DNA of 64,000 nucleotides from Pilaira anomala (taxonomy: Eukaryota; Mucoromycota; Mucoromycetes; Mucorales; Mucoraceae): the NCBI GenBank assembly GCA_025716855.1, contig JAIXMQ010000029.1, positions 1 through 64,000 of the forward strand. Reading direction: 5' to 3'. The translations under genes were made by a program, and so were the position numbers. Shown one piece after another: positions 1 to 64,000 of this stretch (position 1 is its first letter; every line of letters starts with the position of its first letter). The notes beneath the pieces were generated by a model. It was given only the letters and a program-made list of their open reading frames with translations. It was not told the DNA's origin and did no database searches.

Positions 1-552
1 TCACCTCTTGCAAGGTAATTCAGAATAAGACCACCACCCTAAAAAAAAAAAGAAGCAAATATGAATATATAAATATATATATATATATTTTTTTTACTTT
101 ACCATACTGTGACCCATTAGAAAGAGTGGAATATTTTCCCGTTTTGACTTTAAAACAGCGTCATCGATATCTTTTAAAGCAGTGTCATAACTTTTTTATA
201 GTAAATTATTAATCTCGACTAGTCCATAAATATAATATACAGAAACTTACCCCTGGTTGTTACCAAATTGAGTAGACTTTTTACCAGTTTCTCCCCAACC
301 ACGTTGATCATAACCGTAACATTCAATTCCTTGACTGACAAAGACAGAAAACATTCTATCATATCTAGCAATATGTTCACCAAAACCATGAATCATTCTA
401 AGTGTAACATGAGTATGATGAAATCAAATATACATTTTTAAAACTTACACAACTGTTGCATTTGGTGTAGAAGAAGTCTTCCAAGTCTTTGTGAAAATAT
501 CATTTCCGTCGGTAGTTTTAATCCACTTATCTTCAATTGTAACGCCAGACAT
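1..552 (-). CDS. Monoacylglycerol lipase (serine hydrolase), 5' part only
   Basis: Alpha/beta hydrolase that releases free fatty acid and glycerol from monoacylglycerols, like yeast Yju3. Four exons are visible: 449-552, 251-397, 103-190 and 1-38, joined by GT-AG introns that keep the frame. The first exon starts at the ATG at 552 (MSGVTIEDKW). The second carries the oxyanion-side motif MIHGFGEHIARY. The third and fourth together give the nucleophile elbow GHSMGG, with an intron cutting the motif between M and GG. The catalytic Asp and His lie beyond the window, so the gene is partial here. The glycerol it would release could feed the glycerol kinase at 4.4 kb, but nothing in the sequence shows co-regulation. 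Confidence 0.85.
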
Positions 553-1205
553 GTTGAAATAAAAATAATTATTAAAAAGAAAAAAAAAAAAAAAAGGGGA
601 AAAGAAGAATTACAAAAAAAATAAGCTAGCGTATTTAAATTTTTCACGGTGATTTAAATGGTTGCTGTTGTTGGTGTTTCACTGTCACATGCATGACAAG
701 TTTTTTTTTTTTTTTTTTTTGCAAGTGTTTTAAATGATAAAAATAACCGAGTTTCTGTTATGCATTATCTTTTTTATATATATGTATATATATATATATA
801 ATTCCTTCTTTTTTTTTTTCGTTTGTTATTGTTTAAAAGTTGTGTGTGAAAAAAAAAAAAAGTGAGAGAGAAAAAAGAAAAACAAATAAAATGGTTACAC
901 GTTAAATTACTTTAAATATCTTTTTACACTTTACAAATAGATGTTGAACTCAAAAAAGAAAAAAAATTGTCGTAAATGTCAAAATAATACGCGTAGTTTA
1001 ATCCCTTGAAATATAGAATAAAGAGTTATAATAATACATTACAATAGTAAAAGAAAAAAAGAAAAAAAAAGAAAAAAAAAAAGACGATGTAAACAAAGTC
1101 ATGTTACTCTGTTTGTACACTCATCTCCTTTATTGTTATTATCTTCCCCTTCTCTCTCTCTCTTTTTTTTTTTCTTTCTTTTTCTTTCTTTTTTTTTTTA
1201 TAAAT

Positions 1206-1240
<35 letters not shown>

Positions 1241-1245
1241 AAATC
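553..1245. promoter_or_regulatory. Divergent promoter region with poly-T and CT repeats
   Basis: Spacer between the divergent lipase and Osh3-like genes. It holds poly-T and poly-A runs, a TA-repeat tract near 775-800 and two pyrimidine stretches directly upstream of the Osh3-like start: CT repeats at about 1151-1164 and 1208-1239, ending 7 bases before the ATG. CT-rich stretches just ahead of start codons are common in fungal promoters; here they recur before glycerol kinase. No coding signal seen. Confidence 0.5.
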
Positions 1246-4200
1246 ATGTCAGAAATTCGTGTTCAACCACGTAGCGTGTACGAACACCATGTATGCACAA
1301 CTCATCCAAACGTCACAATTCATTGGACATTTTCCATAAAGAAAAAGACGATTTGTTTTGGTCTTTACTTTAAACCTGCAAGTAGTACACGTGCTTCAAT
1401 AGACGAATCCAAACAAATCAAAAAGAAACGTACACCTGAAGAAGATAGTAGACAAAGTAGTCATCATTATAATTCAGATACAGAAGATACTACTACTACT
1501 ACTACTACAAGCAATCATAGAAAACTTTCTTCTTCAGCAACAACTTCCATTTATTCTCGTAATCGTAGAAAGTCGTCAGGTGCCTCTGTCATTAACTTGA
1601 TAGATAATGATTTTACTGAAATCATTCCCCTTGATCAAGTCAATAGTTCAAAAGAAGCCATCATAGGTTCTTATCTCGCACAGGAACCTGGAAATTATAT
1701 CTTGTTATTTGGTAACTAAAAAAGAAAAAAAAAAGTTGTCAATTTCTTTCTATATATAGTTAATAAAATGTTTACATTAGATAATATGTTTTCGAGAAAT
1801 ACATCAAAATTCCTTAAATTAGACGTAACAACGGATGAAACGTCTGATGAAGCATTGGTTCTTAATGATGAAATGAATGGTTGGCTATTAAAAAAAAGGA
1901 GAAAAAGAATGCAAGGTATACTTTTATATTATAGGAGTAGAGAATAAGATATATATATATGTATTTATATATAATTTTATACAGAGTGAGAAATAATGTA
2001 TCTAACACTATTCAAAAAAAAAAAAAAAAGGTTGGGCAAAGAGATGGTTTGAACTATCATCTACAGGTGTATTATCTTATTCAGTTCGAAAAGGTGGTAC
2101 AAAAAGAGGCTCAATTCAAACGTTATTAGCAACCGTCTCCGTCTCTCCTAAACAACGTATCATTCATTTAGATTCAGGCACCACCATTTTTCATCTTAGA
2201 GCACTATCCAGTACAGCATTTGATCAATGGTTAAACTGTATTCGAAATAAACGAGCAAATCATAACATCATGTGGGATGAAGAAGGAATTCAATCGACCA
2301 TAAGTATTCGATCAGATCAACAACGTTGTTATCAAACAGACCATCATCAAATCATTACAAAGGCATTGCATGATTTAGATATCGAACTGAAATATTTAAA
2401 TAATCTAGTACTACTATCCAACCAACATGAATTAATAACTGCATCTCCAACTGATATAACAGGTTTACCTTCTCCTCCACCACCTTTACCTCATTCACAT
2501 AGTAGTCATAGTGGCAATAGTCTTAAATTAAGATTTCCTTTTAAAAGAACTGCTTCTACTTCTACTCATTTACCAGATGATCATCCTGTCAAACTCATGA
2601 CGACGACGACTACTATGACTTCTTCTATCCTCATGATCGAAAGAATATCTCAATCAATAAAATTAATGACCGATTATCGAGAAAAGATCGCCACTGCTTA
2701 TACCGAAACTTTAAATTCAATAGATAGATCATCCGGAACTGCTCTTAATAATAATAATAATTTACATCGATCAAGTAGTCTTTTTTCTTATGGTGGCATT
2801 TCAGATACCTTTTTCGATGCAGAAGAAGAATTTATTGTGAGTGGCGAAGAAGAAGAAGAAGAAGAAGAAGAAGAATCTGTTTATGCTTCAATCACAGTAG
2901 ACTCAGAAGATGAAGAAAGAGGTATGTATACAGTTTAATAAAATAGAACTATTATACATTGTAATGTTACCTATATATATATATATTATCTATATCTTGT
3001 AGAATCTTCTTCTTCTCCTAACACCATGATGATTTCAACAAAAGATTTAATTTCAAGAAGAACTACATTACCTCATCCAGTAGCCATTAAAAAACTATCG
3101 ATTTTAGGTTTATTAAAAAAATTCATTGGAAAAGATTTATCCAATGTACCTCTACCCATCATGTTGAACGAACCTTTGAATTTATTACAAAGATTATGTG
3201 AAGAATTAGAATACAGTCAGTTACTGGATCATGCTTCCAAACAAAATTCTTCAATGGATAGATTGATGTTCGTTACTGCTTTTGCTATATCCGGTTACGC
3301 TTCAACTCATTATCGACTGGGAAGAAAACCATTTAACCCTTTATTATGTGAAACTTTTGAATGTGTCAGACCCGATAAAGGATTTCGATTTATTTCTGAA
3401 AAAGTATCTCATGTACCTAATACCATGGCTGTAAGTTTTTATCATTATACTTATATTATATATATATAGACATATTAATATATATATATATATATATATA
3501 TGTTGAATTATGTCACACTTATTATTTAGTGTCATGCAACTTCAAAAAACTTTGAATTTAGACAGGCATTTACGGGCGTTGTGAATTTTTGGGGACAATC
3601 CATGGACTTGTATGCAAAAGGACAAGGTCATATCACACTCACTGGTCATGAAGACCAATACACTTATACCAAACCTGTCACATCCTCCAAAAACCTATTG
3701 ACAGGAACCAAATACATTGAACATGTGGGTGAAATGCGAGTTACAAACCATACGACAGGGGAATATGCTATAGTTCAATTCAAAGAAGCAAAAACAGGCC
3801 ATAGTTTCTTTTTGGGTGGTAGTAGTAGTAACCCAGTGGTGGATAGAAATAAAATACATACTAACTTTTTCGATTGCCGAGGATCATTAATAAAGGAAAT
3901 GGAAGGAAAATGGAACGAATCATTATCCGAAGTGATTGGACCTGATCAGTATGCTGTCATTTGGCGTGCTAATCCACCTACTTTTTTGGACCCGCAAGAG
4001 TATTATGGGTTTACGCAGTTTGCTATAGAATTAAACGAAATTACATCATTAGAAAAGGGTAAACTACCAATAACAGATTCAAGATTCAGAAAAGATCAAT
4101 CCTTATTCGAAAATGGAAAGGTAGCTGAAGCGGAAGATGAAAAGGTCAGAGTAGAACAGTTGCAAAGAGAAAGAAGAAACCAACAAAATCTTCTTGTGCC

Positions 4201-4324
4201 TCTTTGGTTTGAATTAAGGCATGATCCATTTCATCCCGATGGTGAGTCTTGGCAGTATAAAGGGGGTTATTGGGAAGCAAGAAATACAGGCCAATGGCCA
4301 AAAGAAATGTTGCAACTATGGTAG
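1246..4324 (+). CDS. Osh3-type oxysterol-binding protein (GOLD + PH + ORD)
   Basis: Lipid-transfer protein acting at membrane contact sites. Five exons (1246-1711, 1781-1915, 2031-2921, 3003-3430, 3530-4324) give 904 residues. Residues about 1-165 form an N-terminal GOLD-like domain (EPGNYILLFDNMFSRNTSK across the first splice), as in yeast Osh3. A PH domain follows at about 188-290 (GWLLKKRRKRMQGWAKRWFE). An acidic run of Glu residues, encoded by GAA repeats, lies near 470. The OSBP lipid-binding domain fills about 500-904 (NVPLPIMLNEPLNLLQR, then VNFWGQSMDLY). The usual E-Q-V-S-H-H-P-P signature is replaced by EKVSHVPNTMA, so the second phosphoinositide-binding His is missing. The second intron reaches its acceptor through a pure A-run. 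The architecture makes the family call firm; the ligand is not known. Confidence 0.93.
2846..2876 (+). repeat. GAA trinucleotide repeat coding for poly-Glu
   Basis: In-frame GAA repeat in the third exon of the Osh3-like gene, coding an acidic linker between the PH and lipid-binding domains. Such repeats are prone to length change. Confidence 0.8.
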
Positions 4325-4411
4325 CATAATCTTAAAAAAAAAAAAACTGGCTGAGGTTTAATAGAACTATTTATAAAATGGGATAAAATATAATAATTTA
4401 CAGAATAAAAA

Positions 4412-4438
4412 TTCCCTCTCTCTCTCTCTCTCTCTCTT
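4412..4438 (+). repeat. CT dinucleotide repeat upstream of glycerol kinase
   Basis: CT repeat ending about 14 bases before the glycerol kinase ATG, in the same position relative to the start as the CT repeat before the Osh3-like gene. It is probably part of the 5' leader or core promoter. Confidence 0.6.
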
Positions 4439-4451
4439 TTATAATATTCAA

Positions 4452-6133
4452 ATGACTAAACAGTTTATTGGTGCCGTCGATCAAGGCACTACATCCTCTC
4501 GATTTTTAATTTTTGATGATGAAGGTGCTTTAGTCACTTTTCATCAAGTCGAATTACCTCAATCCAATCCAAAATTAGGGTAAAACTATTTTATAATACA
4601 CAGCAGAAAAATAATTCTAAAATACTAAAAAAAAAAAAAAAAAAAAAAGATGGTTAGAACATGATCCAATGGATATTTTAAATACTGTATTAGAATGTAT
4701 CGATAAAACAATTCATCGCTTCGAATTAATGGGATACGATGTAAAAGACATCAAGGCTATTGGTGTCACCAATCAAAGAGAATCAGCCGTCGCTTGGAAC
4801 AAGAAGACAGGTCAACCACTTCGTAACACCATCGTCTGGAGCGATGTACGAACAGATGAACTCGTTCATCACTTCAAACAACGTCCTGACTCCAATATCG
4901 TCAAAGAGCTCTCTGGTTTAGACTTGGCTTCTTATTTCACAGCTGTCAAGATCCGTTGGATGTTAGACAACGATGAATCCGTAAAAGAAGCTGCAAAAGA
5001 AGGAAACGCTTGTTTCGGTACGGTCGATAGTTGGTTAATTTATAAGCTCTCTGGCGGTCAAGCTCACGTGACGGACGTGACAAACGCAAGTCGTACTTTA
5101 CTCATGAACTTACACACTTTAGCTTGGGACCAACAACTCTTGTCCTTTTTTGGTATTCCTGAATCCGTCTTACCTACACTTTGTTCTTCCTCTCAAGTCT
5201 ATGGTACTATCAAGGCCAATATCGCTTTGGATGGGATTCCAATCGCCGGTTGCTTGGGTGATCAACAAGCTGCCTTATTAGGTCAGAAATGTTTTGAAAC
5301 AGGTGAGGCTAAATGTACTTTTGGTACTGGCGCATTCATGTTGTTCAATACTGGTACAAAGCCCGTCACTTCCTCTCATGGTTTGATTACAACTGTAGCC
5401 TTTCAATTGGGGAAAGATGTGCCTGCTATTTATGCATTAGAAGGTTCTATGGCTGTTGCCGGTTCTTCTTTACGTTGGTTACGTGATAATTTGAGACTTA
5501 TCCGTACAATGGAAGAAGTGAGTGATTTAGGTAAATAATAATCATAATTTTGAAAAAAATTGGGAAAATGGTTGAACTTATATTCGTATGTTTTTTGTTT
5601 TTTTTTTTCCAGCGGAACATGTACCTGACACAGGTGGAGTGTATTTTGTTACAGCATTTTCAGGTTTATTTGCACCTTATTGGCGTGATGATGCACGAGG
5701 TACTATGATAGGTTTAACAAGTTATACAAATAAACATCACCTGGCGCGTGCGACACTTGAATCCATGTCATTTCAATCACGAGCTATTTTAGAGAGTATG
5801 AATCAAGATGCTGGTACTCCTTTAAAGGTACTCAAGGTAGATGGAGGTGTTTCAAACTCGAATGTAGCTATGCAAATCGAATCTGATCTATTAGGTATTA
5901 CCGTGCATCGTCCCTCGATGCGAGAGACAACCGCATTTGGTACAGCCATTGCAGCAGGATTAGCAGTAGGTGTTTGGAAGACGGTCCATGACTTGGATAA
6001 TGTAAATGTAAAAGATATCAGTGTATTCACACCAAATTTGACGGACGCAGAAAGAGAAGATAGATATGATGTTTGGAAAAAAGCAGTAGAAAGTTCACTT
6101 CATTGGACAGATGATGTCGAAAATAATTTATAA
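4452..6133 (+). CDS. GUT1: Glycerol kinase
   Basis: Phosphorylates glycerol to glycerol 3-phosphate with ATP (FGGY family), the first step of glycerol use. Three exons (4452-4579, 4650-5530, 5613-6133) give 509 residues, the normal length. The N-terminal nucleotide-binding loop GAVDQGTTSSRF is present, as are VTNQRES, TFGTGAFMLFNTG, GVYFVTAFSGLFAPYWRDDA, the C-terminal VDGGVSNSN and ETTAFGTAIAAGLA. The first intron runs a TACTAA-type branch sequence straight into an A-run and the AG acceptor, with no pyrimidine tract. The stop codon overlaps that of the convergent Yippee gene. Complete and apparently functional. Confidence 0.97.
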
Positions 6134-6525
6134 ATAATCACATTCCTTTATTACTTTTGATTTTTCAATAATACTTTTTCCCACTTTATATTGTTGACTT
6201 GCATTAGGTGCTCGAATATAGACCCATCCTATCCTGGATCGACATACGTAACAGGATATATCGGCTACTGTATGCACGCCCGTCATTAGCATACGTTCTT
6301 CGTTCGCTCCAATCGACATATTTTCTACTTTATCTACTAGAAATGCGGGTCCATCCTATCTTTTCTCCTTTAAAATTTGTTTTCTTTATATTTATCACTA
6401 CCACTTACTTTTCCTTGAAATGCTCTTGATACTATATCTTGCTGTCTTACTATCTGTGCATGACATGTTATACAAGAAAAAAACACTTTACATTGATCTA
6501 AATAATCTGGATGTCGCTTAACCAT
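6128..6525 (-). CDS. Yippee-family zinc-binding protein (Moh1-like)
   Basis: Small conserved eukaryotic protein with a beta-sandwich fold and a zinc site made of two CxxC pairs. Two exons (6409-6525, 6128-6355) join as FQGK/DGPAFLVDKVEN and give 114 residues, the family's usual size. The first CxxC is in FFSCITCHAQI and the second in DISCYVCRSRIGW. The family hallmarks GVHTVAD and YKVGKSIIEKSKV are both present. The start at 6525 (MVKRHPDY) gives a full-length domain; an ATG-led frame starting further up at 6606 adds only a low-complexity hydrophobic stretch. The last codons overlap the 3' end of glycerol kinase by six bases. The exact role of this family in fungi is poorly defined. Confidence 0.9.
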
Positions 6526-7419
6526 AAAAAATAATAATAATAAGAATGAGATAAGGAAAAAAGAAGAGGAATGATATAAACATTTCAAATAACATTTTTG
6601 ATCCAACTTTGGAATTTTTTTTTTTTTTTTCTAGTGTAAATGAGAATATCACACTTGAAGGAGCCATCACATTATTATCATCTGCTTATAACTAATATTT
6701 CACCTAAACTATAATCACCAGAGAGGAGGGGGTAAATTAACCGAAATCTCACAATCGTATTGTTTACAGTCATCTATAACATGATAAATATTTTCCTTGA
6801 GGAAAACTACCAAAATTGTGAACCATCTATCCATGTGCCATTGCACGTAAATTAAACTATACAAACCGCCTATAAACTACAAAGGCAGAGTACGCTCGCC
6901 AGAAAATGGAATCCTCAAAAGTTGGTCATCATTGCTCTTACAATGGCATTACTAACAAGTACCGATCTAAGGATTAGAAGATAAAAAAAAAAAAAGAAAG
7001 CATATTTATATATTATAATAAATGCTTTTTAGTTATTTCATTTAATGATAAACGTACCGGCCTTAAAATAGAACGGGTACTGTAAGAAAACAACCAAGAC
7101 CAAGGCCAAGACGTACTCAGTAAAGACGGTAGAGATGCGTCAGCTTACTTTCAAACAAGAAAGAGTTTCCAGAGCTGACCACGTAAAGGTCCATCTGAAT
7201 AATGCAGCTCCATCTTTTTTTTCAGTAAAAGAGGATTATTCACTATTTACCGGTTTATTGGAATTACATTCATCCAGAAAACGGAACCCACGCGAGAGAG
7301 GCAGGTCAATCTATAAAGAGACGAGGAACCCCCCCCCCTCCCCCAATGTCAATCTTAGACAGTTACGCAGTATCTCGAGTACTGAAATCACTCAAGTACA
7401 ATGTGCAGTAGGAACACCG
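6526..7419. other. Intergenic region, no gene recognised
   Basis: Contains the Yippee promoter side and moderately GC-richer sequence from about 6700. A 111-codon open frame at 7135-7470 has no recognisable domain, runs through a C-homopolymer (about 7329-7338) and enters the hairpin island, so I do not call it a gene. Confidence 0.5.
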
Positions 7420-7422
7420 ATA

Positions 7423-7760
7423 TACACCACCGCTAAGACCACCTACTACTTTCGTAGGTTCCGCTTATGAAGTGGTGTACTGTACTAACCCGAACGTCGC
7501 TAACCATTGGGAGGATCATTGCTAAGTTCAAGCTGCTCAGTTCCTTCCTCTCTCCCCCACCCCCTAAGAATCACCTTAGGAACTCAAAACACTTCTTGTG
7601 CTTCGGGCGGATCTAAACCTTGCGAAGCGGATAAAAGCTAAGGTCCAAGTGGGGTGGGCACGTACCTTCAGTAACAACGGCAGCACTAGAATCACCTAGT
7701 GGGTATACTCAGTATAACGCGCGTCTGACAAAGAGATACCTAAAGAGAGGAGGTGTATAC
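7423..7760. repeat. Hairpin-rich GC-richer island
   Basis: A run of inverted repeats packed end to end. A three-tier stem has TACACCAC at 7423-7430 pairing with GTGGTGTA at 7472-7479, TAAG with CTTA inside, and ACCTAC (7441) with GTAGGT (7454) innermost. Two further hairpins have different 6-bp stems but the same loop AATCAC: CCTAAG/CTTAGG at 7563-7580 and CACTAG/CTAGTG at 7684-7701. Others are GCTTCG/CGAAGC at 7600-7628 and TATAC/GTATA at 7704-7716. No open frame explains it. It may be a structured RNA or part of a mobile element. Confidence 0.5.
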
Positions 7761-8312
7761 AATAAAAATAAGAAGAATAGGTTTTTTTTTTAAAAAAAAA
7801 TGATAAGGAAAGAAAGAGTTTTTTTTTTTTGATTATTTTTTGGTTTGTTCATATAGAAACCCTCCCCCCCCCCCATGGTATTAATCAATAGAGGGCGTTT
7901 TGTTTATATTAAAGAAAGTCTTAGAACTTTCTTAAGAACAGTCAAAATGACTTCATCACAAACTGTATTTTTTTTTACAAAAGAAACATACCTGATTTTG
8001 CCATTTATTTGATAGCATTATTTTTTTTTTTTGATAAGTTTGGAAATGGGGGGGGGGGGGTTTGAATAGGTTGTATTCTACTTTTCATGCATTAAAATCA
8101 GTAATAGTACCATATGGATATTCTTTTCTCTCTCATTGTACGAGTAATAAGCAATTGTATTCTAAAAGGCCAACTACCGCTTTATAAAAATAAAAATAAA
8201 TGATCTGCATACTCGGGTGTTTGATTTATCCAAAACTTTATCCCCACATTATTTGTAAAAAAAAAAAAATTAAAGAGCCGGAATTCTCTGTGTGCTTTAA
8301 CTTTATTCTAAC
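7761..8312. other. Intergenic spacer with C and G homopolymers
   Basis: Flank left of the Harbinger element. It contains a C-run at about 7863-7874 and a G-run at about 8048-8060, unusual in a window dominated by A and T runs. No coding signal. Confidence 0.45.
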
Positions 8313-8315
8313 ACT
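8313..8315. other. Target-site duplication ACT, left copy
   Basis: The 3-bp ACT directly left of the Harbinger left inverted repeat is matched by ACT at 11168-11170 directly right of the right repeat. Three-base duplications are characteristic of PIF/Harbinger insertion, although TWA targets are more usual. Confidence 0.7.
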
Positions 8316-8342
8316 GGACGACTTCCAAAATTCATGTTTAAA
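8316..8342. repeat. Harbinger left terminal inverted repeat
   Basis: 27-bp repeat starting GGACGACTTCC, perfectly complementary to 11141-11167. Confidence 0.92.
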
Positions 8343-8526
8343 AAAAAAGTGTTTAGATCGGTTTTTTAAATAAATTTCAAATTTAAACTCAAGGGGGGGA
8401 GTGAGTAAACTACCCAAAATCTACTCACTTCCCAGCCAAATCTAACAACCCCCCTCCCCCCCCCTCGTTAGATTTTTAAAAAAGTGAGTAAAAAAAAAAA
8501 AAAATTAAAATAAAAAAAAAAAATCT

Positions 8527-9522
8527 TTATTGTTGTCTTTGACGTTTGTGAGGCTCCCCCTCCACCTCAGAGTCCACCTCCGTATCCCTTTCTTGCTCTT
8601 GTTGGCTTCCTGATGTTCGCAAGAACTACATGTAAGTTTTAAAAAAAAGGTCATTAAGTAAACGAATGCATAATAACACGCGTCGATTCTAGTTCTGTAA
8701 CTTACATTTGCAAACTCATCGCTAAAGAGCATGGAGCGAACTTCTCCAAGTATCTCTTCCTTCAACGAAGAAGGGTCTTGTTGAGGGACCTATTAGAATA
8801 TAACATAAACATATCAGGAACACAAATAAATATCAATGCAACAATTATCAAAGAAACAAATATTTACCGGAGGATTTTCTCTACTTCTCAGGCTCTCAAT
8901 GAGAGCCGTCGAGACACCCGAGATTGTCTCATTCAACCTCTCAAGCTGACTGTTGCCACTGACGTGCTGTTCTCGGGGACGGGGTGTAGTAGCCGACGAG
9001 CGAGGAACAAAAAGAGAACCATCATCAACGGGGCGGCTCGCCAAGCTACCAATAGTTGGAAAGGTGCTTCCACCTTCCCCTCCAACTCTCCCATCATCAG
9101 CACCTTCATCGTCTGAAGCCGGCAAGTCTTCTTCCTCTACGTTCGCCTCGATACCGATCGATATTCTTGCCACTCGTTGGTTTACAGCATCGTTGGCAAG
9201 ACGCACCTTTTGCACAATAGCGCTAGGTTGAGTGCTTCCTATAGTTAGAAAGAAGATAAGTAAGTTATTATTAATATTAAGCTTATGAATTTATATTACC
9301 AGTTGGTTTTCTAACCGCTCTTAATGTTCTCCACAACGTCTTGAGAGAGTCCGTGGCGCGCTCCACTCTCGTACCCGATTCTTTTTCTCTTTGGTACCTA
9401 TTGAATGCCTCAGTGACCATGTCCCACTCTCTGGCACCTCGAGGCATAAGCTGGATCATCAAGTCCAAGAAGTATTCCTTTTCGTCCTTTGCATAATTGG
9501 GAGTGCTGCTAGGTCTGGTCAT
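8527..9522 (-). CDS. Harbinger accessory SANT/Myb-like DNA-binding protein
   Basis: Second protein of the transposon; in characterised Harbinger elements it binds the element ends and brings the transposase to the nucleus. Four exons (9300-9522, 8868-9238, 8706-8789, 8527-8625) give 258 residues in frame. Residues about 10-75 form a short helical, Trp-containing trihelix-like region (DEKEYFLDLMIQL, EWDMVTEAFNRY, LKTLWRTLRAV). An acidic, low-complexity middle follows (EANVEEEDLPASDDEG), and the C-terminus is Gln- and charge-rich, ending in a basic HKRQRQQ. The neighbouring divergent transposase supports the role. The domain call is by pattern, without a profile search. Confidence 0.75.
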
Positions 9523-9799
9523 TTTGATTTGTAGTAGTTTTAATATTAATATTATGTTAAAAATATGATTTCTAAAAGACTTGTAAGTTTTTGTCTTTAA
9601 ATACTCTTGAAGATAGACTAAACGTCATAGAATAGTTCAATGATCTAAATAAGCTGAAATTATATCATGGTCAACTTTTGACATGTCATGTCGTCATAGT
9701 ATACTTTTTTAGTCCCAAGAGAATGAATATTAAGGTAAGGATAGCAATGAATAATTATTTCTACATCTCTTTTCGATTCTCATATTATTTAATAAAAAA

Positions 9800-11002
9800 A
9801 TGAACAACAACAACGTAATGCTCAAGGAACTTTGTCTGTACTTTTTGGTGATTATTCCTCAAGTACTCATTTTTATGTCCATTTATGAAGGCTCTCGTAG
9901 AAAATCTCGTAGAATCTACACACGTTCAAATAACTTGCACACTCCTCGTGAGTCTGCAGCTTATAAACTTCTTAGCGGACGGGATGATGATGCCTATATC
10001 TGTCATTTAGGCCTTGATACTTGTGCATTTGATCAACTCCTCAAAGAGTTTAAAAAAGTCTATCCTGTGAGACGCAAGCGTGGGCGTAGTCGTGCTCTCA
10101 GCACTAAGATGGTTCTGGCTCTTGGACTTATGTGGATCCATGGAACAATGAGACAAGAAACATTGTGTTTGATCTTTGGTGTTCCTGCAGCAACTGTCAG
10201 TAGATCTAAGAGAATGGCTTTGCTTACTTTGGACCGAGTGTTCAAAAATACCTCGAATGATTGTAGATGGGAAATCAGATGGCCAAATGTCAATGAAATG
10301 GAAACATTCAACCAAATGATATTAAACAACACATCAAGTGACTACGAAAGAGAAGTACTAAATGGTGTGTTTGGATTTGTTGATGGTTTGAACCTAAAGA
10401 TAGATGAGCCTTCTGATTTTTTCGAGCAAAATGCTTATTACAATGGTTGGTTATCTGGATGCTTTTGCTCTCAAGTAATAGTATTCACACCTGATGGATG
10501 CATTTGCTTTGTCTCGTAAGTATTTTTTAGATTAAATAAATGGTTTAAATAGTATCTGATTTCTTTGAATAGAGGTAACTGTCCGGGATCTTGGCATGAT
10601 GCAAGAATATCAATTCCACTGTACCAGTTTGCTCTCTCTTCTCCTTTTTGTCCTTCCCCGTACAAACTCTTGGCGGATTCTGCTTTCCCATGTCAAGCTG
10701 CCTTTGCTGACAAGGTATTGGAGGTACCCAAACAGAATAGCCCACTAAATACTCCAGAAAACAGAAGGAAGTTCGCCATTATAACCAAGCATAGACAAGC
10801 TGCAGAATGGGGTATGCGTTCTATCCAGGCAGCTTTTGGTAGGCTTCATCTGAACCTTCCTGCTGATAAAGATGAGCGAAACCTCATTCTTTGTGTAATT
10901 TTTAGATTACATAACTTTCGGGTTCGTACCTTAGGTATGAACCAAATTAGAACTGTATACTACAATAAATGGCAGCAAACGAACAGCAATATGCTCTTCT
11001 AA
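9800..11002 (+). CDS. Harbinger transposase (DDE_Tnp_4 nuclease)
   Basis: Catalyses cut-and-paste movement of the 8.3-11.2 kb element. Two exons (9800-10515, 10573-11002) give 381 residues. A helix-turn-helix-like region precedes the nuclease (LSTKMVLALGLMWI, FGVPAATVSRSKR). The DDE triad is visible: first Asp in FGFVDGLNLKI, second in LLADSAFPC, and Glu in RQAAEWGMRSIQAAFGRL. The PIF hallmark GNCPGSWHDARI is completed exactly across the intron. The N-terminus starts with a short hydrophobic stretch (MNNNNVMLKELCLYF), so the true start could be slightly downstream. No stop or frameshift is seen. Confidence 0.9.
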
Positions 11003-11053
11003 GCGTTTTTTTTTTATATATATTTTTATATAATTTTTTTTATTCTAACAAGT

Positions 11054-11069
11054 ATGAATTTTGGAAGTC
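11054..11069. repeat. Subterminal copy of the Harbinger repeat core
   Basis: ATGAATTTTGGAAGTC, identical and in the same orientation as part of the right terminal repeat (11148-11163), 94 bp inward. Confidence 0.8.
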
Positions 11070-11140
11070 CTTTTTTTTACTCATGAGTAAACGTCGGAGT
11101 GGTCACTTGGGGGGATTAGTGTAACTATGAGTAGATTTGG

Positions 11141-11167
11141 TTTAAACATGAATTTTGGAAGTCGTCC
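11141..11167. repeat. Harbinger right terminal inverted repeat
   Basis: 27-bp complement of 8316-8342, followed at once by ACT. Confidence 0.92.
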
Positions 11168-11240
11168 ACTTCTTTTTTTTTTTTAATCATAAAAAAGAGG
11201 GGATCTAACTACATTTAATAATTGTTGTTGTTTTTTTTTT

Positions 11241-12891
<1,651 letters not shown>

Positions 12892-13102
12892 GATAATAGA
12901 AAATAAAGATATTTTTAATTTAAAAAAAAAAGAGAGAGAGAAAGAGAGAGAGAAAAAAAAAAAAAAAAAAAAAAAAGAAAAGAAAAAAAAAAGAAACAGA
13001 ATAAATAAATACTCTTTGTAATGCTATATGTGTAAAAAAGATATTTCCCACGAAAAATTCAAAAAAAATGTAAAAAAAAAAAAAAAAAAAAAAAAATTAA
13101 AA

Positions 13103-15775
13103 CTAAGAAATAGGTAAACCTTGAGGTTCAAATAATAATTTCTCTATCCAATAAAGAACTATTTCAAGCAATTTACTTTTAGGTATTTGACCAGATGTAG
13201 CAGCTACCAGCGCTTGTTCCCATGGGGCTGTATTCGTTCCACCTTCCATCAAAAAGGTAGATGTAACAATACCAAAGAAATAAATTAAGACTGTATACAA
13301 TGCAAATGTTACTGTATTCGTCACTATCTTGTCATCTTTTCGTGTCATCATCTTGATTTCCTTATTATTTGTCTTTGTAATGATAAATGCAGCTGAAGAA
13401 GAAGAAGAAGACTATACAATATATATATTATAATTTTAATTTCAATATACTTTTTTTTTTTTTTTTTTTTTTCTTAGTTACCTCGTGTAAATCTTGTACA
13501 GTACGTTTCTTTTTATTATTACGTTGCTGCTGTTGTTGCTGTTGTTGACGTATACGTGAATATGACCATAAATCATGAATAGGTTCAGGTATATTTAATT
13601 CAATTGAATTTAAAATGATTTCAGTGGGTGTAGTTGCACCTGATGAGTTCTTCTTTGCTAAAGTAGTGATAATTGTTTTTGATGTATTTTCTTCTTCTTC
13701 TTCTTCTTCTTCTACTATTATATCATCTGCATCTGTATTTATGTTATTTGTTATATTGTTTGTTTTTAATCTTAATTCAGCTAATTCGTTTACAAGTGAA
13801 CGGTTTTCGGAATCAAGTGCTCTACGAAGATAATCTAATTCACTCTTAACACGGTCCAAGTTTTCTTTTGCCTCTGTTGCTTCAGATTTATAGTAATCCT
13901 TTTCATCTTGTACTGACTTGAGTCGGTTTTCCTATAAAATTTGTCAGATGCAAATATATAATTGTATACATGTATATATTTCCTTACCTCGTTGCGATTG
14001 ATTAATTCAGTTTCTAAAGTCTAAATATAAATAGAGTTATTTAATCAAGGTAGTACACTAGAATCAGATGTTTAAAATAAAATTTACCTTCAATACATGT
14101 GATTCTGGTTTCAATAAATTAATAGATAATCTTCTTTCTAACTGATGAATTTTTTCTTCTTCTTGTACAGTATCCAAAAAGACACCTGTTGTGGTTTGAT
14201 GATTACATAATGCCTCATCTAAATCAGTCTTTAGAGTATCAATAATATCTTTTAATTTCTCATTTTCAGTCTTTTGTTCAGCTAATTGTTTATGTGCCTG
14301 AGCAGATGTTTCGAGTTCTAATTCCAATGTGTTTTGAAGTCCAATCAATCTTTTTCTTTCTTGACTTAATAAATGTACTTCCGTTTGAAAATTATTTAAT
14401 AAACTTTCTGTCTTTTCAAGATCGGATTCTTTTTGTCTCAACATGTCTTGTAATTTCTGTGTTTCCTCTGTTAATGTAATAATAATATGAATAAAGGTTT
14501 TCAGTTTAATATATATTTTTTTTTTACACTTACGACATTTTTCATCAAACAACATTTTTATAGATAAATAAACCTGCTTTTGATCCGTTTCGGATCTCTG
14601 TATATTTGAAATATGAGTCTCAAGCTACACAATAAAAATAAAAATAAAAATATAGATAAATAAGTTGCTATGACAACAACAACAACAATAATAGCAATAA
14701 AACTTTACAGCACTGATTTGTTCAAGACTATTTCTTTCTTTTCCTTTATATTCTTGAATTTCTTTTCTTTGTTTGCCTACTTCTAAATTCATATCATCTA
14801 CTCTATTTTGCAATTGCACAATTCGATCTTCATTATCACGTGCCAAAGAAGCTAAATTTCTTTCGGATGATTTTAATCTTTGAGTCAATTTAAGTGATCT
14901 ACGGTAATATCTAGCTAAATCCTGGTTTAAATACTTGTTTTTTTTAAAAAAAAAAAAAAATGTTAGTATTTATTGAAATCTTTGTTGTTGTGGTTATTGT
15001 TATTTTTACTTCTTCTTCATTCATGGGTGATTTTGTTTCATCTTCTTTTGGTATTCCCGGACTTAAAATAGGTGGTGTATCAATTGAGCTATTCATATTA
15101 TGAAGTGAAGTAGTAATCTAAGTGTTTATAACGATGAGTATAGCTACATGTTATTTAAGTTTGCAAAAGAACTTACAATTGACTGTTGTGAATCTTCTTC
15201 TGTTGCTGTGCTCAATTGATTTTGAGCCGAGACAGAAGAAATATAGAGATCTAAATCTTTTCTATCTTGAATAGAAGAAGCAACAGCAGAAGGTCTTCTT
15301 TTCCAAGGAGTCGATTTATGAGTCTTTAGGGGTGGAGAAGTTCTGGGACGAACAGAATCAAGTAGTAAAGGTGAATGAAATAAACCAGAAGTAGGTGCTG
15401 ATAAGGATGCAATAGGTGATGGTGGGCAAACTAATTTTAATAAATTCAGAATATCATCTGGTGTCATTTCCAAGTCCGGGTTGCTTTTCGTGTACGGTAA
15501 AATCGCCTTCTTTTGCACTTCAGTTAACAATACTACTTTCTCAGTCGCTTCATATTGATCAATTAATGTAATTAAATCTTTTGTGTATATCACTCCTCCT
15601 CTTTCACTCGTACTTTCTTGTTGTGATACAAGTCGTTTTAACTGAAGTTTTAAAACTGCAAAAGGAATGGGACGATGAGTTTGTTCCTATTATTTTTGTT
15701 ATTGTTATTATTATTTTTGAACAACATGCTTTTTTTTTTTTTTTTTTTTACCTTTTTATGAATTTCAGTATGCAT
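13103..15775 (-). CDS. Coiled-coil protein with single C-terminal membrane segment, unassigned
   Basis: I do not recognise the family. Nine exons (15752-15775, 15177-15641, 15010-15117, 14709-14933, 14534-14624, 14088-14467, 13988-14020, 13931-13482, 13103-13411) stay in frame and give 694 residues. Residues about 25-75 hold a compact helical segment (YTKDLITLIDQYEATEKVV), then a Ser/Pro-rich linker. About 200-540 is nearly continuous heptad-like coiled coil (LERRLSINL, LDRVKSELDYLRRALDSE). Poly-Glu and poly-Gln runs follow. One hydrophobic segment at about 625-646 (VTFALYTVLIYFFGIVTSTF) is followed by a 48-residue tail. The layout resembles golgins or KASH-type nuclear-envelope tethers, but no signature of either is visible. 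The model is good; the function is unknown. Exon 1 is only 24 nt and is the least certain part. Confidence 0.7.
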
Positions 15776-16333
15776 ATTTTTTGTTTTTTTATTTTTATTA
15801 AAAAAAAAAGAGAGAAAAAAGGTACGATAACTATAAAGAGAAAAATAAACGAAAGATAAAAAAAAAAAAAAAAAAAAAAAAAGAAAGAGAGAGAGAGAAA
15901 GTAATAGTGGTATGAATTCGACCTTGTGGTTTATACTACAAAGGAAAAAGGGGAGTCACTGTGTAACTGAAAAATAAATATATTACTTTCCCATATGGTT
16001 CAACCAATCAAATATCAACTAAACCTTTATTGTTTAATACTCAAAATAAAAACAGTATGAATGAACGAGGTTTAGTTTTTTATAAATTAATTTTTAACTT
16101 ATTCAGCATAAAATTTCACCTATGATGTCAGCTCTCTCTTTCTCTCTCTCTCTCTCTTTTGTTCACTTTAATCAATCCGGTCTTCTACTTTAATATGTAT
16201 ATTTTAATGCAGTGTACATCTTTTTTTATGTACATGCACTTTAATTCCAGAGTCAGCAGCAAAAAAAAATGTACATATAAATCTATTCTATTTTTTATTT
16301 ATTTGTTTACTTTTTATATATCTACGTAAATAA
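15776..16333. other. Intergenic spacer with A-runs and CT repeat
   Basis: Upstream of the coiled-coil gene and downstream of the ubiquitin-fold gene, both on the minus strand. Contains a long A-run (about 15859-15882) and a CT repeat at about 16134-16158. No coding signal. Confidence 0.5.
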
Positions 16334-16714
16334 CTAGTCATAAAGAGGAACTTCTTCTCTATCACGTTCCATACTTCTTAAATAATTAAGTCGAATTTTA
16401 TACTTTGGCGAACGATCATTTAAACTTGCAACATATTTAAGCACTAAATCAATATCACCATAAGGCCTAATATCATAAGAAGAGAGCGTACGATGATCTT
16501 CTAACTCTTCAACTCCAAAATACAATCGCTGGTATCTTGGATGAATTTCAAACAGCCTGTGAAGTTCTCGCTTTACATAGAAAATAGAATCTTCAAAATT
16601 TACGTCCACATCAACTGTACCGATATCCCCAAGTGTAACAAAAAGTGGTTCTTCACTATCCAAATCAAGATAAGGTGGTGCATCATCTAAAAGTGACAAG
16701 TCTGCTAACTCCAT
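16334..16714 (-). CDS. Small ubiquitin-fold protein without di-Gly tail
   Basis: Single-exon frame of 126 residues. Residues about 24-93 read as a beta-grasp (ubiquitin-like) domain: a first strand LFVTLGDIGTVDVDV, a helix DSIFYVKRELHRLFEI, then QRLYFGVEELEDHRTLSSYD and DIDLVLKYV, matching the ubiquitin order of strands and the QRLxFxGxxLED-type segment. The C-terminus ends EEVPLYD rather than Gly-Gly, so it should not be conjugated; such proteins act as adaptors or binding modules. Partners unknown. The acidic N-terminus (DLSLLDDAPP) looks disordered. Confidence 0.75.
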   Translation of the reverse strand: MELADLSLLDDAPPYLDLDSEEPLFVTLGDIGTVDVDVNFEDSIFYVKRELHRLFEIHPRYQRLYFGVEELEDHRTLSSYDIRPYGDIDLVLKYVASLNDRSPKYKIRLNYLRSMERDREEVPLYD

Positions 16715-19247
16715 ATTAATTATTTATGTTGTAAATATATTATAATTTTCATGTTTAAATCTTTTTTTGGTTTATATATAATTTAAATAGAATTCATTAT
16801 CCTTTCATACATAATGAAACTCTTTTTTTTTTTTGCATATTGTACTTTTTATGTAATGTCTCCTTTATCACTTTACTCTAGTTGAGTAATATTGGGCTTA
16901 AATTAACAATGAAAAATGCGTAAAACAATGATGTAGACAACCGTCGATTATGAAATAATTGTGTCAAACAGGTATCTCTCTAATTATGCAAGACGTATGT
17001 AATGAGTGATTTTGACAAATTATACATATTTGTTAAGAAATAATGGGTTATGTGTTGAAAAATTTATTTTAATTCAAATGTATGATTCACCATAATCCTT
17101 GGGATTTTGTGTAAATAGCCCAAGTTGGATCATTGTGACCTCCAGAGAACTCAACAACCAAACCTGTTGTCGATCTTGATTCACATGCAGTTCTACTTTG
17201 TTCGATCGGTGACAAAGAACTCGCGCTCCAACAAAACTCATCAAGTACATCATCGTTACTGAATACGAAACAACTGATTTACAATGAAGTAAGTTGCAGC
17301 TGTTCATTCAAACACTCACATTGGTTTAACTCGTTTCTTAGTGAGCACATCAAGTCCTGGCTAAAAAAAAAAAAAAAAAATGAATAAAAGTTAGACATAT
17401 TAAAGCGTAGACAGAATGATAGTTGAAAACACTTACAAGTGACAAGTGGTAACCTCAATAAAAACCATTATACTTCTTTCCGTAAAAATATGATAAAGCT
17501 ATATAAATCATGCCTACCTTTTTTTTTATTGCAAACATCACCTGAAAAATAAGCTCTAACCAGTGTTTTATCCAAATAATCACTACTATTTATATGATAC
17601 AAAGCTTGCATGAAACCTGTTATTGATCAATCTTGTTTAACCTTAATTATTTTTAGTGTAACTGTAATTGAGTATCAGAGAAGAAACGATAGACTCCCCC
17701 CCTTTGTTTCCAATCACGCTTTTAATGACGCATCATCGAATTCAGATGAATAGTGTAGATGAATGCATGGTAGATACAAATAGTAAACTTTGCAGCTTCA
17801 AAACGTTTGCTTTAATTGGTTAGTTATGGGACTTTTTTTTTTTTTTTTCAAAGCTTGATAAAGTCGCGTTACAGTATATACTTTCTTTTCGCCTCTCGCT
17901 TTTCGCGCATTTCGCTTTTCGCTTTTCTCTTTTATACAATGAAATACTATCTTTTTTAATAAAAATATCTTCATATCTTCATTTAAATATTGTCAAGGTC
18001 TTCAAAAACGAATTTTCTCAATTCTCGTTACGTGCCTTTACTTTTTACATGATCGACAGAAGCTGGATATTGCCTACATGGAAGACGGCTTATACAAGAC
18101 CCCCCTTTTTTTTTTTGCTTAACATACGCCGAGTTACAGCTAGACAAATGAGATTCCCTGAAGAAACAACTTTCAGAAGTGGCTCGCCTCAAAGATTTAC
18201 AATGAATTATCTTTATTTGATATTAGCAAACTTCAATAAAGTAAGAAGAGTAGTACACGTCCATGCACAGAATTTCTCATAGTATATCCAAACATTCTTT
18301 ATCTAGAGCTTCCAATATGATAGAAGGTCCTTCGTTGCCGGTTTTTGAAGAATATACTTCAAAAAGTATGATATACTGGAAAGTGGGATCTGGCTGAGAA
18401 TTTCAAGCCCACCGCTGAAGCCGTCGTGGACAAGGAAATGTGTATATTTATGAAGTAAGTTACATATTAATAAATAAATATATTACCTAAACAACCCATG
18501 TTGTGATATAGAAATAAAAGATATAAAAACTAGATAAGTAGTTTGAGACTGTTTACAAGTGTTTATTAAATGTAAAAAGTGTAGAATAAAAGTGTGAGAG
18601 CGATTGTATCTATTCTAATCTGAGAGGGTATTTATATTTCTTTATTTTACAGACTACTGAGTTATATACATGATATCATAATAAGGTTTATACTAGTAAT
18701 ATTATGGGAAGATGTATTGACTCGATTACATATGAACGCTTCCTATTTGGAGTTGAGCTCTTCTGAGTAGAAAAGGGCAAATGTAAATACAAAGGCTGGA
18801 GAAGCTCAACAAATCAAGAACATTCGTACAAATGTGGCTGTATACCAAAACCTTGAGCGTTTTGCCTTTAAATACATAATACTATGATGAAAAACAAACT
18901 GGTAATAATAGGAATGGACTGGATAGGTTATTGTTGTTAAACGCAACTTTTAGATAAAATAGTTAATTGACTATATTTTCTTTTTACAGGTGATGTTGGT
19001 TACATGTTTGCAGACATGGCGTATGTGGCGTTACCCGCCCATTTTTACGAAATCAACCGACTCTGGTATTTCCCCTTATATGGTCTATTAATGTGCGGGA
19101 GCACTGAAACTAAAGAAAAAAAAAATATACCTGACGTTTCTGGTATCTCTCTTGCCCTGGAGACTTTAAGCAAACATTGAACTCTCTATTTTTCTTCAAA
19201 CATCATCACCTTGAACTGAAAAAACGTCTTATTCCTTTTTTAAACCA

Positions 19248-19282
<35 letters not shown>

Positions 19283-20105
19283 ATAAAGAATTAAACGGGT
19301 TTAGATGTGGCAATACTTCTCCCGAAAGACCTCCTGCAAGTCCCGGAACTTTTTTTTCACTCCCAAAAGAAAGAAATTAAAAAGTTCAGCCAAAGCCGCC
19401 GATTTGATTGAATCTGGCGAAGATGTCGAAACTTAATCTTTTTTACCGGCCGTATTTTCTCTATTTTTCAATCCTGAACCATATACCTTCTCTCTCCCCT
19501 CATAATATATTATATGTAAATAAAATAACTAACACGTGAATAGTTAACGTCACCAGTATACTTGAACAGACAATGTGAACCTACTAAAACTATTGATATT
19601 AGCTATCAGGAACGATATCAAATTATCTGTTTGTAAAAGATGATTAATTGTTTAGTAATTTAGCTTCGGACCTTTTTTTTTAAAAAAAAAAAATGAGTGG
19701 GAGCACAGTATGTAATCTAGCGTTAGTACATAAAAACACGGGTGTGTATTTCTGACCTTTATCATATTTAAACAATATACAGAAAACAAAATGGTCAATC
19801 ATTTAACCGATAAACAATAAGAAAGAGGAAATTAACTATAATGAGTACCTGTTTTGCTCCTGATTTAGTTTTCCCGTCTTTTTTTTTTTTTTTGTTTATC
19901 ATAAAACTTGATAAGTAAATAAACATTTTTTAATCACAAGAACACTTCCCACGTCTCCTCTTGCTCCCCCCAAATTATTTAATAATTGATCAAGGTCATA
20001 CACTCATCTAAAAAAAAAGATACAAGTATACATTACCATCAAATAAAATAAAATAAAATACAGATAAATTCAGTAGAACTATGAGAAGAAACATATTCCA
20101 AGGAT

Positions 20106-20137
<32 letters not shown>

Positions 20138-22492
20138 CAAAAGCCTCATCTAAAAAGACCACAAAAAAAGACCTTAAATTAGAAATATTTACCTTAAATG
20201 TAAAGAGCTTCTGGAAGAGGCAGTGCGTCCTGAATTCGAAACATCCGTAAACTCGGAAAACTGGTTTAAATCGAGCAACTTCTGACGTTATCATTTTATC
20301 ATCTTCCTTCAAATGGGAACATCTTTAAATCAAAAGCGTGTAATTTAATGTTCAAATATTGGAAGACAGTTGAAAAGCACATGCTTGTAAGAAAAAAAAA
20401 AAAAAAAAAAAAAAAAGCGGCTTCTTGATTTTATTAAGTTAAAAAGATAAGAGCTCATTTTCAACGTGAATGAAATCCTGATTTGCCGTAGAAAAACTTT
20501 AGTTAGTGCCTGTAGACGATTAATAAGTTGATAGTTTTTTTAGAAAAAAAAACCCCGTATTAATACAAAACTATATTTTTTTTTTTTGGAAGATAAGCGG
20601 CGACTGTATATCTCGGATTGAGGGAATACAGTAGACAAAGTCTTTGGTTCTTTAAGGTTCCAAAGTAATCGTATGATGCTCATATACGAGTACTCATGTT
20701 TAAAACCAACTCAATAATATTTTTTACAAGAATTTTTGTTTTTGTTTATGACGCGTTTTATTTTTCTATTTATCTATCACTTTACCTCAGGAACTAAGAT
20801 GAATATAGAATCATTTAATAGAACAATTTTTATATATATTGGATCGTAACCGAAATGTCAGTTTGACAAATTACAAAATAAAGTTATTCCAACCATGAAT
20901 ATATTTATAATTTTTCTAGCACGATATTTGTTTTTGTATAACAATATGGTTTAAATAGGCCAAACTCTTTTAAGTAACCGACTAAACATAATTATTCGCT
21001 TCTCGCCGAAAATAACAATATATATGAAAGAAAAAGGAAAAATATAATATGTATAATACGTATAATTCTCTATTTTTTTCATTAGATAAGCAATTCAAAC
21101 ATGTGGGAATTAGACGGGATCCTATTGTTTGGAAGCACGCAATTGTAGATTTTAATGCTTTTGTAAAAAAAAAAAAAAACGTTTGTGATCCAATGCATAT
21201 AATTAATTTATTCTGAATGAAAATTTGAGGCGCAATCATTGACCGCGAGAAGCGGTATATTAAAAAAAGTCTAGATGTCACAAAAAGGTTCTCCTTTCCC
21301 GAGTAATACATGTTACATTCCAAAATAAGATACAGAAAAAAAAAAAAGAGATGCTTATTTGGTCATTTTATCTTTGATTTGGTATCATATTAGGTTACAA
21401 TTAAAAAGTTTAATATCATGAAATTGATGATTGTGTCTTACAGTAACTATTGTTTTTTTTGATCCAATCTTTTATATTTATTATACCATGATGAAAGTTT
21501 TATCCAAACATTCGTTTTTTTTTTTTATTTAAGATGTAAAGAAGACACGATCAGAACCGTTACAGTTTGCAATTCCTTTTATTTTGTTTCAAAAGTATGT
21601 GCGTTTGAAAAAAGCAGTAAAATACAAAATCCCTTAAACTGAGTCGCGTGAACGCGTATGTTTATTTGTGTGGGGTTATCGGTGATTGTTACTCTTGGCA
21701 AAAAAAACTTATTTTCCGTTGGAAGATATCAAACACAGTTTTGGTGTTTGTATAACAAATAACCTCACTATTACAGCTACATTGTATTCAAGTTTTGCTG
21801 ACTTCTAATAAAAAAAAACTACCTTTTACATTATCTAGTTTATGGTAATTTCCGCGGCTCTATGTACGTCTTACTGAGCCCATTCTTGACATAAAGGATC
21901 CACGTTTTTTAATATAAGCTTAATCGTATTCATTCACATTACAGAAACTTATAGAGTTGCAAAACGGATATATAAACTGAGAAATAAACAGATAGCATAA
22001 GCCCCAAAATTATCTATAAATTGTATAACATTGAACTTTTTTTTTTTTTTTTTTTTTTTTTCCTTCCGTGCTTTTCTTTTTCTCGACTGTGTTATACTAA
22101 CCGAAGGTATTAAACGTGTTATTAGTCAGGTACGAACCAATTACGATTGAAAACGGAAGGTAACTTCAACGTATTCATCATTAAACTAGACAACATGTAC
22201 TACTTGTATGGCAATAAAAGGAGATTAAAAACCAAGCGAGAAACGGGAAAAATTGTTTAAAGCCGTAATTTACGGACGGGGGAAAAAAGGGACTGTACAT
22301 ATATTTTTTTTTTTTTTTTTTTACTTGATCTGGTTAACATGTTTCTAGTGTGATCCAAATCCTTTATAAAGCATTTGATTTTTTTGAGTTTTATCTTTTT
22401 TTTTTTTTTTTTTTATTATTATTATTATAAATTCTTTTTTTATTTTATATATATTAACTTGTACCTGAAAACCTTAAAAATAAAGAACTTAT
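16715..22492. other. Gene-poor region, 5.8 kb, no gene recognised
   Basis: Contains only short open frames without recognisable domains (for example 17074-17307 minus, 18049-18282 plus, 20982-21323 minus), many A and T runs (long ones near 19250-19280, 20105-20136, 20392-20416, 22038-22061) and a short degenerate repeat of the unit CGCTTTTCGC at about 17888-17930. Codon-like islands such as 18990-19110 read open for about 40 codons but carry no motif I know. Likely decayed mobile or gene remnants plus the long promoter of the AP-1 gene. Confidence 0.5.
17888..17932. repeat. Degenerate CGCTTTTCGC minisatellite
   Basis: Three to four imperfect tandem units of about 10 bp in pyrimidine-rich sequence; no gene attached. 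Confidence 0.5.
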
Positions 22493-23743
22493 ATGACAGA
22501 TAACAGTTACTGGCAATTTCAAAGTATGGTTGATGCAACGCCCTTAATGTTGCCTCAACAATCTCAACAATCTCCACAACAATCTCAACCTCAACACACT
22601 CAAAGGTCTTGGTCTGAAGAAAACGACGAAAGGAAATGGGTCCAAAACTTTAGTGATTTCGACATGACTTCTCAAACGAACAATATGTTTAGTAAGTAAA
22701 ATCGAATGATATATAACATAGACTTAGTATTAATATTAAACTCAATTTATAGGTATGGATGACTATAATAACCAGGAACCAAGTGAAGCAGATAGTCCGG
22801 GTAAATTTATTTCAATCAGTATTTTATTTCCAATTGTATTAAAGACTTTTGTTTGTTTATTTATATTAGATAGCGGAGGAGGTAGTGGAAGTTTACCGAA
22901 GCGAAGTGATTTCACTTTAGATACAACTTTATTTACGGTAACGTATATAATCTTTTACATTTATTACTATTCTTATTAAACTCATTTCTTTATCAATCTT
23001 AGGGGGGAGATCAAAAGCAAAGACGTAAGGAGCAAAACCGTGCTGCGCAAAGAGCTTTTCGAGAACGTAAAGAAAGATATGTAAAAGAACTTCAAGTGAA
23101 AATTAAAGAAATGGAAAAGAACCATGAAACCGAATTAAGTCGTGTTTCAAGAGAAAATGAGTCTTTGAAAGCACTCGTGAAAAAGATGGAAGCTGAAATT
23201 TATACACTAAAAGGAGCCGCAATTGCATTTGATGTTTCCATTCATAAGATACGTGAGGCTGGTCTTGACGTACAAAAATATCCACAAACACATCCTTCTC
23301 CTCCTCATTCAGACAGACAGTCACCTACAAGATTTGACGACATTATGAACTATAGCATCGATAGACATCAAAAACAGAAAGCACTTGATATTCCGTTTGG
23401 CTTTAATTCACAAAAAAGAACAATGCATCATAGATACCGAGATCATAATATGTCCACAGACGAAGATATTGATGACGGTCACAATGAAGAAGAAAGCTTT
23501 GCAGAGAGAGAGACCAATCGATTTGCACATAAAGTTGATCCTATTGTTTATACCGGCGTAAAATTAATTCCTTGTTCTCAAATATGGGAAAAATTATCTC
23601 AGCATCCAAACTTTGATGAATTTGATATGGATAAATTATGTGAAGAATTGAAAAAAAAGGCAAGATGTTCCGGTACTGGTCCTGTTATTCCCGAATCTGA
23701 ATTACAAGAGGTATTACGTAGAATGGATTTCGGCACTGCATAA
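22493..23743 (+). CDS. YAP1: AP-1-like bZIP transcription factor (Yap1/Pap1 family)
   Basis: Oxidative and stress-response regulator. Four exons (22493-22691, 22753-22800, 22870-22937, 23003-23743) give 351 residues. The N-terminus is Gln/Pro-rich. The basic region lies at about 110-130 with the fungal AP-1 signature QNRAAQRAFRERKERYV, followed by a leucine-zipper-like coil to about 175. The C-terminal cysteine-rich domain is clear: IPCSQIWEKLSQHPNF, DMDKLCEELKKKARC, three Cys in the Yap1/Pap1 spacing, overlapping the region that acts as nuclear export signal in those proteins. No Cys lies between zipper and tail, so the upstream cysteine-rich half used for peroxide sensing in Yap1 is not visible. 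Confidence 0.92.
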
Positions 23744-24240
23744 ATTTATTTTTCGTTACACGCATAATTCTTTCTTTTTTTTTTTATATATATACACATA
23801 TAAATTCTGTTTCCTTCTTGTTCATAATACATACACATTTTATCATCTATTTTATCACTATACGTTCTGTTTCCTTTTACATTAAATAAATAAAAAATCT
23901 TTATCTATATGAAAAAAAAAAATCGACCCTTTTTCATACATGTATGTGCTTTTTTTTTTTTTTCATGGCTTCTTTATGTCACTCCCACATTTATTTATAA
24001 GCAATGAGTTATGCAATTGCTGCATTAGACATGTACCAATAGTTAAATTTTTATTTTATAAATATATAAAATCAAATGACTAACAACAACTCCCCCCAAT
24101 AATGATTTACTCATTACGCCCATCATTGTCTATTACATAAAAAAACCTCTTTTTTTTTAAATTTTTTTTTTTCTTTTTTTCTGTTTCCTTCTCTTTCTCT
24201 TTCATTTTCATTTTTTTTTTTCAAATTTTTTTTTCTGCAT
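23744..24240. promoter_or_regulatory. Spacer and pyrimidine-rich leader
   Basis: 3' region of the AP-1 gene, then a strongly T/C-rich leader from about 24145 to the ATG at 24241. Such pyrimidine leaders recur in this window before start codons. No coding signal. Confidence 0.45.
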
Positions 24241-24759
24241 ATGAGTCAACCTCGTCAACCTCGTCGTCATCAAAGTACTAGATCACCAACTACTATGGTA
24301 AATCCAGATAGCTTTCAAAAGCAGCCATCTTTAGTTAAAAATGTATCTAAACATCGTACTACTTTGCCACCACCAACACGTGTTAACACAATGAAGCCTA
24401 TTGCTGAACAACAACAAGCTTATCAAAATAAACCTGCCAAGAAACGAAATCAAAGTAGGCGTTTTCATAATACTCTAGATGATGATATACCTTTAGCACT
24501 CTTGGCATATAAAAAGGGATATACTACCATCTATCCATCTTTTAATATTGTGAAAGATGATCGAACCAACTCTTATGTTAGTACTAGTAGTAGTGGCTCA
24601 TCTTCGCAAAATTCAATCATTAAACAACAAAACAGTAGAAGGAAAAAGTCCCGTCACCAGAGTTTAACTCCTGTCCCCGTTGAAACCAAACAAGTGATAG
24701 AAGAACCCGTTATAAAAGAAAAGAAATGGTATTCTTCTTTACGTAAACTCATTAAATAG
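24241..24759 (+). CDS. Basic, low-complexity protein of unknown function
   Basis: Single-exon frame of 172 residues from an ATG directly after a T/C-rich leader. Arg-, Ser- and Gln-rich and mostly predicted disordered. One segment looks conserved-like: DDDIPLALLAYKKGY (about residues 80-95), an acidic-then-hydrophobic motif of a kind seen in fungal hypothetical proteins. The C-terminus is a short amphipathic stretch (KKWYSSLRKLIK). No domain recognised. Probably a real gene because of its leader, its length and its lack of an overlapping alternative. Confidence 0.55.
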   Translation: MSQPRQPRRHQSTRSPTTMVNPDSFQKQPSLVKNVSKHRTTLPPPTRVNTMKPIAEQQQAYQNKPAKKRNQSRRFHNTLDDDIPLALLAYKKGYTTIYPSFNIVKDDRTNSYVSTSSSGSSSQNSIIKQQNSRRKKSRHQSLTPVPVETKQVIEEPVIKEKKWYSSLRKLIK

Positions 24760-24930
24760 TAATATATAATATATAATAAAAATAAAAAATAAAAATTAGA
24801 TTTAAATACCTTTCTTATATTTTCCCCTTGCATCCTTTATTCCGGTAAAAGAATATAAAAAAGATAATCGGATTTGATTTACATTTGGTATTTATTATTA
24901 TGTGTTTGTATGTATTTGTACGTTTGATAT

Positions 24931-26394
24931 TTATATGTTTTTAATATCTTCTAAATCTTCGATATTCTGACCTTCTTGTTGAGCCAATACATGTGCTCTT
25001 TGTCTGGGTTCAGGTAACATGTAAAACTCTTGACATTTTTCAAATACACGGCCAGATCCCTAAAAAAAAAAAAAAAAAAAAAAAAGTTAAAATTAGAAAT
25101 TGTATAGTTTAGTAATAATAAACTTTACCTTGGGAGGAATAGGAATAGGAAAGAAGATAGTATACCAGGGACTAAATCATAAATTAGTTAAATTTTATAT
25201 ATTATTTGACACATGTTTTATATATATTTGTATCTATAATAACTTACTATTGATCACATATGTTAAAGAATCTTTTAAAGTTTTGTATCGCACCAAAATT
25301 ATACATGTTTACAAATATTTCACCTTGACTTTTACATACACCTTTATCATAATAATTATTATAGAACTCAACTGTCGTTTGTGCTGTAAAGATCTATATT
25401 TATACGTTAGTTTATTACAATTCTCCTAAATATATTTATATTTCGTTTTTTTTTTACCAAGTAATAATGCCAAATGCATAAAGCTCCTATAGCTAAGCCC
25501 ATACAGGCTGCTAAAATATAAGAAAATGCTAATAAAGGTCTTGGGAAATAGTATGGCCACTGAATGCAATTTTTTTTTTTTTAATTTAGTAAAATCCATT
25601 ATGCGTCATGTGCTTGTATATTGTTTAGACTTACATCTAATTGCGTTAGATCTAAGCATACCATGAAGGGTCGCCAAGCAAATATCACAAAATAGGCAGC
25701 TGCAAAGATTAAATATGTCATAAACAATACAAAATATCTATGATTAAAATGTCCAACACAGTTATGAATCCAAGGACCTGAAATAAAATCGATGTTTTTT
25801 AGTTTGCTAGCTTTTCGAATTTAAAAAAAAAAGGAGATCTTACAGTGATGATCAAATCTTAATATACATGTGTTGCAGACACTGCAATGATGTGCTCTTT
25901 CGGGTTTCGGTAAATGACCTAATTGAAATATACGTTTTAATGTCTTTGTCATTCATCTTATGGTTTTTTCTTAATTGTATTTACATTTTTTGCATGATTG
26001 AGGAAATTGTGAATGCTCTTCCATTTCTAATAACATCGTTCGCATAGAAACGTCCTAAATTCAAATGTTAGTACTCAATTCTTTTTTCTTTTCTTAGTAC
26101 TGAGCTTACGTTTGAAGAGCTGGGGCCGTCCTCTTTTCTATATTCTTCCATATCTCCTGGCGAAGTCACAATAGCCATATAATAGTGAAAGTGAATACTA
26201 TATACAATATATGCTGTAAAGAGTACAGTAAATACAGAGAGTGATTTATCCCATAAGGAAGTGTCAGTCCAGCTATGTGAGTATGGAAATACTACAAAAT
26301 AATATGCTAATACGCACATATTAAGTAGTAATATAGCAATTCCAATAAATACAGGTCCAATACTCCATATTGCCTTATCCACAATCTTTGTCAT
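24931..26394 (-). CDS. DHHC-type protein S-palmitoyltransferase
   Basis: Transfers palmitate to cysteines of membrane proteins. Eight exons (26110-26394, 25985-26054, 25844-25918, 25635-25777, 25458-25559, 25248-25393, 25129-25171, 24931-25059) give 330 residues. Two membrane segments come first ([19 protein letters not shown] and one near FTAYIVYS). Next comes the cysteine-rich domain [21 protein letters not shown], with the catalytic DHHC cut by an intron after the first base of its Cys codon. Two more membrane segments follow ([39 protein letters not shown]), then the TTxE-type motif QTTVEFYN. The C-terminal tail is cytosolic. Which of the Pfa/Akr/Swf group it matches cannot be settled by eye. 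Confidence 0.93.
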
Positions 26395-29017
26395 AATTCT
26401 TTTTGTAAAAGGGTAAAAAAAAAGGGCTGAAGATATTTTATTTTTTTTCCTTTTACGAGCTCAATATGTGTTACATCTTCTTAAAATTCCGACAAGATCA
26501 TATCATGATCATATCACAGTACCTTTTGTTATTTTCTCATACTTGACCGATACAGAAAATAGTTAACTTGGAGAAATTTATTATCAAATAGTTTTCCTAA
26601 TTGCAATTCTATTTTCCTGCAGAATGATATAAATCTAAGAAAATGCAAGAAAAAAACTTGAGCTTATACTGATTTATATACACCCTATTCTGATATAATA
26701 CACAATCGGTGGAAGAATTAAAAGTAATTTTTAATTTCTCACTTTCTCTTTCCAACACCAGAACGGGTCGAAAGATGTTTTTTCTAAGAAAAAATCTGCT
26801 TAAATCTCAAAGCGAGAACGGGTTGAAAGAATTTTTTTTTCTCTTGAGAAGGGTACAATACCGAAAGCAACAAGGCTGAAAGTTTTTTAAGTTGAAATTG
26901 CGGATACTTTTAACAGCAAATTTCTAGTTACTTTGTTGTTTTTTTAAGGACCTTATCCCTTCCGTCCTTTATGGAACTTCCACATAGGGGGAAAAAATTG
27001 TTCTAAAAACCCGCCATAAATTCTACCTGACATTTGTTATTATCTTTATTTCTTTTCTAGCACATTTTACTTCTTCTGATGACAGCTACTCTACTCTTCA
27101 CAATTCTTTCCAAGCTCCTACAAGGCTTTAGCTCTCATGACCTTTGCTCTTCCCTGACAATTGGCTCTGTTACGTCTATCTCTCTTCAACAACAATAACA
27201 AACATTCCTGAACAGCTATCGCTGTTCTCCCCAAGATACATTTAGTGTAAGCATAACTCGTTTATTTTTAAAAAGATAATTAATCTAATCCTTTGTGTAT
27301 TTGTATTTTATAACCCTTTTTTTTTTGGTATTTTCAATTAAACGTATGCTGATTTTTTATTCAAACTTTTACTAATTTTCATTTTTTTATTCTGTATATT
27401 TCTATTATTCTGTAGTTAGAATTACTACATAACCTCTTTCTAAAACTTGTTTCCCATAAGTTATTAGAATAAATTTACATAACATTACCTCGAAGCTGGT
27501 CTATGAGTTAGACATATCATATAGTTCTGAAACTATCCAATTGTCAGTTTTTTACCCTTAATAATGATGAATAGTTTCATTAATCTCCCGCTCATCGTCA
27601 CACGGTAAACCTCGTTTTAGTAATATTTCTGATTCTATCATACGTCCAGTTACCTGGTTGTATGTAATAATATGATTCTCCTTCCTTAATTTCATCATCT
27701 TGAATACCATATGCACCCTCTTTTTTTTCAGGAGTAACATTATATTCCCTGTAAATATTTTCAAAAAATTCCTTATGGCAACTAAAGATAAATATCGAAA
27801 TATAGTATACTGTAGAAAGATACTATTTAGTAACAGTTATATTTAATCAAACGATACATCTTTAGACTGCATGTCTACAATAGTTATAAAAAAAAAAAAA
27901 AAAAACTTGACCATTCAAAAATGTTATCTAACCTAGTGATTAACAGGGAAGAAATCTTGTATGGAAAAAGATTATGATGACGGTATTAACGATAATATAG
28001 AAAGTACAAAAGATGACGTTACTGCAGTACTTGGTACACTCCTAAGAATTTGTTTAATGCACTCTTTTTTTCTGATCGATTTTCATACATATCAATAAAT
28101 GTCATGAGCATAGCACACAAAACAAATTTGAATAAAGTAATAACAAAAGTTATATGCTCACGCTCAAACGGTGAATGCATTTGGGTAATTAAACTATATG
28201 TCTGCAAGCTTGTAAAAGACTAGCTGCAGATGATGCTTCTCTTGTTACCGTATCTAATAAGAAATCTATACGTCCAACAAGTTGACATTTGGACTGGAAA
28301 TTCTTAAAAAAAGATGCATTATCGGCTGTTCAATGCTGGTAAAAGAAAAGAGTCATTGGTGCAAACACAAATGAAAAAATTTGATCGACACTTTTTAGGT
28401 CTGAACCAGCTCACGCTTATATGAACCTGTACAACATAAAAATCAATTTTATATTTACTGAACATTAAAAACAACTATACCAAATAAATAACGTAAAGTT
28501 AATACCCTTTTTTTTTTTACTCGTTGGTTATATGTATATAATAGAACGAATAATTTAGTTGAGTATTTTTATGTACACAAGCTAAGAGGTACAAAAACGC
28601 ACAGATAAATCTATCGAACAGCTCGTTTGCACTTTAACATAACTTTCTTGTAACCTAACTTGGTATACACAGTCCTTTATATATTAAACTTAGTTTAATT
28701 GACAATCAGGTACATACTATCATACTTTTAACAGATTTATCATACCACTAAAAATGTGTCAATAGACAGCAGAAAATGTTTATAAAATTAGAACTTGATC
28801 ACCAAAGTAAAATATTATTCTGTAAAAAAAAAAATCATAACACGTTGAGTATTATTTGTGGGATTTTAATGCTATTAAAAATAAGTAATATTGATTGTGT
28901 AACTTTGTTAATTAGGAATCTGTTGAAGAAGGAGTTGAAAAAGAAGCTATTTATAAATAGCTTACAGCTTTTCTTTTTCTTTTAAAAAAAAAAAGTTTTT
29001 TTTTTTCACTTTGTATA
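26395..29017. other. Intergenic region with decayed reading frames
   Basis: No intact gene seen. Two short minus-strand frames (27558-27764, 28019-28207) look like pieces of a decayed protein but match nothing I know. A direct repeat of GAACGGGTYGAAAGA occurs at 26761 and 26816. A pyrimidine/A-rich leader precedes the secreted-protein gene. Confidence 0.45.
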
Positions 29018-30188
29018 ATGTACCTCACTAATAACCTCATCGTTGCCAGTCTTTTTGCCATTGCATCTTCCTTTGTAAATGCTGCCGCCACTTCACCATT
29101 AACAGCAGTCAACAGTCAAGAAGACTTTTGTCTTTTCCTTCCTCCTCAACCTGGACTTAATATTCGTGAAACTGAAAACGATAGTATTCCATTCTGTACA
29201 AAAAAAGACACTGTACCTAAAGCTTCTGAATTCCCTGAAGGTAAAAAAAAGAAATTTTTTTTTTAATTGTCAAAGAATATTTTAATTTATTTATTTGTTT
29301 ATGATTAGGTTTTATTACTACTGCTCATTTTTTGAAATCAGATGATTATGTTCAAGTAACCGGTTTCTTTGATCGTTCAAAGTATAATTTAGCTGCCACC
29401 GATGTTGGCGGACAATACGATAACCATGCAAAGGGAAGACCTGTTCATGCTCAATGTAAAGACTATAAATACTTTGTCAGTTTGATTGAACCTGAAATCG
29501 AAAGATTCTGTATTAGATGTTGTAACGACAAGGTAACAACAGCAACTATTCATATTCATTATATTATCAAAACAATAGTTCTAAATATATTTTCTACCTT
29601 TTATAGAACAATTGTAATACTGGAAGATCCGGTTATGGTTGTCTTCGCGTCGTCGATGGTGATTACAATAGAGATAATAACTTTGTTAGTACCGGTGACA
29701 ACACTGAGTCTAGCTCTCACCAAAACTTCAGTATTGATAGTGTCTATACTGACTTGGATGCTTTACCTTCTAAAGATACTGCTTCCGAAGATAAATCTTC
29801 TGACAATAAAACTACTACTACTACTGATACCACTTCCAACGCAAACCAAGAAATCGCAGCTGAGATTGATTCACTCAAATCCGAGTTATCCAACTCTAGT
29901 GTAGAACAAGTTCAGACTAAATGGAATGAGTTTGCCTCTAAATTATCTAGTAGTTACCCTCAAGTTTCAGAACAAATCAAAAAAATATCTGACATCACTA
30001 CCAGTCTTACTACTGCTGAAGAATGGAATAATTTTATGGATTTAGTCTCTGAAAAGATCATTCAACTTCAAGGAACAGCTACTTCTACTTCTTCAGAAGC
30101 TACTACTAGCACTCATACTGATAGTAAAGAAGATTTAGAATGGTTATTTAACCATCGTAATAGCCACGATAACCAAGCTACTTGGTAA
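29018..30188 (+). CDS. Secreted protein of unknown function
   Basis: Three exons (29018-29240, 29309-29532, 29607-30188) give 342 residues. The start has a clear signal peptide (NNLIVASLFAIASSFVNAAA). The mature N-terminal domain carries several Cys (DFCLFLPPQPGL, IPFCTKKD, VHAQCKDYKYF, ERFCIRCCNDK, NNCNTGRSGYGC) and reads VTGFFDRSKYNLAATDVGGQ. The spacing suggests a disulfide-stabilised extracellular domain of a kind found in secreted hypothetical proteins of fungi. The second half is Ser/Thr/Asp-rich with a helical stretch (EQVQTKWNEFASKLSS). There is no GPI-like hydrophobic end. The enzyme or binding role is unknown. Confidence 0.75.
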
Positions 30189-31735
30189 TTTATCACACAC
30201 ATTCTTTTTAAATAAATAGTAAAATAAAGTCTTGTATTTCAATAATTTACATAAAAAAGAACAAAAGAAAAAAATTATTCAATTAATGATTTATCTTTTT
30301 TTATTATTACATCGTTCATTCGCTTTTTATAGTATCATGAAATGCATATTAAGAAAATAGTAGCTTTTGATAACTAGTCAATAGCATAAGTCATATAGGA
30401 ATAGAATACGACGGTTGAGGTGTTTTTATACTGTCTAATAAGTTTATTTACGTTAAAAGAAGTAGTTAGGATGTATAGTAGTTATCGAATATAGAAATAA
30501 ATGAATGGGAGTTAGATGGTCTTGACATAGAAATTTGATAATGTGGTTTATAATTTTTCAATGCTTTCACCTTTTGCCAATTTAAGTTGATGTGTAGTTG
30601 GCATTTTCGTTCGCATCAAAGATTATTGAAAGCCAAAACAAAAATGTTAACGCAATCTTATGATTGTATAGCGCTTGTAATTTTAAAAAGCCCTTTTAAA
30701 ACTACCATTACATTACGCTTTCAAAAGCCCTACACTATGCTATCTATTTTACTGACATTAATTAGTCTTTTTGATAAAGAAAAACGAGGTATTATAGATA
30801 TGATGTTTTTGTTGTAGCGAAAAAAAAAAAATTGAGCCAGTTGTATGTTCAATATTTATAGGACACAAGATATTTATTTATTGCGATTATTAAAGAACAA
30901 GACGAAACAAGAAGTTTTATGGTCAAAAAATATGTCTACAAGGATGTAAATTTTTGCTTCAAAACAAATGATTCTTGTACTTGCTTAACCTCCTCAGGTA
31001 TTGTTATACAACTGCATATAACTTGTCATTGATAAATCTTGTCAGTAGTAACTCTTGAAATAAAATATATGTATGAGTATACCTTTGACTTCACATCGTT
31101 GACGCCTTGATTTACAACATCTTGATTTAAAACACCTTGTCTGACCACACAAGTTATCCTTAAAGGTACCGCCATTTCTTTTTTAAAGCCTGTTCATCAG
31201 AAAGAGCTCTTCTTATTCCTAATATAGAATTTCTTCCTACTGGTTATAAAATGATTAATTTAAAATATTACCAATGTATATTTGAAGTTTTTGGTTTTCT
31301 TCTTGAGTTTGATACTTGATAACCTTTTTTAGCCTTAAAGCTGACCACTACGCCAGAGCCACCAGATAAGTCATTCTAAAGTAAGTTAAAGATCCTCTTA
31401 AGCAGGAGCAGAAAGAACATAAGTTATCAAATGAGGGAGGACAAACTCACTTCAGATATCATTACAATTTGTGCCATGTGTAATACGATGGCCTTATCGT
31501 CCAGTGCATAGCCCAAAAGCATGTTTCCATATTGTTGCTTATACAATCTCAAAGGCTGATTTGAGTACACACGAGAACTCTTATTTGGTAATATTTTTAT
31601 TGTATAAAAAATTTAATCTTCCAAGGTAGCATTTCAAATTAAGATGACATATGTCAATAAAGAATAAAGACACCATAGTTTTCAAAAAGTTAGGAAAACA
31701 TGTTTATTAAATAAATATATAAAAAAAAACCGAAG
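30189..31735. other. Intergenic region, no gene recognised
   Basis: 3' region of the secreted-protein gene, then AT-rich sequence. The plus frame 30587-30817 has no domain. The right part borders the broken Tc1/mariner transposase; no clear terminal inverted repeat of that element was found here. Confidence 0.45.
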
Positions 31736-32791
31736 TTAGAAGCGCGTTGGCACCCCTTTGGCTTTAATTACAGCCTCGCATCTTTCCTTCATCCCCTTTA
31801 CCAACGTACCAGCATACTCTACACTAAGTTTTCCCCATTCCTCCTTCAATTTTTCCATACTTTTTACCTCGGACCTTCTCTTACCAATCCTATTTTTAAA
31901 AAGTCCCGAAACGTTCTCGATGGGGTTCAGATCCGGACTTTGAGCTGGCCAGTACTCAAAGCCCTTAATATCCCAACGCTTTTTCCACCATCTTGCATAC
32001 GTTGAAGTATGACAGCTGGCACCATCTTCTTGGAATATAAACTCCCTCTGCTCTTCCTCTGAAAGTCTAGTTACCCAAGAGATGTAGTTATTTGACAAGC
32101 AGTTGATATAAGCTTCTTGATCCACTGTACTGTCAAAAAACACCAAAGGACCAAATCCACCACCCCAGAAGCATCCCCAGACCATTACGCTACCAATTCC
32201 CCACTTGGTCGTCTGTACAATATTAGCAGCGTCATATCTGTGGCATTTTTGTCGAATACCTCTTGGAGCTTCAACATGACCTCCTGCAGTGAATTTCGAC
32301 TCATTCGACCAAATTACACTCATCCATTGGTCTTCATCCCAATTAACATGCTGTCTTGCCCATTCCAGTCTTTTTTTCTTGTGTTCTTCTGTCAAACGTG
32401 GTTTATGGGCTGCAATGTATGAAGAGTATCCCTCCCTTTTTAAACTCTTGATGACTGTTGCTCTACAGACATCGATGTCCATCTTTTTTAATTCGACTTT
32501 TAAGTCATTATAGCAGCATAATGGGTCCTTATGCAAAATCTGCTTGAGGTGTCACATTGCTCTTTCGTCAAGTTTACGCTTAATATCAGGCCTCTTGCTT
32601 CTTTCTGTTGTCTTTCTCTTTTCGTATCTCTCGAGAAAATTACTGACGGTAGAGTAAGGAATGCCCATGTGTCTTGAAATCTCGGCTTTCGAAATTCCGA
32701 ACTTACTCAAGTGATAAATACCACCTAAATCAAATTCAGAATATTTATTATGGGTGTTATTTGAATCTGTTTCAGTATTTGAAGTTGACAT
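31736..32791 (-). pseudogene. Tc1/mariner transposase, inactivated
   Basis: Tc1-family transposase of about 352 codons, broken by a TGA at 32552-32554 in an otherwise continuous frame. The N-terminal part has a helix-turn-helix (ISRHMGIPYSTVSNFLERYE). The nuclease part shows VIWSNESKF, where the family has an Asp in place of this Asn, then FQEDGASCHTS and SPDLNPIENVSGLFKNR. So besides the stop, the first catalytic carboxylate appears lost. Both changes fit single transitions. Clean terminal inverted repeats were not found. A dead copy. Confidence 0.9.
32552..32554 (-). other. Premature TGA in the Tc1 transposase
   Basis: In-frame TGA between the DNA-binding and nuclease parts, following ...DERAM and preceding HLKQILHKD. 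A CGA to TGA change would explain it. Confidence 0.85.
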
Positions 32792-32980
32792 TGCTGTTTA
32801 GATTAGTAGATAGTGGAGTAAGAGTCGTTTTATTGTTTAAAAAAAAAGGTAGTTTTTGAAAAAATAAATATCACCAAATAAGGGTTCTCGTGACTGTAAG
32901 TACTATACATGTTAATGTAATATTTGCTTAAATTAATTTTTTTTTATGTAGCCCCACTCGCTCCACTCTTCCAAGAGTAT

Positions 32981-33512
32981 AAGGACACTTATTGTGTTCC
33001 TTTGATCTCGTCTGTTCCTGCCTGGAACGCAAAAAAAGCTTCTCCTCCTGCCGAAGTTTGTAAATCTGCCACAATCATGGCAGATTTGTTCCAAAAAGCA
33101 TCCCCCGTGGATGTTTGTTATCCTGTCACGGAAAAAGGTCTCGTTGTTGTCTCTCCTCTTGCTCTACCTGTGTGTTCTGCTGTGGTTAGCGGTTGTAAAC
33201 CCGATTTTACATCGGGTTTGTTTGAATTACAAGTCTCTCCCCCTCTTCCCTTTCCTTCTTGTCCGGTCCCATCTCCTTCTGATACCCTTTCTTCTCTTTT
33301 TTCGCCTGTTGGGTACTATCCATTACAACCCTTTCTCTCTCTGGACCGGATCTAAATCTTTTACTTCAACAGTAAAAGATTTGTTTCAAGAAATGATTGT
33401 CGTGTTAAGAAGCAACCCTTTCACGACAATCATTGTAACAATTGAGGTCATTTACCTCCTCCGAAGGAGTAAACAAGGATGGCAAAGAAAAGACCGTCCT
33501 TGTTCTCTTTGC
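32981..33512. repeat. Tandem hairpin array
   Basis: About a dozen inverted repeats lie almost end to end in 530 bp. Perfect stems: 10 bp (33062-33071 with 33078-33087, loop CAATCA); 9 bp (33197-33205 with 33211-33219); 12 bp (33354-33365 with 33371-33382, loop TCAAC); 13 bp (33392-33404 with 33422-33434); 8 bp (33472-33479 with 33497-33504). A distant pair TCCGGTCC (33262) and GGACCGGA (33343) encloses another. Smaller or bulged hairpins sit at 32981-33002, 33014-33028, 33036-33058, 33099-33113 and 33451-33473. GCAAAGA (33482) with TCTTTGC (33506) interlocks with the last stem like a pseudoknot. A plus frame (32924-33355) reads through it without a known domain. Nature unknown. Confidence 0.7.
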
Positions 33513-33593
33513 TCTAAATAAACTATCTTTTTCATAAAATATTGTTTTCCCATTTGTGCATAACTCTTTCTAATTTTTTAATGCTTTGAAATA

Positions 33594-33722
33594 GATCTGA
33601 AGGAGAAGTTAAAAGAAGCTTGGTCAGAAATGACGGTCGAGTATATCGAGAGTCTTTACGAAAGTATGCCCAGAAGATGTAGGGCAGTTATAACTGCTAA
33701 AGGCGATGTTACTAAATATTAA
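33594..33722 (+). pseudogene. Orphan C-terminus of a Tc1/mariner transposase
   Basis: About 42 codons ending in a stop read LKEKLKEAWSEMTVEYIESL and then MPRRCRAVITAKG, the typical last helix and tail of a Tc1-type transposase. It resembles the end of the pseudogene at 31.7 kb but is on the other strand. Everything upstream that should encode the rest is replaced by the hairpin array. Confidence 0.8.
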
Positions 33723-34006
33723 TTTTTCTAATTTTTTTTTGTTAAACAACCTCATCTTTGTTCTTTCAAGTTTTGAAGGCATCTTGTCTGATTTATGATT
33801 TTTTATTGAGAAACGATACCAAAATGACTCCAGAGGTGAATCATTATAAATTACATAGTTATGTTTATTTTAAGAAAAAGCACACTCATTCTTCTACCTA
33901 GGTATGTTATTTCTTGTCTGTATCATCTTAACATAACGCACACAAAAAAAGCTGCTAAGTAGGTCAAATACAATGAATTATTATAGCTTTATTTTATAAA
34001 TCCTTA
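33723..34006. other. Spacer, nothing recognised
   Basis: AT-rich sequence between the Tc1 remnant and a MITE. Confidence 0.4.
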
Positions 34007-34309
34007 GAGCATTCACAGTCGTGTAGCTAAGTTTTTATCTAAAATAGAACTGATTCTCCATTACCTAAAATAACATTTTGGACTGATCTCCAGTCGTACA
34101 GCTATTTCTTATGCTATTTTACATACTGCTATTTACAAAAATACCTTACAAAAAAAAAAGCTAAACGTTTGCCATCTTTGGCATATTTTTAAGATAATTT
34201 GTTCAGGATGCTAATTTAGGATATCTATTGCTATACCATTGTGGATAATTAATGCCAAAATTTTCGGCTATTTTAATTTATGGATTTAGCTATACGACTA
34301 CGGATGCTC
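34007..34309. mobile_element. MITE-like element with 24-bp imperfect inverted repeats
   Basis: Left arm 34007-34030 (GAGCATTCACAGTCGTGTAG...) and right arm 34286-34309, complementary at 20 of 24 positions. The element is about 300 bp and has no coding capacity. Flanks TTA and TCA could be a diverged 3-bp duplication. A third partial copy of the arm (CCAGTCGTACAGCTAT) lies inside at about 34089. The size and ends fit a non-autonomous DNA transposon. Confidence 0.65.
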
Positions 34310-34585
34310 TCATCGTGGCTATAAAATAGTACCTACTAATTTTAATAGTTGTAGGATAGGATACATTTATTTATTTTAATTTTTGGGCTAATTTTTTTTT
34401 AAATAAGTGAACGAATAATTTATAAATAAAGAATATATTATTAGTTTTAGGATGTTTTTGTTTTTAAAAGTGAGAAAAACGTATAAGTTGGGTAAATACA
34501 TAAATAATAAAAATTAGAAAAAAGGAGAAATGATATAGAAAGAAATGCAAAAACTATTTGTATGTAAAAAGAAAGGGTCTATTAA

Positions 34586-36316
34586 TTATGATTTAATACA
34601 ACTTCCAGGAATAGGGCCTTCTTTTTCAACTGGAGTGGCGGGAGGGGTGGAAGCTTGAATAACAGTGGGAGCAGCGACAGCAGCACCGTTACGGTTGTGA
34701 GCCATATGAGCTTTAACCAAGTGACCAGCAGCCAAGGCAGCACAAAGAGAGAGCTCACCAGCCATAACGGAAGCACAAATGACGCGAGCAAGGCGACGGG
34801 CATTAGCCCCGGGTTCAGTGGGATGAGGGCCACGAACACCAATGAAATCAAGCATAGCTTGTTGAGGAGGTAAGATTGTACCACCACCAATAGTTCCAAC
34901 TTCAATACAAGGCATAGTACAGGATATATGGAGATCTTTGCCTCCGTTGACAGCCTTCATTAAAGTGATACAGTTAGAACTCTCAACGTTTTGAGCAGGA
35001 TCTTGACCAGTAGCCAAGTAAACAGCAGTCAAAATATTAGCAGCGTGAGCATTGAAACCACCAACGGAACCAGCCATAGCAGAACCGATTAAGTTTTTAG
35101 AAATATTCAATTCAACAAGAGCTTCAACGGTGGTCTTTAAGACTTTTTGGACGACAGAACCTGGAATAACAGCTTCAGAAACACAAGATTTACCACGACC
35201 TTCAATCCAATTGATAGCAGCAGGCTTTTTATCAGTACAATAATTACCCGAAAGAGAAATAATTTGCATATCGGGATAACGCTCAGAAATTTTACTTAAA
35301 GCTTTTTCACAACCCTTTGAAATCATGTTCATACCCATAGCATCTCCTGTAGTTGTGGAGAAACGAATATATACAAGTCTACCAGCAAGTGCTACCTTTA
35401 ATTTACGTACACGGGCAAAACGAGACGTAGAGTTAAAAGCCTCAGTCACAATATCTTCTCCTTCTTGTTCGATCCAACGCTTACAATCAGCTGCACGAGT
35501 AATATTAGGAAATTCCACACAGGGTCCACGGGTCATACCGTCAGCAGTAACAATAGTAGTTGCTCCTCCTCCAGCATTAATAGCTTTACATCCTCTTGCT
35601 GTAGAAGCAACCAAACAGCCTTCTGTAGTAGCCATAGGAATATGAATGAGATCGCCATCAATGTTCATGGGACCTATTTTTTTTTTGTTTGTTTGTTAAA
35701 CCACTGAAAAAAATAAAAAAGTTCTACCTTATTCTTCGTAACACTTACCAGCAACACCAACAGGAATGGGCATATAGCCAATCACGTTTTCACAACAAGC
35801 ACCCATGACTTTGTCATAATGATAATTTTTAACGGGAAGCAAACTTCCTTCGAGAGAATGAGTAATAGAATCACGAGAGATCAAAGCTCTACGAATATGA
35901 ACAGCCCGTTCGAAATCACCAAGTACCTTTTCAAGAGCATAAGGTGCCATCTTGCCATTTTGAACAATGGAAATGATTTCTTCATCGGATAAAACTTCTG
36001 GAGTACTAATTAAACTAAATGCTTCATCCAAAGTACGAATGAGACCTGTAGGTGGATGAGCATGCTTTCTCGAGGGCTTTGGCCCAGATGACTTCGTAAT
36101 AGAGCGTTCTTGTTTTTTAGTGGCGGGAGCAGAGACAGGTACTTCAACTCGTTCAATCACTTTTTGAATAATGACCTTGGGTTGTTGTTTTGAAACGTTG
36201 AAGAGATAAGTATTGAGAAATAAGGACGCACAGAGACCAATAGCTAACCACTTGAAGATGACAGGATATTGAATATACACAGCATAAACGTCAGAAATAT
36301 TTTCGAAAGGTGACAT
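34586..36316 (-). CDS. hmgR: HMG-CoA reductase with short single-span N-terminus
   Basis: Reduces HMG-CoA to mevalonate with two NADPH, the committed step to sterols and, in these fungi, carotenoids. Two exons (35749-36316, 34586-35673) give 551 residues from the ATG at 36316 ([11 protein letters not shown]). Only one membrane segment is seen, about residues 18-42 ([20 protein letters not shown]), then a Lys/Pro linker; there is no sterol-sensing domain. The catalytic domain is complete: [11 protein letters not shown] with the Glu, DKKPAAINW with the Lys, [13 protein letters not shown] with the Asp and [11 protein letters not shown] with the His, plus [14 protein letters not shown]. Class I reductases usually carry seven or eight membrane spans. 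Mucoralean fungi have several reductase genes; this could be a short paralogue. Confidence 0.95.
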
Positions 36317-39305
36317 GATGTTGTGGATGGGGGTTGACAAAGAAAGTTACAAAAAAAAAGTTGTTCTAGACTTGTCAAAGATATTACAGCATGTAAATTT
36401 AAAGGAGGGAAATAGGTTTGGTACTGTTGAAGTAAATGATATAGTTAAACAGAGAAAGAAAGAAAAAAAAAAAAAAAGATAAGATCCCTTGGGTTACTTT
36501 TTTTTCTTGAAAAAAATAGTGTAAGCGACGACTGAAAGAGGCTCTAAGACCAGAGTAGAAGCAAACTTAAAAAGATATGCAATTCCAAGAACACCTATTT
36601 TCCATTAGAAAAAGGTTTGTCATTGGATTAGCGGTTCATTAAAAAAAAAAAATTTGTGTAAATTTTTCCAGTCAACGAAATTCCGCTTATAAACTGAAGG
36701 CTGTTCTAATTATTTTCTCTGAACGCAATATCACTTTTAAACAATCACTTTTGAAATATAAAACCTTGGGCTTGATATATAAAATCATATAAAAATAGTA
36801 TTCTTAATTAAATGGTTGGGGATACGGTATTTCTGTTGAGACTATCTGAAGTTAAAAAACGAGGACGATTGTGGAATATTTCTTTTTAGATAATTGTGTA
36901 TCTGTATCAATCTTCTCATTTATAAGAAACAGTGATTTACCTGTTCACATGAATCATTTAGTATCATTAGAGCAAAGTTATTATATAAAATTCAAGGTAA
37001 TCGAGATTATATTCAATACTCTTTCTTGTACAGATATTGCCATATTACAGGATAGCAATTGCTTTATCTTCTGTATCTAGTAGTTGCCCCAGAAAAAAAA
37101 AAGAATCATTTGTTTATATTTACGCCAACGATAACCGAGTGATAATAACAAAGAATTAATGGTTCTTAAACTCCTCTAGTTGAACTGAATTCATTGATTA
37201 AATATGTCATGTCATACAGACATATACATAGCTATCTCAAACTATACCATATATTCCTCTGCCAAGACAATGCAGCTAGCTGGATTATTATATGTATTCT
37301 ATGAGGTAATTCAACACTTTAGCTATTTTTTCAGTTTTATCAAGATGTACTTCTGATTTTACATGATAAGTTGAGGATTATCAATAGCTATATTACATTA
37401 TTTCTCGTGTTTTGTTTGGCTTGTATATTACAATCCTCATTTTCTTTTAATGAGTACAAACCGTTGTTACTTTGAAATGTCTATTTAACTTCCGGGAATG
37501 ATGTAGGTTTGATGTTACGTCCAACCTTAATTAGTTATGCACTTTGAACTTTAAAAAACCAACATATAGAGCGTATACCAAGTGTGATTCTAGGAACAAG
37601 GACAAACCAGATATTAATTTCTCCTACAAACATAGCATAACACTAAGCTACTTATTTTACTGAAGAGTTAAGTTTTTGCCCTGATAAATATTATATCCAC
37701 GTTTTTAGGCTTTTGGATAATGAAAGAGGAATGGTCGTGCTTTGTATCAAATAATTTTATTTGATAATTCTATAAATTGGTAGTACAATACGTTTTTGGG
37801 TTGCTAAGAAAAAATCTCTTCATTCTTGCAATGACACTTGATCTGTTTGCCAATATGCTATTTCTATACATAATGCTTTGAAAAATTACTTCAAATCTCT
37901 GCTGATTTTTTATCCGTTTTAACAAAACCAACAAAAAAAAAGGGAGATATTGATGGTTGCATAGTGGAATAATTTTTACTGAGTAATTGCTACAAATGAA
38001 GCTTGAAGATTTGCACATTTTTGAATACACAAAGTCAATCGTTGACCGTTGTCCCGAGGATTCTATTTTTTGTATTAATGGACAGACCAACTCCGTTACG
38101 TACATTTTATTTAGATACCCCGAGATTGTTTCACTGAAATAAATTTTTGTGTTCACAAAAGGGCCTCCTAATAGGAGTTTCAAAATATGATGAAGAGAAA
38201 AAATAAGAAGACGTTTACGTTTACCACTAGAGAGGTGTGTTCATCAATCTTCATATTATGTATATACGTGAACTCTCAGCGTATTCAGTCGGTGTTGATA
38301 GACTTTAGGTGCGCTCTAGTTTTTTCTTTCAACTGATAAATTTCTTCATACATTTATGTATATAGCTTAATAACGAATTCATCTATTTTATTAGAGACAA
38401 TTGACTGAACCTTCAGCTGCAACATTTAAAGAAAATAAAAGCTATAATAGCTAATGTTGTTATAGTATATAATTTGATTTCAATCTATGAAGCAAAATAC
38501 ATAGCAAACCAGTATGCCTAATATATTGATTTGTGCTAAGACATTTTATAATATTTTTTTTTCAATTTTCTTTGTAACACATTTATTTTTTGCAATAGAA
38601 GCTCGTTTTAATTTTGATCTGCGGTATCAAATAATAATATATTTGGAAGACTTGGTGTTACTCACCCGCTAGAGAATATTTAGAAGAGATATATGTAGTC
38701 TTTCGAAATTGATGTAGTATATATTGAAATATCCGATGCTGACTATTGAGCCAAATGAAGCACTTATACTCAGTCCCGATAGGCGAATAAAGACCAATTT
38801 TCGTAAGTTCAAATAACAGCCATTTGAAAAACATAATAAAAATTACAGAAAAGAATGGAATGACTGATTTATTATAGAAAAGATACATACACAAGTTGGG
38901 TAATGCAACGAAAAATAACCATAACAGCACAATTACTTGATGATGGCTCTTTTCTTTAAAACAAACAACCGAGATAAAAACCATTCATCCAGCCTCCCTT
39001 TAATATCCTCACAGCTAATATCTCATTACACGCAGGTTAAACTGCACGGACCGCCCGGACAAGTGAAGGGGAGAAGATAGCCAACTCCTCAAAAACTATG
39101 ATAACAACTGCATACATTCGATCCGTGTTCTTTTGCCTTCAACAGTCAAAAAATCAAACTTTAAAGCACATTCTTTCTCATTTAGTTACTGGTACTCAAC
39201 TTTAAGGAACCAGAAAAAAAAGACAAACAAAAGTATTTGAATTAATTTCATTATATTATGCGCGTATAATTTAAGTGTCATAAGAAAGTAGTAAAAAAAA
39301 AGTAA
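36317..39305. other. Intergenic region, 3 kb, no gene recognised
   Basis: Upstream of HMG-CoA reductase and downstream of phospholipase D. Two minus-strand frames (37770-38183, 38658-38984) are AT-rich and hydrophobic and have no domain or splice partners; the first needs a non-ATG start. No repeat ends or RNA genes seen. Confidence 0.45.
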
Positions 39306-42300
39306 TCAGGTAAATACGACAGGAGGAACAGCTTCCTGTATAACTGAGTTTGTCATACTAACGTTTTTCATATAATCAGTGGGAAATTGAACTAAGTGAC
39401 CTCGGATTTCTTTTAATTTTGAGTACACTTGATCATTGTTTAACCTCCAAGGCTCCGCTATATGACCAGGTAATATTTTTGATGGATCAGGAACAAAGTG
39501 TCGATGTTGTTCAACAGTATGAACTAATTATGTAGAAGTATTCAGATTTAAAATATTCCGAATAAAATGAACAATACTTATAAATACCTGTATCATCAGG
39601 AACACATCGAAAGACATCTCGATAAATAATTGTATTTTTTTCTGCAGTTTTACTCCAAATATCTTGATAAAACTCATCATATATAGGATCCATAACTATC
39701 ACATCTTCTCGTTTCATATTTCGATATCCATCAACACCCATATTATCCTCTTGATTTTGCTCCTTCTTTTTATTTTTGGAATTTCCACAATCTAATAGCC
39801 CCAAATGCTCTTTAAATAATTGCATTCGTAAAGTTAAAGCATATCTTGATGCTTTGTACTGGAATATAGAAAATATTAGTAAAAAATAATATCTATTTTT
39901 TTTCTAAAATACATATACGTTACAGGTTGTCCGTTCATACGAGAATCTACCAAGTCTGTATCCTCAATGATAACCGCAATCTCGGAATCTCGGTTTCCTA
40001 ACTGGGATCTATTTTATATGAAATTAATAAAAAAAAAAGGATCTACTTCAGTCGCTCTTTTACCTGTCATTCAAATTTGCTTTATTTTTAGAAAAAAAAA
40101 GAGAGAATTAATATTCAACAATATAATTTTAGTTAATGAACATACCAGATCCACAAATGACAGTTCTGTCATCTATAATCATTAATTTTGAATGAATGTA
40201 AACTTGTTCAGTCAAATAATCTAATCTTCCATCATTGTACATATTCTGATGCTCTGATAACAGTTCGTCTTCCTGCTGTTGCTGCTGCTGTTGTTGTTGT
40301 TGTTGTTGTTGTTGTTGAGATGTTAAATCGTCTAGAGATTTGCTCGGATTGATAGAACGAGACTTATTGCTTGTTCGTCTTTTGTTTATAATGTTACGTT
40401 TTTGATTAGGTAGCTGAGAAGATAAAATGATACTACTATCCTTAATGATCGAGCTATTGTTACTTTCTTTTCTTATTGCTGTTTCCGGTGTCTTTACTTT
40501 CCCCCAATTACGTAAGCTATAAAACCCAATGTAATCGTCTGGTTCAATATTTGCTTTCCTTAATTGCTCAAATACCGAATGTTTTCCACGGCTGATGGAG
40601 CGGTATTGATATTGAGCAACTGATCTGTTATATACATATATATATATATACTCTTTAGTTATATGTGACATTCACATAACAGAAAAGATTATTTTTACCT
40701 TAACGGCATGGATCGCCTATCGACTTGAATAAAATCACCTTCAAATCCAGGCGCTACTGGAATTACCACAATCACTCTAAATTTCTGCTTTTCTTTAAAT
40801 GCACGCTTGATTCTTTCTACAATAGCTTGACCTATTTTATTCTTGATTAATTTATCATGGGGGCTCGTGGTTGTAACTAAAAAAAATATATATATATATA
40901 TATATATCAGTATAACAAAAACTTTTCGTGAATAGAAAGATATAAACACTTTACTAAAAAATTGGTTTTCAATGTAAATAAAATGTTTTGCTTTGAAAAT
41001 ACATTCCATGTACGCGCTATAGATTGAGTACTAATCAAGTTTTTAATTAATGCATTCAAGCCTCGGTTTTTCCTGGGGGTTTACCTCTCTATCAATACCT
41101 TGACTCCATTCAGCGCTACTTCTTAATACTTGTATTCGACAAGTTCCTTTAAACTTCGATTCATCTCTTTGAGCCAAGTATTCACCTTTGGGTAATAAAA
41201 ATGGCAATTCTGCTCTTTCTTTCGCTCGATTGGATTTGATAAAATTCCATCTTTGAATAAAATGACGAGCAATATCTCTTGCAGGAGGTCCTGTCTAATT
41301 AAAAAGGAGGTAAAAAAAAAAAGGATTTAAACAAAAAAAAAGTTTTCTTATCAGTTTTATATACACTTTACCATAGCTGTATGAATATCATGCCAAGGCA
41401 TTCTAGCAGTACATTTTTTATCAATTAATTCCATGTCATATTGACTTACTATAAAAAAATAAAGTACATAAATAACTTGCAAGCACAACTTTTATATTAT
41501 TACCTTTATAGAAGTCTTTAATTCTTGGATTCGAATAATCTTGTCCCGGAAATATTTCTTCGTGAGATAAAGGATCAGTCAAGCTATGCTTTTGAGTATC
41601 GTAACGTCTATTGAAAATATGTAAGCAAAGTGTTTATATCATATATTTGTTGCTCCTTTGTTATACCCAAAACATAAATCTAACCCACCGACAAAGGCTA
41701 ATCGGTAATCCACTACTAATATTTTCTATAAATACGCAGGCACTTAGTCCATACGAAAATTTTTCTTATTATTAGGTGTATTTTTTACCTCATGATGAGC
41801 CCAAAAGGGAGAATAGGCCAAATTTGCATGTCTTTGTACAATAATGTTAGGATGAACATGATGCATCCAGTCACGTGTATACTGAGAATCCAAAGGTAAT
41901 GCGACCGAGACATTTTTGTAAATTACAATATAAATCATTACACCTTCACATGCCTTTCTTTTTAATAATCTGTCGAGTCTATACTCCTCATTTCCTTTAG
42001 GTGGTCTACGTAAATACTATATATAAAAGCTTAGAAAGGGGGAATGAGAAAAGAATGGCTTGAATATCTTACCAGCTGTGGACTCTATAAATATAATAAA
42101 GGAAGAGATTTAATATCATATTAATAGAAAAACAGTTTTATCCAACATACCAACCACCAATCTTCTATATAAATTTCAGACTTTGCGGATAAAATGGCCT
42201 GAGCCACAGCCTCGTAATAATCTAGAAATAAATCAAGTTAATTCAATGTATAATTTATCGGCAATTTCGATATATATATATAGTTATTACCATGTCCATC

Positions 42301-44069
42301 AACAAACCATTTTGCTTTTGCATTTTCTCTAATAGGAGCAAATGAGCCAAAGCGATGATTCATAATCCAAGGACTTTCTTTTTGAACCTTATCTAAGCTC
42401 TCAATCCATTCTTCTATATGCCTTGACGTTTGTCCTTTTACTTCAATGCGTCTTGCCGAATTTGAAATCATAAAATGTGTTTGATGAATAGATCCGAAAG
42501 TACTTTGAAGGCGAGTCACTTTAAAATTTCTATCAAATAAGAGTACATCTGCAGGACCCTTTGAGCCAATATCTTTACAGAAAGCAATATATGAGTCTCG
42601 CAATATGAACCATTCCTTTTTCCATTTATTCCAGCCAAAAGAAGATCGTAACGAAGCAGGGCTAGTATTATATTCCAAATATCCTTCCTTTCCTTTCCAA
42701 CCCATATCTTTGACAATTGAAACTGCACTTAATTCTAGAAATTCACATAGATCATAATTCACCACCAGACTAGCACGTTGAATCAGTTCCTTTAGATAAG
42801 CTTCCAATTCACCACGTCTTTTTAATGCCATATCACCTGCGTTTCCATGTTCTTCTTCACGCGAAATACGCATTGATGTTAAAGCGGCATTTGTCAAATG
42901 AGAAATTTGGCTAGGAAAAGAAGGTGGATGGTCTGGAATTAAGCCTGAGAAATATTTACATTTTAAAAGCAAGTAAAAATTATGAAATTCAATGATAGTA
43001 CGGTTAATCACCCATTTGATTTCACCGTATTGTAATTCGATACGAAACGTCCATAATCTTTGATCAATTTCCGAGTCTGTGATAGCAACCTAGGTAAGGA
43101 AAAAGGGTTGATTGTTTAATCTACCTATATATAGTCTTTTTATAATAATGTTTTATATTTACCGATAAAGCATCAAACACAATAGGGGGCTACATTTTTT
43201 TTAATATATACAGTCAGTTCAATATGTTGTCTTCATCTTATCTTTTACCTTACCGCTCTCCGACCATGCTCATCCCTACACAACATAGCAAGATAGGCGG
43301 GTATAAAAGCAGCGGGATAGTAAGGAGCTAAGGGCTGTTTGGTAATTGTATGAGGAGCTATACTATTTCTTCTTTGACTACTTTGAAGCTGACCAATACT
43401 ATTGACAACTTTAATTTTTTCAAAAGTTTTAGCCCACTGAAGTCTTGCTTTAGTGTTTGTGCCTAAAATATAAAATTAGACTTTTTCCATAATTTTATTT
43501 ATTTATTTATAAACTTTACTTTGTCCAGAATCGTTTCGCATCGCACTCGATAACCCATGATGCTGCTTTCTTTCGGTTGCCATTTTCATTAATGGGTGTA
43601 AAAGCTTTTTCTCGTCTTCAGATTTACTAAGTAACGTACCATTTGTTGAAGCCGTATCAGTATCAAAAGGATTCTCAAAATAACTGGGTTGTTGTCGAAA
43701 CTTTGGGGTAGTGTTACAATCGGTAATGGCCTCTTCTACTGTTGGTAGCGTATTATCCTCAATTGTTTCATACAATAGATCCTCATTACTGCTGCTATAA
43801 TGAGGTATATTCAACATCAAAGCTCTTTCATGATCAGTTGGGTCAGTTGGATTTCTTCCAAACCTAATTTCATTGTCAGGTGTTCCTTCATCTCTCTGAA
43901 TGTTTATAGACATACGCCGTAACATATTATGCCATTTACTATAATCGTTTTGTCTCCGTGACTCAAAACTGGATTCATAATCATCATCATCATCATCATC
44001 TTCTTCGTATCCACCTTTTTCTTTCCGATGATGAATATATTCCATACTACTCATGATTGGATGTGACAT
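39306..44069 (-). CDS. PLD1: Phospholipase D (PX-PH-HKD type)
   Basis: Hydrolyses phosphatidylcholine to phosphatidic acid and choline (yeast Spo14 family). Eighteen exons: 43520-44069, 43254-43462, 43163-43189, 42291-43089, 42151-42221, 42073-42084, 41789-42016, 41667-41725, 41504-41607, 41372-41448, 41085-41294, 40955-41030, 40699-40876, 40146-40624, 40064-40079, 39924-40008, 39588-39858, 39306-39523. They stay in frame for 1222 residues. Acidic N-terminus; PX domain (YGEIKWVINRTIIEFHNFY); PH domain (WNKWKKEWFILRDSYIAF); first catalytic motif HEKILVVD at about 631, cut by an intron after HE; IYIENQFF; a poly-Gln insert; second motif HSKLMIID at about 1008; then GSANLNDRSQLGNRDSEIA. Exons 6 and 15 are only 12 and 16 nt. 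The start uses the ATG at 44069 (MSHPIMSS). Confidence 0.95.
40269..40317 (-). repeat. CAG/CAA repeat coding poly-Gln in phospholipase D
   Basis: About 16 Gln codons between the two catalytic motifs, mixed CAA and CAG, with Ser/Lys-rich flanks. Probably a variable disordered loop. Confidence 0.85.
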
Positions 44070-44078
44070 GGTCAAAAG

Positions 44079-44111
<33 letters not shown>

Positions 44112-44876
44112 AAAAGAAACGAAAGAAAAGAAAAGAGAAAAAGAAATAGATCAGGCTAATGGAACACCAGTTTTTGACTTTTATAGCATTGTTGTTATTG
44201 ATGAGACTAATCTCGGTATTTGAAACATTACACAAAAAGATTAAAAAAGGTAAAAAGGGATACTTTGGTTGGATAGTTGGCAGGAAAGAGAAAATAAATA
44301 AATGAAACTACCAAGTGATGTAAATGTGGCATATATGTATAATACAATACAAAGATATTATCCATAGTAAAAAAAGAAAAAAAAATATTTCAACAAATAG
44401 TAATTACAATAACTGTGAAGGGTATACGATGAAATTTATTTTATGAAGAAAAATATTGTTTACGAGTAGTTTGTAATTTCTTCTTCAACATGCTTTCTTT
44501 TATTAAAATTTTAACTGTCATTATTAGTAATGAACTGTTTCAGTGTTTGTAAATATAATTGAAATAAAATATATAAATTACGAGACTAAAACAAAAGAGA
44601 GGTTCTTTATTTTTTATGCGAACCCCTGGGCCTCGTAGATATACTAAATAGTCACGCTTGCTCCTGTAACACAACCTGTGTATGTGTGTTACTGTTGCTG
44701 ACCATTACATCTCGTAAACACCTCCGATATCATTACACATGTAGTTTATGGCAGTTTTCTTTTTAAGTTAAGGAAGTACTGATACATGAAAATCCTGTCA
44801 AATATGGATATCAATTCAACACGTCCATGTACTTGTAAAAGAAAAATACACATACTTTAAATTTAAATAGAGCTAA
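44070..44876. other. Phospholipase D upstream region
   Basis: TA-repeat just upstream of the start (about 44080-44110), then AT-rich spacer. No gene. Confidence 0.45.
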
Positions 44877-45025
44877 GAGCATCTCCAATGGATTATGAAG
44901 CTTGAATATCTAATAAATGGATCAGTCAAATCGGTATTTTTTTGGTCAGATATTTACCTTCATCATACTCCATTTGGAATGATTGGGTTATCTAATTAAA
45001 AAATTAGATAATCCATTGGAGATAC
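44877..45025. mobile_element. Short MITE-like element
   Basis: Inverted ends share a perfect 16-bp core, ATCTCCAATGGATTAT at 44881-44896 and its complement at 45008-45023; the outer bases are GAGC on the left and AGT on the right arm read inward. A 10-bp palindrome (TTATCTAATT with AATTAGATAA, 44988-45011, loop AAAA) abuts the right arm. About 150 bp, non-coding. The ends resemble those of small non-autonomous DNA elements. Confidence 0.6.
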
Positions 45026-45229
45026 TTTAATAATGTATCTAAAATACAAGCACTGTTTGAGAACAGCTTAGGTACAACGATGATGAAATGGGTAGTAGCA
45101 ATAAAGCAATCCTCGATTTTTTTTGGCTGATACAAATATATCCATGAAGTCCTATAGAGAGATTCAGTCAATAATTTCCCGCTATAATAGTTAATCACAA
45201 TATATCATTTACCTATCATATCAATTGCA

Positions 45230-46115
45230 AAAACGGATTCAGCAGAGGCATCTAAAATCATCCAAACTGTTGATTATGCAGGCATTTACACGTAAATTCT
45301 TTGACTGCTGCTTTAACTTTAATTCTTTCGGTACCTTTGAGCGATTACATTCATTGCTGCAAAGGTCGATACTCTTACGATTATTGAACTTGAGCATTAA
45401 ATCAATTTTACAGAGATAAGTGGCTGAAATATCATTAAGCATGAAGCAACCAATTGTTAGTTGCTCTAATTGTAGCTTTACTGCTTGAACATCCTGATTC
45501 GCAACTAAGAAATAAAGAAAGATATGATTAGAAGAGAAATTTCAACTTCGGTTGTACGTACATACTCTGTCATTCTTATGCCAGTGTTCAATAGTAACGT
45601 GTCTAGATACCTAGCAAATCTTCTGTGGGATGTAAATTCTTGTTTATCAGTAGTTTCATTCCAAAGTTGAGTACCTTGCAGCTTGTTAATGATAGTTGGA
45701 AATTTTCAATAGAATGTCTACCAATATTTCCGTATATTGCTCTATTTACATTTTCTATGATTACTAAAGCTTTGTACATATCACTGTCCATTGACTTCTC
45801 TTTTTTTAACCACTTTGCTTTTTTCATCTAAACTTCATACATCATATCCCCCATACTCTGGCTGTTTTCAAGTAACGTATTGACGCAGTCTATTACCTTA
45901 TCAGTAGTATAAGAGTTTCCCCCAGTTATTGAGGCAGAGAGAGGAGGGAGCTTATTCGACATACATAGGGGAAAATACGCGTACCACATTTCAGCATCAT
46001 TTTTTTCTCACCAGTTCTAGTTTTTTTTTTCGCTTGCTGACGGCCACCTCGCCATTAACGGGCTTGGATGGAATATCTTCCACGCCCAAATACCTACATG
46101 TAATCTGTACAAAAA
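45230..46115 (-). pseudogene. Decayed gene of unknown family
   Basis: Minus-strand coding-like segments in order: CRYLGVEDIPSKPVNGEV near 46100-46030, then a frame jump in an A-run, then AEMWYAYFPLCMSNKLPPL near 46000, VIDCVNTLLENSQSMGDMMY before an in-frame stop near 45830, MYKALVIIENVNRAIYGNIG, and a last piece LKLKQQSKNLRVNACIINSL near 45290. The segments are interrupted by at least one stop and one frameshift. The sequence reads like a once-functional protein rather than chance frames, but I do not know its family; a mobile-element-linked multicopy gene is possible. Confidence 0.45.
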
Positions 46116-47620
46116 AAAAAAAAGACATTTGCTATTGAGATTTATTAGACAATGAATCACTTCTTCCTGATAAAATTATTAGACTTACCACTGAGAACAA
46201 CATGTTTTAGAGGCAGGTTTCAAAGTTATTTATTTCTTAAAACAAGCTCATGTTTAAATAGTGACGTATGTAGCTAAAGAAGAGATCAAGGAGGATAACG
46301 GTGAGAAAGATTCATTTTAAAAAATATCTATATATAAAAGAAAGCGAAAGAAAAAAGAAAGAACAAGAAAAAAAATTGATTTATAATAAAACTAAAAAAA
46401 AAAAAAGCCTGTTTGTGTGGCGTGTAATAATATATGATGTCCATAAACAATCAAGTGGTCATTGGCCAGTAACAATTATCCCTTAATCAAGTATTGTAAC
46501 ATAATACCTCAGTGATTCGAAAATAAATAGCTTAGTAAATAGCGAAACTTTTGACTGTCAGTTCAAAATGTTATTTTAAAAAATCAGTTCTCTTAGTAAA
46601 TCAATCGCTTTGAACAAAAGAACCCAGAATGATTTTGGTCGTATAAATAGAAATAACTAGGATAGTCAATTTCTATTGGTGGAGTAGGATTTAGAAACAT
46701 TTTGAGACACATGATAGAATAAATAGTGAATATACATAAGTTGAAACGATTTTTGAATAGAATCGTTCCTGAAGGCCAAAAAAGACATCTTGTTCAACTA
46801 GCATGTAATACTGCCGTTTTTCCCTCCAGAAATAACGCACAGAATTTTTATTAGTGTGTTCCATGTTTGTTATTATTTGACATATCGGAAGCGTACTTAT
46901 GTACGTCTGATAATCGCGTCCATTGACGACATGTGTTTTAATTTAGCCTGACGTTATAATCCCAGGTTAGTTACTGCATACATTCTCTTTTAATTTTTTT
47001 TTATTACTGCTTTCATATGTAATATATTATATACTCATCGCAACTAATATGCTGTAAAAAGATAAAAGTCAACAGAAGGGGGAAAGGGGCCTTTTTTCTT
47101 CTTCCTAGAATTCTATCTATTGAAATAATAGACTTTAAACAATTGTCAAAGTCAAAAAAAAAAACATTTTGCTGTGTTATACAACAAATAAACAATTCCT
47201 TTATTATCATGTTTTGTTATCGTTTGAGATATATAATATACTACCAGTTTTGAACAAGGCACATGTCTCTACCATTTATTCTCTTTAGATCTTATACTTA
47301 ATCCCCTTACATTTGTCTTTTTATTATATATACTTTTATATCTTTTTTTTTTTATCTTGTTCAGTAGGAGACAACCTTTACTATTTTAGGGAGTGAAGAT
47401 CTCTCTTTTTTAGTTTTTGTCTCTTTTCCGTTTATGAAGTCTCAATTCAAGGGGAAACAAAAAGGTTTTGTATGACTCTCCGTGTTTTTTTAGTTGTTTT
47501 TTTTGTTTATATAAATCCCCTTCCTTTTTTTTCACAATTGAATTAAAAGAAGTTCTTTTTTCTTTTTCATTTTATAATATTATATATACCCAAACACACA
47601 CTTTTTTTTTGAAAAATATA
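46116..47620. other. Intergenic region upstream of permease
   Basis: AT-rich; short frames without domains. The last 250 bases are T/C-rich and lead to the permease ATG. Confidence 0.45.
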
Positions 47621-49696
47621 ATGGCTTGGAGTAATATTAGATTGCCAGATCGCGCATTTATTTTTGGAGAAGAAAAGACAGCGAAAATGTATGAAGATAG
47701 AAAGAAGAAAAGAGATGAAGCAATGATAGATGACGAATTATTACTGGCGAAACTCGGTTATAAACAAGATTTAAATCGTCAATTATCCGCATTTTCAAAT
47801 TTCGCCATTTCTTTTGGGTGTTGTTCAGTATTAGGTGGATTATTGCCTGTAAGGAGAGCTTGACTTTTTCTATTTTTTTTTTATCTTTTTAAAAAAAGGG
47901 ATTGCTTTATTAAAAAAAAAAGTTATCTTATTGTTAGTTATGGGGTACAACGCTGTTAACGGGTGGAACATCTGCTTCTATTTGGGGTTACTTGGTTGTA
48001 GCCATTTTAACTTTAACAATCGGTTCCAGCTTGGCAGAAAGTAAATATGCTAAAAATATTTAAAAATTTCAGTAACCATTAACTCGCATAATAAGTTTGT
48101 AGTGCTTTTCCAACCACTGGTGGTTTATATTTTTGGACAGCACAATTATCTGATTCTGATTGGGTCCCATTCATGTGTTGGATTGTCGGTTATTTTAATT
48201 GGTAAAAACTATACCTATTTTTCCCTCCCTTTTTTTCTTCTTCTACATGCTTCTCCTTAACCCAGTTTCATTTTAGGCTTAGTTTAGCTGTAGCTATTTG
48301 CGCAAGTGATTTAGGTATGGCAGGCTTTTTGACTTCTGCCGTCTCTGTAGCAAAACCAGATTTTGAAACTACACCAGCTATTGATTATGGTGTATTTCTT
48401 GCCATTTTATTTGTTCATGGCTGGATGAATACATTACCTATAAAATATACAGGAATCATTAATAATTTATCTGTGTGGTGGCATATCATGGGTATTTTAT
48501 TTATTGTAGTAGTCGGTTTATTATTGACAGAGAATAAACCATCTGCTTCATTTGTGTTTGGTCAAACGTATAACCAATCGGGACTTGAAAATAACGGTTA
48601 TGCGTGGTTGATTGGATTGCTTCAGGCACAATTTACTTTAAATGGTTATGATACCGCAGCCCATGTCAGTGAAGAAACAAGATCAGCTCAGCGTGGATCA
48701 CCTATGGGTATTGTCATGGCAATTGCTACTTCTGCAGTTGCAGGCACTATATTAATGATTGCTTGTGCCTTTATGATTCAAGACTTTGATGGACAAGTTG
48801 TAAACGGTAAAAATCCAATGACAATTACACAAGTCTTTTTGGATAGTACGGGAATTGGCTGGACAATGTGGTTTTTAGTAATTATTCTTGTTGCCATGTA
48901 TTTTGCGTAAGTTTCAAAATGATAAATATTATATTTATGTAAAACTTAAAATTATATATATATATATATATATATATTATAGAGGTGGTGCAGTGATAGT
49001 TGGTTCTTCACGTCAAACATATGCATTTGCTAGAGATGGAGCAATGCCTTGTTCCAAGTGGTTAACAAAATTATCTACTAGTAAAGTACCAGCCAATGCT
49101 GTATGGTTCAATATTGCATTTGCGGTTATTCTTGGTATTCCATACTTATTCAGTGAAGTAGCCTACGAAACAATTGTTTCGATCAATACTATTTCAGCCA
49201 ATATATCCTACTTTATACCCATTTGGCTACGTATTACAATGGCAAGAAAGAGATTTAAGACAGGACCTTATAATATGGGTAAATTATCTATTCCATGTGG
49301 AGTGATTGCATGTATTTGGATATTATTTACATCTGTATTATTTATTTTACCCACAGTAAGTTGGAATAGAACAAGGGTTTAATTTAAATTTAACCTCAAT
49401 TTTAATCGTAGCAAGCTCCAATTACGGCAAATAATATGAACTTTGCTATTATTCCATTTGCATTTGTAATTGGTTTAGCGTCTATTGTTTATGCAATCTC
49501 AGGTCGAAAATGGTTTACGGGACCTGTGCGTAACATTGATACTGTCGTGGTTAGAGAAGAAGATGGAAAAGTGATACAGGAAACTCGTCGTGTAGTTTTA
49601 TTAAGTGAAGACGATATGATTGAGCAACATGAGATTGGTAGTCAAGGTAACTGGGTCAGCTCTAGTCCAGCGACAACAGAACCAAAGCATCACTAA
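47621..49696 (+). CDS. Amino-acid/GABA permease (APC family)
   Basis: Multi-span plasma-membrane transporter of the fungal amino-acid/choline/GABA (Uga4/Bat1-like) group. Six exons (47621-47848, 47938-48040, 48096-48201, 48277-48906, 48983-49355, 49412-49696) give 574 residues. The N-terminal cytosolic part ends in LNRQLSAFSNFAISFG, followed by the first helices; GSSLAEICSAFPTTGGLYFW is the conserved APC motif, completed across an intron whose acceptor is ATAAG. About 11-12 hydrophobic segments are seen, with AAHVSEETRSAQRGSP and SSRQTYAFARDGAMP typical of the subfamily. The acidic C-terminus (LSEDDMIEQHEIG) could be a regulatory tail. Substrate not determinable from sequence alone. Confidence 0.93.
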
Positions 49697-50651
49697 AAAA
49701 AAAAAATCACAGTTATTTTCTAGTATAAATTTTTATTACTGCAATTTTTTTTTTTTTTTTGTACATTAAAAAATAAACATTTTCTATTTTTCTTTTCTAA
49801 AATAATATTTTGTGTATTGGTGTACCTTTCTGAAAACACCATTTTAGAAAAAATAATCGAGGGTTATTTATAGGACGAATCGTTTCGTTTCCCCACATTT
49901 TTTTTTCCATTTATTAACTTTTGGATTTGACTGGTGGATGGTTACACAAGGGTTACGGCTTAAACCTTTTGGCAAGCTTTTTTTATTTGTGTTACCAACC
50001 TATCAACAAGCACCCTCTTTATTTGAATGATGACATTTTCCCGATTCCTTATCATTTAGCCGCTCCCTGCAACGTGTTCTAGATGATTCAAAAAGTTTAG
50101 AGCAAAATTAAAATTATCACTTGTAAGATATCTTCTGCGTCTAAACGATTGAATTATACCCTATTTTCTTGTAAAAAAAAAAGTGTATATTTTTATTTTT
50201 CATGACTATAAGCTGGGACCAACCAAATGCTGCAAGAAGTTTCCTTTTGGTAAAGTCTGGAATTTTACCCCACCTTTTATCTGGCTTTTAAAAAAGAGAG
50301 AAAGAGAAACCCTTCATTTATATACTTGGTTTTTATTAAAAGTATAACAATTGTTTATAAAATCAAAAAAGGTAAGAACTGGATATTCATGCAAAAAAAG
50401 CAAAAAGAATAAACCCGGAAAAAGATTGATTTATAAAGCAAAAAAATAAATATGTCATAAATGGGTATTTAAATAACCCCACCTTTTACCAATGATAGAC
50501 TACAGAAGTGGAACCATTTTTAACCGGCTTAAAAAATTATTTTATACGCCGATATAAAATAAATCATCCTGTATAAAACCCAAAACTTTGTCTCATTACA
50601 TTTATTTCAATCTTTTATTTTCTTTTTCAATAATACAAACTAAAAAAAAAA
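49697..50651. promoter_or_regulatory. ACH1 upstream region with TATA box
   Basis: Holds the permease 3' end, AT-rich spacer and the promoter of the acetyl-CoA hydrolase gene. A TATAAAA box lies at 50572-50578, 74 bases before the ATG, with a pyrimidine-rich leader between. No coding signal. Confidence 0.55.
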
Positions 50652-52431
50652 ATGAGTCAAGTTAGTGCTGCTTTAAAGTCTAGAGTTCGTCGTCCTCAAC
50701 TCTTGAAGAAGGTCATGAGTGCCCAAGATACTCTCAAGTTCTTCAAGGATGGACAGTAAGTTTTATAATAATAATAATAATAATACCTTCATAATACGCG
50801 TTTATCTAATCATACTCTCTCTTTCTTTTCATATAGATATATGGGTTGGTCTGGTTTCACTGGTGTCGGTTATCCCAAGATGATTCCTATTGCTTTAGCT
50901 GATCACGTTGAAAAGAACAATCTTCAAGGTAAAATGAAGTTCAACCTCTTTGTCGGTGCCTCCTCTGGTGCTGAATGTGAAGATCGTTGGGCTGAACTCG
51001 ATATGATTGACCGTCGTTATCCTCATCAAGTTGGTAAGAATATCAAAAAGGGTATTAACGAAGGCCGTATTCGTTTTGCCGATAAGCATCTTTCCATGTT
51101 CCCTCAAGATTTAGTTTATGGATATTATACCAAGGATAAGCCCGATAACAACAAACTTGATGTCGTAGTTGTTGAAGCTACTGCTATCACTGAAGACGGT
51201 TGGATCGTTCCTGGTGCCTCTGTTGGTGCTACTCCCGAATTACTTCAAATGGCTGATAAGATTATTATTGAAGTCAATACCCGTATCCCATCTTTCGAAG
51301 GTCTTCATGATATTAATATGGGTGCTTTACCTCCTAACCGTAAGCCTTACTTGATTATGAATACCGAGGACAGAATCGGCGGTGTAAGTTTATTATTTTC
51401 ATATGCAATTACACAATTTAAAATTAACACTAAACTATATATAGACTGCTATCCCTATTGATCTCGACAAAGTTATTGCTGTAGTTGAAAGTAACCGTCC
51501 TGATAAGACTGGTGGTAACTCTCCTGGTGATGAGAAGTCTGAGGCTATTGCTGCCAATCTTATCGAATTCTTTGAAGAAGAAGTTAAATATGGTCGTCTT
51601 CCTACCAATTTATTACCTCTCCAATCTGGTATTGGTAACATTGCTAACGCTGTTATTGGTGGATTAGCTAAATCCCGTTTCCAAAACGTCACTGTGTAAG
51701 TATATAAAAAAAGAAATGGAAAAATCTGGGAAACTAATATTAAGGTTTCCTCAAATAGATTTACAGAGGTATTACAAGATACTTTCCTCGAATACTTTGA
51801 TTCTGAGAAGCTCAAGTTTGCCAGTGCCACTTCTATTCGTTTCTCCCCTGAAGGTTTTGATAAGTTCTATGATAACTGGGAAAAGTATAAGGATAGACTC
51901 TTGTTAAGATCTCAACAAGTTTCTAACTCACCTGAAGTCATTCGTCGTCTTGGTTGTATTGCTATGAACACACCTGTTGAATTCGATATCTATGGTCAAG
52001 CCAACTCCACTTTAGTTTGTGGTTCTGGTATGTTGAACGGTCTTGGTGGTTCCGGTGATTTCTTACGTAACGCCAAGTTGAGTGTTATGCATACTCCCTC
52101 TACTCGTCCCTCCAAGAAGGACCCTAACGGTGTTTCTTGTGTTGTCCCCATGTGTTCTCATGTTGATCAAACTGAACACGATCTTGATATCTATGTTACT
52201 GAACAAGGTTTAGCTGATCTTCGTGGTTTATGCCCTCGTGACCGTGCTCAAGTCATTATTGATAAGTGTGTTCACCCCGAATATAAGCCTCAACTTCAAG
52301 ATTACTTTGATATGGCTACCAAGAAGTGTCTTGCTGAAGGTAGAGGTCATGAACCTCAAATTCTCGATAAGGTCTTCAAGATGCATACCAACTTGATGGA
52401 GAACGGTACCATGAAGCTCGACTCTTGGTAA
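50652..52431 (+). CDS. ACH1: Acetyl-CoA hydrolase / CoA-transferase (Ach1)
   Basis: Moves CoA between acyl groups and acetate or hydrolyses acetyl-CoA; in yeast Ach1 acts in mitochondria in acetate and propionate handling. Four exons (50652-50755, 50837-51383, 51445-51695, 51759-52431) give 524 residues, the usual length. The N-terminal CoA-transferase domain holds [20 protein letters not shown] and [17 protein letters not shown]. The C-terminal domain has [28 protein letters not shown] (the expected place of the active Glu), [20 protein letters not shown] and [18 protein letters not shown]. Codon use is more C-rich than in its neighbours, which together with a TATA box suggests strong expression. 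Confidence 0.96.
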
Positions 52432-53960
52432 AGCAATAATATAATAGAATAATTCCCTATACACAAAAAAAAAAGCATTTGATTTCCTTTTTTTTCCCCT
52501 CTTTATTTACTTATTTCACCCGAGATACTATCACCTCTGTACTATATATATATTAAAATACTATTTTAAAAACTATTCATTCTTTCATGTTTATACTGGG
52601 TTAACTAATTGAGGTAAGTAACGTATAGGAGTTATAATATGCAGTTCTGGTAGTCTTTGAAAAAAAAAAAAGTTGCAGTAATAAATACCGTGATTTTTTT
52701 TTCTCTTATTGAAATGATATCATGTGGTAAGTGGCGCTGGTTGAGTGAAAAAGGGCGATCCCTATTACATACCGCGATTATTTTTCTTATTTAATAAAGA
52801 AAATGAAAAAGCGTTACAATCATAAAAAAAAAATCGTGGTTATTTTAAAAAAAACATTTGCCTAATCCATCAAATGTGTCAACACAGGCTACTAACCCTC
52901 CTTTGCTCATACGCCAAGACCAACGCTTAATAACTGTAAAACGGAAATATAAGGGAAGTGAACTAATTGATTTATTTAAGTGGGGAAAAAGGGTCTTACA
53001 CATCCTACATATTAGCTGATTAATAAGTAATAGAGGATACCTCACCACAAAAGGATTGGGCGTTTTTTTTTAGCACGTTTCATTTTAGGAGTGAGGAAGA
53101 TGCGAGGAGGTAAGGGAGCATGGATAGCTGTTGCGAGCAACTTTATCCAACCTTGACTTCAGAAGAATTTGCTTCATTAATTTGGCTAAATTTTCTAAGA
53201 AATCCTTTCACATAAATAAAGCTTTTATATGCATTAATATAAAAATAGTGTTTAGATGGCTCCAAATTAAAGCTGTATTTTACCCATTGCATTGGACGAA
53301 TTAGATACTTTTGAATGCATGGTCTGGTAAATATAGGTCTATACGTTTTCAAGTACAGAAAAATGAATTCTTCTTAATTGGATAAATCCAACAAATATGA
53401 GTGGTTGGTTAATGCAATTTCTGGCAATAAGCCCAGCCTACAGCTCTCACACCCACTTTCAATTAGTTACTAAGTTGTTATTGTGAAAAAAAATTGACAC
53501 CCGACTGTAAAATAAACTACTACTAGCTAATGTTTTTGATAACTATAAGAAAACGTTCGAAGCAGTTAGCTACCATAACCTCAACTCTTTGTACAGCTCT
53601 TTTTGTGAGTTTTTCAGCTATACTTTAACGAGCAAAATTCATGGTTAATAGATATAATTAAAAAGGAAAGAAACTTTTAAATAAATAAAAAAGATAAAGT
53701 CCGTCAAGGTTACGTTTTTATTGCAAGATTTCGTAGTTAGTAATGTAATACAAAACAAAGCAAAAACAAACAAACACAGCATAAAAATATAACGCCACCT
53801 GAAAATCTGATCGATCATTTTTTTTTTCAAAAGGATCCCCCCTTTTAATGTTTCCAGCAAATCGGAAAAAAGTAAAAAAAAAAAAAAAAAAAGAAAAAGT
53901 CATAATGCATATCATAAAAATCATATATATATATATATCAAATATAAAACATTGGCTTGC
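52432..53960. other. Intergenic region with short coding-like remnant
   Basis: ACH1 3' end, then AT-rich spacer. At 52845-52945 on the minus strand, after an acceptor-like TTTACAG, a segment reads VIKRWSWRMSKGGLVACVDT; no partner exons were found, so it may be a remnant. No other signal. Confidence 0.4.
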
Positions 53961-55184
53961 TTAAAGGTTGTCGTTAAAATGGTAATCAGATCTTTGTTCA
54001 GAAGTCGATTCAGTAATTAAAAGGTTTCTCATAGACATGACGTGACTAGCACGCTTACGTTTTCTATTTTTAATATATGCAAAAAAAAATTAAATGACAT
54101 GAATTTACTCATAAATCAAATTTTTTTTTTCCTTACATAGATGCAGTAGCGCTTGCCCTTGTTTCTTTACGAATTCGAATTCGAACTCCTTGATCAGAAA
54201 ATGAACGAGTTAGGTCAGTAGACTCTATAAATATAAAGAATGAAGACTGTAAGATTTCAATTTTTTTTTTAACTGCGCGATTTTTAAATGATTGAACTTA
54301 CCAGACATACCAGGAAAAGCTGATTAGTTGAATCAAATAAAAAAAAAGTAAAAAATATTTTTTTAGTATATTGTTTATAATATTATAGCTGTTAATATCA
54401 TCATAATTACTCTTGGGTGAATATACTTGAAATGGTTGAGAATAAACGGAACACAATCGTTCTACATCCATACTATATATATACATACACATTGACAAAA
54501 AAGTTAAAATACAGAAAAATATTCAATCAAGCTGAAAATTAAAGTTACCCATTTATTTGAAACAGGGTGAATTTAAGCTTAAAGATTCCTTCGATTCGAA
54601 CACTGATATCGGCAAAAATAAAAAATGCTCCTTCAGAGTTATTAGTATCTTTAAGCTTATGCAATGACTGTACAACCGAGCCTGCCGTAGTTCTATTTCC
54701 ATTTGCATAGTTTAAGTCACTGTCATCAACTGAATTAACTAGTGTAGTATGTAGGAAAAAATTTGCACTATTATAATAATCGCTAATAGATAATAATTAA
54801 TTTTCACTCCTATGTTTCATTTCCCCTTTTCCTTTTCCTTTTCCTTTTTTTTTTTATTTTTTTTTATTCTTACTTGAACTGAACCGTGTCATTTTGATAA
54901 AGCTGAACGATAGGTGGTGGATCTAATGGGCGACGATCAACTATTTTTTTTTTATATGAATATCAATATGAATGTGGCTCGCGTCTTTTTTATATCATCA
55001 TTGACTTTTTACTGTCCTAACCTTTGTCTTTAAAGCTGCATAATCTTGCTTTTTGGGGCTGTTGTCGCATAACTAAAGAATACCTTTCAGAAATTATTGT
55101 TAGTAAATAAATGGAGTACCTAAGATTAAGTATATACTTCGGTAATGCAAGTGGTGTTAATATTGGAGGATATCGATTATTCAT
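53961..55184 (-). CDS. Velvet-domain regulator
   Basis: Velvet proteins bind DNA through an NF-kappaB-like fold and control spore development and secondary metabolism in fungi. Eight small exons (55138-55184, 55022-55083, 54874-54940, 54549-54782, 54411-54472, 54302-54319, 54137-54224, 53961-54063) stay in frame and give 226 residues. The first intron has a perfect TACTAAC branch site. Velvet landmarks in order: YSLVMRQQPQKARLCSF, DRRPLDPPPIVQL, GSVVQSLHKLKDTNNSEGAF, FIFADISVRIEGIFKLKFTL, SQPFQVYSPKTFPGM, ESTDLTRSFSDQGVRIRIRK. Almost nothing lies outside the domain except a basic KRKR stretch near the C-terminus. No exon stands out as a long frame, so the gene is easily missed. VosA, VelB and VelC cannot be told apart here. 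Confidence 0.9.
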
Positions 55185-55502
55185 AATATATCAGTCATAT
55201 ATGAAAGCTTATAGTGCAAGCGGTATTATTAGAAAGAAAGAAAGACAAAAAAAAACAAAAAAAAAACAGAAACAACAGAAATAAATATAAACTTTTTTTA
55301 TTGTTACAATCTATTACCCATACACGCGCTCACACATACATTTACACACTCACACGTTTGCGTACTTACGTTTAAACACATAACTCCTTCAAAAAAATAA
55401 AAATACACAAAAACAAAACTCCCGGTTGTGATTGATCGAACAAAGTAATAATATTAATTAAACAAAAACAAAATTACATAATTATATTCGTTGCTATGGT
55501 GA

Positions 55503-55537
<35 letters not shown>

Positions 55538-56294
55538 TTGCTTTGCTTTAATTATACTCCTTTTTCAGGTAAAATAAAAAAAACGACATCGATCGCCACA
55601 AGCTTTGTCAAATATTTTTTTGGAATGGAACAGTAAGAAGTTATACTAAAAAAGGGGATTGTATGAGAAGTTTAAAACTTATTCTTATCTATGATCGAAC
55701 CCACATATGCACACACTCTCTCTCTTCACAATTGCGTAAAGCATATTTTAGGATATGTATCAATTCGATATACATATTTATTCATAACTAAATTCTCGAT
55801 AAAAAAAAACCTATATATTTCAAATTTATCATGTACTACCAAATGCAGATTCGACTTAAATTATAATATGTCTTACCCTGATGTAGTTTTTTAACATTTT
55901 ATGACTCCTATGTCTTGGATTTTTCTAAGAAAAAAATGAGACGTAATTATAATTTGAATTATCTATCTTCCTTTTTGTCTATCTTGTGTATGTGAGCTTG
56001 TGAGTTTAATAATTGAATTAAACCGAAAAAAGTCTCATTATTGTCTCACTTTCCTGCATATGTATCATTTTTTCTTTTTTTGGTCATCTGCCAATTATCG
56101 TCATTTTTGGTAACTAAATAGAAAAGAAATATAGTTACAAATGTCATAAACGTTGTAGATAGTCATGACATTAATTTGTACATCCATTCTAAATGATATA
56201 AATGTGTATTAATTACGTCCATTCTTTTTTTTTTATCAGTTCATAGTTTAAGCTTTGTTAAGTAAGTACAAAAAATAGCAATTGATAACCTCAC

Positions 56295-56339
<45 letters not shown>

Positions 56340-57159
56340 TCTTTGGGCTTACTACTATCCAAAAAAAAAAAGGTTATGTTAATTACAGCCAACAAGATAT
56401 ATGTACATGTGCATAACATATATAAAAGTATACAAGTTGTTTCATATATGCATTTAAGAATTACATGTATATTAATATACCGTGAATGTGATTCAAAAAA
56501 GGTGCATTAAAGTAAAAAGAAGGCAATTGAGTTTACCCAGTCTTTTGGTATATTAGAGATTATTCTTTAACAATTATTCGCACGGCAACAATAGATATAT
56601 TTTATTTGTCACATTATCTAGATAGTTGGTAATATGACTTTATATAGAATATCGCTGGAGTTATTAAGCGGAACAAGCCATATTTCAGGAATTAATAAGT
56701 TACCTGACAAATGCTGACTAAAGTCCACATTTCTTATAATTTTTGTTGAGTTGTTGGTAATAGTCAGTTACACAGTGTTAAAAATGACGTCCCTGATAAA
56801 TTAGACAGGAACTGATGGTGTGGTATCACATTCTATGCAGCGCATTGACCTCGTTCAATACACACTAATATATGCAGAATTAAATCGAACAAAAGAGACC
56901 AAAGCAGAGACATAAAGCGTAAAAGAGCCCCTGTCTATGAATGAGCAGTTCAATTTGTGTCAATTGGCGCACGGTTTTGCTTTTACAAACAAAATCTGGA
57001 ATTAAAAAAAAATGTTTAAAATGGCGTTTTCTTTTTCTCAATTGGTTGGCCTTGTGACATCATCATATCTCCATCTGCTTTTTTTTTCAGTTAAATTAAC
57101 TAAAAATACATAAACAATTAAACTTCTTTTTTTTTTTAACTTGTTATTTTATTTTTAAT
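55185..57159. other. Intergenic region with long T-runs
   Basis: Velvet upstream region and MCR1 upstream region. It contains T-runs at about 55508-55534 and, the longest in the window, about 56297-56338, and a GCTTT triplet repeat at 55535-55550. No gene recognised. Confidence 0.45.
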
Positions 57160-57264
57160 ATGCGTTTCACTTCTCCTGCTATGACTGGTGCCCTTCGCGC
57201 CGTTGCACAATCCCGTATGATCAATCAAGTAAGTTGGGGGTCTTTATTCGATAAATAAACAAAA

Positions 57265-57298
<34 letters not shown>

Positions 57299-58414
57299 AA
57301 ATAAATAAACTAACGCGTAAAAATAGAAGCAGGCCTTTGCTGGTTTACGTCAATACACTACTGGTCAAGAGCCTACTAAAAAGACTGGTAGTAAGTTATT
57401 AGTTGCTGCTTTAATTGGTGCTGGTATCGCTGGTGGTATTACATATAACTCTGCAAACACTAAGGTTTTACCTATTGTAGCTGAAAAGTCTGTTGCTGAT
57501 AAGAGCCCTTCGACTTTTAACGGCGAGTCTTTTGTCACTCTCAAGGTATATACTTTTATTATTAATTTAAAAATAGAGTGTATTGAATTTTTTCTAATAT
57601 ACATATAGTTAGCTGAAGTTAAGCCTGTCACTCATGACACTAGCATTTTCCGTTTTGAACTTCCCAAGGGACATGTTGCTGGTCTTCCTATTGCTAGTTG
57701 TGTTGTTGTAAAGCACGCTCAAGAAGGTGAAAAGGCTGTTATTCGTCCTTACACACCCGTCTCTGAAGCAGACGTTAGTGATTTTTTTTTTATTTTTTTA
57801 TAGTGTGACTTTAAACTAAATCATATATATATATATATTTTTAGGCTCAAGGTCACGTCGATTTCATCATTAAGAGATACGAGAACGGTAAATTAACACC
57901 CGTTATTCACAACATGAAGCCTGGAGAGACACTTGATTTCAAGGGACCTATTCCCAAGTACGATTGGGAAAATGAGCAAAAATCTAATGTTGGTATGATT
58001 GCTGGTGGTACTGGTATTACACCTATGCTTCAAGTCATTCGTAGAATTTTTGATGAAAAGTCCACTGATAAGAAGACCAAGGTCTCTTTAATTTTCGCTA
58101 ATCAAACTGAAAAGGATATTATTTTGAAGGATGAATTAGATAAGATTGCTAAGGAACATCCTGATCGTTTCAAGGTCGTTTATGCTGTTGATAAGGCACC
58201 TGAGAATTGGACAGGTGTTACTGGTTATGTCACTGCAGATGTTGTTAAGGAGAACTTACCTGGACCCGAAGTAGAAGATTCAATCATCTTTGTCTGTGGT
58301 CCTCCTCCTATGGTTAAATCTATTGCTGGTGTTAGAACTATGAAGAGTCAAGGTGAACTTGAAGGTGTCTTGAAGGAATTAGGATATGAACAAAAGAATG
58401 TCTTTAAGTTTTAG
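57160..58414 (+). CDS. MCR1: NADH-cytochrome b5 reductase, mitochondrial (Mcr1-like)
   Basis: FAD enzyme passing electrons from NADH to cytochrome b5 and related acceptors. Four exons (57160-57228, 57327-57545, 57609-57773, 57845-58414) give 340 residues. The N-terminus is Arg/Ala-rich (MRFTSPAMTGALRAVAQSR), then a single hydrophobic segment (LLVAALIGAGIAGGITY), the Mcr1 arrangement for outer-membrane or intermembrane-space forms. FAD motif IRPYTPVSEAD, the following GPIPKYDWE, NADH-site GMIAGGTGITPMLQVI and VCGPPPMVKSI are present; the C-terminus ends with the family's aromatic FKF. The third intron uses a GTTAGT donor. Confidence 0.95.
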
Positions 58415-58460
58415 ATATAAAAATTTTATTTAAAAATAAATATTATATGCACATATATAT

Positions 58461-58500
<40 letters not shown>

Positions 58501-58502
<2 letters not shown>

Positions 58503-60835
58503 AAGTTTTATTATTTTGATCAAATTTTCTCATTTTCATTGCAAATTTAGGTGGTAACTTAATTTGAGTTGAAGTATAACCTATATCCAAGGTAATTGTA
58601 ATTAAACTTTCGCTTAAATGACTATAATCGTCTTTTATGATTGAAACGATTTGATCAAGACGTACAAAATAGATGTCAGTATCAAGAAATTTTTGCTTTT
58701 CAGCCTCTTTAAGTTTGTTGTTTTGAGTTATCATAGTAGATAATGGTGACCAAAGTCTTTCCTTTTCCTTTGATTGAATTTGACGTCGATCAAGATTTGG
58801 ATAGAGTTTCGAGAGTTGATTTGTAGTAATACCTAATAAGAGACTTACTTGAAGATCAACAACAAAAAAGTGTTCAGATATTTGAATCGTATAAAGGGGA
58901 AGATAGCGAGATGCACAATGAATGGAAGGGTATAATAGGTCTTCTTCTTTTTTAACTACTTTTTGCTGCCATCGCTCTGGTGGTGGTGTAGGTATAGGTG
59001 TATGAGGTCCATCAGGTGGTACTTCAGTTTTCACTAAATGAGGTTTTAAACTCTTTTTAGGTAAATGTTGACCTGATAATTGTCTTGCATGTGCTTTAGC
59101 TGTAGTCATATCAAATCCTCCAATAGGTGATGTAGGTGATTCAGGTTGTTTACAAGATTGTAAATCAGCTGCTAAAACTAATTTTCGTTTCTTTGGCTTT
59201 ACATCTAATATTTATTTATTTATTATTATGGTTTATAATATAATGCTTGCTTGCTTGCTTACCTTTATGTTTCTTTAATAATGTTTCAATCTCTTTATTA
59301 TCTTCTTCAATCGCTATTTGAAGTGGTGTTAAACCTTTAGAGTTTTTAGCAGTAACATCTGCACCATATTCCAACAAAAGTTGAACTACATCAGGGTAAC
59401 CATTTTCAGTTGCATCATGAAGTGGAGTATCTAAATCAGCACCTTTACAATTGACATCAGCATTATTTTCTAATAACAATTGAACTACTTGAGTTTTTCC
59501 ACGAAGAGAAGCTTCGTGTAATGGAGTATAACCAGCATTATCTCTTTCACATGGATTTGCACCCGACTTTAATAAAGTTTCAACGACCTGTACATTACCA
59601 CGAATAGCCCATTTATGAAGATGAGTGCGTCCACTTGTATCCTTTTTAAAAGGATCAAATTTAGTTGTATCTACAATTGTATTATTATTATTATTATTAT
59701 TATTATTCTTCTTTGTTGTATTATCAATAGAGCATTCTCTTTGTTGTCTTATAGAAGAAGAAGGTGATTTTCGTTTTTTAGGATTATTTACATTAGATTC
59801 ATCATCATCTTTTTTTTCTTTCTTTTGTTGTTGTTTCTTTTCAGCTTTTTCAAATGCTTTCATAATTGCTTGAATCTTCTTTTCTTCACGAGAAAGTAAA
59901 ACACCTTCTTCAATTTGTTTTACATTTTTACGTTTTTGCTTTGTATTTGAAACAAAAGTAATTTCATCAATAGCTTCAGTTGTTGCTCTTAATCTACGTT
60001 CTTCATCAATATGAGCAGTTATAATTTGTCTTACAGAAATAGAATCAGATACTTGATATGGACTTTGTCCTAATTGATTTACAATATGTACATTTGCACC
60101 ATGAGTAACTAAATAGTTTACGATATTTTCATTTCCAAATTGACAAGCAATATGAAGTACAGAAGAACCTTGTTTATCTAAACTATTGATATCAGCACCA
60201 TGATCAATTAATAATTTTGTTATTTCTAATTGATCATATTTAGCAGCACAGTGTAATGGAGTCCAACCAGATAAATCAGTTGCATTTGTGTTGGCACCAG
60301 CAATTAATAATTGTTTTACAATATCAATTGAACCATCAATACAAGCACGATGTAATGAAGTTTTACCTTCATTATCTCTTGCAGCTAATTTGTCCAATTC
60401 CTTCATTTTAGCTTTTAAAATTTTAATACAAGCTTTATCTTCACATAAATCGATAGGTCTCTTTTTATCTGTATTTAAAGCATAAACATCTGCACCTGAA
60501 TCAACTAATAACTTGACACAATCAGCGTAACCAAATGAACATGCATCATGTAATGGTGTATCATCTTCAAATCCACGTACATTTACAATCGCACCTGATT
60601 CAATTAAATATTTTGCAATTTCGTATTGTCCTTTTAATGCTGCTTCATGAAGTGGAGCCCAGCCTGCGTTATCTCTATGATTCACATCTGCACCACGTTC
60701 AATCAATTCTTTCACTTTTTGTAGACTTCCTGAACTGGTTGATGAAAATATCTTTGTTCGACCTGCTTTATCGGTTTTATTCGGATCTTGACATGATGTT
60801 CTTCCTCGAGGTTTATTTACTTTATCATCTGTCAT
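58501..60835 (-). CDS. Ankyrin-repeat protein, Hos4/Set3-complex-like
   Basis: Two exons (59263-60835, 58501-59204) give 758 residues. The N-terminal half has ankyrin repeats (DNAGWAPLHEAALKGQYEIA, DDTPLHDACSFGYADCVKLL, LSGWTPLHCAAKYDQLEITK and more, to about residue 285). A charged linker with poly-Asn follows, then a second block of three repeats at about 400-510 (DTSGRTHLHKWAIRGN, DNAGYTPLHEASLRGKTQVV, DTPLHDATENGYPDVV). The C-terminal 230 residues are basic, then a globular-looking part (IQISEHFFVVDLQVSLLLGI). The repeat wording and the long basic linker recall yeast Hos4, the ankyrin subunit of the Set3 deacetylase complex; this is inference. The complex partners are not in the window. 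Confidence 0.75.
59681..59710 (-). repeat. AAT/AAC repeat coding poly-Asn
   Basis: Run of Asn codons in the linker between the two ankyrin blocks of the Hos4-like protein. Confidence 0.75.
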
Positions 60836-61910
60836 ATTGTTGTTTGAGAAGCTGAAGAAAGAAAAAAAAAAGTAAGAGAAAAAAAAATTAGGTAAGATAT
60901 TAATATTAAAAAAAAAAAAAAAATTTTTTTTTGGTCGTTGCTTAACAACTGTTGAACATACAATGTTGGTATTTTTTTTTTTTTTTGTAGTTTTGTTTTT
61001 GTAACTTGGGTTTAATTCAAGAATGTATATGTATATAAAATAAAAAAATAAAAGGTATCCAATAAAATAATAAAAAAGAAAAAAAGAAAAAGAAAAAAAG
61101 CTATAAAAGACACATTAGTAAAAAAAGAAATAATGAAGAACCAACCAGAACGAATTCTCTCTCTCTTTTTTTTTTCTATTGAAGAAAAAAATAAATAAAA
61201 AAGAGAAAGGTCGTTCTTTGTTGATTATTGAAAAGTAAAATCTAATTCGTTAAAGTAATCAAATTACCTTTGTTGTTTATACAATGATAGAAGGGGAAAA
61301 GAAAAAAAGGTTAAAAAAGAAAAAAAAGAACTTGAAAAAAAAAAAAAAAAAAAAAAAAAAAGTCAAAAAAATATGCATTTTGAGTTACAAGTGACGTCAC
61401 TTGGAAACCATTTTTTTGCTTCTTTCCGCGTTGATACCGGTCATACGATTGTATCAGTCTTTACTTTGGGCGTAATTCTTCTCGTTTTTGGCCTGCAGGA
61501 GTTAATAAGATTACCGCTGTTACTTAAACCGATAATTGCCTTCTATACTACTCTTTTAAAATTACATAAATTGTAATTGAATCAACTCTAACGTGTTTTT
61601 ATTTATTTTTTTCCTTTTGCTCGATTTAATTGTACAACCAACACGGGAAATATGAAACTTGTCGATGGCTCCTTCTTTTTTCTCTCCTTTTTTGTAAGAT
61701 ATATAACCAATATCATGGACTGAGCCACTACGATTTCAATCACGTGATCTTTTTTTTTTTTTTGGTTGACCCAACCTGTCATTTTAAGCCCGGTTTTACG
61801 TGACTTGTTTTGTCCGAGGCATTATTTTATAACTGAGGAAAAAAAAAAGATGAAAGAAAAAAAAAACCCTAGCAGGCTGTCGACCCCTTACTGATAGTAA
61901 AATAATAAAA
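60836..61910. promoter_or_regulatory. Divergent promoter region with CRE and E-box palindromes
   Basis: Spacer between the divergent Hos4-like and MRPL6 genes. It contains the palindrome GTGACGTCAC (61391-61400, a full CRE/ATF site) and ATCACGTGAT (61739-61748, a CACGTG E-box as bound by Cbf1-type factors), 163 bases before the MRPL6 ATG. Many A and T runs. A 67-codon frame at 61373-61576 covers the CRE; see findings. Confidence 0.5.
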
Positions 61911-62603
61911 ATGGCAACATTAAGGTTAAGTTCAGGTATTCAAGCCATGAGATTGATCAACACTAGACAATTTCACATGGCTAGACCTGTCATGTCACAT
62001 ATTGGACGTAAACCTATTGCTTACTCTCAAGAAATTAAAGTTGAACATGATATGACACCTATCACTGAACCTCGTATTCCTTCCGAATTAAACAACACCT
62101 TGTTGACAGTGACAGGACCACTTGGAAAGTTGACATTACCCATCAAACCTTTTGTTAACATTGATCTTACCCCTGCTTCCAAAGACGATCTCAACTCAGA
62201 AAACATACTTCAAGTTTCTATCGAAAACGAGGAAGAAAAGCAACAACGTTGTATGTGGGGTACCACTCGTGCTTTGATCAACAATGCTATCATTGGTGTA
62301 TCTGACGGATATAAAGTTTATTTACGTTTAGTTGGTGTTGGTTACAGAGGTGTTCTTGAAGGCGATGAAAGAATTTTATCTCTCAAGTTGGGTTATTCTC
62401 ATCCTATCCAAATGCCTTTACCTGAAGGTGTCACTTGTTCTGTACCAGCTCCTAACCGTATCATTTTACAAGGTAGCAACTTACAACATGTTACCGAATT
62501 TGCTGCAAAGATTCAACGTTGGAGAATGCCTGAGCCTTATAACCAAAAGGGTATCTTTATCAATGATGAAACTATCAAGAAGAAGGAAGGAAAGAAGAAG
62601 TAA
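61911..62603 (+). CDS. MRPL6: Mitochondrial ribosomal protein uL6m
   Basis: Large-subunit mitoribosomal protein. Single-exon frame of 230 residues. The N-terminus is Arg/Ser/Met-rich with no acidic residues (MATLRLSSGIQAMRLINTR), a mitochondrial presequence. The two L6 folds follow: SHIGRKPIAYSQEIKVEH leading to LLTVTGPLGKLTLPI, and the second with GYKVYLRLVGVGYRGVLEG, LKLGYSHPIQMPLPEG, IILQGSNLQHVTEFAAKIQ and the L6 end signature MPEPYNQKGIFINDE. The tail is Lys-rich. An E-box palindrome lies upstream. Full length, no introns, unlike most of its neighbours. Confidence 0.95.
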   Translation: MATLRLSSGIQAMRLINTRQFHMARPVMSHIGRKPIAYSQEIKVEHDMTPITEPRIPSELNNTLLTVTGPLGKLTLPIKPFVNIDLTPASKDDLNSENILQVSIENEEEKQQRCMWGTTRALINNAIIGVSDGYKVYLRLVGVGYRGVLEGDERILSLKLGYSHPIQMPLPEGVTCSVPAPNRIILQGSNLQHVTEFAAKIQRWRMPEPYNQKGIFINDETIKKKEGKKK

Positions 62604-62710
62604 AGAAATTAGACCATTCATTATTATTATTATTAAGTGTTTGTTTGCGTGTGTGTGTATATATACTACTTTTTTTTTTTTTTTTTCTCTTTTACAATAA
62701 AAATTTATTA

Positions 62711-63955
62711 CTATTTAGAAGCAACATAAACTACATTTCTAGGTGAAGCAGATAAATCAAATAACGGATACATCCATGCTCCACTATTTTCATTATTATT
62801 ATTTTGTTGTTGAACACAATCATTCAAGTATATCCATCTATCTACTAAAATAATACTTTCTACTATAGGTGCTAATAATCCTCTTAATATCCAAAGCGTG
62901 ATAAATTGTTTATCTACTTGATTTTCTTTACATTTTAAGTAATGCAATTCGGCTTCTTCTGCAGTAATTGTATCTTCTGGTAATTTCAATCTTTTCAAAG
63001 ACGCCTTCACAAAAGGAACAAACTCCTTATTTTGTTTAATTCTACCTAATCTGGGTGGATCATTTATATCCGATAACCTTCTCTCCACAAGCATTTCCTA
63101 TAATAGGTACAGACGCGTTAATATATACATGCATAATTATTATATGTATGTACCTGAAGTAATGCTCGAAAGTAATAATTATCAAAAGCCTTGATGCATT
63201 GTTCTCCTTCATCAACCCATCGGGAGGGTGTATGACAAGACAATACCTTAGCAGTTGACCCAAACTTAATTAAATCATCTTTCTTCTTAAGATATTGGCT
63301 CATAGGAAATCCGGCAGTAGTAAGTGCATTATAACAGCAACCTACATTGACAACACAAGATACCTCTTTACTTTCTGCAAACAAATTGAAAATCATGGGT
63401 GATAAATCACCGCATGTATGTAAGCCAGTGACTAACCAGCGTTTATCTTGTGATGAATCAGGACTCCATCGAGCAATCACTTGTGAAATATTTTCTGGCG
63501 TAATCTTTTCAGTAACATGCTTTAAATTAGGATGTTCTTCTGCTTCTTCTTTCAAACTTTTCATAGCCTTTTTATCGTATTTCAAGGCACCTGTCGTCTG
63601 AATTTCACACATATCAACTGCTAATACCTCTAACCCGTAATCAAAAGCTAATGCCCTTGATAAATAGCCTTGTCCTGACCCAAGATCAATGACAGAATTG
63701 ATACTTCTTTCGTCACACACTGTCTTGATCAAGTGGCTCATCAATTCAACTTCATGGATCTTTTTATCACTCATACCACATAAAATATGCTTACTAATAC
63801 TTTGTTTCGTTCCCTTGTCAACATCTATATTAATATAATACGTTAACTTCAGATGTTTATCATTAATTGCATGTAGTACCTCTTGGTAACGCTAAATCCC
63901 GAGTGGTTTCTAAATAGGCTCGTAAAGACTCTGGCCAGATAGACTTTACTAGATA
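62711..63955 (-). CDS. METTL25-type methyltransferase, 5' end not seen
   Basis: SAM-dependent methyltransferase-fold protein related to animal METTL25/METTL25B. Visible exons 63880-63955, 63154-63824 and 62711-63097 give 377 residues in frame. The first visible exon begins after an acceptor-like CAG (YLVKSIWPESLRAYLETT) and has an in-frame stop just upstream, so a further 5' exon must lie beyond the window. The SAM-binding motif is VIDLGSGQGYLSRALAF. Family hallmarks are GMSDKKIHEVELMS, TGLHTCGDLSPMI and VVNVGCCYNALT. The C-terminal domain ends in ASPRNVVYVASK. The substrate of this fungal branch is unknown to me. It converges on MRPL6 with 107 bases between stops. Confidence 0.88.
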
Positions 63956-64000
63956 CTGTCAGCCTCTTATTTCATATAGTTATTTTACATTTTTTTTTTT

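Follow-up and report, generated by a model that had tools for sequence, protein, structure and literature searches.

Predicted mRNA hairpins beyond coding need in the main exon of a Pilaira anomala gene family

INTRODUCTION

Stable hairpins seldom overlap coding sequence, and few examples have been reported, according to the relevant passages of PMC6649704. A dense series of hairpins at 32981–33512 of a genomic contig of Pilaira anomala raises the question of what such a stretch encodes and what keeps its stems. The DNA analysed here, called the window, comprises 64,000 nucleotides (contig JAIXMQ010000029.1 of assembly GCA_025716855.1, positions 1 to 64,000, forward strand), and all positions refer to it unless another copy is named; the stretch at 32981–33512 is called the island.

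RESULTS

Hairpins and predicted fold of the island

Perfect inverted repeats of 13, 12, 10 and 9 bp were located at 33392–33404/33422–33434, 33354–33365/33371–33382, 33062–33071/33078–33087 and 33197–33205/33211–33219, respectively. The repeat at 33472–33482/33494–33504 matched over 91% of its 11 bp, and an 8-bp long-range pair joined 33262–33269 and 33343–33350. The last two stems of the island, 33472–33482/33494–33504 and 33482–33491/33503–33512, interlock. The stems, the long-range pair and the interlock were thus found where a preliminary description of this DNA had placed them.

The minimum free energy of 32981–33512 was −150.9 kcal/mol on the plus strand, compared with a mean of −111.28 kcal/mol for dinucleotide-shuffled sequences (z −6.93), and −163.4 kcal/mol on the minus strand, compared with −125.36 kcal/mol (z −6.85). 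None of 100 dinucleotide shuffles folded as low on either strand, confirming that the hairpins are beyond chance, as had been proposed. When perfect hairpins were sought across the entire window, the island held the top three scores of 276 matches, and its fourth hairpin (33197, score 18.3) ranked below a poly-T stem, another stem located at 60200 and a TA repeat. The GC content was 0.434 in the island and 0.324 in the window, where 2.2% of 635 segments of equal size were as GC-rich as the island, in agreement with the description of the island as GC-richer than its surroundings. Rfam gave no match at gathering score anywhere in the window.

Identity of the island

When the genome of P. anomala itself (34,252,262 bases in 225 contigs) was searched with 32900–33600, 15 matches were obtained, and the closest copies were C15 (96% identical) and C144 (90%). 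The alignment of these two copies gave a gene layout with a short exon 1 carrying the ATG and a hydrophobic stretch, an intron, and an exon 2 of 576 bases including the stop codon. The hydrophobic stretch encoded by exon 1 of C15 is MVILPIICYLITAVTFMF. Judged by this alignment, the island represents the second exon of a gene from a P. anomala multigene family, in a decayed copy that is interrupted by Tc1 and frameshifted. Exon 2 of this pseudogene copy extends over 32952–33521 on the plus strand and ends in TAA; it runs through two frames, which change near 33313–33343. Its open reading frames lie at 32921–33355 and 33006–33521, and the C15 protein matched the window by tblastn in two pieces and two frames. 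The family intron (GTAAGT...TAG) was placed at 32896–32951 on the plus strand by aligning the window with C15 and C144, and annotated P. anomala proteins show the same splice junction (..FPP..).

The 5′ splice site of this intron abuts the end of a Tc1-type element at 31570–32896 on the minus strand, which has terminal inverted repeats at 31570–31611/32853–32892 and a transposase in two pieces (31736–32551 and 32552–32797, minus strand). The right end of the element reads ...GTGACTG followed by TA and stops at 32896, at the splice site of the family gene. Exon 1 is absent from the window copy, and the sequence to the left of the element aligns to the C15 locus approximately 1.5 kb further upstream. 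A second Tc1 remnant occupies 33593–34004 on the plus strand. Its sequence matches the 3′ portion of a Tc1 element that follows the C15 gene, and the junction in the window falls at 33593; in C15 this 3′ portion is situated approximately 1 kb further on. We infer that the window copy has suffered deletions, including the approximately 1 kb that is present at C15 beside the second Tc1. Tc1 pieces were thus found on either side of the island, as first described. A coding exon of HMG-CoA reductase (34586–35695, minus strand; PF00368, E 5.5e-130) adjoins the island.

The island had been described as belonging to an unknown class. This stands insofar as no Rfam match and no described class were found, but the description missed that the island is an exon.

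The gene family in P. anomala

The family occupies 28 distinct places in its own genome, and exon 2 is open in 17 of these, a number that makes selection on RNA and template switching in DNA testable against each other. The remaining 10 places, including the window copy, are cut short or broken. The weakest place, C159, was counted among the 28 (E 1.7e-5 in one search and 0.066 in another), and a match at C176 with an E of 2 was excluded. C2_560 is among the 17 although it is without the C-terminal part of the family, and its near-identical twin C2:558k (inverted duplication, 99.5%) was omitted from them. All 17 exons are related to one another, some of them almost identical.

Homology among the copies spans exon 1, the intron, exon 2 with its stop codon and the flanks, in the form of duplicated segments. 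In these alignments the copies show neither borders of their own nor a self-encoded enzyme, the enzymes identified nearby being Tc1 transposases, and Tc1 merely interrupts the window copy. The suggestion that the island is a hairpin-bearing mobile element was therefore left without support. Double-hairpin elements of fungal mitogenomes are likewise tandem hairpins, and they are mitochondrial, whereas the Pilaira case is one exon of an intron-containing gene. Intron-bearing copies lie on contigs of up to 813 kb, with ordinary genes where these were read, and do not support a mitochondrial insertion, which had been the second suggestion.

Over exon 2, dN/dS was 0.12–0.62 in every listed pair (dS < 1.2 and > 8 differences), and exon 2 of C15 and of C144 differ by two indels of three bases each. 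By these measures, exon 2 of the 17 open copies is shown to encode a protein under purifying selection. A noncoding RNA with chance open frames was rejected because dN/dS is below 1 and the indels between C15 and C144 are of three bases; the structured noncoding RNA suggested earlier is not supported, given the open frames and the same dN/dS values.

The six proteins inspected have 193–224 residues, 9–12% proline and 8–12 cysteines. Each has a hydrophobic N-terminus and a second hydrophobic segment near the C-terminus, followed by a basic tail, and the family proteins are probably secreted or membrane-bound. Neither Pfam nor PDB gave a match for family proteins, and the single NCBIfam match was weak, far under the cut-off, and lay in the unrelated end of the annotated protein P0001 (C2:557–561 kb), which fuses the start of the family to that end. 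No relatives outside P. anomala were found among 5.8 billion proteins with E up to 10 (up to 1 in one of the searches); the method needs shared 5-residue words, so the absence of the family elsewhere cannot be concluded. The literature on P. anomala, at the level of titles and abstract openings, did not report the hairpin family, and the open-licence literature searched yielded no description of a comparable nuclear family.

Several loci carry further duplications. A 1.9-kb inverted duplication, 99.5% identical, at L011 1806–3737/3957–5889 (C2:557–561 kb) comprises two copies of the family gene flanking a short tandem repeat. Upstream of the C15, C144 and C217 copies, a segment of approximately 120–165 bases is duplicated in tandem with 76–81% identity (L009 3098–3373, L010 3629–3926 and L012 3482–3805). 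The C182, C199, C2_729 and C2_419 copies are surrounded by blocks of 1–5 kb with 93–96% identity (L013–L016), which, by their alignment, are recent segmental duplications; a second open frame (MAIRHDNY/MAIHHDNY...) is present at three of these four loci.

Fold excess beyond what coding requires

Synonymous codons were permuted within each exon while the protein and the codon counts were kept fixed, with 100 shuffles per exon; for C2_560, the first 160 codons were used. All 17 open exons folded better than the mean of their codon shuffles, with sense-strand z values of −2.37 to −9.18. Shuffles as low as the real exon were found in 0 of 100 cases for 16 exons and in 1 of 100 for C207_54. The excess on the sense strand was greater than that on the antisense strand in 17 of 17 exons.

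Control ORFs, which are open frames and not all proven genes, were folded over their first 600 bases with 40 shuffles. The 44 controls gave codon-shuffle z values of −3.03 to +2.07 overall. The 27 other ORFs of the window ranged from −3.03 to +1.87 (28 of its 32 non-overlapping ORFs were run, one being the island itself), and the 17 ORFs beside paralogs, two of which are copies of one gene, had a mean of 0.18 and a standard deviation of 0.96 (range −2.32 to +2.07). A general tendency of this genome towards structured coding sequence was rejected, as the 44 control ORFs show no such excess. The Tc1 transposase ORF at 31739–32551 (minus strand), with a z of −3.03, was the sole window control (1 of 27) below −2.

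Windowed folding was carried out along four genes, C15, C150, C2_419 and C57. Inside exon 2, the lowest z values were −6.6, −6.0, −8.0 and −7.2, respectively, with stretches near 0 between the minima. Upstream of exon 2, z ranged from +1.3 to −2.9. Beyond the stop codon, z was back at approximately 0 at once in three of the four genes, and C2_419 kept windows at −2.4 and −3.1.

These folding predictions show that the hairpins are not accounted for by coding, as the predicted fold of exon 2 exceeds the need of protein and codon usage. The preliminary description had named a coding family that explains the palindromes as one finding that would overturn it. The coding family exists; the codon-preserving shuffles indicate that coding is insufficient for the palindromes.

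Local folds contained 6–11 local hairpins of at least 7 bp in each of 11 exons, which were chosen from the 17 to drop close copies, and across these 11 exons the hairpins often stand at corresponding sites with different letters. In C2_419 (L029, nt 378–428 of exon 2), an in-frame stem of 22 pairs, including a single G-U, is followed by an imperfect 21-pair stem.

Conservation and covariation of the stems

The stems of the window copy, all on the plus strand, were compared with those of its paralogs. H1 (YKDTYC, 32981–33002) has 8 bp with one bulge, H2 (SVPAWN, 33013–33029) 6 bp, H4 (CKSATIMADL, 33061–33088) 11 bp, H5 (KASPVDVC, 33096–33116) 8 bp, H7 (CKPDFTSGL, 33196–33220) 10 bp and H8 (SKSFTSTVKDL, 33353–33383) 13 bp. 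H9 (33392–33434) has a 13-bp perfect stem, or 16 pairs including an inner stem, and covers part of the C-terminal hydrophobic segment. The last two stems (33472–33512), whose interlock is known from the window copy, encode the basic C-terminal tail. A local fold with at least 6 pairs was found for H8 in 17 of 17 exons, for H1 in 14, for H5 and H10 in 11 each, for H7 in 9 and for H4 in 5; the H7 segment is absent from 4 of the 17 exons, within larger gaps. In C15 and C144, H1 exists with a shifted arm. The H1 arms differ among other copies, being GGTTGC/GCAACC in C170_178, AGTTAC/GTAACT in C211, AGTGC/GCACT in C2_560 and GAGTAC/GTACTC in C150.

H1, H7 and H8 were selected for a covariation test as hairpins that align without gaps; the test is a counting test and not phylogeny-aware. 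For H1 (11 distinct sequences), 98.0% of cells were paired compared with 86.6% in shuffles, and the covariation score was 0.501 compared with 0.265. For H7 (8 sequences), the paired cells were 100% compared with 87.5%, and the score was 0.539 compared with 0.277. For H8 (9 sequences), they were 93.5% compared with 87.9%, and the score was 0.310 compared with 0.200. In all three, 0 of 500 shuffles scored as high. When the partners were slid by 1–3 columns, 25–56% of cells paired. Pairs changed on both sides showed a partial excess, with 11, 38 and 1 of 500 shuffles as high for H1, H8 and H7, respectively. The count of further pair types was not above shuffles in H1, H8 and H7 (484, 499 and 452 of 500 as high).

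In 90 ordered comparisons among 10 exons, changes within the stems were counted as well. Where both partners had changed (two-sided changes), 798 of 1166 cells were still paired, compared with 30–43% when the partners were slid by 1–9 columns. Where one partner had changed, 611 of 1911 were (32%), near the bottom of the range obtained with slid partners (31–49%). The pairs in these counts, as in the swap and G-U/A-C counts below, derive from energy folds of the same sequences, and kinship among the exons inflates the two-sided, G-U and related counts. Some changes are visible in the protein. Stems that open with AAA TCN close with GAT TTG (K-S..D-L), and those that open with AAA CCN close with GGT TTG (K-P..G-L); a third swap, AAA/AAG GCT with GCT TTG (K-A..A-L), forms only approximately six pairs, outside the local fold. 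On these alignments, stem changes on both sides at H1, H7 and H8, some of them altering the protein, are shown to keep the pairing.

Selection on the mRNA compared with template switching

Pairing stems could also be kept by mutation. In template switching during DNA replication, one arm is copied onto the other, so that palindromes would be kept by mutation and the protein dragged along. Such switching has been inferred for 39 yeast coding genes, with homogenisation of the arms (PMC8604942, in the available text), and inferred on trees to create and maintain rRNA hairpins (PMC8794818, likewise). It has also been suggested for the coding palindromes of nematomorph mitochondria, in the pertinent part of PMC6649704.

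The perfection of the best stems in the window fits with this explanation, and so does the persistence of stems in broken copies. Stem decay in six broken copies showed no visible worsening, and between the window copy and C15 none of 83 stem pairs differed though the exons are 3.3% apart (approximately 19 differences; rough binomial p 0.002). Synonymous divergence in stems gave no consistent reduction, as two sets of disjoint pairs disagreed. In the first set, it was not lower in stems than outside (52/310 compared with 84/485); in the second, it was lower (51/238 compared with 108/344, p 0.008). Fourfold sites alone gave 28/141 in stems compared with 52/287 outside in the first set and 26/110 compared with 69/202 (p 0.055) in the second.

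However, template switching should hit any gene, and a mutational process would be expected in the control ORFs and upstream flanks too. The 44 control ORFs were without such an excess and the upstream flanks showed little, which speaks for selection, as does the larger excess on the sense strand in 17 of 17 exons. Across 14 exons, 46 pairs alternate between A-U and G-C; at these, G-U occupied 51 cells and A-C 26, the bias that a need for pairing in the sense RNA would produce, although related sequences inflate the count; the G-U cells were spread over 18 of these pairs and the A-C cells over 10. A strand-symmetric stem finder gave a weak difference in the same comparison of mismatches, with 19 G-T and 11 A-C in the 11 dereplicated exons and 29 and 15 in all 17. 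In 9 exons, H10 retained its internal loop while the flanking pairs changed, which also counts against switching. No loop was the inverse of another among 10 loop classes, a result that counts against switching, although such inversions are rare in rRNA too, according to the part of PMC8794818 that treats them.

Points that weigh against selection are the windows still low beyond the stop codon of C2_419, the patchy occurrence of H4, H5, H7 and H10, and the counts of one-sided changes and of further pair types. Taken together, selection is modestly favoured over mutation. We lean slightly towards the reading that the fold of the sense mRNA itself, as modelled here, is selected, and regard template switching as a serious but rather unlikely source of the stems.

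DISCUSSION

A single DNA stretch seems to be held to two jobs, one in the protein and one in predicted RNA hairpins. If the fold of the mRNA is selected, recognition would depend on the RNA being double-stranded or stable and not on its sequence, because the letters of the stems vary while their pairing stays. The hairpins would most likely act in cis on the mRNA during translation or decay, since the excess starts with exon 2 and for the most part does not extend past the stop codon. The loops showed no sequence shared by all hairpins. The hairpins are local, are spread over the exon and mostly end with the translated region, a layout that suggests a double-strand reader or a mechanical effect on the ribosome; a binding site recognised by sequence, a guide RNA and a start-codon switch are less favoured by it.

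Two options, which we consider equally possible, follow from this model. The hairpins could slow ribosomes during synthesis of a membrane or secreted protein, or they could protect a multi-copy message against decay that is single-strand-specific or guided by small RNAs. The genome has one place with a Piwi domain, three with RdRP and several RNase III domains (two places paired), so that a shield against RNA-guided or single-strand decay is possible. RNase R3B2 of Mucor, also in the Mucorales, binds single- and double-stranded RNA and cuts single strands only, as stated in the available text of PMC11943222. R3B2 was considered as the activity against which the hairpins guard, but nothing ties it to the hairpin family. 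We tentatively propose a nuclear eukaryotic family whose main coding exon is held by selection as a series of independent mRNA hairpins, read by shape, not sequence, and dictating paired amino-acid changes, which may serve as a double-strand shield or as a ribosome-pacing track. If this is true, amino-acid covariation can arise from RNA pairing rather than from protein contacts. Given sequences from further strains, the broken copies in the P. anomala genome could act as controls.

The same RNase III, Piwi and RdRP domains would also suit hairpins that are substrates, with Dicer or another RNase III cutting the message into small RNAs that silence the family or other genes, and the stem of 22 pairs in C2_419 would fit with this too. 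Most of the listed stems, however, are below 18 bp and short for Dicer, and the stem sequences diverge between paralogs, contrary to a conserved guide. We consider this use of the hairpins improbable.

RNA structure within a coding region is known from the yeast ASH1 zipcodes. Structures of this type, with the lentiviral RRE, usually consist of one element with a known binding partner. The selected mRNA fold proposed here would resemble them in that protein and RNA structure share the same letters, and the family shows both an excess over codon shuffles (17 of 17 exons below the mean in energy) and covariation at homologous pairs. It differs in having a series of hairpins along the exon in place of one element with a known partner. 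The RRE is described as a conserved RNA structure in a coding region within PMC6649704, in the section available.

The nearest published case that we found is that of the coding palindromes of nematomorph mitochondria, for which the following rests on the pertinent parts of PMC6649704. In both systems, the arms of the inverted repeats encode protein, and the protein is under selection; in Pilaira, both arms lie inside the open frame in the 17 open exon 2 sequences, and dN/dS is 0.12–0.62. The nematomorph palindromes are mitochondrial and are frequently gained and lost; their arms reach 142 bp, the long ones being almost always perfect. The Pilaira family, in contrast, is a multigene family with intron-bearing genes, found in one species so far, and its arms are not long, perfect or mitochondrial; they are approximately 6–22 bp, with G-U pairs, mismatches and bulges, and some sites are kept with compensatory and G-U changes, unlike those of the nematomorph type. 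The nematomorph authors named no function for the hairpins and considered parasitic, mutation-driven upkeep (PMC6649704). Template-switched rRNA hairpins share with the family compensatory change at hairpins; in the rRNA study, as far as its available text goes, mutations were placed on tree branches (PMC8794818), whereas the Pilaira case concerns a protein-coding exon, with no loop inversion among the 10 loop classes.

Rickettsia palindromic elements, like the Pilaira stems, are hairpin-forming stretches inside coding genes, and the passages of PMC6649704 that mention them describe them as transposable. By analogy, the Pilaira hairpins could be in-frame insertions of a palindromic mobile element spreading inside the gene. 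H4, H7 and H8 have common edges (AAA...TTTG) and a K..LF peptide, like related repeats, and the absence of the H7 segment from 4 of 17 exons, inside larger gaps, would fit. Yet genome patterns for H8 and H4 with at most 3 mismatches matched family places only, save three H8 hits with 3 mismatches, which are weak and at about chance level (1 in a reversed-pattern control), and H8 is present in 17 of 17 exons, covarying in place. Such insertions are thus a very improbable origin of the stems, and the common edges of H4, H7 and H8 may instead reflect an old internal duplication.
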